This document shows positions 1 through 35,528 of a stretch of DNA of 35,528 nucleotides, piece by piece; the first letter of the stretch is position 1, and every line of letters begins with the position of its first letter. Origin of the DNA: Candidatus Rokuibacteriota bacterium. GTDB taxonomy: Bacteria > Methylomirabilota > Methylomirabilia > Rokubacteriales > CSP1-6. The stretch spans positions 1 to 35,528 of the forward strand of contig QHTD01000060.1 of NCBI GenBank assembly GCA_003220675.1. Reading direction: 5' to 3'. The notes under the pieces were generated by a model. The model was not told the DNA's origin. It did not search any database and saw nothing but the letters and a program-made list of their open reading frames with translations. Position numbers and translations under genes: made by a program.

Positions 1-420
1 GGCGCCGACCTGCTCGATGGCCTCCAGAATGCCCGCCAGCGTCTGCGGTTCGAGGGACAGGACCGTGCGCGTGCCCGGCAGCGCGACATCGAGCCGGTGC
101 ACCGCCTTCGCCACCTCCTCATACGAGATGGCGCACACGTCGCAGAGCTCCTGGGTCAGGATCAGGTCCGGCTCGAGCCGCTCGAGCAACGCCTGATCCA
201 GCGTGTAGATGCTGCTGCCGCTGTGGGCAGCCGCCGTGACGTGGTTGTGGATCTCGCGACTGCTGGCCTGCCCCTGATCGACGCGGCTGCGCGTGATAAC
301 GGGAACCTCGCGCAGCCCGGGGGGGAGATCACACTCGTGAGTGACGGCGACGAGCTGATCGCCGAGGCCCAGGGCCAGGACGATGTCCGTCGCGCTCGGC
401 AGCAGCGAGCAGATGCGCAT
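1..420 (-). CDS. BtuF-like cobalamin-binding protein, cytosolic type (partial, C-terminus off the left edge)
   Basis: The minus-strand frame begins MRICSLLPSATDIVLALG and continues open to the window edge (140 codons seen). This is the N-terminal lobe of the helical-backbone metal/cobalamin receptor fold (TroA/BtuF superfamily). The motif TQELCDVCAISYEEV is typical of the cobalamin-binding paralogues that lack a secretion signal, and no signal peptide is present here. The ATG is preceded by GGAGGAA and lies 16 bp after the btuD stop, so it is the last visible gene of the B12 operon. By context it binds a corrinoid, but a cytosolic binding protein cannot serve BtuC from outside the membrane, so its role is unclear. 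The ORF track shows only shadow frames here; the start was chosen from the ribosome-binding site and the family N-terminus. Confidence 0.8.
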   Translation of the reverse strand, partial: MRICSLLPSATDIVLALGLGDQLVAVTHECDLPPGLREVPVITRSRVDQGQASSREIHNHVTAAAHSGSSIYTLDQALLERLEPDLILTQELCDVCAISYEEVAKAVHRLDVALPGTRTVLSLEPQTLAGILEAIEQVGA

Positions 421-436
421 GCGGGTCTTCCTCCGT

Positions 437-1261
437 CTACACGTGGCCAGCGACGCCGCGGCCGTACAGCAGCCGCACGCGGGGCGGGCCGGTCCCGGCA
501 TCCGTGTCCACACGCACCGCGCAGCCGTACACCGACGCGATCAACGACTCGTCGAGAACCTCGGCAGGCGCGCCGAGCCGCGCGACCCGTCCATCGGCGA
601 GCAGCAGCAGGCGATCGGCGACTTCGGCTGCCAGGTTCAGATCGTGGGAGACGAGCAGGACCGTCAGGCCCCGCTGCCGGTTGAGGCGCCGCAAGAGCGC
701 GGCCGTCTCCGCCTGGTAGCGGAGGTCGAGGTGCGCGGTCGGCTCGTCCAGGACGAGCAGGCGCGGCTCCTGGGCCAGCGCCCGTGCGATGATCGCCCGC
801 TGGGTCTCGCCGCCGCCGAGCGACGCGAGCGCCAGCGGCGCGAGGTCGAGCACGCCTGTCGCGTCCATCGCGGCGCGCGCGGCTCGCACGTCCGCCGGAT
901 TCTCGAAGTAGCGCCCAGGGGCGTGCGGGTAGCGACCCATCAGCACCAGCTCCTCGACCGTGAACGGAAAGTCCCGCGATACGCCCTGTGGGACGACGGC
1001 GATCCGGCGCGCGAGCGCTGCCCGTCCCCAGTCGCGCAGTCGCTTGCCCTCGAGCGCGATCTCGCCTTCTCCGGGTTCGAGCACGCGCGTGAGGAGCCGG
1101 ATCAGCGTGGTCTTGCCGGAGCTGTTCGGACCGATGACGCCGACGATCTCGCCCGGCGCGATCGCGAAGGAGAGATTCGCAAGCCTGAACGGGCGCGCGC
1201 GGTACTTCGCCGACGCGGGATACGCGAAGCCGACGGCGCGGAACTCGGCGAGCGCGGTCAC
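437..1261 (-). CDS. btuD: Cobalamin/siderophore-type ABC transporter ATP-binding protein BtuD
   Basis: 274-residue ABC ATPase of the FepC/BtuD/HmuV family that would power uptake through BtuC. Walker A is GPNSSGKTT near residues 45-53. The signature loop is the variant SLGGGETQR instead of LSGGQ, followed by the Walker B segment LLVLDEPTAHLD and the switch histidine in LLVSHDLN. It starts at a GTG whose last two bases are shared with the btuC stop codon (GTGA overlap), which fixes the start and implies translational coupling. It is the sixth gene of the riboswitch-controlled cobalamin operon. Substrate is inferred from the operon, since this ATPase family also serves iron-siderophore and haem importers. 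Confidence 0.9.
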   Translation of the reverse strand: MTALAEFRAVGFAYPASAKYRARPFRLANLSFAIAPGEIVGVIGPNSSGKTTLIRLLTRVLEPGEGEIALEGKRLRDWGRAALARRIAVVPQGVSRDFPFTVEELVLMGRYPHAPGRYFENPADVRAARAAMDATGVLDLAPLALASLGGGETQRAIIARALAQEPRLLVLDEPTAHLDLRYQAETAALLRRLNRQRGLTVLLVSHDLNLAAEVADRLLLLADGRVARLGAPAEVLDESLIASVYGCAVRVDTDAGTGPPRVRLLYGRGVAGHV

Positions 1262-2277
1262 AGCGTACCCCGGTAGCGCGTGCGGAGGAGATAGACGAAG
1301 AAGGGCGCGCCACAGAACGAGGTGATCACACCGACGGACAGCTCCGCCGGCGCCACGACGTTGCGCGCGACCGTGTCGGCGACCAGGAGGAAGATGGCGC
1401 CGCCCACGAGGGACGTCGGCACGAGGAGTCGGTTGTCGGGCCCGAGCAGCATCCTGAGCGTGTGCGGGACGACGAGCCCGACGAAGCCGATGGGTCCCGC
1501 GAAGGCGACGACGCTCGCGGTGAGGAGCGCCGCGCCGGTGAAGATCATGAGCTTCAGGCGCTCGGCGTTCACGCCGAGCTGCTGCGCCGACTCCTCGCCG
1601 AGGGCCAGGAGGTTCAGCTCGCGCGCGTGGCTCAGCACGAGCCCGAATCCCGCCGCGAGGAGAAGCGCAAAGAGCCCGAGCGCGCCCGGCGGGATCGGCG
1701 CGAGGTTGCCGAGGAGCCAGTGGATCACGCCGCCGAGCCGGTTGAAGTCGAGGAGCGAGATGATCACGGTGATCGCGGAGGCGAAGAAGATCCCGACGAT
1801 GACGCCCGCGAGAAGGAGCGTCTGGATCTGGATCGCCGCCCGGCCCACCGCGGCGATCAGGTAGACGGCGGCCGCCGCCAGAAGGGCGCCGGCGAAAGCG
1901 AAGCCGGTCAGCCCCACCGCCTCGACCACCGTGAGCCCGAGCCCGAAACTCTGGCCGATGACGACGCCGAACGCGGCGCCGCCCGAGATGCCGAGCACCG
2001 AGGGCTCGGCGAGCGGGTTGCGCGTGAGCGCCTGGAACGCGACCCCGGCGACCGCGAGCGCCCCGCCCGCCAGCGCCGCCACGGCGATTCGGGGCAGGCG
2101 GATCGAGAGGGTCACGACGCGCTCGACCGACTCGGCGGCCGCGCGCCCCGTCACGGCGCCGATCACGGCGCCGGGCGAGATCGCAGCGCTCCCGAGGAAG
2201 AGCGCCGCGGCGGCGACGGCCACGAGGAGCCCGACGAGCCCTCCCAGCACGAGAGCAAGCCGTCCCTGCGGACTCAC
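1258..2277 (-). CDS. btuC: Cobalamin ABC transporter permease BtuC (FecCD family)
   Basis: 339-residue polytopic inner-membrane protein of the FecCD/BtuC family. The start is the GTG that overlaps the btuF stop (GTGA), giving VSPQGRLALVLGGLVGLL as the first membrane segment. The longer ORF in the track adds about 110 arginine-rich residues that belong to another frame. Family hallmarks include ALAVAGVAFQALTRNPLAEPSVLGISGGAAFG and, near the C-terminus, GFVGLVVPHTLRMLLGPDNRLLVP, the cytoplasmic coupling region that contacts BtuD. With btuF upstream and btuD downstream it forms a complete importer. Vitamin B12 specificity is inferred from the riboswitch and the cob genes. Confidence 0.92.
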   Translation of the reverse strand: MSPQGRLALVLGGLVGLLVAVAAAALFLGSAAISPGAVIGAVTGRAAAESVERVVTLSIRLPRIAVAALAGGALAVAGVAFQALTRNPLAEPSVLGISGGAAFGVVIGQSFGLGLTVVEAVGLTGFAFAGALLAAAAVYLIAAVGRAAIQIQTLLLAGVIVGIFFASAITVIISLLDFNRLGGVIHWLLGNLAPIPPGALGLFALLLAAGFGLVLSHARELNLLALGEESAQQLGVNAERLKLMIFTGAALLTASVVAFAGPIGFVGLVVPHTLRMLLGPDNRLLVPTSLVGGAIFLLVADTVARNVVAPAELSVGVITSFCGAPFFVYLLRTRYRGTL

Positions 2278-3149
2278 TTGAACGCCTCGGGGTGGATCGC
2301 GCGCGCGAGCTGCTCGAGGCCGTCCACGACGCGCGGACCGTAGCGGTGGAGGAGGTTCCCGTCCACGCGGTGGAGCCGTCCAGCGCGGATCGCGGGCAGG
2401 CTCGTGAGGCGCTGCCACTTCGTCTCGTCGATCGGCCCGGTGTTCGCGCCGTGGTTGGCGAGGAGGATCACCTCGGGCGCCTTCGCCACGGCCGCCTCGA
2501 GGCTGTAGCGCGGGTACGCGTCCGCCTCGCCCGCGGTGACGGGCTCCCCGCCGGCGAGCCGGATCAGCTCGGTCACGAGCGCCGTGCGCCCCGGGACGAT
2601 GAGCGGCTCGGGCCACAGCACGTAGAGGACGCGCGGCCGCGGCTGCGGCGCGACCGCGCGTTTGACCGCCTCGATGCGCCGCTCGAGGCGCGCGAGCACG
2701 GGGCCCATCGCGCGCTCGCGCCCGGTCAAGGCACCGAGCCGCGCGATGAGGTCGGTGACGTCGCTCACGAGGTGGGCGGCGACGAGATACGTCGGGATGC
2801 CGAGGCGCTTGAGCTGGGCGAAGGTTTCCTCGCTGTTGCCTTCGGTCGTCGCGATCACGAGGTCGGGCTTGAGCGCGACGATCGCCTCGAGGTTGGGATT
2901 GACCATGCCGCCCACGCTCGGCCGCTGGCGTGCCGCCGGCGGGTAGTCGCAGAAGTCGGTCACGCCGACCAGCCGCTCCTCGGCGCCGAGCGCGTAGAGG
3001 ATCTCGGTGACGCTCGGGACGAGCGAGACGATGCGCGCGGGCGGCGCCGCGAGCGTCACCTCGCGACCGAGCATGTCGCGCGCCGAGAACGCGGCGGCGG
3101 GCGGGGCGACCGCAAGGAGGACCCCGACGGCGAGGGCGGGCGCTCTCAC
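2274..3149 (-). CDS. btuF: Periplasmic cobalamin-binding protein BtuF
   Basis: Periplasmic binding protein of the BtuF class. The preferred start is the GTG overlapping the cobB stop (GTGA), giving a short signal peptide MRAPALAVGVLLAVAPPAAAF and 291 residues; the ORF track extends six codons further to 3167. The mature region contains the family pattern RIVSLVPSVTEILYALGAEERLVGVTDFCDYP, then NLEAIVALKPDLVIAT, the long backbone helix and EPLIVPGRTALVTELIRLAGG. It should capture corrinoids and dock on BtuC, encoded immediately downstream. Unlike the second BtuF-like protein at the left edge, it is clearly exported. Confidence 0.9.
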   Translation of the reverse strand: MRAPALAVGVLLAVAPPAAAFSARDMLGREVTLAAPPARIVSLVPSVTEILYALGAEERLVGVTDFCDYPPAARQRPSVGGMVNPNLEAIVALKPDLVIATTEGNSEETFAQLKRLGIPTYLVAAHLVSDVTDLIARLGALTGRERAMGPVLARLERRIEAVKRAVAPQPRPRVLYVLWPEPLIVPGRTALVTELIRLAGGEPVTAGEADAYPRYSLEAAVAKAPEVILLANHGANTGPIDETKWQRLTSLPAIRAGRLHRVDGNLLHRYGPRVVDGLEQLARAIHPEAFK

Positions 3150-4540
3150 GCGCGCGACCCGGCGCACGCGGCGACGAAGGCGCGCGGCAGCTCGGGGTTC
3201 GAGGCGAAGTGGAGGTGGATGTAGCTCATGAGCGTTCGGCCGACGAGATAGCCTTCCGCGCGCGCGGGCGCGCCGCGCTGGGCGACCCGGTAGACACGCT
3301 CGATCCCTGCCGGCACCGGGTCGAGGGTCGAGTAGTGGAACTCATGGCCGCGGGCGACGGCACGCGCGGGCCCGATCGGTGTGTCGCGCGTGAGCACGAC
3401 TTCCGCGTAGCCGAGCGCCATGCGTCGCGGTTCCAGCCTGACGGCGGCGGGGAGCACGCCCACCATCGGATGGGCCACGCCGTCGGCGTCCCCCAACGTT
3501 TCGGCGAGGTACATGAGGCCGCCGCACTCGGCATAGACCGGCCGCCCCGCCTCGGCGAACCGCCTCACCGCCTTCCGCATCGCGGCGTTCTCGGCGAGCC
3601 GCCGCGCGTGGAGCTCGGGGTAGCCGCCGCCGAAGTAGAGGCCATCCACGTCCGGGAGCTCAGAGTCGCGGAGGGGGCTCCAGAACACGAGCTCGGCGCC
3701 CGCCTCGCGAAGCAGGTCGAAGTTCTCCGCATAGTAGAACTGAAACGCCGCGTCGCTCGCGACGCCGATTCGAACAGGTCGGGAGGGGGCCGCCTCCCTC
3801 TGCTCGGTACTACACTCGCCCGGGAGGCGGCCCCCTCCCGACCCGATCGCCAGCGGGGTCGCGAGCGAAAGCAGGCGGTCCAGATCCACAGAGCGCTCGA
3901 CGGCATCGGCGAGACGGCGGAGCTTTCCGGCATCGAGCACTCCCTCCGCCGCCGTCACCAACCCGAGGTGCCGTTCCGGGAGCGTCAGCGTCTCATCGCG
4001 GGCGACGGCGCCGAGCGGTGTCGCGCGGCACGTGGCGGCGATCGCGTCGAGCACCATCCGGCCGTGGGCATCACCGCCCACGCGATTGACGATGACGCCG
4101 GCCAGGTTCAGCGCCGGATCGAAGCTCTCGAAGCCACGAACCACCGCTGCGGCACTGCGAGCGGACGCCCAGGCGTCCACCACCAGCACGACGGAAGCGC
4201 CCAGCCACTTCGCGATCTGCGCCGTCGAGCCCTCCTCGCTCGTGCCGTCGATCCCGTCGAAGCACCCCATCACGCCCTCGGCCACGGCCAGGTGCGCGTC
4301 CTGGGACTGGCGAGCGACGCACGCCTGCACCGCCCGGTATCCGCACATCCAGCCGTCGAGGTTGTACGACGGGCGCCCAGTTGCGAGCGCGTGGAAGCCC
4401 GGATCGATGAAGTCGGGCCCCACCTTGAACGCCTGCACCCGGAGGCCGCGCGCTCGCAGCGCTTCGAGCAGGCCGAGCGTGATCGAGGTCTTGCCCACGC
4501 CGCTCGCCACCCCTGCGACGACGATCACACGCGTTGTCAT
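3146..4540 (-). CDS. cobB: Cobyrinate a,c-diamide synthase (CobB/CbiA)
   Basis: 464-residue glutamine- and ATP-dependent amidotransferase that amidates the a and c carboxylates of cobyrinic acid or its hydrogenobyrinic counterpart. The start MTTRVIVVAG overlaps the cobT stop (ATGA); the 786-residue ORF in the track is an over-extension. The N-terminal domain has the P-loop VVAGVASGVGKTSITLG and AEGVMGCFDG. The C-terminal GATase_3 domain has LYFGGGYPELHARRLAEN, the nucleophile cysteine in YAECGGLMYL and the HEFHYSTLDP segment. Between the domains, residues about 233-254 (GSGGGRLPGECSTEQREAAP) are encoded by a perfect 22-bp inverted repeat that interrupts the linker in frame. The catalytic parts look intact, so the enzyme is probably active. 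Confidence 0.93.
   Translation of the reverse strand: MTTRVIVVAGVASGVGKTSITLGLLEALRARGLRVQAFKVGPDFIDPGFHALATGRPSYNLDGWMCGYRAVQACVARQSQDAHLAVAEGVMGCFDGIDGTSEEGSTAQIAKWLGASVVLVVDAWASARSAAAVVRGFESFDPALNLAGVIVNRVGGDAHGRMVLDAIAATCRATPLGAVARDETLTLPERHLGLVTAAEGVLDAGKLRRLADAVERSVDLDRLLSLATPLAIGSGGGRLPGECSTEQREAAPSRPVRIGVASDAAFQFYYAENFDLLREAGAELVFWSPLRDSELPDVDGLYFGGGYPELHARRLAENAAMRKAVRRFAEAGRPVYAECGGLMYLAETLGDADGVAHPMVGVLPAAVRLEPRRMALGYAEVVLTRDTPIGPARAVARGHEFHYSTLDPVPAGIERVYRVAQRGAPARAEGYLVGRTLMSYIHLHFASNPELPRAFVAACAGSRA
3777..3843. repeat. Palindromic repeat inside the cobB coding sequence
   Basis: Arms 3777-3798 and 3822-3843 are perfect 22-nt inverted copies (ggtcgggaggggg...) around a 23-nt loop. 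The whole element is translated in frame as part of the CobB interdomain linker. The arms resemble the other TCGGA-GGGG hairpins at 4595, 7409, 12306 and 31545, suggesting one repeat family. Confidence 0.9.
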
Positions 4541-5661
4541 CGGCCCCGTTCGAGCGCCGGCTTCGCCGGCGCAATCCTGTCGCTGGGGGTGGCTTCGGAG
4601 GGGGCCACCGAGGCCCCCTCCGAGGTACTCACGCCCGCGGACTTGAACGTGGCCATCTCGCTCCAGATCAGGGCGGCGGCGCGCGCCAGGTGAATGAACA
4701 GCGCGGCGCCCGTCCCCTCCCCGAGACGCATCTCGAGGTCGAGGTAGGGCGTGAGCCCGAGGCGCTCGAGGATCACCGCGTGGCCCGGCTCGGCCGAGCG
4801 GTGGGAGGCGAAGAGCGCGTGGCGCGCGTCGGGGGCGAGCGTCACGGCGGCGAGAGCCGCAGCGCCAGCGATGAAACCGTCGAGGACCACGGGCACGCGG
4901 CGGGCGGCGCCGACGAGGATCACGCCGACGAGCCCGGCGATCTCGAAGCCGCCGACCCCGGCGAGGACGTCCACGCCGTCGCCCGGATCGGGGGCGTTCA
5001 CGGCGAGCGCGCGGCGGACGACGTCCACCTTGCGGGCGAACGCCGTGTCGTCCACGCCGGTGCCGCGACCTGTGACTCGCTCGGGGGCCGCGCCGGTGAT
5101 CGCCGCGGTGATCGCGCTCGCCGCGGTGGTGTTGCCGATCCCCATCTCGCCGGTGGCCAGAAGGTCGGCTCCCGCGTCCAGCGCTCGCTCGGCGAGCCGC
5201 GCTCCGGTCTCGATCGCGCGCACGGCGTGCTCGCGCGTCATCGCCGGACCGCGCGCCATATTCGCGGTGCCGGGCGCCATCGGGCATGAGACGAGCTCCG
5301 GCGAGCCCGGGATCGGGTTGGCCACGCCGAAGTCGGCGACGACGACGCGCGCCCTCGCCTGGCGCGCGAGGACGTTCACCGCGGCTCCGCCCCGCAGGAA
5401 GTTTTCGACCATCTGCGCGGTCACGACCTGAGGATAGGCGCTGACGCCCTCGGCGACCACGCCGTGGTCGGCTGCGAAGGTGAAGATCACCGGTCGCTCG
5501 ACGCACGGCGTCCCGTCCCGCAACACGGCGAGGCGCGCCGCGATCTCCTCGAGCCGCCCGAGGCTTCCGGGCGGCTTGGTGAGGCTATCGAGGTGACGCT
5601 GCGCCTCCGCGAAGGCGTCGGCCGGCGGCGCGGCGATCGCGCTAAGGAGACTGGAGAGCAT
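4537..5661 (-). CDS. cobT: Nicotinate-nucleotide--dimethylbenzimidazole phosphoribosyltransferase (CobT)
   Basis: 374 residues. CobT activates the lower ligand by making alpha-ribazole phosphate from nicotinate mononucleotide and dimethylbenzimidazole, part of nucleotide-loop assembly. Family features are LDSLTKPPGSLGRLEEIA near the N-terminus, FTFAADHGVVAEGVSAYPQ, the MGIGNTTAASAI loop and LGEGTGAALFIHLARAA, which carries the catalytic glutamate. The ATG at 5661 lies inside the 3' end of cobU (20-bp overlap). The conserved enzyme ends near SEMATF; the last ~30 residues (STSEGASVAPSEAT...ALERGR) are low-complexity and are encoded by a composite palindromic repeat, so the natural C-terminus seems to have been replaced or extended by that repeat. 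Confidence 0.93.
   Translation of the reverse strand: MLSSLLSAIAAPPADAFAEAQRHLDSLTKPPGSLGRLEEIAARLAVLRDGTPCVERPVIFTFAADHGVVAEGVSAYPQVVTAQMVENFLRGGAAVNVLARQARARVVVADFGVANPIPGSPELVSCPMAPGTANMARGPAMTREHAVRAIETGARLAERALDAGADLLATGEMGIGNTTAASAITAAITGAAPERVTGRGTGVDDTAFARKVDVVRRALAVNAPDPGDGVDVLAGVGGFEIAGLVGVILVGAARRVPVVLDGFIAGAAALAAVTLAPDARHALFASHRSAEPGHAVILERLGLTPYLDLEMRLGEGTGAALFIHLARAAALIWSEMATFKSAGVSTSEGASVAPSEATPSDRIAPAKPALERGR
4551..4623. repeat. Composite palindromic repeat (hairpin A plus hairpin B) at the 3' end of cobT
   Basis: Hairpin A is gcgccgg-cttcg-ccggcgc (4554-4572), followed by a spacer containing ctgggggtgg. Hairpin B is a perfect 12-bp stem, 4595-4606 with 4612-4623 (tcggagggggcc / ggccccctccga). 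The same A-spacer-B order is seen around the IS110 insertion at 10729-10747 and 12306-12333. It is translated as the CobT C-terminal tail. Confidence 0.88.
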
Positions 5662-6220
5662 CGTCTGGCCTCACGGACCCCGCCGGCGGGCCCGGCGTGG
5701 CGACGGCTTTGATCGTGAGCGGCACGCCGGCCACCATCAGCACGACGCGGTCGCACGCGGCGGCGACCCGCTGGTTGACGAAGCCGAGGAGGTCGCGGAA
5801 GCGGAGCCCCATCGCGGTCTCGGGGTGCACGCCCTCGCCCACCTCGTTGGAGACGACCGTGAAGGACGTCGCGCGGCGGCCGATCAACTTGGCAAGCGCC
5901 TCGGCCTCGTCGAGGATCGCGTCGTCCGTGTCGCCGCGCAGGAGGCAATTCGAGACCCAGAGCGTCAGGCAGTCCACGACGACCGCATCGAAGGCGTCCT
6001 CGAGCCCGGTGAGGTGCTGGACGAGATCGTACGGCTCCTCGACGGTCTTCCAGTGGCGGGGACGCTCGGCCCGGTGGCGCGCGATCCGGCGCGCCATGTC
6101 GTCGTCGGCGGCGCGCGCCGTCGCGACGAAGGCGACGCGCCTGGAGAGCGCGGCATCCGAGACGGCGAAGCGGCTCTTACCGCTGCGCGCGCCCCCGAGG
6201 ATGAAAAGCGACGACGCCAT
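5642..6220 (-). CDS. cobU: Adenosylcobinamide kinase / adenosylcobinamide-phosphate guanylyltransferase (CobU/CobP)
   Basis: 192-residue bifunctional enzyme that phosphorylates adenosylcobinamide and then transfers GMP to give GDP-cobinamide, the substrate of CobS. The start MASSLFILGGARSGKSRFA gives the P-loop GGARSGKS at once. The guanylylation region RHRAERPRHWKTVEEP and the segment VVDCLTLWVSN are canonical, and SNEVGEGVHPET is the usual late motif. The upstream extension in the ORF track runs through the riboswitch and is not coding. The ATG is preceded by GAGGGAGGA at suitable spacing. It is the first gene after the cobalamin riboswitch and overlaps cobT by 20 bp. Confidence 0.94.
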   Translation of the reverse strand: MASSLFILGGARSGKSRFAVSDAALSRRVAFVATARAADDDMARRIARHRAERPRHWKTVEEPYDLVQHLTGLEDAFDAVVVDCLTLWVSNCLLRGDTDDAILDEAEALAKLIGRRATSFTVVSNEVGEGVHPETAMGLRFRDLLGFVNQRVAAACDRVVLMVAGVPLTIKAVATPGPPAGSVRPDDALQSP

Positions 6221-6249
6221 GCTCCGGGTCCTCCCTCGAAGACCGGTGT

Positions 6250-6425
6250 ACTGGTGCGCGCCCGGGCAGGTCTCCTGGCTCTCGGATCGTCCTACTCCCC
6301 GCGCCTTCCCGGCCTCGCGGCCAGTGGCTCTCCGGCGGGTTTCGTCCCCGATTACAGTGACGGGGTCGCGGCGGCCTTCAACCGCCTTCCCTGGGCCCTT
6401 CGGGGCATCCCGGGGCGCGAACAAC
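6250..6425 (-). promoter_or_regulatory. Cobalamin (AdoCbl) riboswitch controlling the cobU-cobT-cobB-btuFCD operon
   Basis: Read on the minus strand, the leader contains the conserved core in the right order: AGGGAAGGCGGTTGAAGGCC, then GCGACCCCGTCACTGTAAT, the B12 box GCCACTGG (plus-strand 6321-6328), GGGAAGGCG, and the 3' closing segment GAGAGCCAGGAGACCTGCC. These match the cobalamin riboswitch consensus closely. It lies about 30 nt before the cobU ATG, so ligand binding probably blocks translation or transcription of the salvage and uptake operon when B12 is plentiful. The ends of the element are approximate. Confidence 0.95.
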
Positions 6426-6431
6426 GCGCAG

Positions 6432-6460
6432 ACGGTAGCAGAATCGCGCGCGCTGCGCAA
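6432..6460 (-). promoter_or_regulatory. Possible sigma70-type promoter for the B12 operon
   Basis: On the minus strand, TTGCGC and TACCGT are separated by 17 nt, placing the predicted transcription start just ahead of the riboswitch. Match to consensus is only moderate, so position is the main support. Confidence 0.35.
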
Positions 6461-6554
6461 CGCGCCCGGCAGGCGCTCCGGCGGCCCGGAACCGCGTTGC
6501 GCGGGTACGCGTTGTAGATCCGCGTGCTATGTTTGCCGACAAGGAGGAGCCGAC

Positions 6555-7388
6555 ATGGAGATGGAGCGGCGCGATTTCTTGAAGCTCACCGCGGGCGCAC
6601 TCACCTACGCGCTCGCCACCGAATCCACCTGGGCGCAGACGACGAAGGTGGAGGTGCAGTGGCTCGGCCAGGCGTCGACCAGGCTCACGACGCTGACTGG
6701 CAAAGTCATCGTGATCGACCCGTTCCTCACGAACAACCCGAAGACGCCGCCCCAGTACAAGAACCTGGACTCGCTCGGCAAGGTGGACGTGATCCTCGTC
6801 ACCCACGGCCACGGCGACCACACGGGCGACGTGAAGGAGCTGGCGGCGCGGACGGGCGCCCCGGTACTCGGTCCCGCAGGGCTCATCGCGACCATGATCG
6901 ACCTCGGCTGGGTCGCGCCCGAGAAGGGCGTTCGCTTCGGCAAGGGCGGCCGCGTGAACCCGCTCGGCCCGCAGGTCACGATCACGCAGGTGCGCGCGGA
7001 GCACTCGTCGGAGGTCACGGTCGTCGATCCCGTCACGAAGAAGAGCACGACCTATCCGGGCGGCGAGCCGTGTGGCTTCATCGTCGAGTTCGAGAACGGG
7101 TTCAAGCTCTACCATATGGGCGACACGGGACTCTTCGGCGACATGAAGCTGATCGGGGAGTACTACAAGCCCGACCTGGTCATGATCCCCATCGGCGGCC
7201 ACTTCGTCATGGACCCGCGCGACGCGGCGTACGCGACGAAGGAGATGCTCCGGCCCAAGTACGCGATCCCGATCCACTACGGGACGTTCCCGGTGCTCCG
7301 AGGCACGCCGCAGGAGTACCAGGGGGCACTCGGTCAGACGACGGTCCAGGTCTTCCCGATCAGCCCGAGCGACAAGCTCACCTTTTAG
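6555..7388 (+). CDS. Metallo-beta-lactamase-fold hydrolase with Tat-like signal (UPF0173/UlaG-like)
   Basis: 277 residues starting MEMERRDFLKLTAGALTYALA, a twin-arginine-like export signal (RRDFLK followed by a hydrophobic stretch). The start is set by AAGGAGGAGC a few bases upstream. The metal-binding motif is THGHGDHTGD (His84-x-His86-x-Asp88-His89), with further ligands likely in RAEHSSEV, YHMGDTGLFGD and the C-terminal IPIHYGTF. This pattern is typical of the metal-dependent hydrolases annotated as UPF0173 or UlaG-like. Export is unusual for that family, which is mostly cytosolic. Substrate is unknown. The gene is divergent from the B12 operon and convergent with the DedA-rhodanese gene; a palindromic hairpin lies between the two stop codons. 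Confidence 0.85.
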   Translation: MEMERRDFLKLTAGALTYALATESTWAQTTKVEVQWLGQASTRLTTLTGKVIVIDPFLTNNPKTPPQYKNLDSLGKVDVILVTHGHGDHTGDVKELAARTGAPVLGPAGLIATMIDLGWVAPEKGVRFGKGGRVNPLGPQVTITQVRAEHSSEVTVVDPVTKKSTTYPGGEPCGFIVEFENGFKLYHMGDTGLFGDMKLIGEYYKPDLVMIPIGGHFVMDPRDAAYATKEMLRPKYAIPIHYGTFPVLRGTPQEYQGALGQTTVQVFPISPSDKLTF

Positions 7389-7408
7389 GAGGACTAGCGG
7401 CCGAGGTT

Positions 7409-7436
7409 TCGGAAGGGGGGCGAAGCCCCCTTCCGA
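7409..7436. repeat. Palindromic hairpin B between convergent genes (possible bidirectional terminator)
   Basis: tcggaaggggg (7409-7419) and cccccttccga (7426-7436) form a perfect 11-bp stem around gcgaag. It falls between the MBL-protein stop (7388) and the stop of the extended DedA-rhodanese frame (7438). It could terminate both transcripts, but there is no T-run on either side. It closely resembles the copy at 12306-12333. Confidence 0.85.
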
Positions 7437-7437
7437 G

Positions 7438-8373
7438 TCAGCTCAGCGCCTCGAGCGGGAGCCCGCGCTCCCGCCACCCCTCGAGCCCGCCCAGGAGCGG
7501 GCGGACGCGCGTCACGCCGTTACCGCGGAGCTTCATCGCCACACGGGCGCTCGTGGCCTCGTTCGGTCAGGTGCAGTAGAGGACGATGTCGTGGTCGCGC
7601 GGGATCTCCCGATGGCGCTCCTCGATCTCCTCCGCGGTGATCCGGAGCGCGCCGGGGATCGTGTACGGGTCCGCCTCGACGTCGAGCGCCGCGCGCAGGT
7701 CGACCACGACCAGGGGCTCGCCCGCGTCGAGCTTCTGCTTCAGCGTGTCGGGGCTGATCCGCGCGACGCGCAGCCGGCGGCTGACGCGCTGGCGCTGGAT
7801 GAACTTGAGCGCCACGTAGCCTACGACGACGACGATCACCGTGGCGACGAGCCAGGCGCCGAGGCGCTCGGCCCGGCCCACCACGGGCTCGAGTGCCTCG
7901 CCGGCGAGGTAGCCCACGCCCGACCAGATCCCTGTCCAGAGCAGCGCCCCCGCGCCACCGTAGAGCACGAAGCGCGCAACGCCCACGCCGAAGATCCCGG
8001 CGAGCGGCGGCGCCACGGTGCTGAGCCCGGGGACGAACTTCGCGATCAGGAGCGAGCGCGTGCCGTGGCGCGCGAAGAGGTTCTCCGTGCGCCGGACGCA
8101 CGAGTCGGGCTCGAGCGAGAGCCTGCAGAGGAGCGCGAGCACGCGGCTTCCGCGCTGGCGCCCGAGGTAGTACCAGATCAGGTCGGCCAGGAGCGAGGCG
8201 ACCGTTGCGATCACGAGCGCGAGCAGGAGATTGATGCGCCCCGTCCCCGCGAGCGCGCCCACGGCGAGCAGCGTCGGCACCGCGGGGATCGGCAGGCCCA
8301 CCTGCTCGGCGAAGACGAAGCCAAATAGCACGAGGTAGCCATACTCCGTAAGGAACTGGAGCGTATCGTGCAT
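7438..8373 (-). CDS. DedA-family membrane protein fused to a rhodanese domain; in-frame UGA, possible selenoprotein
   Basis: The ORF track stops at 7567 after 268 residues, ending REIPRDHDIVLYCT. The stop is a UGA, and the same frame then reads PNEATSARVAMKLRGNGV and VRPLLGGLEGWRERGLPLEALS to a second UGA at 7438. That is exactly the rest of a rhodanese domain, and relatives of this fusion are expected to read YC-T-C-PNEA, so the UGA stands at the second cysteine. The full product would be 311 residues with residue 269 as selenocysteine. Residues about 1-190 are a DedA/VTT membrane domain (FAEQVGLPIPAVPTLLAVGAL; KFVPGLSTVAPPLAGIFG). The cytosolic rhodanese domain starts near residue 200. A short hairpin follows the UGA. 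Plain truncation or a sequencing error remains possible; no sel genes are in this window. Confidence 0.7.
7538..7569 (-). promoter_or_regulatory. Candidate recoding site: UGA codon plus SECIS-like stem-loop
   Basis: On the minus strand the UGA (7569-7567) is followed after 9 nt by GCCAC (7557-7553), a 10-nt loop beginning GAG, and GTGGC (7542-7538). Bacterial SECIS elements are stem-loops immediately 3' of the UGA inside the coding sequence with guanines at the start of the apical loop. Geometry is compatible, but the stem is only 5 bp and such hairpins are common in GC-rich DNA. Confidence 0.4.
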
Positions 8374-8426
8374 GGCCTTCTGATGGCGGCGCGCCGCTCC
8401 AGGATTCGCGCGCCCGTCCGGGAATG

Positions 8427-8885
8427 TCAGGTGCCGCGCGGCTCCTCGACCTGTCGGACGCGCCGCGAGAGCGTCACGAGGATCTTTTCGGTGAGCCCCG
8501 GGACCTCCTTGAGGAGGCGCCAGAAGTGGGTGCGGTCGATGACGAGAAGCCGCAGGTCAGTCTCCGCCTTCACGGTCGCCGAGCGGGGCTCGCCGTCGAG
8601 CAGGCTCATCTCGCCGAAGAACGCGCCGGGCTGCATGCGGTGCCGCTTCTGGGGAGAGAGCGTCACGAGCGCCGTGCCGTCGATGATGACGAAGAACTCG
8701 TCGCCCGGCTCGCCCGCACGGGTGAGGACGGTGCGCTCCGGCACCTCCACGACTGTGGAGATGTCGGCCACGGCGCGGAGCTGGCGCAGGCTGCAGTCTT
8801 CGAAGAGCGGAACGCGCTCGAGGTGCGTGATTTTCTCGTCACGGGCGACGTGGAACGCGTTGAACATCTTTCCGATGAGCTCCAT
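8427..8885 (-). CDS. Cyclic nucleotide-binding domain protein (CRP-like sensor without DNA-binding domain)
   Basis: 152 residues from MELIGKMFNAF; a GTG one codon upstream is an alternative start. One cNMP-binding beta-roll covers most of the protein: LFEDCSLRQLRAVADI, then RTVLTRAGEPGDEFFVIIDGTALV, and the phosphate-binding cassette FFGEMSLLDGEPRSATVKA with the usual Glu and Arg. The C-terminal helix carries RVRQVEEP. There is no helix-turn-helix, so it is not a transcription factor by itself; it may regulate a partner allosterically. A GAAGGGAAG sequence lies upstream. The neighbouring DedA-rhodanese gene is in the same orientation 53 bp downstream, but no functional link is evident. Confidence 0.85.
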   Translation of the reverse strand: MELIGKMFNAFHVARDEKITHLERVPLFEDCSLRQLRAVADISTVVEVPERTVLTRAGEPGDEFFVIIDGTALVTLSPQKRHRMQPGAFFGEMSLLDGEPRSATVKAETDLRLLVIDRTHFWRLLKEVPGLTEKILVTLSRRVRQVEEPRGT

Positions 8886-8940
8886 CACGCTTCCCTTCGC
8901 TCTGCACGGCCCACGTTAGCCGCAGGTCTCGGTGGCCATC

Positions 8941-9315
8941 TCAAAACCCCCGCAGGCGCTCGAGCTCCCGACGCTCGCGCTTGGTCGGCCGGCCAGCACC
9001 CGGCGGTCGCCACGGCGGCGGCGCCCGGCGCGTGCGCGGCGGCGCCGGGGGTGTCAGGTCCTCGTAGAGGGCGCGCGCGACCGGCGCGGGCCCGCGCGTG
9101 TCGGCGAGCGCCTGCACCTTCAGGATCCGCTTGTCCCCGCCCTGCGTGAGACGGAGCAGGTCGCCCACCCGCACGAGCCTGGCCGGTTTCGCCGCACCGT
9201 CGTTGACGTCCACCTTGCCGCCGGCGCACGCCGCGGCGGCGAGGCTCCGCGTCTTGAAGAAGCGCGCCGCCCAGAGCCACTTGTCCACGCGGAGCGAATC
9301 CGGCGAATCCGTCAC
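8941..9315 (-). CDS. hslR: S4-domain RNA-binding protein, Hsp15/HslR-like
   Basis: About 124 residues with an N-terminal S4 domain: LRVDKWLWAARFFKTRSLAAAACAGGKVDVNDGAAKPARLVRVGDLL. This is the Hsp15 pattern; that protein binds stalled 50S subunits carrying peptidyl-tRNA. The C-terminal third is basic and proline-rich (RRAPPPWRPPGAGRPTKRERRELERLRGF), as in many S4 heat-shock proteins. The start is ambiguous: GTG at 9315 is used here, while the track uses TTG at 9321; neither has a strong ribosome-binding site. It is divergent from the DUF3047 gene with only about 25 bp between starts, so promoters must overlap the coding regions. Confidence 0.85.
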   Translation of the reverse strand: MTDSPDSLRVDKWLWAARFFKTRSLAAAACAGGKVDVNDGAAKPARLVRVGDLLRLTQGGDKRILKVQALADTRGPAPVARALYEDLTPPAPPRTRRAPPPWRPPGAGRPTKRERRELERLRGF

Positions 9316-9340
9316 GCCCAAACGGTATCATAGCCCTGCC

Positions 9341-10036
9341 ATGACCCCGGATACGTCAACGAGGGTCGCCCCGGCCGTGTGCCTGGCCCTGGCGCTCCTC
9401 CTCGTCGTCTCGGCGTGGGCGGCCGACGTGGTCATCGTCGAGGACTGGACGAAGCCCAAGCTCGGCGCCAAAGGCATCCCCGACGGCTGGAAGAGCGGCC
9501 AGATGTGGGGCCTCCCGAAACACGACTTCACGATCGTAGAGAACGAGGGGCACCGCGCGCTCCACCTCCGGAGCGAGGGCGACAGCTCGATGATCACCAA
9601 GGAGCTGGACGGGGCGGTCAACCTCAAGTCGACGCCGGTCCTCGAGTGGCGCTGGATGGCGGTCACGCTCCCGAAGGGCGCCGACGCGCGCAGCAGACAG
9701 ACCGACGACCAGGCGGCACAGCTCTACGTGGTGTGGCCACGCTTCCCCCAGGAGTTCCGCTCGCGGATCATCGGGTACATCTGGGACACGCAGGCACCCG
9801 AGGGCCTCGTCGTGAAGAGCCAGAAGGCACTCACGGTCACCTACATCGTCGTGCGCTCCGGCCCAGCCGAGCTCGGGAAGTGGCTCACCGAGCGGCGGAA
9901 CGTCGTCGAGGACTACAAAAAGCTCTACGGCGAGCCGCCGGACAAGCCCGGTGCCCTCTCGATCGCGATCGACTCCGACGACACGAACTCCTCGGCCGAG
10001 TCCTTCTTCGGGCCGATCGTCTTCACGAAGCCGTGA
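9341..10036 (+). CDS. DUF3047 domain protein with signal peptide
   Basis: 231 residues starting MTPDTSTRVAPAVCLALALLLVVSAWAA, a Sec signal peptide. The mature part contains VVIVEDWTKPKLGAKGIPDGWK, then the duplicated-looking beta-rich body with LEWRWMAVTLPKGADARSRQTDDQAAQLYVVW and IGYIWDTQAPEG, ending AIDSDDTNSSAESFFGPIVF. These are the conserved blocks of DUF3047, an uncharacterised periplasmic family. The start ATG at 9341 was preferred over the upstream in-frame extension, which overlaps the divergent hslR gene. Its stop overlaps the start of the ferritin-like gene (GTGA), so the two are probably co-translated. Confidence 0.85.
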   Translation: MTPDTSTRVAPAVCLALALLLVVSAWAADVVIVEDWTKPKLGAKGIPDGWKSGQMWGLPKHDFTIVENEGHRALHLRSEGDSSMITKELDGAVNLKSTPVLEWRWMAVTLPKGADARSRQTDDQAAQLYVVWPRFPQEFRSRIIGYIWDTQAPEGLVVKSQKALTVTYIVVRSGPAELGKWLTERRNVVEDYKKLYGEPPDKPGALSIAIDSDDTNSSAESFFGPIVFTKP

Positions 10037-10686
10037 CGGCTGCGCGCGACTTCGTGCGGGAGCTCGCCCACGAGAACGCGACCTTCTGGCGCGGCCGCGA
10101 CGTGCGCCTCGACCCCGAGGCGCCGCCCGTCGTGAGGCGCGAGCAGATCCGCTACCGCATGCGCCAGGGCGTCTACAACGAGCTGCGCTCCGTCGAGCTG
10201 ATCGCCGCGTGGATCCCGTACGTGCCCGAGCGCGAAATCCGCGAGCTCCTGCCGGGTCAGCTCGACGACGAGCAGCGCCATTACCAATTATTGCGGACGC
10301 GCCTTTTCGGGCTCGGCGAGGACCCGGACGCCTACCGTCCCCTGCCCGAGTGGCAGGCGCTCTTCGACTGGCTCGTCGCCTGCCGGACCCGGCCGACGCT
10401 CGAGAAGCTCGCCATGTTCCAGTTCGCCGGCGAGACTCAGTCGTGCGAGGGGTTCGAGGCGCTGATCGAGCTGGCGCAGGACGTCGATCCCGAAACCGCG
10501 GAGCTCTATCGCACGCAGATTCTTCCGGACGAGTACCGCCACGCGGCGATCGGCCGCAAGGCGCTCTCGCTGCTCGCCGACACTCCCGCGGCGCAGGAGC
10601 GGGCGCGCGCGGCGTGCCGGGAGATGAACGAGAAGATCTTCGCCGCCTACCGCGCCCACCGCGCCCGCGTCGACCGCGGCGCATGA
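10033..10686 (+). CDS. Ferritin-like / haem-oxygenase-like diiron protein
   Basis: 217 residues from the GTG overlapping the DUF3047 stop. The sequence is all-helical with spaced carboxylate and histidine ligands suited to a diiron site: ELRSVELIAAW, DDEQRHYQLLRTRLFG, FQFAGETQSCEGFEAL and LPDEYRHAAIGRKAL. Two E-x-x-R-H-type motifs in a four-helix arrangement point to the ferritin-like superfamily. I do not recognise a named enzyme; an oxidase, oxygenase or iron-handling role is possible. The long upstream reading frame in the ORF track is the shadow of DUF3047. The IS110 element inserted 70 bp beyond its stop without damaging it. Confidence 0.75.
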   Translation: MTAARDFVRELAHENATFWRGRDVRLDPEAPPVVRREQIRYRMRQGVYNELRSVELIAAWIPYVPEREIRELLPGQLDDEQRHYQLLRTRLFGLGEDPDAYRPLPEWQALFDWLVACRTRPTLEKLAMFQFAGETQSCEGFEALIELAQDVDPETAELYRTQILPDEYRHAAIGRKALSLLADTPAAQERARAACREMNEKIFAAYRAHRARVDRGA

Positions 10687-10728
10687 GAGCGGATCACCTC
10701 GCAGCGTGTCGGAATAACGGCAGTTCGA

Positions 10729-10747
10729 GCGCGGGCTTCGCCCGCGC
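10729..10747. repeat. Hairpin A, left remnant of the composite repeat split by the IS110 element
   Basis: gcgcggg-cttcg-cccgcgc forms a 7-bp stem with the same pentaloop as hairpin A in cobT (4554-4572). It is flanked by cgagc- and -aat like that copy. The matching hairpin B lies on the other side of the element at 12306. Confidence 0.85.
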
Positions 10748-10831
10748 AATCGATCCTTATACTGCATCCGTCGCGAGTCGTAGGTCAGGAGAGAGGAGAC
10801 TCGCCTGTCGAGGGGAGAAGCAGGAAGAGGA

Positions 10832-11000
10832 GACGCGGCGGCCGAGCATGGCGGCCAAGGGCTTGCTGACCAGAGGACCAAAACGATCGGAGCCCCCGGA
10901 GGCTCACCCCCAGAGTGTCCCGGTCGGCAAGAGAACGGCACTGAAGGTTCAAGAGAAAGTGGCCCCCCGGAGGGCCGGTATAAGGGCAACCTGCCGTTCC
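10832..11000 (+). ncRNA. IS110 bridge RNA with target-binding and donor-binding loops
   Basis: Target loop: an outer 10-bp stem (10862-10871 with 10922-10931, one G-U) and GGAC/GTCC enclose an internal loop carrying left guide CGATC (10884-10888) and right guide CCCCCAG (10907-10913), separated by hairpin GAGCC/GGCTC (10890-10905). Donor loop: stem GAACGGCA/TGCCGTTC (10933-10940 with 10992-10999) and GGTT/AACC enclose left guide AGAGAAAGT (10952-10960) and right guide GTATAAG (10978-10984), separated by hairpin GGCCC/GGGCC (10961-10976). The guides match the occupied target (CGATC-CT and CT-GGGGG) and the element ends (AGAGAAAGT-CT and CT-TATAC). The 5' end is approximate. This is the RNA architecture known for IS621; the base matches are seen directly. 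Confidence 0.9.
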
Positions 11001-11042
11001 CGCTCCGCGGCCGCGAGCGCGGTGCCCGAAGGAGGCGGACCA

Positions 11043-12275
11043 GTGCGCTACCACCTCGGAGTCGATTGGGCGGATCAGACGCATGCGGTCTGGGTCGTGG
11101 ATGAGCGCGGGACCAAGATCACCGCGCGCACGGTGCCGCACACGGCGGAGGGGTTGAGCGAGTGGGGCCGGGAGCTGGACGAGTGGCGGGCGCACGGGAT
11201 CGAGCTGTGGGCGGCGATTGAGCGGCCCGAGGGCCGGGTGGTGGATTTCCTGCTCGACCATGGCATCGTGGTCTATCCCGTGAACCCCAAGGCGCTGGAC
11301 CGGGCCCGGGATCGGTTTCGGCAGAGTGGAGCGAAGGATGATCCGTTCGACGCCCGGGTGCTGGCCGACTTCCTCCGCACGGATCATGCCCACCTCCGGC
11401 CCTTGCGGCCGAGCTCGGAGGCGGCCCAAGAGCTGAAACTCCTCACGGAGGACTACCAGCGGCAAGTCCGGCAGCAGACGCGCCTAGTCAACCAGCTCAC
11501 GATCACCCTCAAGGCGTACTATCCGCGGGCCCTCGAGGTGGCGGAGTTGACGACGGGGTTGGCGCAGGCGTTCCTGCAGGCGTACCCGACGCCGGCGGCC
11601 GTGGCGGCGCTCACCGAACGTCAGTGGCAGCGGTGGGCCCGCGCGCATCGCCTGAGCGCGACCCGGACCCGGGAGCTCTGGGAGGTCCTCCAGCGACCGC
11701 AGCTGCCCGTGCCCGCCCACGTCGTGCGAGCCAAGGCCCGGTTGATGCGAAGCCTCGTGGCGCAGCTGACGCCGGTCGTAGCGGCCGTCGGGGAGTACCG
11801 GGAGGCGATCGAGGATTTTTTCGCCCGTATGTCGACCGCGCAGTGGATTCGGACGCTGCCGATCGGTGACCACGGCATCACGGCCCCGACGCTCTGGGCC
11901 CGCTTGGGCGACGCCCCCGGGCGATGGGAGGCGTTTCGGCATCTCCAGGCCCAGGCTGGAGCCGTGCCGGTGACCAAGCGGAGCGGGAAGCAGCAGCGGG
12001 TCGTGCACTTCCGCGTCGCCTGCGACAAGGCGTTGCGGTACGTGGTCGATCAGGTCGCGTTCCTCTCGCTCCGGTCGTGTGAGTGGGCCCGGGCGTACTA
12101 CGACCAGCAGCGGGGGCGGGGGCATTCTCATCGCCGGGCACTCCGGGCGTTGGGCGCGAAGTGGCTGAAGATCATCTTCGTCATGTGGCAACGCCACGCA
12201 TCCTACGACGAGCCGTACCACCTCGCGACGATGGCGCGGCAGCAGCTGCGGCAGCCGCAGACAAAAATCGCTTGA
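11043..12275 (+). CDS. IS110-family transposase (DEDD serine recombinase)
   Basis: 410 residues from a GTG preceded by AAGGAGG at 7-nt spacing. The 774-residue ORF of the track wrongly adds the bridge-RNA region and part of the ferritin-like gene. The N-terminal RuvC-like DEDD domain has Asp8 in LGVDWAD, Glu60 in AAIERPEG, and Asp100/Asp103 in KDDPFDARVLAD. The middle is helical with a basic coiled region (DYQRQVRQQTRLVNQL). The C-terminal Transposase_20 (IS116/IS110) domain has IRTLPIGDHGITAPTLWARLGD and GAVPVTKRSGK, which carries the catalytic serine. Full length with no frameshift. It should act with the adjacent bridge RNA to recombine donor and target at CT cores. Confidence 0.95.
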   Translation: MRYHLGVDWADQTHAVWVVDERGTKITARTVPHTAEGLSEWGRELDEWRAHGIELWAAIERPEGRVVDFLLDHGIVVYPVNPKALDRARDRFRQSGAKDDPFDARVLADFLRTDHAHLRPLRPSSEAAQELKLLTEDYQRQVRQQTRLVNQLTITLKAYYPRALEVAELTTGLAQAFLQAYPTPAAVAALTERQWQRWARAHRLSATRTRELWEVLQRPQLPVPAHVVRAKARLMRSLVAQLTPVVAAVGEYREAIEDFFARMSTAQWIRTLPIGDHGITAPTLWARLGDAPGRWEAFRHLQAQAGAVPVTKRSGKQQRVVHFRVACDKALRYVVDQVAFLSLRSCEWARAYYDQQRGRGHSHRRALRALGAKWLKIIFVMWQRHASYDEPYHLATMARQQLRQPQTKIA

Positions 12276-12305
12276 TATGGACCAGAGAAAGTCTGGGGGG
12301 AGGAG

Positions 12306-12333
12306 TCGGAAGGGGGGCGAAGCCCCCCTCCGA
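12306..12333. repeat. Hairpin B, right remnant of the composite repeat split by the IS110 element
   Basis: tcggaagggggg (12306-12317) pairs with cccccctccga (12323-12333) with one bulged A. It is nearly identical to the hairpin at 7409-7436, including the following gagtcag. It lies just before the stop codon of the convergent DUF2059-like gene and may also end transcription there. Confidence 0.85.
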
Positions 12334-12338
12334 GTCAG

Positions 12339-13205
12339 TTATCGGCTGTCGCCGACGGTTTGCGGTAGGAGGGTGACGAGCTCGACCGCTGCGAGCTCGG
12401 CGGCCATGCCTACCGCGTCCACGACGGCGCGGTTCATGGCCTCCACGAACCAGCGCCCCGCGCTCGACTCGACCCACCGCGCGTAGGCCGCCAGCTCGTC
12501 GTCGTCGAGCCCGCGATAGGCGACCAGCATGTTCACGAGGTAGGCGCGCCTGATCTCCGGGAAAGCCGCAAACCGCGTGAGGGTGATCCGCTGCTCGAGC
12601 CGCCCGGGCCCGAGCCGCGCGTGGACCGGCAGGATCCAGTCCGCGGCGCGCGCCAGGCTCCGGACCAGGGCCATGGTGATGTCGAGCGCGGCCTCGGAGG
12701 CGCCGCCCGCCTCGTCGAGCCGCTCGATCAGAGGTAGCCGCTCGGCCGAGGGCTGGCCCATCGTGACGGGCCGGCCGCCGTCTGCCAAGACATCGAGGTC
12801 GGCGGCGACTATCCGACGTCCGAGGGGCGAGCGGTACCAGGCGAGCGCCGCCGCCACCGTCGAGGAGTTCACCGCGCTCCCGAAGGCTAGGCGAGTGCGG
12901 GCGTAGAGCATCTCAGGCCCCAGGTACCGCGCGACCACCCGGTCCACCGTAGCGTGCTCTTGCTCGGTCATCCCAGGATGGTGGAGTTGGGCCCGGAGCC
13001 CGGCGGCGAGAGTCACGAGCCTCTCCTTCAGGCCGGACAGCTCGAGGAGCTCGTCGACAGCGGCAGCGGTGATTTCAGAGGGACGTTCGACGGGAGAAGC
13101 CGGCCCGGATTCCGCGTCGCTGCCAGGAATCGCAGCGTGTGAGGCGTAGGGCCCCCACACGAGCGTTACTGCGAGCACGGAACAAAGCGTGTAGCCGCGG
13201 ACCAA
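12339..13205 (-). CDS. Secreted protein, DUF2059-like
   Basis: 288 residues starting at a TTG preceded by AAGGAGG at 7-nt spacing, giving the signal peptide MVRGYTLCSVLAVTLVWGPYASHAA. The mature protein is helical, with AAAVDELLELSGLKERLVTLAAGLRAQL followed by AALAWYRSPLGRRIVAADLD and, in a second unit, ELAAYARWVESSAGRWFVEAMNRAV. The repeated pattern of a helix ending YRSPLGRRI or VESSAGRWF resembles the DUF2059 fold, apparently in two copies. Function unknown; the signal peptide suggests the periplasm. Family assignment is by eye and moderate. Its 3' end abuts the palindromic hairpin right of the IS110 element. Confidence 0.65.
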   Translation of the reverse strand: MVRGYTLCSVLAVTLVWGPYASHAAIPGSDAESGPASPVERPSEITAAAVDELLELSGLKERLVTLAAGLRAQLHHPGMTEQEHATVDRVVARYLGPEMLYARTRLAFGSAVNSSTVAAALAWYRSPLGRRIVAADLDVLADGGRPVTMGQPSAERLPLIERLDEAGGASEAALDITMALVRSLARAADWILPVHARLGPGRLEQRITLTRFAAFPEIRRAYLVNMLVAYRGLDDDELAAYARWVESSAGRWFVEAMNRAVVDAVGMAAELAAVELVTLLPQTVGDSR

Positions 13206-13218
13206 TCACTGCCTCCTT

Positions 13219-13240
13219 CAAGGGGTGCCTCAGGCACCCC
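13219..13240. repeat. Short inverted repeat upstream of the DUF2059-like gene
   Basis: aggggtgcctcaggcacccct is a self-complementary hairpin immediately before the ribosome-binding site of the minus-strand gene at 12339-13205. It may be an operator or a transcript hairpin; nothing further supports a role. The rest of the 234-bp gap to 13440 shows no gene. Confidence 0.5.
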
Positions 13241-13439
13241 TCGCCGGAGAGTGCATAAGCGATGCCTCAGGGGGTTGGGCCTGTTCAGTCAGGTACTTAC
13301 GTGACGTCAACAGTGCCAGGCTGGCCAGAAACGAGCCAGGCTGAAACCGAATCACCCACACCGACGGCTTACCTCTTCAGAATCTAAGGGCACTTGGCTT
13401 TTGGCGTTCCTATTGCGCCGCAGGAGGAGGGTTCAAGCG

Positions 13440-13694
13440 ATGAGTCAACTGACTGCGGAGGAGCGTCGTCGGAGCTTCGAGCATCGCCTGGCGGCCGGGC
13501 TGGGTAGCCAGCGGCCACGGTCGATCATGATCGAGGAGTTCGCGGGCCGTCAGCGCGTCTGGCCGCGCACCGCCAGGTTCGGGGCGCTGGTCGCCCTCGC
13601 CGTCGCGGGGGCGCTACTCATGGCGCAGACGGCGCGCGTCGTCTCGCTCCAAGGCGCGCCCGCGTTGATCGAGAGGTTCCTGCCGCGCGTCTGA
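13440..13694 (+). CDS. Small single-pass membrane protein of unknown function
   Basis: 84 residues, MSQLTAEERRRSFEHRLAAGLG at the N-terminus, preceded by CAGGAGGAGG 7-8 nt upstream of the ATG. A charged N-terminal half (about residues 1-48) is followed by one hydrophobic segment RFGALVALAVAGALLMAQTA and a short tail ending FLPRV. I do not recognise a family. The clean ribosome-binding site and membrane segment support a real gene. It is convergent with ggt, whose stop lies 16 bp away, and divergent from the DUF2059-like gene, so it is probably transcribed on its own. Confidence 0.65.
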   Translation: MSQLTAEERRRSFEHRLAAGLGSQRPRSIMIEEFAGRQRVWPRTARFGALVALAVAGALLMAQTARVVSLQGAPALIERFLPRV

Positions 13695-13710
13695 CGCGTC
13701 GGCGACCCGT

Positions 13711-15327
13711 TCAGATCGCCAGCGCGTAGCCGTCGCGGCGCGGGTCGGCGCCGGCCATCAGGGCACCCGACTCGCGGTCACGCACGATCCCCTGCCCGCC
13801 GCCCACGATCCAGGACCACTCGTCGATCACGTTGACCTGGTGGCCGCGTCCCGCGAGCGCCGCGCGCGTGTCAGCGGGAATCCGCGCCTCGGCGTCGATC
13901 CGGCGGTCGCGATAGATGCGCACGCGCGGCGCCTCGATCGCCTCCTGGATGTTCATCCCGAACTCGAGGACGTTCAGGAGCATCTGCGGCGTCGTCTGGA
14001 GGATGCCGTAGGAGCCCGGCGTGCCGATGGACATCGCGAACGCGCCGTCCCTGAAAACCTGCGTCGGTGACATCATGGTCCCCGCCCGGCGCCCCGCGCG
14101 CAGAACGTTGGGCGACTCGGGGTCGCGGTCCATCCATTTCAAAATGTTGTTCAGCACGATCCCCGTGCCGGGCACGGCGAAGCCCGAGCCGAACGGCACG
14201 CCGAGCGTCTGCGTGACGGTGACGACGGTGCCGCTCGCGTCGGCGCAGGCGAAGTGGGTGGTGTGCTCGTTCACGAAGTGCGCCGGGTGACCTTCGAGGA
14301 TCTGAGTCGGGAGCTTCTCGCGGTTCCAGCGCTCGCCCTCGCTCCGGCCCGCCCGCACGGGGTCGATGCGCGCGCGCTGGGACACCGCGTACGCCTTCGA
14401 GAGAAGCCCTCCGATCGGGACCTCGGGCGTGTAGGCGTACGCGAGGCGGTCGGCGGAGGCGAGCTTGACCGCCTCGATCAGGTGGTGGAGGTACTCCACG
14501 GAGTTGTGGCCCCACGCCGCGACGTCGTAACCCTCGAGGACGTTCAGCGTCTCGAGCATCTGGAAGGCTGAGAAGGGCGGGGGAACCGAGGACACCTGGT
14601 GGTCGCGGTACGCGATCGTCGCGGGCTCCCGCCACTCGGGCGCGAGCGCCGCGAGGTCCTCCTCGTCGAGCCAGCCGCCCGCCTCGCGCACCGCGCGGGC
14701 GATCGCCTTGGCGATCGGCCCTCGGTAGAAGACGTCGCTCCCGCCTTCCGCGACCTGGCGGAGTGTCGCGGCCAGCTCCTTGTAGGTGACGACGGCGCCG
14801 GGCCGCAGGCCGCCGTTGCCGAGGTAGAGGCGCTCTGCCTCCCGCGAGCGCCCGAGGGTGGCACGCGCCGCCTCGAAGAAGTCCACGTTCTTGAATGTCA
14901 GAGGCACGCCCTGCTCCGCGAGCGCAATCGCCGGCGCGAGCACGCGCGCCGGGTCCATCGAGCCGAACCGCTCGAGCGCGACGAGCCAGCCGCCGAGGTT
15001 TCCCGGAGTCGCGCAGGACTTCGGGCCACCGGCCAGCTCGTCGTCGGTGCACGCCGCGGGATCGGCGGCGCGCGGGGCTCGCCCGATGAAGTCGAGGACG
15101 TGGCGTTGGGACCCGCGCGAGAGCAGCATCAGGCCGACCCCGCCGACGCCTGACATGAACGGCTCGACGACGTTGAGGGTCGCGGCGACGGCGACCGCCG
15201 CGTCGACCGCGTTACCGCCGGCGAGCAGCATCTGGATCCCCGCCATCGACGCGAGTGGGTGCGCGGAGGCGACGGCCCCGCGCCTACCCATGACAACCGG
15301 ACGATAGGCTCTCTTGTGTGGAGGCAT
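13711..15327 (-). CDS. ggt: Gamma-glutamyltransferase (GGT)
   Basis: 538 residues. GGTs are Ntn-hydrolases that cleave the gamma-glutamyl bond of glutathione and related compounds after autoprocessing. The N-terminal block GRRGAVASAHPLASMAGIQMLLAGGNAVDAAVAVAATLNVVEP and MSGVGGVGLMLL are canonical. The predicted nucleophile of the small subunit is Thr356 in NEHTTHFACAD. Further conserved blocks are FGSGFAVPGTGIVLNN, MSPTQVFRDG and IGTPGSYGILQTTPQMLLNV. No signal peptide is visible, so the enzyme may be cytosolic, unlike the periplasmic E. coli enzyme. AGGAGA precedes the ATG. It is the last gene of a peptide-transporter run, suggesting breakdown of an imported gamma-glutamyl peptide. Confidence 0.93.
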   Translation of the reverse strand: MPPHKRAYRPVVMGRRGAVASAHPLASMAGIQMLLAGGNAVDAAVAVAATLNVVEPFMSGVGGVGLMLLSRGSQRHVLDFIGRAPRAADPAACTDDELAGGPKSCATPGNLGGWLVALERFGSMDPARVLAPAIALAEQGVPLTFKNVDFFEAARATLGRSREAERLYLGNGGLRPGAVVTYKELAATLRQVAEGGSDVFYRGPIAKAIARAVREAGGWLDEEDLAALAPEWREPATIAYRDHQVSSVPPPFSAFQMLETLNVLEGYDVAAWGHNSVEYLHHLIEAVKLASADRLAYAYTPEVPIGGLLSKAYAVSQRARIDPVRAGRSEGERWNREKLPTQILEGHPAHFVNEHTTHFACADASGTVVTVTQTLGVPFGSGFAVPGTGIVLNNILKWMDRDPESPNVLRAGRRAGTMMSPTQVFRDGAFAMSIGTPGSYGILQTTPQMLLNVLEFGMNIQEAIEAPRVRIYRDRRIDAEARIPADTRAALAGRGHQVNVIDEWSWIVGGGQGIVRDRESGALMAGADPRRDGYALAI

Positions 15328-15337
15328 GACGGTCTCC

Positions 15338-16234
15338 TCAGGTGGCGCGTTGGCGCTCGGTCTGGAGCCCCCGGATCTTCGGGTCGAGCAGGTCGCGCAG
15401 GCCGTCGCCGAACAGGTTGAGGGCGAAGATGGTCAGCATGATCGCCGCCCCGGGGTACAGGACGAGCCACGGGGCCTGCTGGATGTAGAGGCGCCCCTCC
15501 GACAGGGTGTTCCCCCACGACGGCACGTAGGGGGGTACGCCCACGCCCAGGAACGAGAGCGCGGCCTCGGTGAGGACCGCGGCGGCGAAGACGAAGCTTC
15601 CCTGCACGATCACGGGCGACAGACAGTTCGGCAGGATGTGCCGCCCCATCAGCGTGAGGTCGGAGGCGCCTAGCGCGCGACCGGCCTCGACGTAGGCGGT
15701 CTCGCGGATGACCAAGACCGAGCCGCGCACGACGCGCGCGACCCGCGGCGAGTAGACCACGCCGATCGCGATGATGACGTTCACGACGCTCGGCCCGAGT
15801 GACGCCATGAGCGCGATCGCCAGCACGATCGCCGGGAACGCCATGAGCCCGTCCATGACCCGCATGATCGGGTTGTCGAGGCGGGGGTAGTGGCCGGCGA
15901 AGAGGCCGGAGAGCACCCCGACGACGAACGAGAACACGACGACCGCCGCTCCCACCAGCACCGACAGGCGCGCGCCGTGGATCACCCGGCTGAAGACGTC
16001 GCGCCCGACATCGTCGGTGCCGAACCAGTGGGCCCGGTTCGGCGGCGTGAGGCGCGCGGCCACGTCCATGTGGGTCGGGCTCCCCGCAAACAGGGGCGCT
16101 CCGAGCCCGATCGCCACCACCGCGACCATCAGTGTCGCTCCGACGAGCGTCGTGCGTCGCCGTGCGAGCAGCACGAGCCAGCGCGGCGTGGTGCGCGCCG
16201 CCGGCGCCTCGCGGGGGAGAGCGATGACGCTCAC
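15338..16234 (-). CDS. dppC: Peptide/nickel-type ABC transporter permease DppC
   Basis: 298 residues, inner-membrane permease of the DppC/OppC class. An N-terminal cytoplasmic stretch and first membrane helix (TTLVGATLMVAVVAIGLGAPLFAG) precede the OppC-type segment LTPPNRAHWFGTDDVGRDVFSRVIHGARLSVLVG. The EAA coupling loop is EAGRALGASDLTLMGRHILPNCLSPVI. The start GTG overlaps the dppB stop (GTGA), indicating coupling. With dppB and the upstream binding protein it makes the membrane part of an importer, but no ATPase (DppD/F) is encoded nearby and must come from elsewhere. Confidence 0.93.
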   Translation of the reverse strand: MSVIALPREAPAARTTPRWLVLLARRRTTLVGATLMVAVVAIGLGAPLFAGSPTHMDVAARLTPPNRAHWFGTDDVGRDVFSRVIHGARLSVLVGAAVVVFSFVVGVLSGLFAGHYPRLDNPIMRVMDGLMAFPAIVLAIALMASLGPSVVNVIIAIGVVYSPRVARVVRGSVLVIRETAYVEAGRALGASDLTLMGRHILPNCLSPVIVQGSFVFAAAVLTEAALSFLGVGVPPYVPSWGNTLSEGRLYIQQAPWLVLYPGAAIMLTIFALNLFGDGLRDLLDPKIRGLQTERQRAT

Positions 16235-17175
16235 TGGTACCGCACCCGCGGATCGAAGAGGGGGTATGAGAGATCCACGGCCAGGTTGATCAGCATGTAG
16301 ACTCCGGCGATGCAGAGCACCACTCCCTGGATTACCGGATAGTCACGGCGGAGCACGGCGGAGATGATGAGGCGGCCGAGCCCCGGGATGTTGAACACGG
16401 TCTCCACGACGATGGCGCCGCCAATGAGGATCGCGAAGCTGATGCCGATGATGGTGATCGTCGGGATCATCGCGTTCTTGAGCGCATGCTTGTAGACCAG
16501 CGCGGGCTCACCGAGCCCCTTGGCCCGGCCCGCCAGGATGAACTGCTCGCGCAGGACGTCGAGCATCGCGGATCGCGTGATCCGGGCGATGAGGCCCGAC
16601 TGCACCACCCCAAGGGCGAACGCCGGCAGGACGAGCGAGCGGAGCGTCTTCGCCCAGCCGTACTCGAGCGGCGAATAACCCGCCACCGGGAACCAGCCGA
16701 GCTGGACCGAGAAGAACAGGATCAGCAGCAGCCCCAGCAGGAAGTTCGGGACCGAGATGCCGACGAGCGCCAAGACCATCACCGTCTGGTCCGCCGCCGT
16801 GTTGTGCCGGTGGGCGGAGACGATCCCGGCCGGCACGCCGATGAGCACCGCCACGACCGTGGCGAAGACCGTGAGGAGCAGCGTCGGCTCGACGCGGTCG
16901 GCGATCGCGTCGAGCACGGGCTTGCGCAGGAAGATCGAGTCGCCCACGTCGCCGCGCAGCAGCCGCCCGTACCAGCGCGCGAGCTGGATCCAGAGCGGCT
17001 GGTCGAGACCGAGCTGGTGCTGGAGCCTCTGGACGTCCTCGGCCGACGCGTAGGGCCCCGCGATGACAGAGGCGGGATCGCCCGGCGCCAAGTGGATCAG
17101 CACGAAGGCGACCGTCGCGACGACGAGCGCGACGGGGATCAGCGCCAGCAGCCGGCGGACGACGTACGTCTTCAC
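16231..17175 (-). CDS. dppB: Peptide/nickel-type ABC transporter permease DppB
   Basis: 314 residues starting MKTYVVRRLLALIPVALVVATVAFVLIHLAPGDPA, the standard DppB N-terminus. QHQLGLDQPLWIQLARWYGRLLRGDVGDS follows as in the family, and the EAA loop is AGRAKGLGEPALVYKHALKNAMIPTI. The C-terminus has the usual IVVETVFNIPGLGRLIISAVLRRDYPVIQG block. The start lies 10 bp after the stop of the binding-protein gene and the stop overlaps dppC. It forms a heterodimeric pore with DppC. Substrate (peptide, glutathione or other) cannot be told from the sequence. Confidence 0.94.
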   Translation of the reverse strand: MKTYVVRRLLALIPVALVVATVAFVLIHLAPGDPASVIAGPYASAEDVQRLQHQLGLDQPLWIQLARWYGRLLRGDVGDSIFLRKPVLDAIADRVEPTLLLTVFATVVAVLIGVPAGIVSAHRHNTAADQTVMVLALVGISVPNFLLGLLLILFFSVQLGWFPVAGYSPLEYGWAKTLRSLVLPAFALGVVQSGLIARITRSAMLDVLREQFILAGRAKGLGEPALVYKHALKNAMIPTITIIGISFAILIGGAIVVETVFNIPGLGRLIISAVLRRDYPVIQGVVLCIAGVYMLINLAVDLSYPLFDPRVRYQ

Positions 17176-17185
17176 CGCGGAGGCT

Positions 17186-18721
17186 TTACTTGTCGAGCCA
17201 AACGTTCCAGAGGAACAGCTCGGGCGACGGCTGGAAGCCGCGCATCTCCTTGCGCAGGACGTCCAGCGGGAAGTAGTCGCCGAACTTGATCCGGCCGACG
17301 TCCTCGTAGAAGAGCACCTGCACGCGCTCCCAGATCGCGCGGCGCCTCTTGGGATCGAGCTCGGTGAGCATCGACTCCATCAGCCGGTTCTTCTCCTCTT
17401 GGCACCACCAGCCAGGCCAGTTGCAGTCCACCGCCGTGGCGAACGCCGGCTCGTGGGTGAAGGTGAAGCCCGTCGAGAAGACGTCCCACAGCTCCGGCTT
17501 GTTGCGCCGCTGGACGAGCGTCGCCCAGTCGACCACCTGGAGGTCCACCCTGAAGCCGGCCTCCTCGAGCTGTTGCTTGGACACGAGCGCATTCTTGTAC
17601 ATCCACTGATATTCCTGCGTCGTGACCCAGCGCACGGGCTGGCCCGCGTAGCCAGCCTCCTTCAGCAGCTTCTGCGTCTTCGCGCGACTGTGCTGGTTGT
17701 ACGCCTCGCCGCCGGACTTCGTGTGCCAGCCGGTCTGCTCGACGTAAAGGAGGCCCGGATCGAGCCGGTAGAAATCCTTGTGGCCGAAGCCGGCGGCCAT
17801 GATCGGCTCCATGTCGAGCGCGGCCTGGAACGCCTGGCGCAGCCGCTTGTCGGTCATCATGCCCTGCTTGTGGTTCAGCACCGCGGTGGACCAGCCGTAG
17901 GGCTTGACGACGGACGCGACGACCGCGGGAATCGTCTTGACCCGGTCGTACTGGTCCTGCTTGATCTGCTGCGAGAAGTGATAGTCGCCCGACTCGACGC
18001 CCGCGAGGCGCACGGCGACGTCCGGCACGGGGATGAAGAGGATCTCGTCCACGTAGGCGGTGCGCTTGCCGCCGTAGCCGTCGGGCGCCTCGCTCCGCGC
18101 GACGTACTCCTTGAAGCGCGCCAGTTTGATGTGGCGGTCCGGCTTGTGCTCGACGAAGCGGAACGGTCCGGTACCCACCGGCTCCTTGATCTGGTTCTCG
18201 CCGGCCGCGTCCACGATCTCCTTCGGGAAGATCGCGGCGCCGTTGTTCGGGCGCGCGAGCGCCGCCAGGAGCACGCCCGACGGCTGCTTCATGTGGATCA
18301 CGACGGTCAGCGGGTCCTTCGCCTCCACCGCCTCGACGTTCTTCCACATCGCCTTGCCCGTGCCCGCCATCTTCCCCCAGCGCATCAGCGAGGCCACGAC
18401 GTCGGCAGAGGTCATCTCCTTGCCGGTGTGGAACTTGACGCCCTTGCGGAGGCGGATCGTGTAGCGTCGGCCGCCGTCGGCCACCGTGTGGCCCTCGGCG
18501 AGCATCGGCACGACGTTGAAGACACGGTCGTACGTGTAGAGGGTCTCGACCGCGTGCCAAGTGATCTGCTGCGTGATCACCGCCGTCGTCCAGTGGATGT
18601 CCAGCGACGGCGGCTCGCCGATCATTCCGGCCTTGAGGACACCGCCGGTCCTCTGCGCCGCGGAGGGCTGGGCGGTGACGACGACGAGGGCGAGGGCGAG
18701 CAGCGGGACGAATCGGCGCAT
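17186..18721 (-). CDS. Peptide ABC transporter substrate-binding protein (SBP_bac_5, DppA/OppA type)
   Basis: 511 residues with signal peptide MRRFVPLLALALVVVTAQPSAAQ and a GGAGGAG ribosome-binding site. The family 5 signature appears as GGVLKAGMIGEPPSLDIHWTT, then VVPMLAEGHTVADGGRRYTIRLRKGVKFHTGKEMTSADVVASLMRW and EPVGTGPFRFVEHKPDRHIKLARF. The C-terminal lobe ends PSPELFLWNVWLDK. It should deliver an oligopeptide-like ligand to DppBC. The overlapping 518-residue ORF in the next frame (17172-18728) is arginine-rich and is a shadow. Confidence 0.94.
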   Translation of the reverse strand: MRRFVPLLALALVVVTAQPSAAQRTGGVLKAGMIGEPPSLDIHWTTAVITQQITWHAVETLYTYDRVFNVVPMLAEGHTVADGGRRYTIRLRKGVKFHTGKEMTSADVVASLMRWGKMAGTGKAMWKNVEAVEAKDPLTVVIHMKQPSGVLLAALARPNNGAAIFPKEIVDAAGENQIKEPVGTGPFRFVEHKPDRHIKLARFKEYVARSEAPDGYGGKRTAYVDEILFIPVPDVAVRLAGVESGDYHFSQQIKQDQYDRVKTIPAVVASVVKPYGWSTAVLNHKQGMMTDKRLRQAFQAALDMEPIMAAGFGHKDFYRLDPGLLYVEQTGWHTKSGGEAYNQHSRAKTQKLLKEAGYAGQPVRWVTTQEYQWMYKNALVSKQQLEEAGFRVDLQVVDWATLVQRRNKPELWDVFSTGFTFTHEPAFATAVDCNWPGWWCQEEKNRLMESMLTELDPKRRRAIWERVQVLFYEDVGRIKFGDYFPLDVLRKEMRGFQPSPELFLWNVWLDK

Positions 18722-18750
18722 GGCACACTCCTCCGGCGCCGCGCGGGCGC

Positions 18751-19722
18751 CTACTTCACGACCTGGCGTACGGCCGCCTCGACGTCCTCAGCCTTCGGTG
18801 TCGCGAAGGCCTCGAGCGGCGGGCTGAACGGGATCGGCACGTTGGGGCCGGCGACGCGCGCGATCGGCGCGTCGAGATCGTCGAAGCACTCCTCCATGAT
18901 CACCCACGCGAGCCACGCCCCCGTGGACCCGCGCATCGGCCCTTCCTCGGCGATGACGACGCGGTGCGTGCGCCGCACCGAGTCCGCGAGCGTGGCCCGG
19001 TCGAGGGGCACGAGGCTCCGTGGGTCCACCACCTCGACCTCGATGCCATCCTCGGCGAGCCGGCGCGCCGCCGCGAGGCTCTCGTGCACCATCCGGGCCG
19101 TGGCGATGACGGTCACGTCGCGCCCGGGCCGCTTGACGTCCGCCGAGCCCAGCGGGACGAGCGTCTCCGCGTCGCCCACCTCACCCGTGACCCGGTAGAG
19201 GCCGCGGTGCTCGAACACGAGCACCGGATCGGGATCGCGGATCGCCGTCGTGAGCAGTCCGTAGGCGTCGGCGGGCGTGGACGGAATGCAGAGCTTCAGC
19301 CCCGGGATGTTGACGAACCACGCCTCCACCGAGTTCGAGTGGTGACCGCCCCCGGATCGGCCGATGCCGTACGGCATCCGCAGCGTGATCGGGCAGTCGA
19401 TCTGGCCGCCGAACATGTAGCGCGACTTCGCGATCTGGTTCGCGACCTCGTCCATGGCGCACGTGACGAAGTCGGCGAAGTGCATGTCCACGACAGGGAC
19501 GAGGCCCGTCATCGCCGCGCCCATCGCCGAGCCGACGATCGCCGCCTCGGAGATCGGCGCGTTCAGGACCCGCTCGGGCCCAAACTCCTCGCAGAGCCCC
19601 TTCGTGACGCCGAAGGGCACGCCGAGCACGATGTCCTCGCCGATACAGAACACGCGCGGGTCGCGCCGCATCTCCTCGCGGAGTGCCTTGTTGAGCGCGT
19701 CGCCGAAGTCCATGCTGGGCAC
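18751..19722 (-). CDS. 2-oxoacid dehydrogenase E1 component, beta subunit
   Basis: 323 residues. Transketolase pyrimidine-binding domain: ALNKALREEMRRDPRVFCIGEDIVLGVPFGVTKGL, NAPISEAAIVGSAMGAAMTGLVPVVDMHFADF. The potassium/cofactor loop is RMPYGIGRSGGGHHSNSVEAWFVNIPGLKL. The C-terminal transketolase_C domain is VTVIATARMVHESLAAARRLAEDGIEVEVVDPRSLVPLD. These match E1-beta of pyruvate, acetoin or branched-chain 2-oxoacid dehydrogenases. The start is either the GTG at 19722, one base after the alpha-subunit stop codon, or the ATG at 19713. E1-alpha lies directly upstream; no E2 or E3 gene is in the window, so the physiological substrate is open. Confidence 0.93.
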   Translation of the reverse strand: MPSMDFGDALNKALREEMRRDPRVFCIGEDIVLGVPFGVTKGLCEEFGPERVLNAPISEAAIVGSAMGAAMTGLVPVVDMHFADFVTCAMDEVANQIAKSRYMFGGQIDCPITLRMPYGIGRSGGGHHSNSVEAWFVNIPGLKLCIPSTPADAYGLLTTAIRDPDPVLVFEHRGLYRVTGEVGDAETLVPLGSADVKRPGRDVTVIATARMVHESLAAARRLAEDGIEVEVVDPRSLVPLDRATLADSVRRTHRVVIAEEGPMRGSTGAWLAWVIMEECFDDLDAPIARVAGPNVPIPFSPPLEAFATPKAEDVEAAVRQVVK

Positions 19723-19723
19723 G

Positions 19724-20701
19724 TCAGTCGCGCCAGGGGTACGAAGCGAAGAGGTCGGTCAGCGCCTCGTGAGGCTCGGGCAGCGGGCTCGCCTCGGCGT
19801 GGGCGACCGCGTCGTCGATCTCGGCAACGATCCCGTCGCGGACCCGCTGCGCGTGGGCGTCGTCGAGGACCTTTGCGTCTCTCAGGAGGCGCTCGAGGCG
19901 CGCGACTGGATCCGTGCGCCGTCCTGCGGCAACCTCCTCCTTCGAGCGGTACGCCTGCGGATCACCCTCGAAGTGCCCCACCCAACGGATCGTGTGCGCC
20001 TCGACGAGCGACGGCCCGTCGCCGCGCCGCCCCCGTGCGGCGGCCCGCGTGACGGCGTCCCACACCGCCAGCACGTCGTTGCCGTCGATCGACTCGCCCG
20101 GGATGCCGTAGCCCGCCGCGCGCGCCGCGATCGAGCCGCCGGCCGTTGAGAGCGCGTGGGCGCTGGTCGAGGCCCAGCGGTTGTTCTCGCAGACGAAGAT
20201 GACCGGAAGCTTCCAGAGCGCGGCCAGGTTCACGCCCTCGTGGAACGGGCCGCGGTTGGCGGCGCCGTCGCCGAAGAACGCGACGACCACCTGACCCGAC
20301 CTCCGGTGCTTGATCGAGAGCCCCACGCCCGGCGCCAGCACGCATCCGGCGGCGAGAACGCCGTTGGCGCCGAGGTACCCGACCGACGCGTCGGCGATGT
20401 GCATCGTACCGCCCTTGCCGTGGCAGATCCCGTTGGCTTTGCCGTAGAGCTCGGCCATGAGGCCGCGAAGCGAGCCGCCCTTGGCCACGAGGTGACCGTG
20501 GCCTCGGTGGGTCGAGAGCACGTAGTCGTCCGGGCGCAGCGCCGCGCACACGCCCACAGCGACCGCTTCCTGGCCGACCGACGTGTGGAGGAAGCCCGGG
20601 ATCCTGCCGCCGGCGAAGAGCTCGCGCACGCGCTCCTCGAAGAGGCGCACGCGAAGCATCCCGGCGTACATCGCGAGCAGCCGGTCGGGAGCGGGCGTCA
20701 T
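19724..20701 (-). CDS. 2-oxoacid dehydrogenase E1 component, alpha subunit (TPP-dependent)
   Basis: 325 residues. Start MTPAPDRLLAMYAGMLRVRLFEERVRELFAGG, then GFLHTSVGQEAVAVGVCAALRPDDYVLSTHRGHGHLVAKG, typical of E1-alpha. The thiamine diphosphate motif GDGAANRGPFHEGVNLAALWKLPVIFVCENN (GDG...NN) is complete, and GKGGTMHIADASVGYLGANG is characteristic of acetoin/pyruvate E1-alpha proteins. Forms an alpha2beta2 enzyme with the downstream subunit. It begins the minus-strand run that continues into the peptide transporter and ggt. Two 66-bp direct repeats lie in its 5' leader. Confidence 0.94.
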   Translation of the reverse strand: MTPAPDRLLAMYAGMLRVRLFEERVRELFAGGRIPGFLHTSVGQEAVAVGVCAALRPDDYVLSTHRGHGHLVAKGGSLRGLMAELYGKANGICHGKGGTMHIADASVGYLGANGVLAAGCVLAPGVGLSIKHRRSGQVVVAFFGDGAANRGPFHEGVNLAALWKLPVIFVCENNRWASTSAHALSTAGGSIAARAAGYGIPGESIDGNDVLAVWDAVTRAAARGRRGDGPSLVEAHTIRWVGHFEGDPQAYRSKEEVAAGRRTDPVARLERLLRDAKVLDDAHAQRVRDGIVAEIDDAVAHAEASPLPEPHEALTDLFASYPWRD

Positions 20702-20714
20702 TGTAACGGGGGCC

Positions 20715-20867
20715 GCGAGCCCGGCGCGTTCGGCGGGTGGCCTGAGACGAGGTGCGCCCCGGCTCCGCTTCGCATGTCGCTTCCCACTCCACCCAGAGGC
20801 TGCGAGCCCGGCGCGTTCGGCGGGCGGCCTGAGACGAGGTGCGCCCCGGCTCCGCTTCGCATGTCGC
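20715..20867 (-). repeat. Two 66-bp direct repeats between cobC and the E1-alpha gene
   Basis: 20715-20780 and 20802-20867 are identical except at one position (ggtggcct versus ggcggcct), period 87 bp. Each contains gaggtgcgccccggctccg and ends cgcatgtcgc. On the minus strand the copies read in one frame as two related peptides (RSGAGAHLVSG-R/H-PPNAPGS), which the 81-residue track ORF 20698-20943 reflects; I see no ribosome-binding site supporting that as a gene. They would lie in the 5' leader of the E1 operon. Confidence 0.9.
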
Positions 20868-20903
20868 CTTTCATTCCAAATGGTGGCTCAGAACGCGCGC
20901 GCA

Positions 20904-21518
20904 TTATAGCATCGGCGGCTCGTTGAGCCGCGCGAGGCGCCACCCCTCGGCGACGCGCTCCAGCACGCTCAGCGCGCCGCAGTCCTGACCGAGCGCGAGA
21001 ATCCGGTGGAGCTCGAGCCCGAGCGCGGTGCAGAGCAGCGCGCGGTTCGTCCCGCCGTGAGCGACGATGGCGATGGACTCACCCGCGTGCGCGGCCACGA
21101 TCGCTACGAACGCGGGCCAGGCGCGGGCGCGGAGGTCAGGAACGCTCTCGCCCTCCGGGAACGGGACCTCGCCGACGCGCGCCATCCAGTCCGCAAATGC
21201 TGCCGGCTCGCTGCGCCGGATCTCCTCGGCAGTCCGCCCGTCCCAGCGGCCCATCGCCATCTCCCGCAGCGCAGGGATCATGGTCGGGGTGAGCCCGTGC
21301 GGCGAGGCGATGATCTCCGCGGTGCGGCGCGCGCGCTCGAGATCGCTCGTGAACACCGCGGCGAGCCGGGCGCCGGCGAGCCGCGCGGCCTGCGCCCGGC
21401 TCTGCCGCTCGCCGTGCGCGGAGAGCGGCACGTCGAGGTGGCCGATGAACCGGCGCGTCTCGGCGAGGACCACCTCGCCGTGGCGCAGGAGGTAGATCAG
21501 GGTTTGACGTGCGCCCAT
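20904..21518 (-). CDS. cobC: Histidine phosphatase family protein, probable alpha-ribazole phosphatase (CobC)
   Basis: 204 residues from MGARQTLIYLLRHGEV; the 507-residue ORF adds a shadow of cobS. The phosphatase signature LLRHGEVVLAETRRFIGHLDVPLSAHGERQ, TSDLERARRTAEIIA, REMAMGRWDGRTAEEI and the second catalytic histidine in IAIVAHGGTNRALL are all present. Such proteins next to cobS usually dephosphorylate alpha-ribazole phosphate or adenosylcobalamin phosphate, the last step of B12 assembly. The start overlaps the cobS 3' end by 22 bp, supporting joint translation. Function by context is likely, though histidine phosphatases vary in substrate. Confidence 0.85.
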   Translation of the reverse strand: MGARQTLIYLLRHGEVVLAETRRFIGHLDVPLSAHGERQSRAQAARLAGARLAAVFTSDLERARRTAEIIASPHGLTPTMIPALREMAMGRWDGRTAEEIRRSEPAAFADWMARVGEVPFPEGESVPDLRARAWPAFVAIVAAHAGESIAIVAHGGTNRALLCTALGLELHRILALGQDCGALSVLERVAEGWRLARLNEPPML

Positions 21519-22240
21519 GCCGACACCGCGAGGAGCCCCGCCAACTCGGCGACCTCGACCGCCGCGCCGAGCACGTCGCCCGTGACCCCCGCGAGGCGTG
21601 CGGCCATGAAGCCCGCGAGCCCGAGGGCGGCCACGATGGCTGCCGCAGCGACGAGGAGCCCGGCGACGCCGAGCCCCAGCCAGGCAAGGACCAGGGCCAG
21701 CGCGAGGGCGATCGGCGCCGCGCTCGCGCGGAGGCCGGCTCGGAACGCAGCGCCGTGGCCCTCGACCCTCGCCGGCGGAAAGCACCGCGCGAGGAGGGGC
21801 GGGGTCGCCCGGGCGAGCGACGGCAGAACGAGGAGCGCGCGCCAGCGCAGGCCGGCCGGGAGTTCGGCGACCGCGGCGATCTCGAGAAGCAGGAAGAGGA
21901 TGAGACCGATCGCGCCGAAGGCGCCGATACGGCTGTCGCGCATGATGCTGAGCCGGTGCTCGGCGTCGCGACCGACGAGGCCGTCGAGGCAGTCCGCCAG
22001 GCCGTCGAGGTGGAGGCCGCCGGTCAAGACCTTCCACGCGGTCACCGTGAGGAGCGCGGCGAGGAGCGAGGGGAAGAGGACACTCGTCACGCGCTCGACG
22101 CCGACCAGCACGAACCCAATGCCGAGCCCGACGACCGGGAACCAGACCGCCGCGCGTCCGAGCGCGTCCACGTCGTGCGCCGTGCGCCCCGGCAGCGGCA
22201 CGATCGTCAGGAAGCGCACAGCAAGGGCAAGGCCCGTCAC
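21497..22240 (-). CDS. cobS: Adenosylcobinamide-GDP ribazoletransferase (CobS)
   Basis: 247-residue integral membrane enzyme that joins adenosylcobinamide-GDP with alpha-ribazole or its phosphate. The diagnostic acidic loop is GGLHLDGLADCLDGLVGRDAEHRLSIMRDSRIGAFGAIGL. Multiple hydrophobic segments follow, as expected. Starts at GTG (VTGLALAVRFLTIVPLPG). It complements cobU and cobT of the riboswitch operon 15 kb away, so the nucleotide-loop pathway (cobU, cobT, cobS, cobC) is complete in this window although split in two loci. No cobalamin riboswitch signature is seen in the 100 bp upstream. Confidence 0.93.
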   Translation of the reverse strand: MTGLALAVRFLTIVPLPGRTAHDVDALGRAAVWFPVVGLGIGFVLVGVERVTSVLFPSLLAALLTVTAWKVLTGGLHLDGLADCLDGLVGRDAEHRLSIMRDSRIGAFGAIGLILFLLLEIAAVAELPAGLRWRALLVLPSLARATPPLLARCFPPARVEGHGAAFRAGLRASAAPIALALALVLAWLGLGVAGLLVAAAAIVAALGLAGFMAARLAGVTGDVLGAAVEVAELAGLLAVSAWAHVKP

Positions 22241-22341
22241 CCGGCGATGCTAGCACGGTGGAACGGCTTGTCGTTGACACGGGCTCGGCCCTGCAGCAAC
22301 AATCGCGGGACTCGACGGCACTTCGGAGGCGCACGCGAACC

Positions 22342-22971
22342 ATGGCAGAGCCCTGGCGGATCGAAGGCGAGTACCTCGAGAACTGCAACTGCGAGGTTCT
22401 GTGTCCCTGTCTCTTGGGGCCGCGCAACGCGCGAGGCGGCGCAACGGCGCGACCGACCGAGGGTCACTGCGACGTACCCCTGGTCTTCCGCATCGAGCGA
22501 GGTCAGTATGGGCGGCTCGACCTCGGCGGCACCCATGCCGCGCTCGTCATCCACACCCCCGGCCCGATGGGCGAGGGGAACTGGACCATCGGCGCTTACC
22601 TCGACCAGCGGGCGAGCGACGAGCAGCGCCGCGCGCTGGAACAGATCTTCACCGGTCACGCCGGCGGCGTCCTCGGGGTACTCTGGGGCCTCGCGACCAA
22701 GCGGCTGCCGACGCGTGTGGCGCCCATCGAGTTCGGCAAGGACGGCCGGCGGCGCTCGGCTCGCATCGGGGATCACCTGGAGGTGGAGATCGAGGGCATC
22801 GAGGGGCGCCAGCCCGACACCGAGACCTGGATCGACAACGTCAGGCACCCGGTCTCCACCCGGCTGGCCGCCGCGCGCGCCGTCCGGATGTCCTACCGGG
22901 ACCACGGCCTCAACTGGAACCACACCGGCCGCAACGGCCACTACTCCGCCTTCGTCTGGTCGGGACCCTAG
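22342..22971 (+). CDS. DUF1326 domain protein
   Basis: 209 residues from MAEPWRIEGEYLENCNCEVLCPCLLG. The N-terminal cluster of four cysteines (CNCEVLCPC) is the signature of DUF1326 and could bind metal. Other blocks are TEGHCDVPLVFRIERGQYG, IFTGHAGGVLGVLWGLATKRLPTRVAPIEF and the C-terminal YRDHGLNWNHTGRNGHYSAFVWSGP. Function of the family is unknown. The ATG is preceded by a GGAGG-like stretch about 12 nt upstream. Divergent from cobS with about 100 bp between starts; no DUF2182 partner membrane gene, which often accompanies DUF1326, is seen next to it. Confidence 0.85.
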   Translation: MAEPWRIEGEYLENCNCEVLCPCLLGPRNARGGATARPTEGHCDVPLVFRIERGQYGRLDLGGTHAALVIHTPGPMGEGNWTIGAYLDQRASDEQRRALEQIFTGHAGGVLGVLWGLATKRLPTRVAPIEFGKDGRRRSARIGDHLEVEIEGIEGRQPDTETWIDNVRHPVSTRLAAARAVRMSYRDHGLNWNHTGRNGHYSAFVWSGP

Positions 22972-22997
22972 CGCGCTCGGTGTTAGAGTGGACGGCG

Positions 22998-23172
22998 GTG
23001 CTCGACCTCGATGTTGAGCTCCGTCGCATCGCCGAGTCGCCCGAGCCGGTGGTGTCGCCTACGCGCTCGCCGGAGGCTCCGCCGTGTCGATCCACACGCC
23101 GACTGCGTGGGGAGCGGTGAACGGGCTTGAGTGCCGGGGTCATTCAATTCCGCGACAGGGCCCGAAAGCTTA
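22998..23172 (+). pseudogene. Remnant of a nucleotidyltransferase-type gene (N-terminal fragment, frameshifted)
   Basis: One frame reads VLDLDVELRRIAESPEPV. After a one-base shift near 23048 the next frame continues GGVAYALAGGSAVSIHTPTAWG and degenerates to a stop at 23172. The combination ELRRIAES...GVAYALAGG-AVSI is the typical start of nucleotidyltransferase/DUF6036-like proteins, where the GG-S/L motif begins the catalytic fold. The acidic catalytic residues and everything after are missing, so this is a decayed fragment. Confidence 0.55.
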
Positions 23173-23218
23173 GATCGGACGTCCCGGTTTCGATCAGGAA
23201 TGCGAAAGGAGGGACGGG

Positions 23219-23785
23219 ATGAGCCTACAAGATCGGGTCACGAATATCTTGCTGCGGCCACAAGAGGAGTGGACGGTGATCGCCGGGGAGCGCTCGCGTA
23301 TGGGCGAGTTGTACCTGTCGTACGTCGCCCCGCTGGCAGCCATCGGCCCCCTGGCCTCGGTCGTCGGGCTCTCAGTGATCGGCTATGGTAACCCCGTGAC
23401 GGGGCACTACCGCGTGGCATTCGGCAACTCCATCACCCAGGCCGTCGTGACGTACGTCTCCAGCCTGATCGGCATCTACGTGCTCGCGGTCATCATCGAG
23501 CGCCTGACCCCATTCTTCTCGGGCTGGGAGGATCAGCGCCAGGCGTTCAAGCTTGCGGCCTATTCCAGCACCCCCGCCTTGCTGGCCGGCGGCTTCCGCC
23601 TGATCCCGGCGCTGGACTTCCTGGTGCTCCTGGGCTTCTACAGCCTCTACCTCCTCTACCTGGGTGCGCCCGTGCTCATGAGGGTGCCCCAACAGAACGT
23701 CGTGGGGTATGCGGCGACAGTCATCGTCGCGGCCGCCGCCATCTTCTTCGTGATCAGCGTGATCGGCGGCTGGTTTCTCCCCTAG
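23219..23785 (+). CDS. Yip1-domain membrane protein
   Basis: 188 residues, MSLQDRVTNILLRPQEEWTVIAGE at the N-terminus with AAGGAGGGA upstream. About five hydrophobic segments follow, including YVAPLAAIGPLASVVGLSVIGYG, YVSSLIGIYVLAVIIERLTPFF and VVGYAATVIVAAAAIFFVISVIGGWF. The order RPQEEW...YVAPLAAI...KLAAYSSTPALLAGGF is the pattern of bacterial Yip1 family proteins. Role unknown; such proteins sit in the inner membrane. Convergent with the carboxyltransferase gene, 26 bp between stops. Confidence 0.85.
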   Translation: MSLQDRVTNILLRPQEEWTVIAGERSRMGELYLSYVAPLAAIGPLASVVGLSVIGYGNPVTGHYRVAFGNSITQAVVTYVSSLIGIYVLAVIIERLTPFFSGWEDQRQAFKLAAYSSTPALLAGGFRLIPALDFLVLLGFYSLYLLYLGAPVLMRVPQQNVVGYAATVIVAAAAIFFVISVIGGWFLP

Positions 23786-23811
23786 CGCGCCACCGGGAAC
23801 GCCGGGCGGCG

Positions 23812-25341
23812 CTACACCGGGTAGACGCCGTTGCGGCGCGGAGGGAATTCGTGGACCTTGGTCTGCGCGTACGCGAGGCGCTTCAGCAGCTCGTCGCGGA
23901 GCACCGAGCCCGGCACGATGTCGTCCACGAGCATCTCCGAGGCGAGCTTGGCGATGTCGACGTCTCGCGCGTACTCTTCGCGCTTCGCCTTCACGTAGGC
24001 CGCGCGCTCGCTCTCGGGCAGCTCCATGATCTTGTTGTAGTAGACCGCGTTCACGGCCGGCTCGGGCCCCATGATCGCGATCTGCCCCTGCGGGAGCGCG
24101 AGCGCCGCGTCGGGCTCGAACGCCGGCCCGCACATCGCGTACAGCCCGGCACCGTAGCACTTGCGGACGATCACCGAGATCTTCGGCACGGTCGCCTGCG
24201 AGGTCGCGAAGATCATCTTCGCGCCGTGGCGGATGATCCCCTCGCGCTCGACCTTGGTCCCGACCATGAACCCGGCGACGTCGGCGAGGTACACGAGGGG
24301 GATGTTGTAGGCGTTGCAGAGCCAGATGAACCGCGCCGCCTTGTCGGCGGAGTCCGCGAAGAGGACGCCCCCCTTCACCTTCGGCTGGTTGGCGACGATC
24401 CCGACGGGCCGGCCGCCGAGGCGCGCCAAGCCGACGATGATCTCGCGCGCGAAGAGGCGCTTGATCTCGAACCACGACCCCGCGTCCACCACACGGTCGA
24501 TGACCTCGTACATGTCGAAATACTTCCGCTGGTCGTAGGGCACGATCTCGTCGATCGACCTGCCGGCCTTGGGGTCGATGGCGTCGCGCGTGGGCGGCAG
24601 CTCCCGGTACGACTGAGGCATGTACCCGAGGTAGTGCTTGGCAAGCTCGATCGCCTCCTCGTCGGACGCCGCGAGCACGTCGCCGCACCCGGAGACCTCG
24701 CAGTGCATCCGCGCGCCGCCGAGCTCCTCGAGCGTCGTCTTCTCGCCGATCGCCATCTCGACCATCCGCGGACTGCCGACGTAGAGCGACGCCTTGCCGT
24801 CCACCATGATCACGACGTCGGTGAGGGCCGGCAAGTACGCCGAGCCCGCCGGCGAGGGGCCGAACAGGATGCAGACCTGGGGCACGACGCCCGAGAGCTG
24901 CACCTCGTTGTAGAAAATGCGCCCCGCGTGGAAGCGCCCGGGGAAGATCTTGATCTGCTCCGAGATGCGACCGCCGGCGGCGTCCACAAGGTATAGAAGG
25001 GGCACGCGGAGGCGCGCGGCCTTCTCCTGGATGCGCACGATCTTCTGCACGGTCTTCTCGCCCCACGAGCCGGCCTTGACCGTGTAGTCGTTGGCCATGA
25101 CGCACACCGGGCGGCCGCCGACCCGGCCGACCCCCGTCACGACGCCGTCCGCCGGCGTGTCCGGCTCCTGCGAGCGCGCGAAGAGCCAGTCCTCCTGGAA
25201 GTCGGAGCCGGGGTCGAGGAGGAGCTTCAGGCGGTCGCGGACGAAGAGCTTGCCTTCCTCGCGAAGCTTCTCGCGGTACTTCGTGTGGCCCTGCTCGATC
25301 CGGGCCCGCTCCTGGAAGTATCGCTCCTCGCCTGTGCTCAC
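23812..25341 (-). CDS. Acyl-CoA carboxylase carboxyltransferase (beta) subunit
   Basis: 509 residues with two crotonase-fold carboxyltransferase halves. N-half: RDRLKLLLDPGSDFQEDWLF, ADGVVTGVGRVGGRPVCVMANDYTVKAGSWGEKT, LVDAAGGRISEQI, and the oxyanion segment FGPSPAGSAYLPALTDVVIMV. C-half: ARLGGRPVGIVANQPKVKGGVLFADSADKAARFI, LVYLADVAGFMVGTKVEREGIIRHGAKMIFA and the C-terminal AIMGPEPAVNAVYYNKI. This fits propionyl-/methylcrotonyl-/geranyl-CoA carboxylase beta subunits; the exact acyl-CoA is not determinable. The biotin carboxylase/BCCP partner is not in the window. Start is a GTG with GGAGCGTAGG just upstream, 12 bp after the sigma-factor fusion gene. Confidence 0.93.
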   Translation of the reverse strand: MSTGEERYFQERARIEQGHTKYREKLREEGKLFVRDRLKLLLDPGSDFQEDWLFARSQEPDTPADGVVTGVGRVGGRPVCVMANDYTVKAGSWGEKTVQKIVRIQEKAARLRVPLLYLVDAAGGRISEQIKIFPGRFHAGRIFYNEVQLSGVVPQVCILFGPSPAGSAYLPALTDVVIMVDGKASLYVGSPRMVEMAIGEKTTLEELGGARMHCEVSGCGDVLAASDEEAIELAKHYLGYMPQSYRELPPTRDAIDPKAGRSIDEIVPYDQRKYFDMYEVIDRVVDAGSWFEIKRLFAREIIVGLARLGGRPVGIVANQPKVKGGVLFADSADKAARFIWLCNAYNIPLVYLADVAGFMVGTKVEREGIIRHGAKMIFATSQATVPKISVIVRKCYGAGLYAMCGPAFEPDAALALPQGQIAIMGPEPAVNAVYYNKIMELPESERAAYVKAKREEYARDVDIAKLASEMLVDDIVPGSVLRDELLKRLAYAQTKVHEFPPRRNGVYPV

Positions 25342-25353
25342 CCTACGCTCCGA

Positions 25354-26376
25354 TCACGGGTTGGGGTGGCCCCACACGATGATGATGAGCGTACCGTCAC
25401 CGTAGCGAGGCCCGCCGATAACCGCGGGGTTGCCCGACTGCGTCTGGATGTTGGTCGTGACCTCGGTGAGACTTCCGCGTGTGAGGCGCACGTTGAGCTT
25501 CAGCGTGGCCCCCCGGACACTCTCCGGCGTGACTTCGAGCTGGCGGTCGCCGGGTACGGGCCAGCGCTGGGTCGCGCCGACAGGCACCTCGGCCCGGTAG
25601 CGCTCGAGCGACGTGTATTCCTTGTAGCGGAAAAGCTGCCGGAGCTTCGGCAGGAAGCTTTGGAGGCGCTCGTCCGGCCCCGCGGGCGCGAGCCGCATGC
25701 CGGGCGGCGGCGGCGTGTCGCTGGCGAGAACGACGCGGGTCCCGAAGAGCACGATCTGCTGCGCCGCCACGGGGGTCGTGCCGAGGAGCGCCAGCAGGGC
25801 GAGCACGACGCCGAGCAGGGGGCGGAGCGCCGCGCGCAGGCGTTTGCGCGCGTGGTGCAGACGCGACATGACGGTTCCCATCGGGATCCCCAGCACCTCT
25901 GCGATCTCGCGGTACGAGAGGCCCTCGAGATCACTCAACATGATAATCGCGCGGTGATGCTCCGGCAAAGCGTCGAGCGCGCGCTCGATTCGCCGCCGCT
26001 CCTCGGCGCGCGCCGCACGCGCGTCGGGCGCCTCACCCGAGTCGATCAGCTCGCGGTCCCATTGCTCCTCGTCGACGCGCTCGGTCCCGAAGGCCCGCCC
26101 GCGCGCGGCCCGCGCTCGGGCGCGATCGGACGCGACGTTCATGGTGATTCGGAACAGCCACGTGTAGAAGGCCGACTGTCGCCGGAACGACGGGAGCCCT
26201 TCCCACGCGCGGATGAACGCCTCCTGGGCGACGTCCCACGCCTCCTCCGTGTCCCGCAGGACGTTGAACGCGAGGCGGTAGACCCGTTGACGGTATTTCT
26301 GGACCAGCGGCTCGAACGCCGTGACGTCGCCCGAGCGGCAACGCTCGACCAGGGCGAGATCGTCGAGGTCCGGCAC
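25354..26376 (-). CDS. ECF sigma factor fused to a membrane segment and an extracytoplasmic domain
   Basis: 340 residues. Region 2 of an ECF (sigma-24) factor is at residues about 10-85 (FEPLVQKYRQRVYRLAFNVLRDTEEAWDVAQEAFIRAWEGL, FYTWLFRITMNVASDRAR). Region 4 is at 128-183 (ERALDALPEHHRAIIMLSDLEGLSYREIAEVLGIPMGTVMSRLHHARKRL). The frame continues through LLGVVLALLALLGTTPVAA (186-205) into a ~135-residue beta-rich domain ending GGPRYGDGTLIIIVWGHPNP. Seen as one protein it would tether a sigma factor to the membrane. Alternatively the in-frame ATG at 25869 (MSRLHHARKRLRAALRPLLG) would give a separate exported protein with a normal signal peptide, nested in the sigma gene. The tail domain is not one I can name. 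The start is GTG. Confidence 0.8.
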   Translation of the reverse strand: MPDLDDLALVERCRSGDVTAFEPLVQKYRQRVYRLAFNVLRDTEEAWDVAQEAFIRAWEGLPSFRRQSAFYTWLFRITMNVASDRARARAARGRAFGTERVDEEQWDRELIDSGEAPDARAARAEERRRIERALDALPEHHRAIIMLSDLEGLSYREIAEVLGIPMGTVMSRLHHARKRLRAALRPLLGVVLALLALLGTTPVAAQQIVLFGTRVVLASDTPPPPGMRLAPAGPDERLQSFLPKLRQLFRYKEYTSLERYRAEVPVGATQRWPVPGDRQLEVTPESVRGATLKLNVRLTRGSLTEVTTNIQTQSGNPAVIGGPRYGDGTLIIIVWGHPNP

Positions 26377-26434
26377 GGATCACCCGCGCGCCCCGCGCAC
26401 GTCGCCGGTTAGACGGCGGCGCGGATGCGGCGAT

Positions 26435-26905
26435 TCACCGACGGGCGCGCGCAAGCGGACGCGCGCGCGCGAGCGCCGCGAGCGCGTCGAGCCCGAGCAA
26501 GTAGCTCTGCGTGCCGAAGCCCGAGATCTGGCCGCGCGCGACGGCGGCGATCACCGAGTGGCGGCGAAACTCTTCGCGCCCGTGCACGTTGGAGAGGTGA
26601 ACTTCGACGACCGGGAGCTTGATGGAGGCGACGGCGTCCCGCAGCGCGATCGAGTAGTGAGTGTACGCGCCGGGGTTGAGGATGACGCCGCCGAAGCCCG
26701 CGCCCTCCGCCGACTGTAGCCAGTCGACCAGCTGGCCTTCGACGTTCGACTGACGGCACTCGACGCGCATGCCTCGGCGCCGGGCGTGCTCGCGGATCAG
26801 GCGGTCGAGTTGCGCGAGCGTCACGCGCCCGTAGACCGACGGCTCCCGCGAGCCGAGGAGGTTGAGGTTGGGACCGTGCAGCACGAGCGCTGCTCGCACG
26901 CTCAT
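26435..26905 (-). CDS. aroQ: Type II 3-dehydroquinate dehydratase
   Basis: 156 residues. Catalyses dehydration of 3-dehydroquinate to 3-dehydroshikimate in the shikimate pathway. Conserved pattern [20 protein letters not shown] with the catalytic Tyr, [16 protein letters not shown], the [15 protein letters not shown] loop, and the catalytic His in [18 protein letters not shown]. The C-terminus [19 protein letters not shown] is standard, followed by an arginine-rich tail. Starts MSVRAAL. It lies upstream of the sigma-factor gene in the same direction, 58 bp apart. Confidence 0.94.
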
Positions 26906-26939
26906 GGCGGGCAGGATAGCACGGCGGTGCGCGCGCGAA

Positions 26940-27671
26940 TCAGCGCCCGCCGAGCGGGGCGAGGAGCCAGTCGGACAACGCGAACAGGGCCAGGCCCGCG
27001 AAGACCGTCCAGCCCAGCGCGGGGCCGCCCTCCCGGTTCACTTCCGGAATCAGGTCCGACGCGGCCACGTAGATCGTGACGCCGGCGGACACGGCGAGCG
27101 CATACCCCACGTGGTGCTCGGCGACGAAGCCGGTCGCGATCGCGCCGGCGATCGTCAGCGCGCCGAGCGTCGCACCCGCGCCGACCGCCGCCGCGCGCGA
27201 GTGCCCGCCGGCGAGCATGATCGACGCGATCGTGAAGCCCTCGGGCACCTTGTGGAGGAAGACGGCCATGGAGAGGAGCGCGCCGAGCGCGGGGCCGATC
27301 ATGAAGCCGGCGGCGATCGCGACGCCGTCGAAGAGCGTGTGCACGCCGAGGCCGAGCAGCGCGAGCCAGCCCGCCGCGGGATCGAGGAGCGCCTCGGGAT
27401 GCACCTCTTCGCCGAAGTGGAAGTGGGGCGCGACCGTGTGCTCGAAGAGGTGAATGCCGAAGTAGCCGATGAGGACGAAGAGGAAGGCGTGCGGGATGTT
27501 AGCGCTCTCGGGCAGCATCCGGACGAATGCCGCCGCGAGCATGAAGCCGGCCCCGGCGGCGACGAAGTACCGGAGCGGCGCCTGCCCCTTCCGGTGGGCG
27601 GTCACGACGAGCACGGCGCCCGCGAGATCGGCGGCCGCCGCGACCGTCGCGAAGGTCAGGTATGCTAACAT
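26940..27671 (-). CDS. ZIP-family metal transporter
   Basis: 243 residues, predominantly hydrophobic. The ZIP metal-binding helices are recognisable: [20 protein letters not shown] (H-x-x-x-D-G) and [19 protein letters not shown] (HKxPEG), and the pre-helix loop carries a histidine-rich stretch [17 protein letters not shown], typical for zinc-binding loops. Likely imports zinc or another divalent cation across the inner membrane. The ATG at 27671 was preferred to the GTG at 27677. Its start is only 17 bp from the divergent gspE start, so the two genes share a very tight promoter region. Confidence 0.9.
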
Positions 27672-27688
27672 GGTCACGCGAGCATAGC

Positions 27689-29383
27689 ATGGTCATCGCA
27701 GCGCTTCTTCGCCGTCTCGGCGAGATCCTGGTCCAGGAACGCCTGACCACCCCTGACGTCGTGGAGGAAGCCCTCGCGCGCGCCAAGACGACCGGCGAGC
27801 GCCTGGGCGAGGCGCTCGTGGCGCTCGGCGCGGTCAAGAGCGAGGAGGTGCTGCGTGCGCTCGCGCAGCAGCAGAACCTCGCCTATCTGTCCCGCGACGA
27901 GCTGCCGTCGCCGCTGCCCATCGTCAAGAACCTCTCGGCAAAGTACCTCCGGCAGTACGCCGTGTGCCCCGTGAGCGTCGAGAACGGCCAGCTGACCGTC
28001 GCCACGGCCGACCCGCTGAACCCGGTCGTCGTGGACGACCTCCGCCAGTTCACCGGGCTCGCGGTGAAGCTGGTCGTCAGCTCCGCGGAGGCGATCACCG
28101 AGGCGATCGACCGGACGTACGACGGAGCGGCCACGCCGCTCCAACGGATCGTCGACGGCATGGAAGACGAGCGCAAGGGTGAAGGCGAGGAGGACGTCAA
28201 CCAGCTCCGTGACATGGCGTTCGAGGCGCCGGTCGTCCGGCTCGTGAACCTCCTCATCGAGAATGCGATCGCCGCCCAGGCCTCGGACATCCATATCGAG
28301 CCCTTCGAGGACACGCTCCGGATCCGCTACCGCCTGGACGGCATCCTGTTCGACCAGGAGGCGCCGCCGCGGCGACTGCAGGCCGCGGTGACCTCGCGCA
28401 TCAAGCTCATGGCGGAGATGAACATCGCCGAGCGGCGGCTGCCCCAGGACGGGCGCATCCGCGTGACGGTCCCCGGCCGGCGGGTGGACATCCGCGTCTC
28501 CACGATCCCGACCGTGCATGGCGAGTCGATCGTCATGCGGCTGCTCGACCGCTCGAGCGTGTTCCTGGCGCTCGAGAAGCTCGGCTTCGCGCCGGGCACG
28601 CTCCGGCACTTCGAGTCGCTCATCAAGCGCCCGCACGGTATCGTGCTCGTCACCGGGCCGACGGGCTCCGGCAAGACGACGACGCTCTACGGGGCGCTCG
28701 ACAAGATCAACTTGCCCGACCGAAAGATCATCACGGTCGAGGACCCGGTCGAATATCAGCTCAAGGGCGTCAACCAAATCCCCGTGAAGCCGAAGATCGG
28801 GCTCACGTTCGCCACGGGGCTCCGGCACATCGTCCGGCAGGACCCGGACGTGATCCTCATCGGCGAGATCCGCGACCTCGAGACCGCGGAGATCGCTATC
28901 CAGGCGGCGCTCACCGGCCACATGGTCTTCTCGACGCTCCACACGAACGACGCGCCCGGCGCGATCACGCGACTGCAAGATATGGGCGTGGAGGCCTATC
29001 TGGTCGCCTCCGTGCTCGAAGGCGTGCTCGCCCAGCGGCTCGTGCGGCGGATCTGCACCGCCTGCCGCGTCCCCGACACGCCCAGCGCCGCCGACCTCGA
29101 GGCGCTCGGGATCGAGGGGGCAGCGGACCGGCAACTCTACCGCGGACGTGGCTGCGACGAGTGCCGCGGGACCGGCTACCGCGGGCGCACCGGCATCTAC
29201 GAGCTGTTCCCGATCACCGAAGAGGCGCGTAGCCTCATCCTACGGCGCGCGCCGACCCGCGACATCCGTCGCCACGCGATCGAGGGGGGCATGGTCACCC
29301 TCCGGATGGACGGCTGGCTCAAGGCCGGCGAGGGCGTGACGACCGTCGAGGAAATCCTCCGCGTCACCCAGGAAGACGCCTAG
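27689..29383 (+). CDS. gspE: Type II secretion ATPase GspE
   Basis: 564 residues from MVIAALLRRLGEILVQERLTT; an upstream in-frame ATG at 27662 would overlap the divergent ZIP gene. The N-terminal GspE_N/MshEN domain (about 1-150) is followed by the NTPase core: EAPVVRLVNLLIENAIAAQASDIHIEPFEDTLRIRYRLDG, Walker A GPTGSGKTTT near 322-331, Asp box ITVEDPVEYQL, Walker B DPDVILIGEIRD and the His box FSTLHTNDAPGA. A tetracysteine zinc motif (CTAC ... CDEC) lies near the C-terminus as in canonical GspE. It powers pseudopilus assembly. First gene of gspE-M; the stop is 5 bp from gspF. Confidence 0.95.
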   Translation: MVIAALLRRLGEILVQERLTTPDVVEEALARAKTTGERLGEALVALGAVKSEEVLRALAQQQNLAYLSRDELPSPLPIVKNLSAKYLRQYAVCPVSVENGQLTVATADPLNPVVVDDLRQFTGLAVKLVVSSAEAITEAIDRTYDGAATPLQRIVDGMEDERKGEGEEDVNQLRDMAFEAPVVRLVNLLIENAIAAQASDIHIEPFEDTLRIRYRLDGILFDQEAPPRRLQAAVTSRIKLMAEMNIAERRLPQDGRIRVTVPGRRVDIRVSTIPTVHGESIVMRLLDRSSVFLALEKLGFAPGTLRHFESLIKRPHGIVLVTGPTGSGKTTTLYGALDKINLPDRKIITVEDPVEYQLKGVNQIPVKPKIGLTFATGLRHIVRQDPDVILIGEIRDLETAEIAIQAALTGHMVFSTLHTNDAPGAITRLQDMGVEAYLVASVLEGVLAQRLVRRICTACRVPDTPSAADLEALGIEGAADRQLYRGRGCDECRGTGYRGRTGIYELFPITEEARSLILRRAPTRDIRRHAIEGGMVTLRMDGWLKAGEGVTTVEEILRVTQEDA

Positions 29384-29388
29384 TCCAG

Positions 29389-30660
29389 ATGCCCGTCTTC
29401 GTCTATCAGGCGGCCGACCGACGGGGCCAGACCATCGACGGCGTGATGGAGGCGCCCGACGCGCGGGCCGTCGTCGAGCGCCTCCAGAAAGATTCCTACT
29501 TCCCGATCCGCGTGGTCCCCCACGCCGAGCGCGCGCGCTGGCTCGCGTTCGGCCTCTCCGCGCGCGTCGGCCAGCGTGACCTGCTCGCGCTCACCCAGCA
29601 GCTCGCGACTCTGGTCGAGGCGGCGCTCCCGCTCGACCGCGCGCTGGCGATCCAGGAGGAGCTCGCGCCCAACCCGCGCGTGAAGGCGATCGTCGGCGAT
29701 CTGCTCAACAGCGTACGCGGCGGCTCATCGCTCAGCGAGGCGCTCGCCAAGCACCACCCCCGCCCGTTCTCGCGCCTGTACATCAACATGGTACGTGCGG
29801 GCGAGAAGGGCGGCGTCCTCGAGGTCACGCTGCGGCGCCTCGCCGAGTTCCTCGAGTCGCGCGCCGCGTTCACCGAGGCGCTCGTCTCGGCGCTCGCCTA
29901 CCCCGTGGTGATCTTCTCGGTCGGCATCGGCGCAATCGTGTTCCTCATGACGTTCGTGATCCCGCGCTTCGCCACGATCTTCGCCGACCTCGGCCAGGCC
30001 GTGCCGCTCCCGACGCAGATATTGTTGTCGGTCAGCGCGGGCTTCCAGCACTACTGGTGGGTGCTGCTCCTCGCGATCCTCGCGACGGTCCTCGCGTGGC
30101 GGGTGTCGACGGGGACGCCCGAGGGCCGCCTCGCGTGGGACCAGACGGTGCTCCGGCTTCCGCTCATCGGGCGGCTCGCGATGCGGGTGGAGACGGCGCG
30201 CTTCGCGCGCACGCTCGGCACGATGCTCAAGAGCGGCGTGCCGGTCATGGGCGCGCTCGCCGTCGTCGGCGACATGATGACCAACCAGGCGATCGGCCGC
30301 GCCATCGGGCGGCTGGCCGACGGCGTGACGCGCGGCGGCACGATCGCGGCGGGGATGCAGGCCGAGGGCAAGTTCCCCGCGCTCGCGGTGCACATGGTGC
30401 GTGTCGGCGAGGAGACCGGGCGGCTCGAGGAGATGCTTCTCAAGGTGGCCGACACCTTCGAGAACGACGTGCGCATCGAGCTCAAACGGGTGCTCGGGCT
30501 CCTCGAGCCCGCCATCATCCTCGGCATGGGGGTGCTCGTGGCGTTCATCGTGGTGGCGCCACGCCCGTGCCCCGCCGCGATCACTCGCCGGAATTCTTCA
30601 TGTCCGCGATCAGAGCCGTTGCAACCGTCCGGAGCCGGGGGCAACGGGGGTTCACGCTGA
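29389..30660 (+). CDS. gspF: Type II secretion inner-membrane platform protein GspF, atypical C-terminus
   Basis: 423 residues. Start MPVFVYQAADRRGQTIDGVMEAPDARAVVERLQKDSYFPIRV is the canonical GspF N-terminus. Two T2SSF helical domains follow: LTQQLATLVEAALPLDRALAI ... VRAGEKGGVLEVTLRRLAEFLE and ARTLGTMLKSGVPVMGALAVVGDMMTN ... MVRVGEETGRLEEMLLKVADTFE, each followed by membrane helices. The last helix begins LLEPAIILGMGVLVAFIVVA and then breaks off into a hydrophilic 33-residue tail (PRPCPAAITRRNSS...) not typical of the family. The tail overlaps the gspG start by 61 nt. A deletion or frameshift at the gspF-gspG junction is likely. Confidence 0.88.
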   Translation: MPVFVYQAADRRGQTIDGVMEAPDARAVVERLQKDSYFPIRVVPHAERARWLAFGLSARVGQRDLLALTQQLATLVEAALPLDRALAIQEELAPNPRVKAIVGDLLNSVRGGSSLSEALAKHHPRPFSRLYINMVRAGEKGGVLEVTLRRLAEFLESRAAFTEALVSALAYPVVIFSVGIGAIVFLMTFVIPRFATIFADLGQAVPLPTQILLSVSAGFQHYWWVLLLAILATVLAWRVSTGTPEGRLAWDQTVLRLPLIGRLAMRVETARFARTLGTMLKSGVPVMGALAVVGDMMTNQAIGRAIGRLADGVTRGGTIAAGMQAEGKFPALAVHMVRVGEETGRLEEMLLKVADTFENDVRIELKRVLGLLEPAIILGMGVLVAFIVVAPRPCPAAITRRNSSCPRSEPLQPSGAGGNGGSR

Positions 30661-31058
30661 TCGAGCTGCTCGTTGTCATCATCGTGCTGGGGCTGCTCGT
30701 GGGCCTGGTGGGCCCGCGCCTGTTCGGGCGCGTCGGCCAGTCCAAGCAGGCGGCGGCGCGAGCCCAGATCGAACTGCTCGGCGCCGGGCTCGACCAGTAT
30801 CGGCTCGACGCCGGCTCCTACCCGACGACAAGCCAGGGCCTCGACGCGCTCCAGAGGAATCCGGGCGTGGCCAACTGGAACGGCCCGTATCTCAAGAAGG
30901 CCGTACCCAAGGACCCGTGGGGCAACGCTTACAAGTACCGCTGCTGCCCGGGCCAGCACGGCGACTACGACCTCTGGTCCGAGGGCGGCGACGGGCAGCC
31001 GGGCGGGGAAGGCGAGAACGCCGACATCACGTCATGGGACGCGAGCGCGCAGCAGTAG
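30600..31058 (+). CDS. gspG: Major pseudopilin GspG
   Basis: 152 residues from MSAIRAVATVRSRGQRGFTLIELLVVIIVLGLLVG. The prepilin leader ends G|FTLIE, the site for prepilin peptidase GspO, which is not in the window. The body has the GspG hallmark DQYRLDAGSYPTTSQGLDALQ and the calcium-loop region KDPWGNAYKYRCCPGQHGDYDLWSEGGDGQPGGEGENADITSW. An adjacent Cys-Cys pair in this loop is unusual. Main subunit of the secretion pseudopilus. The start lies inside the odd gspF tail; the ribosome-binding site is weak. Confidence 0.92.
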   Translation: MSAIRAVATVRSRGQRGFTLIELLVVIIVLGLLVGLVGPRLFGRVGQSKQAAARAQIELLGAGLDQYRLDAGSYPTTSQGLDALQRNPGVANWNGPYLKKAVPKDPWGNAYKYRCCPGQHGDYDLWSEGGDGQPGGEGENADITSWDASAQQ

Positions 31059-31486
31059 CATCGCGCGGCTTCACGCTCCTCGAGGTCGTCGTCACGCTGC
31101 TCGTCATCGTGGTCGCCGTCGGGCTCGTCGGCCCGTCGATCGGCCGTAGCACTCAGGCCATCCGGACGCGCGCGGAGGTCGCAGGGTTCGCCGCGTTCTT
31201 CCGGCACGCGCGCGAGCAGGCGATCACCCGCCGGGAGCCCCAGCGCGTCGTGGTCGAGCCGGACGCGCACCGGTTGACAGTCGTGGTCGGCGAGGAAACC
31301 ATCCGCCAGAAGCGTGTCTTCTCGGAGCACCTGACCATCGAGCCGGCGTCGCCCGCGACGCTCGTCGTCCGCTTCGAGCCCGAGGGGACGTCGAGCGGCG
31401 GCGCGTTCCGCCTCACCTCGGGCGCCACGACCTACCGCGTGACCGTGGACGCGGCCACCGGCCGCGTGCGGAGCGTCCGCGAGTGA
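31034..31486 (+). CDS. gspH: Minor pseudopilin GspH
   Basis: 150 residues from MGRERAAVASRGFTLLEVVVTLLVIVVAVGLVGPSIG, a type IV prepilin leader and hydrophobic helix. The rest follows the GspH/FimT layout: ARAEVAGFAAFFRHAREQAITRREPQRVVVEPDAHRLTVV, ending in a beta-rich domain with TSSGGAFRLTSGATTYRVTVDAATGRVR. Starts 25 bp before the gspG stop and its own stop overlaps the gspI start (GTGA). Acts in the pseudopilus tip complex. Confidence 0.88.
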   Translation: MGRERAAVASRGFTLLEVVVTLLVIVVAVGLVGPSIGRSTQAIRTRAEVAGFAAFFRHAREQAITRREPQRVVVEPDAHRLTVVVGEETIRQKRVFSEHLTIEPASPATLVVRFEPEGTSSGGAFRLTSGATTYRVTVDAATGRVRSVRE

Positions 31487-32073
31487 GCGGCGTCACCACG
31501 GTGCGGCGCGAGGCGGGTGGCTGGGGATGCGCCCCCGCGCCGGGCTCGGAGGCACCCCTCCGAGACCCGTGTAGTCAGCGCGCGGGCGCCGCACCGCGCA
31601 GGGCCCGACGCGGCGCACTTGAGAGCCGTCGTGGTCGAGGAGGGGTGCCCCGAGCCCGGCGCGGGGGCGCCATTCCCTCACGCCGCGAGGGCGGGTTCAC
31701 GCTGCTCGAGGTACTCGTCGCCTTCACGATCCTGAGCCTCGCGGTGGTCGCGGCGATCCAGGGGTTTGCGGGGGGATTGCGGCTGCTCCGCCTGGCGGGC
31801 GAGCACCAGCAGGCGATCCTGCTCGCCGACCAGAAGATCCGCGAAGTCGTCACGCCGGCCGAGGCGCGACAGGAAGAGGTCGAGGGCGCGTACAAGTGGG
31901 AGCGGACAATCACGATCGTTCCGACGCCCGAGCTCAGCCGGACACCCGCCACCGAGATGTGGCACCTCTACCTGATCACGGTGAAGGTGAGCTGGGGCGA
32001 CACGCGTTCGATCGAACTCGCCACGCTACGCTCCTCGGCCCAACCGCCGGAGACGCCGGGAGCCCGCCCGTGA
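31483..32073 (+). CDS. gspI: Minor pseudopilin GspI with a repeat-expanded leader
   Basis: 196 residues if translation begins at the GTG that overlaps the gspH stop. The prepilin core is REGGFTLLEVLVAFTILSLAVVAAIQGF, cleaved after Gly71, so the leader would be 71 residues instead of the usual 6-20. Most of it (about residues 16-62, rich in Arg, Gly and Pro) is encoded by an inverted repeat at 31529-31670. No ATG lies between the repeat and FTLLEV; in-frame alternatives are a GTG inside the repeat or a rare ATT that would give PSRREGG|FTLLEV. The downstream part is ordinary GspI (LLADQKIREVV, ending in a C-terminal tail of APPETPGARP type) and looks functional. Confidence 0.85.
   Translation: MSGVTTVRREAGGWGCAPAPGSEAPLRDPCSQRAGAAPRRARRGALESRRGRGGVPRARRGGAIPSRREGGFTLLEVLVAFTILSLAVVAAIQGFAGGLRLLRLAGEHQQAILLADQKIREVVTPAEARQEEVEGAYKWERTITIVPTPELSRTPATEMWHLYLITVKVSWGDTRSIELATLRSSAQPPETPGARP
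31529..31670. repeat. Inverted repeat within the 5' part of gspI
   Basis: The arm 31529-31560 (gcgcccccgcgccgggctcgg...) has an inverted copy at 31640-31670 with only about two differences, enclosing about 80 bp. The left arm runs into a hairpin CTCGGAGG-cacc-CCTCCGAG (31545-31564) like the hairpin B family elsewhere in the window. The unit is open in the gspI frame and supplies most of the unusual leader. Confidence 0.85.
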
Positions 32074-32684
32074 CGCGCGGTCCGCGCGGCTTCACGCTGC
32101 TCGAGGTGCTCATCGCGCTGGCGATCGTCGGTGCGCTCCTCGTGATCGCCCTCGGCGGCATGCGCGTGGCGCTCGGCGCGTGGCGCCAAGGCGAGGACCG
32201 CGCCGAGGCGTACCAGCACGTGCGCGGCGTCGCGCTCTCGCTGGCGCGCACCGTGGGCTCGGCGCATCCATACTCGGCACCACGCGGCGAGGCGCCGGAC
32301 TCGGTGCTCCTGTTCTCCGGGAGCGAGACACGTCTCGAATTCGTCGCACAGGCGCCGCCGGCGCCGTTTCCCGTCCCCATCGCCTTCACCGCGGTCGTCG
32401 TCGCGTTCGACGAGAGCGTGGAGCGTCCCGGGCTCGTCATCCGGCAGCGCGCGCTGCCGAACCGGAACCCGTTCTCCGAGGCGGAGGTCGCCTTCCACGA
32501 CCCGACGGTCACGTCGCTCGCCCTGGGGTACATGGACGAGAGCGGCAATTTTCGGGATACGTGGGACGGCGCGCAAGACAAGACCCTCCCGCGCGCCGTC
32601 CGCATCACGGTCAGCACCACGCTCAACGGTCAGACCCAAACGCTGCCGCCACTGACCGTCTCGCTCCGCGTGGGGACCGAATGA
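32070..32684 (+). CDS. gspJ: Minor pseudopilin GspJ
   Basis: 204 residues from a GTG overlapping the gspI stop. Leader VTRGPRG|FTLLEVLIALAIVGALLVIALGGMRVALGAWRQGEDRAEAYQHVRG is typical for GspJ. The body includes LLFSGSETRLEFVAQ and ALGYMDESGNFRDTWDGAQDKTLPRAVRITVST, the usual GspJ C-terminal block. Together with GspI and GspK it forms the tip trimer that starts pseudopilus assembly. Its stop overlaps the gspK start (ATGA). Confidence 0.9.
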   Translation: MTRGPRGFTLLEVLIALAIVGALLVIALGGMRVALGAWRQGEDRAEAYQHVRGVALSLARTVGSAHPYSAPRGEAPDSVLLFSGSETRLEFVAQAPPAPFPVPIAFTAVVVAFDESVERPGLVIRQRALPNRNPFSEAEVAFHDPTVTSLALGYMDESGNFRDTWDGAQDKTLPRAVRITVSTTLNGQTQTLPPLTVSLRVGTE

Positions 32685-33610
32685 GGACCGAGCGCGGGGT
32701 CGCGCTGATCGTCGTCCTCCTCGTGATGGCGCTCGTGGGCGTCGTCGGCGCCGAGTTCGCCTACTCGATGCGGCTCGAGGCCTCCGCCGTCCGCGCGTAC
32801 AAAGACCAGATCCGTGCCAGCCACCTGGCCGAAGCGGCGGTCGCGCAGGCCCTGCGCGAGGTCGTCGGCGACTCCGCGTACGTCACCCCCGACGAGCACG
32901 GGCTGCTCACCTTCTACACGCGCGACGGGCTCCCGCTGCCGCAGCTGCCCCGGGAGAAAGTGGACTTCGGGGGCGGCCAGTACTCGTACCGGCTCTCCGA
33001 CGAGGAGGCACGGATCAACCTCAACACCTCGACCCCCGATCGCATCGACCGCCTCCTGAACTTCTGCCTGGGGCTCGACAAGAGCGACCGAGACGTCATC
33101 GGCGACTCCCTCCAGGACTGGCGCGACGCGAACGAAGCGCACAGGCTCAACGGCGCCGAGAGCGAGGACTTCTACCTGAAGCTCCCGCTGCCCTACCGCG
33201 CGCACAACGCCAACCTCGAGTCGGTCACCGAGCTCCTGCAGATCCATGGCGTGCTCGAGAAGCCGGCGATCTTCTACGGCACGGAGGAACGGCCGGGCCT
33301 CCGGGACGTCGTGACCGTGAAGACCCCAGGCCAGGTCAACATCAATACCGCGACGCCGTGCGCGATGCAGGCGCTCGGCCTTTCGGACGCTGAGATCAGC
33401 GAGATCATGCAGTCGCGCAGCCTCGCCCCCTACACGACCCCCGGCCGGTTCGGCGGTCGGGGGTTCCGCGCTACGACGCAGACCTTCCGGATCGAGGCGC
33501 AGGGAATCGTCGACGGGCGCGTCGCCGCACGGGTCAGCGCCATCGTCCAGAAGCGGCCGCAGGGCACCCCCCCCACCGTCCCCATCCTCGAGTGGTCCAC
33601 CCTGCGCTGA
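32681..33610 (+). CDS. gspK: Minor pseudopilin GspK
   Basis: 309 residues from MRTERGVALIVVLLVMALVGVVGAEFAYSMRLEASA. The leader ends G|VALIVVLLVMAL and, as in all GspK proteins, position +5 is not glutamate. The large alpha-domain follows: LSDEEARINLNTSTPDRIDRLLNF, DVIGDSLQDWRDANEAHRLNGAESEDF and a second T2SSK segment PGQVNINTATPCAMQALGLSDAEISEIMQSR, a helix-hairpin-helix-like unit. Caps the pseudopilus. A 63-bp gap precedes gspL. Confidence 0.92.
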   Translation: MRTERGVALIVVLLVMALVGVVGAEFAYSMRLEASAVRAYKDQIRASHLAEAAVAQALREVVGDSAYVTPDEHGLLTFYTRDGLPLPQLPREKVDFGGGQYSYRLSDEEARINLNTSTPDRIDRLLNFCLGLDKSDRDVIGDSLQDWRDANEAHRLNGAESEDFYLKLPLPYRAHNANLESVTELLQIHGVLEKPAIFYGTEERPGLRDVVTVKTPGQVNINTATPCAMQALGLSDAEISEIMQSRSLAPYTTPGRFGGRGFRATTQTFRIEAQGIVDGRVAARVSAIVQKRPQGTPPTVPILEWSTLR

Positions 33611-33673
33611 GCGGGTTGGAATCGCGCGGAAACTGCCGGATTTCGTGGTAAATTTCGCGCAGACCTTATAACG

Positions 33674-35191
33674 ATGAGACTCGGACCAGTGAGGCTCGCC
33701 GTCGTCCTTCTCGGCGACCGGCTCAGTGGGGCGGTCGTCCAGCAAAATCGCGTGGATACGTTCGTCATCGACGCCGAGACCCCGGCCGCGGCGCTCCGTG
33801 CGGAGTTGGACGCGCGCGGGCTCGCGCCCCGGAGCGTGTCAGTTGGCTTGGCCCGCACGGTTGTGGTTGTCAAGCCAATCGACCTCCCGCCGGTCGTGGG
33901 TAAGCTGCGGGAGATGGTCAGGTTCGAGCTCGACCGCCACCTGCCCTTCCCCGCGGACGACGCGCCGTTCGACTTCCTCCCGTTGCCGCCGGACGGCGAG
34001 GTCGGGCAGCCGACGAGCGAGACGAAACGCGTGCTCATCGCCGCGGCGGACCGGCGCGTGGTGGACACTGCCCTGCGCCTCGCCGAGGAGGCGAAGCTGC
34101 GACCAGTCTCGATCACGGTGGCGGCCCACGATCTCCTCGCCCTCGTCAAGACGGCCCGCCGCCAGCACGTCGCGTGGCTCCACCGGTGCGGCGACACCGC
34201 GGATGTGCTGCTCCTGGATGGCCCCACCCTCGTGCTGAGCCGCAGCGTGCGCGCGACGGACGAGGCGGAGGTCGCCGCCGAGGCTCTCCGAAGCTTCACC
34301 GTCGCCCGCTGGCGGGCGTGCGATGCGATCTGGGTCTCCGGCGACCAGGCCGACGCGCTCACGGCTGCGCTCCTCCCGCTCGGCGCGCCGGTCACGCGCC
34401 CGCCCTACACGCCGCGCGCGGAGCGGCGCCTCGCCGCGATCACGGAGGAACCGCGTGGCGAGCGCGAGCTCGCCGTCGCCGTCGCGTCCGGCCGGGGCAT
34501 TCGACCGCTGGACCTGATCCCGCCCGCGCTGCGTCGGCGGCGGCTCACCCGCTCGCAGTGGATCACGGTGGGAGTGCTCGCGGCGTCCGTCGTCCTGTCG
34601 ATCGCCGCGCTGCTGGTCCCGGGCTACCGCGAGCACCGCCGGCTCGAGACGCTGAGCGGGGAGATCGGGCGCATCGACTCCGGGGTCCGCAGCGTCGAGC
34701 GCATCGTCGCGGAGCTCGAGCGCAAGCGCCAGCTCCTCGCCGCCGTCCAGAACATCGAGGCGAGTGCGATCAGGCCCCTGCCCCTGCTCCGCGAGCTGAC
34801 CGAGATCCTGCCCGGCGATGCCTGGCTCACGATGCTCTCCTTGGATGCCAAGGGCGTCGAGTTGACCGGCCAGGCGGCGCAGGCGAGCGCGCTGATCCCG
34901 CTCCTCGAGAACTCGCCCCTGCTCGAGCGCGTCGAGTTCGCGTCACCCGTCACGCGAGGCCGCGACAGAGAGCAGTTCCGTATTCGCGCCGCGTGGGAGG
35001 CCCGGCGCCCGGCGGCAGCGCCCGCAGCCGTTACCCCCGCCGGCCCACGGGCGCCCGAGTCCCCGGCGGCGACGCGCCCCAAGCGCGACGAGGCGGACGA
35101 GGAGCTACCGGCGCTCGGGGGAACCCCCACCCCGCCGCGGCCGGCTCCCGGCACACCACCGCGCGTTCCCCCAGGAGTCCGCCGTCCATGA
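33674..35191 (+). CDS. gspL: Type II secretion protein GspL (PilM/PilN-like)
   Basis: 505 residues. The N-terminal actin-like cytoplasmic domain (about 1-270) has LRPVSITVAAHDLLALVK and LPPVVGKLREMVRFELDRHLPFP, as in PilM/GspL. One membrane helix WITVGVLAASVVLSIAALLVPGY lies near residue 305. The periplasmic part has a coiled segment (LETLSGEIGRIDSGVRSVERIVAELERKRQLLAAVQNI) and a PilN/fimbrial-assembly domain (LPLLRELTEILPGDAWLTMLSLDAKGVELTGQAAQASALIPLLENS). A proline-rich tail ends in PPGVRRP. Links GspE to the platform. An AT-rich TTATAAC sits just before the ATG but is too close to act as its -10 box. Confidence 0.9.
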   Translation: MRLGPVRLAVVLLGDRLSGAVVQQNRVDTFVIDAETPAAALRAELDARGLAPRSVSVGLARTVVVVKPIDLPPVVGKLREMVRFELDRHLPFPADDAPFDFLPLPPDGEVGQPTSETKRVLIAAADRRVVDTALRLAEEAKLRPVSITVAAHDLLALVKTARRQHVAWLHRCGDTADVLLLDGPTLVLSRSVRATDEAEVAAEALRSFTVARWRACDAIWVSGDQADALTAALLPLGAPVTRPPYTPRAERRLAAITEEPRGERELAVAVASGRGIRPLDLIPPALRRRRLTRSQWITVGVLAASVVLSIAALLVPGYREHRRLETLSGEIGRIDSGVRSVERIVAELERKRQLLAAVQNIEASAIRPLPLLRELTEILPGDAWLTMLSLDAKGVELTGQAAQASALIPLLENSPLLERVEFASPVTRGRDREQFRIRAAWEARRPAAAPAAVTPAGPRAPESPAATRPKRDEADEELPALGGTPTPPRPAPGTPPRVPPGVRRP

Positions 35192-35528
35192 TGGCCAACC
35201 TCTCGCGGCGCGAACGGACGGTCATCGCGGCGGGGCTTCTCGTCGGGATTCTGCTCGGCGGCTGGTCGTTCGTGGTCGAGCCGATCCTCGAGTCGAACCG
35301 CCGCGCCGGCGAGCTGGTGCCCGCGCGCGAGCAGATGCTGGAAAAGAGGCGCGACCTGATCGCGCGCAAGGGCGTGATCGAAGCCGAGCTCCGGAGCTTG
35401 ACCGAGCGGCTCAACGCCGTCTCCGCGCGGTTCCTCACGTCGGCGACGCCCGCGGTCGCCGCGTCGGAGCTACAGAAGCTCGTCAAGGAGATGGCCGCCC
35501 AGGCCAATACCGAGGTCCGCAGCGAGCG
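35188..35528 (+). CDS. gspM: Type II secretion protein GspM (partial, runs off the right edge)
   Basis: About 113 residues are visible, MMANLSRRERTVIAAGLLVGILLGGWSFVVEPILES. A short cytoplasmic N-terminus, one membrane helix and a following helical segment with coiled-coil character (REQMLEKRRDLIARKGVIEAELRSLTERLNAVSARF) match GspM/PilO. The start ATG overlaps the gspL stop (ATGA). It partners GspL in the inner-membrane platform. gspN, gspD and gspC homologues would be expected beyond the edge. Confidence 0.88.
   Translation, partial: MMANLSRRERTVIAAGLLVGILLGGWSFVVEPILESNRRAGELVPAREQMLEKRRDLIARKGVIEAELRSLTERLNAVSARFLTSATPAVAASELQKLVKEMAAQANTEVRSE

Follow-up and report, generated by a model that had tools for sequence, protein, structure and literature searches.

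The UGA at codon 269 of a DedA-rhodanese fusion gene from Candidatus Rokuibacteriota, a bacterium of soil or groundwater, is almost certainly decoded as selenocysteine (Sec). A sequence-only reading had listed the gene as a candidate selenoprotein, and we now hold that view with confidence because homologues have either TGA or a Cys codon in this column, a SECIS-like hairpin with frozen synonymous codons follows the TGA, the TGA form correlates with selB, genes selA, selB, selC and selD can be traced in the genome, and selection continues past the TGA. Judged from its sequence, the product is very probably a selenoprotein that takes some part in thiol or sulfur chemistry.

The gene lies in a window of 35,528 nt (contig QHTD01000060.1, the whole stretch that we analysed), on whose minus strand (8373-7438) it reads ATG ... 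VLYCT-TGA-PNEATSARVAMKLR ... LLGGLEGWRERGLPLEALS-TGA. The features to which we refer are as follows.

7438..8373, minus strand: coding sequence of the predicted DedA(VTT)-rhodanese selenoprotein, 311 aa, Sec as residue 269
7906..8289, minus strand: VTT/DedA membrane domain (Pfam PF09335), residues 29-156
8125..8127, minus strand: Cys83 of the DedA-loop motif C83-x8-C92, from alignments
8098..8100, minus strand: Cys92 of the same motif, from alignments
7468..7755, minus strand: rhodanese domain (Pfam PF00581), residues 207-302
7573..7575, minus strand: codon of Cys267, the invariant Cys of the YC-x-U motif in two alignments
7567..7569, minus strand: in-frame TGA, read as Sec269, second position of C267-x-U269
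7535..7551, minus strand: SECIS-like hairpin, upper stem CGCC/GGCG, loop CGUGU, the loop beginning 21 nt after the UGA
7438-7440, minus strand: terminal stop TGA of the coding sequence
7410..7435, no strand assigned: 10-bp perfect inverted repeat just past the stop codon, between two converging genes
8427..8888, minus strand: cyclic nucleotide-binding domain protein, 53 bp upstream of the DedA-rhodanese gene

The in-frame TGA and its column in homologues

The frame comprises 268 residues, the in-frame TGA and then 42 residues to the next stop, and the context of residue 269 is LYCT-U-PNEATSARVA. In the window protein, Pfam scored VTT/DedA at 59.3 bits against a gathering score of 33.9 and Rhodanese at 41.2 bits against 22.2. 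Since the latter match covers residues 207-302, the rhodanese domain continues across the TGA. Cys267 sits at the usual catalytic position of rhodaneses. The membrane-anchored rhodanese that the sequence-only reading had described, with a UGA at a Cys position and the rest of the domain in the 42 codons behind it, thus fits the domain assignments.

When 95 genomes of the phylum were searched in all six frames, about 50 full-length homologues emerged, 49 of which were read. A single in-frame TGA was present at column 269, in the same context, in 47 of the 49, and the other two have Ser (L047, YCASPND) and Glu (L059, YCAEPKE). Scanning named genome contigs added 80 further loci from Methylomirabilota, Nitrospirota, Acidobacteriota, Verrucomicrobiota and bins labelled Deltaproteobacteria; column 269 is TGA or a Cys codon in all of them. 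Over the 129 homologous genes, a total that counts some genes in both sets, 83 have TGA at the column, 44 have TGC or TGT, and 2 have a codon for Ser or Glu; once copies are removed, 72 TGA genes and 43 Cys genes remain. Cys267 is invariant throughout the alignments. The earlier proposal that the UGA replaces the second Cys of a Cys-x-Cys motif, for which an alignment of homologues had been named as a check, is therefore borne out across several phyla.

Coding sequence is also maintained behind the TGA, as the same reading had argued against decay. In 10 close pairs, dN/dS beyond the TGA resembles dN/dS before it and is below 0.3 in nine; the exception, L022/L023, involves three changes. The homologues are free of random stops and frameshifts in this region, save for one additional in-frame TAG in L162, which may be a damaged gene. 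Were the TGA an ordinary stop, the fusion would be decaying or truncated and the downstream codons a remnant. UGA does serve as the terminal stop of the window gene and of many homologues. However, 83 genes have TGA at one exact column, other stops have not accumulated, and dN/dS is alike on both sides; together with the SECIS-specific synonymous freezing and the selB correlation described below, this makes an ordinary stop extremely unlikely. A sequencing or assembly error at 7567-7569, for which one could point to the draft state of the genome (437 contigs), is more remote still, given that the TGA is shared by two more paralogues of this genome (C379 and C424) and recurs in dozens of genes of other assemblies.

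The SECIS-like hairpin and the Sec machinery

A published model of bacterial SECIS elements (bSECIS) has G[G/U] in a small apical loop, a spacing of 16-37 nt and an energy of -7.5 kcal/mol or lower (PMC13188914). The hairpin of the TGA genes, of the form AGCGCC-loop-GGCGCU, whose loop starts 21 nt behind the UGA, agrees with the loop and spacing constraints of this model. A 4-bp upper stem with a G[G/U] loop is kept in 71 of 71 distinct TGA genes, compared to 13 of 43 Cys genes. The window's own local hairpin has 4 bp and an energy of -5.5 kcal/mol against the published limit of -7.5 (PMC13188914), its outer pairs being lost; a stem this short is the least that the model allows, and the hairpin is weaker than in relatives, whose stems are longer. 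The 52 nt behind the window TGA fold at -14.0, but in another shape than the conserved hairpin.

Among the 72 distinct TGA genes, codons +6, +7, +9 and +10 hardly ever depart from AGC, GCC, GTG and GCG (z of -13 to -16.5, relative to the codon use of the gene concerned). Arg at +8 is encoded by CGG, CGT or AGG in these genes and never by CGC (0 of 72), which is used in 12 of 40 Cys genes. Much of the synonymous freedom at the frozen codons is regained in Cys genes; their Ser at +6 is still biased to AGC/AGT, and those with Thr at +9 mostly use ACG for it. In one homologue, L098, a C-G pair of the hairpin is replaced by U-A in a compensatory change.

The selA, selB, selC and selD genes had been proposed as a further check, and the search for them was fruitful. 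The draft genome contains selA, selB (368 bits) and a selD that is itself of the Sec type, with an in-frame TGA at AG-U-ASKM. An Rfam search of the genome returned no intact tRNA-Sec and only ordinary tRNAs below the cut-off. We found selC split by a contig break: its first 28 nt end contig C1 (L215) and its last 39 nt begin contig C392 (L048), both identical to the 94-nt selC of three genomes of the same genus (G036, G037 and G038), while the middle 27 nt, anticodon included, fall in the assembly gap. These three relatives have selC immediately upstream of the region matching C392 (selA-selB). Automatic tRNA-Sec searches therefore miss selC in the window's genome because the break falls inside it.

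Across 50 named genomes, with selB scored as present at E <= 1e-60, 24 of the 25 that carry the TGA form have selB, against 6 of the 25 that carry the Cys form (Fisher p = 1.9e-7, a value that is only indicative because the genomes are not independent of one another). The Cys form thus occurs in lineages mostly without Sec machinery, and the TGA arrangement recurs in dozens of related bacteria.

These results also bear on readthrough by another route, in which Trp or Cys would be inserted through a near-cognate or suppressor tRNA or through a code change. Such readthrough would by itself account for selection beyond the TGA, but UGA remains in use as a terminal stop, the alternative residue at column 269 is Cys and not Trp, the hairpin and selB dependence indicate the Sec route, and the genome has selA, selB, selD and the two ends of selC. 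We regard it as very improbable and retain Sec insertion.

Relatives and the history of column 269

Both halves of this arrangement have been seen separately; their combination was found described nowhere in the literature that we searched. Rhodaneses with a CxU motif are catalogued as 'rhodanese-like form 3, CxU' (PMC13188914). The family model NF041203 (rhodanese_LYCAU, rhodanese-related (seleno)protein) has Cys-x-Sec at the same place as the window protein (LYCTU-PNEA), and all 61 of its members that we scanned match the model. The window protein scores 88.3 bits, below the curated cut-off of 115, and differs in carrying the DedA membrane domain; within the phylum the cut-off is passed by two stand-alone proteins only and by no DedA fusion. 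Stand-alone members of this type in the phylum have the same YCxUP block and hairpin sequence. Another rhodanese selenoprotein, TsoB (rhodanese/DsbD-like, NF045694), has by its name a DsbD-like and not a DedA part, and a UxxxxU motif; the window protein matches it only at E 0.03.

The same block also occurs beside other partner domains in the phylum, in trypsin-like protease- and guanylate cyclase-rhodanese proteins (L185-L187 and L189-L190) that have YC-x-TGA-P and the hairpin sequence. In L185, L186 and L187 (G041:C154, G062:C142 and G040:C64), a trypsin-like serine protease is followed by a rhodanese with YC-x-TGA-P-D-E and the SECIS-like hairpin sequence; L188 has Ser at the TGA column. 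The rhodaneses of L189 and L190 (G094:C81 and G015:C52) have YCS-TGA-PGEATSARVA. In L189 the rhodanese precedes an adenylate/guanylate cyclase domain and the hairpin has a compensatory C-G to U-A change, and L190 is cut by the contig end.

DedA-rhodanese fusions are already known from work in which Sec is not mentioned (PMC10127716, PMC12893004), and the link between the two domains has been called unclear (PMC10127716). Proteobacterial proteins annotated as 'DedA family protein/thiosulfate sulfurtransferase GlpE', such as that of a Xanthomonas sacchari plasmid, have the same architecture, C83-x8-C92 and C267-x-C269, with Cys instead of Sec. They are 31-38% identical and form the outgroup of the tree with the UGA forms; the four plasmid fusions that we aligned are all Cys-x-Cys. 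A literature search, largely without subscription papers, returned no paper joining a DedA or VTT domain to a selenoprotein, nor any that named the CxU rhodaneses with trypsin-like protease or guanylate cyclase domains. A groundwater paper reports 63 selenoproteins in a Methylomirabilota MAG (as cited in PMC13188914), and its full list may include the DedA-rhodanese family.

We built a tree of 95 rows with column 269 masked, using a quick method and rooting on the plasmid-borne Cys fusions; several of its forks are weak. Column 269 needs at least 9 state changes on this tree, and the deepest ingroup branches are Sec. On this topology, Cys appears to be a derived state in Nitrospirota, Verrucomicrobiota and some Acidobacteriota. 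The three paralogues of the window's own genome fall in different parts of the tree.

Possible chemistry of the fusion protein

With Sec almost certainly inserted at UGA 269 by SelB and tRNA-Sec, directed by the hairpin 18-34 nt downstream, the product is a DedA/VTT membrane domain joined to a rhodanese with the active-site loop C267-x-U269-P-N-E. We suggest that this protein would most likely act as a membrane-bound thiol/selenol oxidoreductase: C267 would accept a persulfide or disulfide, which U269 would attack to give a C267-U269 selenenylsulfide. The C83/C92 pair of the DedA loop and a thioredoxin-reductase-like partner could then supply or accept reducing power. Redox or persulfide chemistry at C267/U269 seems to us reasonably probable, and a relay through C83/C92 is a more tentative proposal. 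We favor a membrane thiol/selenol or persulfide relay because of the pattern of C83/C92, the mismatches to E. coli YqjA and the neighboring Pyr_redox_2 genes, each of which is taken up below.

Both loop cysteines are retained in every examined fusion with U or C at 269; the pair is partly lost in L047 (Ser269) and wholly lost in L059 (Glu269). We had considered that the pair might be unique to rhodanese fusions, and dropped the idea when the C-x8-C motif was seen in 9 of 14 DedA homologues matched without a rhodanese part. Its coupling to residue 269 is only suggestive for the same reason. The DedA-only carriers are L171, L172, L173, L175, L178, L179, L181, L182 and L184, the last with a small insertion.

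A protein with Sec inserted could still be mainly a DedA/UptA-type undecaprenyl-phosphate flippase whose rhodanese end is a sensor or regulator. The VTT domain, which is shared with the flippase YqjA (DedA/UptA) of E. coli, would suit that role, as would a weak similarity to the NCBIfam model of UptA; COG0586 DedA proteins are putative flippases, some of them fused to rhodanese (PMC10127716). The UptA score of 58.9 bits is, however, far under the cut-off of 250. Compared to YqjA, the window protein keeps E39 and differs at three of four positions (D51 to V, R130 to K and R136 to S). Acidic and basic residues of this kind are reported to be essential, the R130/R136 numbering being given for YghB (PMC10127716). 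YqjA also lacks both loop cysteines. The three changed residues and the cysteines absent from YqjA therefore speak against a plain flippase, which we consider unlikely.

It is somewhat less doubtful, yet still not what we expect, that the Sec-containing domain is a sulfur or selenium transferase, carrying a persulfide or selenosulfide, and not a redox relay. Its rhodanese fold, the place of C267 at the catalytic position and a weak similarity to MoeB/MoeZ-type and GlpE rhodaneses would all agree with transfer. The usual active-site loop of rhodaneses is of the CxxGxR type, which the CxUPNE loop does not resemble; moreover, with another redox residue two positions further along, a persulfide would more likely be resolved than donated, and a conserved sulfur-acceptor neighbor was not found among the loci examined.

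No neighbor common to all phyla was found around the loci examined; pirin, nitroreductase, SDR and Pyr_redox_2 genes recur beside subsets of them. Pyr_redox_2 flavoprotein genes lie near six loci only (L030, L053, L035, L037, L132 and L154), and no such reductase was seen as a neighbor in the window. Three of these flavoproteins were scanned, and one has a cNMP-binding domain (L053) and one a response regulator (L132). In the window itself, the cyclic nucleotide-binding domain gene upstream is a possible operon partner. The inverted repeat past the stop codon is a candidate terminator; it has no T run and was not called by a terminator scan.

Two further observations concern the neighborhood more broadly. 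A pirin family gene lies within about 3 kb of L121, L028, L084, L140, L134, L111, L086 and L088, which belong to several phyla, and of L167 (Xanthomonas). A cobalamin riboswitch (Rfam RF00174, 84.1 bits, window 6268-6392, minus strand) stands upstream of cobalamin-type biosynthesis and transport genes.

It is tempting to speculate that C83, C92, C267 and Sec269 form a four-residue membrane redox relay, by which the membrane loop and a flavoprotein reductase would exchange electrons or sulfane sulfur, and that one large clade started out with Sec and changed it repeatedly to Cys, often with loss of selB. As a whole, this picture is a conjecture that may well prove wrong in some part.

With the DedA fusion, the CxU rhodaneses gain a membrane architecture, and the TGA-SECIS block is now seen in no fewer than four settings: with DedA, with a trypsin-like protease, with a guanylate cyclase and in stand-alone proteins. 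Gene calling that stops at UGA is suggested to truncate such genes just before the active-site Sec. Naturally occurring pairs of Sec and Cys forms, the latter found among others in complete Nitrospira genomes, allow one to ask how Sec benefits a rhodanese, and DedA-rhodanese fusions, whose link was unclear (PMC10127716), may now be tied to a testable thiol chemistry.

Follow-up and report, generated by a model that had tools for sequence, protein, structure and literature searches.

The element and its recombinase

The stretch of DNA analysed here (the window, 35,528 nt) is a contig of a metagenome assembly, most likely from Rokubacteria, since close relatives carry the name Candidatus Rokuibacteriota. 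It contains an IS110-group insertion sequence laid out as a left non-coding end (LE) of ~285 nt, the coding sequence and a right non-coding end (RE) of only 17 nt. The dinucleotide CT stands on either side of the element (10756-10757 and 12293-12294), and its boundaries were placed from these CT cores, from the donor guide matches given below and from uninterrupted homologous sites elsewhere.

10758..12292, + strand: IS110-group insertion sequence, excluding the flanking CT cores
11043..12275, + strand: IS110-type DEDD recombinase, 410 aa, GTG start, intact, identified by profile matches

The recombinase matched PF01548 (3.7e-34) and PF02371 (5.5e-07), and scored 131.4 bits against NF033542, slightly under the cut-off of 140. 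It also weakly matched the structures of IS621 (8wt6, E = 3e-4) and ISCro4 (9t56), with the catalytic D, D, D and S aligned; specifically, D8, D100, D103 and the Ser of a KRSGK motif align with IS621 catalytic residues, the E position being ambiguous there. The defining features of the IS110 group that we looked for were present: a DEDD (RuvC-like) N-terminal domain with a Transposase_20 domain carrying the catalytic Ser, a long left end upstream of the gene (285 nt) against the short right end (17 nt), a two-loop left-end RNA whose guides co-vary with target and donor, and, as a sequence match in six elements, a sigma-70-like promoter at the RE-LE junction. The downstream non-coding guide-RNA region of the IS1111 group was absent, the element having only its 17 nt downstream of the gene, and because the RNA lies upstream of the gene the IS1111 group was excluded. 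We found one copy of the element in its own genome assembly, which is incomplete (437 contigs), and a search of viral contigs found no relative. Judged from these sequence features, the element is almost certainly a complete member of the IS110 group and employs a bridge RNA.

A two-loop RNA in the left end

The features of the predicted bridge RNA and of the sites that it would pair with are as follows (LTG and RTG, left and right target guides; LDG and RDG, left and right donor guides).

10747..10757, + strand: left target CAATCGATC with the left copy of the CT core, paired with the LTG
10758..10763, + strand: right donor TATAC, also the -10-like TATACT of the RE-LE junction promoter match
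10773..10804, + strand: probable 5' stem-loop of the bridge RNA, GCGAGTC (10773-10779) with GACTCGC (10798-10804), from reading the sequence
10862..10931, + strand: target-binding loop (stem, LTG, central hairpin, RTG), from the fold and the alignment of relatives
10880..10888, + strand: left target guide AAAACGATC, the last 8 nt matching the left flank at 7/8
10890..10905, + strand: central hairpin of the target-binding loop (GAGCC/GGCTC), from the fold and alignment
10907..10913, + strand: right target guide CCCCCAG, pairing with CTGGGGG at 7/7 with the core included
10933..10999, + strand: donor-binding loop (stem, LDG, central hairpin, RDG), from the fold and alignment
10952..10960, + strand: left donor guide AGAGAAAGT, the same sequence as the right end at 12284-12292
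10978..10984, + strand: right donor guide GTATAAG, reverse complement of CT-TATAC at 10756-10762
10985..10986, + strand: candidate handshake guide of the donor loop, GG here and GC where the target of relatives ends in GC
12272..12277, + strand: -35-like TTGATA of the junction promoter, a sequence match that overlaps the stop codon
12284..12294, + strand: left donor AGAGAAAGT with the right copy of the CT core
12295..12299, + strand: right target GGGGG

A first-pass annotation had proposed a two-loop bridge RNA with guides here, and the strings that it cited all stand where it had put them (CGATC at 10751-10755, TATAC at 10758-10762, AGAGAAAGT at 12284-12292 and GGGGG at 12295-12299). The two-loop arrangement itself was borne out, as it is the minimum free energy structure of 10862-11000 (-57.4 kcal/mol, z = -2.5, with 4 of 200 shuffles equally stable) and its stems are kept in 11 relatives. 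Since a longer stretch including the flanking GC-rich sequence was of ordinary stability (z = -0.4), the energy of a single sequence is weak evidence, and the main structural weight rests on the alignment of relatives. Over the 11 relatives, 98.3% of the cells in the stems of both loops were paired, compared with 93.3% after shuffling, and seven pairs showed changes on both sides, with none of 500 shuffles as high; controls in which the structure was slid along the alignment paired at 23–49%. These compensatory changes sit in the outer stem of the target loop and in both central hairpins, the donor-loop stem being almost invariant, and the loss of stems in homologues that the annotation had named as evidence against the RNA was not found. 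An Rfam scan matched no family in this region and gave one chance match elsewhere.

The donor guides match both ends of the element exactly, as had been claimed, and within the 35.5-kb window AGAGAAAGT had just two occurrences (10952 and 12284), as did GTATAAG/CTTATAC (10978 and 10756). For the target guides the right one stood as proposed (7/7), and the left one proved longer than the CGATC originally assigned to it: CGATC lies within a guide of ~8 nt, AAACGATC, which matches the flank AATCGATC at 7/8, that is, with two more matching positions and one mismatch. When we scanned the 1619 CT sites of the linear window, none equalled the real split site on both target guides. As also noted earlier, the left guides in the window are followed by GG (10889-10890 and 10961-10962), and the right guides end in AG, which pairs with the CT core. 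The GG is unable to pair with the bottom-strand core. Several relatives have CG at the donor-side position, where the C could pair as in IS621.

A predicted promoter at the joined ends

Joining the right end of the window element to its left end gives TTGATA-N17-TATACT. The pattern TTGA(C/T)(A/G)-N17-TATA(C/T)T was found in the window, L002, L003, L004 and L015, and with N16 in L013, so that a junction promoter match was present in 6/6 elements with both ends; the five relatives have TTGACA or TTGACG. A promoter scan of the linear window gave no match, as is expected if the promoter exists only in a circle, and IS621 has the same RE-LE junction arrangement (PMC11208158, PMC11208160). From this reading the bridge RNA transcript likely starts near 10770 and includes the 5' stem-loop at 10773-10804; 10832, where the span first given for the RNA starts, is probably inside the RNA rather than its 5' end.

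The single copy in the assembly, and a -35 of TTGATA where several relatives have TTGACA, could mean that this is a formerly working bridge-RNA element that is now immobile. This reading is compatible with the main explanation, but we regard it as rather unlikely, as the 410-aa frame is intact with its catalytic residues aligned, the stems are intact and the donor guides are exact.

Guides follow targets among relatives

We compared the element with relatives from other Rokubacteria (Candidatus Rokuibacteriota) genomes, which are metagenome assemblies offering few independent targets. Two conserved stems served as fixed anchors for extracting the guides: the 12 nt that follow GAGGACC gave the left-guide segment, and the 9 nt that precede ACTGTCC/AGTGTCC gave the right-guide segment. 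The left guide of L013 lies one base further 3', and every register was allowed in all comparisons. We excluded from the guide counts L016 and L017, which may use a CC core, and L005 and L006, whose contigs lack the guide region. The targets were:

Window: AATCGATC-CT-GGGGG
L002: AATCCACT-CT-GGGGC
L003: TTCCCGGC-CT-GCTGC
L004: CCGAGCGC-CT-TCGCG
L032: TGCTGCGC-CT, right end off the contig
L014: ATTGGCTC-CT, right end degraded
L013: TCCGAAAC-CT-CCCCC
L015: CCCGATCC-CT-CTCCC

Left guides matched their own flanks at 58 of 64 positions over the eight elements with differing targets (7 or 8 of 8 in each), a total attained by the true pairing of guides and flanks only (1 of 40,320 permutations). Right guides matched at 42 of 42 positions over the six elements with both flanks (7/7 each), and this too was reached only by the true pairing (1 of 720). 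Relatives with 67–89% protein identity and other flanks have guides altered to match, and the case that had been named as one against guide function, flanks that differ with no matching change in the guides, was not found. L002, L003 and L004 are 85–89% identical to the window protein and have the same donor guides and different target guides, the right guide of L002 being largely common to that of the window. The donor side co-varies as well: in the close group the ends read CTTATAC and the RDG GTATAAG, in L013 and L015 they read CTTATAT and ATATAAG, and the LDG repeats the left donor in relatives, as AGAGAAAGT or as ATAGGAGGT / ATAGGAAGT. In related copies the donor loop has been retained and the target loop exchanged for one that addresses other sites. 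In more distant groups (33–37% identity; L018-L020, L022 and L023) the same right-guide correspondence was seen by eye, outside these counts, an example being CGATGAGA in L020 against the flank TCTCATCG. Co-variation of the handshake guide with the target was weak (12/16 against a mean of 9.5, with 1728 of 40,320 permutations as good).

Most left guides of the relatives, like that of the window, carry one mismatch to their present flank. In the window, L002, L003, L004, L007 and L014 there is one mismatch each within the seven core-adjacent target bases, at position 2 or 5; given the small sample, this pattern is possibly chance. L016 (G043) and L017 (G045) may have a CC core instead of CT, their right guides ending in GG; the right flank of L016 starts with CC after the donor end, and with a CC core the junction promoter spacing would be 17. 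In the alignment, L003 and L032 alone carry ~75–80 nt of extra sequence separating the bridge RNA from the left end.

A dispersed palindromic repeat as the target

The first-pass annotation had not recognised the nature of the target, which is a dispersed palindromic repeat that the element interrupts.

10724..10757, + strand: left half of the interrupted REP/BIME-like repeat, hairpin GCGCGGGCTTCGCCCGCGC and then AATCGATCCT
12293..12335, + strand: right half of the interrupted REP/BIME-like repeat, CTGGGGGGAGG... and hairpin GGGGGGCGAAGCCCCCC

With the element removed and the flanks joined, we found many matching uninterrupted loci (85–96% identity) in its own genome and its family, the best (3.1e-36) being in its own genome, and at least 14 matches per genome in its own and sister genomes. 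Each unit has two hairpins, with the consensus hairpin - AATCGATCCTGGGGGGAGG - TCGGA - hairpin, and the insertion point of the element is exactly the spacer between them. The 12-mer CGATCCTGGGGG occurs nine times in its own genome and its reversed control not at all. The repeat copy in the window, the one whose position we looked at, is intergenic. Elsewhere in the window, two more fragments of this repeat occur at 4549-4624 and 7403-7438, and the double-hairpin repeat is dispersed and abundant throughout this Rokubacteria family. As the target is the spacer of such a repeat, one guide addresses many sites that are probably harmless.

The single mismatch of the window left guide to its own flank is at target position 2, a T, and repeat variants without that T match the guide at 14/14 positions; two such sites, AACGATCCTGGGGG, are in its own genome. 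Since the guide mismatches its own flank and exactly matches another repeat variant, it most likely pre-dates the present insertion. This bears on a second alternative, that an element copies flanking DNA into its loop on insertion and the guide did not choose the site. Guides do vary widely among elements 84–91% identical in protein, as copying would produce, but the window guide fits two other genome sites better than its own flank, as a guide older than the insertion would, and programmed targeting has been demonstrated for IS621 (PMC11208160), so we consider capture very improbable. Least tenable is an ordinary transposase mRNA leader or attenuator with guide matches by chance, for although the two central hairpins look terminator-like on the minus strand and the fold with longer flanks is no more stable than shuffles, it is refuted by a guide-flank correspondence over eight targets that only the true pairing attains; the 9-nt and 7-nt donor strings, which in the window are unique to the guides and element ends, also speak against it.

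Other targets in the clade

Several relatives lie in protein-coding sequence. L032 interrupts an ABC_sub_bind gene (PF04392) in its N-terminal region, whereas for L005 it is the C-terminal region of another such gene that the right flank runs into. By translation, L003 appears to lie at the AEAQQAGK signal-cleavage motif of such genes, and L004, L006 and L007 at their conserved TAKALGL motif. L003 and L032 share the coding motif AEAQQAGK, their target sites lying 9 bp from each other, and sequence close to the L032 target occurs within the right flank of L003. ABC_sub_bind matches number 18 (G010), 22 (G054) and 49 (G055) per host genome; the window's genome has two pieces on one contig. The gene that holds L002 is transposase-like (rve_3, HTH), and G055 and G054 have uninterrupted homologues; by near-exact 15-mer the L002 target was not multicopy in 57 genomes, a set excluding its own G055. 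Measured against reversed controls, the enrichment of short target patterns was clear for the repeat, moderate at the L004 site and slight at the L003 site.

It is conceivable, though we hold the idea only tentatively and lean against it, that this Rokubacteria IS110 lineage repeatedly reprograms the target loop alone to the most repeated sequence of its host. If so, the palindromic repeat would be targeted in the genome of the window and ABC_sub_bind coding motifs where the family has 18–49 matches, and bridge-RNA elements would naturally pursue multicopy sites.

Proposed mechanism

The sequence and structure of the element and the co-variation of its guides with their targets were observed directly; circle formation, transcription, RNA binding and recombination are proposed by analogy with the IS621 work. 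The bridge-RNA element would excise as a circle that abuts its RE and LE, with a junction reading AGAGAAAGTCTTATAC. The abutted ends would form a sigma-70-like promoter (TTGATA in the RE, 17 nt, TATACT in the LE) that would transcribe the left-end RNA and the recombinase. On the left of the first loop, the guide AAACGATC would pair with the bottom strand of AATCGATC, and on the right CCCCCAG would pair with CTGGGGG on the top strand. The second loop would pair with the ends of the element itself once these are joined, AGAGAAAGT-CT-TATAC, and the recombinase would swap strands at the CT core.

Comparison with known systems

Durrant et al. (PMC11208160) had already predicted bridge RNAs for 85.7% of the elements in the IS110 group and reported that guides and targets co-vary across thousands of pairs, so the present element is one more member. 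The first-pass annotation described it as a separate high-GC example with a different target, which is accurate but understates how widespread bridge RNAs are known to be. On the sequence evidence, the observation is confirmed as real and well supported, the mechanism having been published already.

Like IS621 (PMC11208160, PMC11208158), the element has a DEDD recombinase, a CT core, a predicted junction promoter and insertion into REP elements. Both have a long left end with two internal loops, the target loop first and the donor loop second, and in both the LTG pairs with the bottom strand and the RTG with the top strand. Unlike IS621, to which its recombinase is only distantly related (E = 3e-4 to 8wt6), it has other target and donor sequences, an RTG that reads five non-core target bases where that of IS621 covers two, and a predicted RNA of ~230 nt compared with 177. 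Its LTG is followed by GG, with no core match, whereas in IS621 the core is paired by both guides; as core pairing by both guides belongs to the particulars of IS621 and does not define the family, the IS110-group assignment stands. These differences are small.

As in the seekRNAs of the IS1111 and IS110 types (PMC11187229), an RNA from the non-coding region would select the target. The non-coding region lies upstream, as in IS110-type seekRNA elements and unlike in IS1111 members, where it is downstream. Several such elements are known to insert into REPs (PMC1525189), and natural reprogramming has been reported for seekRNA (Siddiquee et al. 2024, PMC11187229); the bridge-RNA mechanism (IS621, seekRNA), REP targeting and natural reprogramming have all been described previously. 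The present element, from a soil bacterium of a phylum known mainly from metagenomes, is an independent natural case with a recombinase far from IS621, in which target loops were swapped in nature and the donor loop was kept. Several of its sister elements, with guides and targets already known, supply a set of candidate recombinases in which five bases outside the core are read by the right guide. Like ISPpu9, ISPpu10 and ISPa11 (PMC1525189, PMC8450116), the element has a fixed insertion place in a dispersed extragenic palindrome; unlike them, it uses a Rokubacteria repeat and inserts in the spacer between two hairpins.
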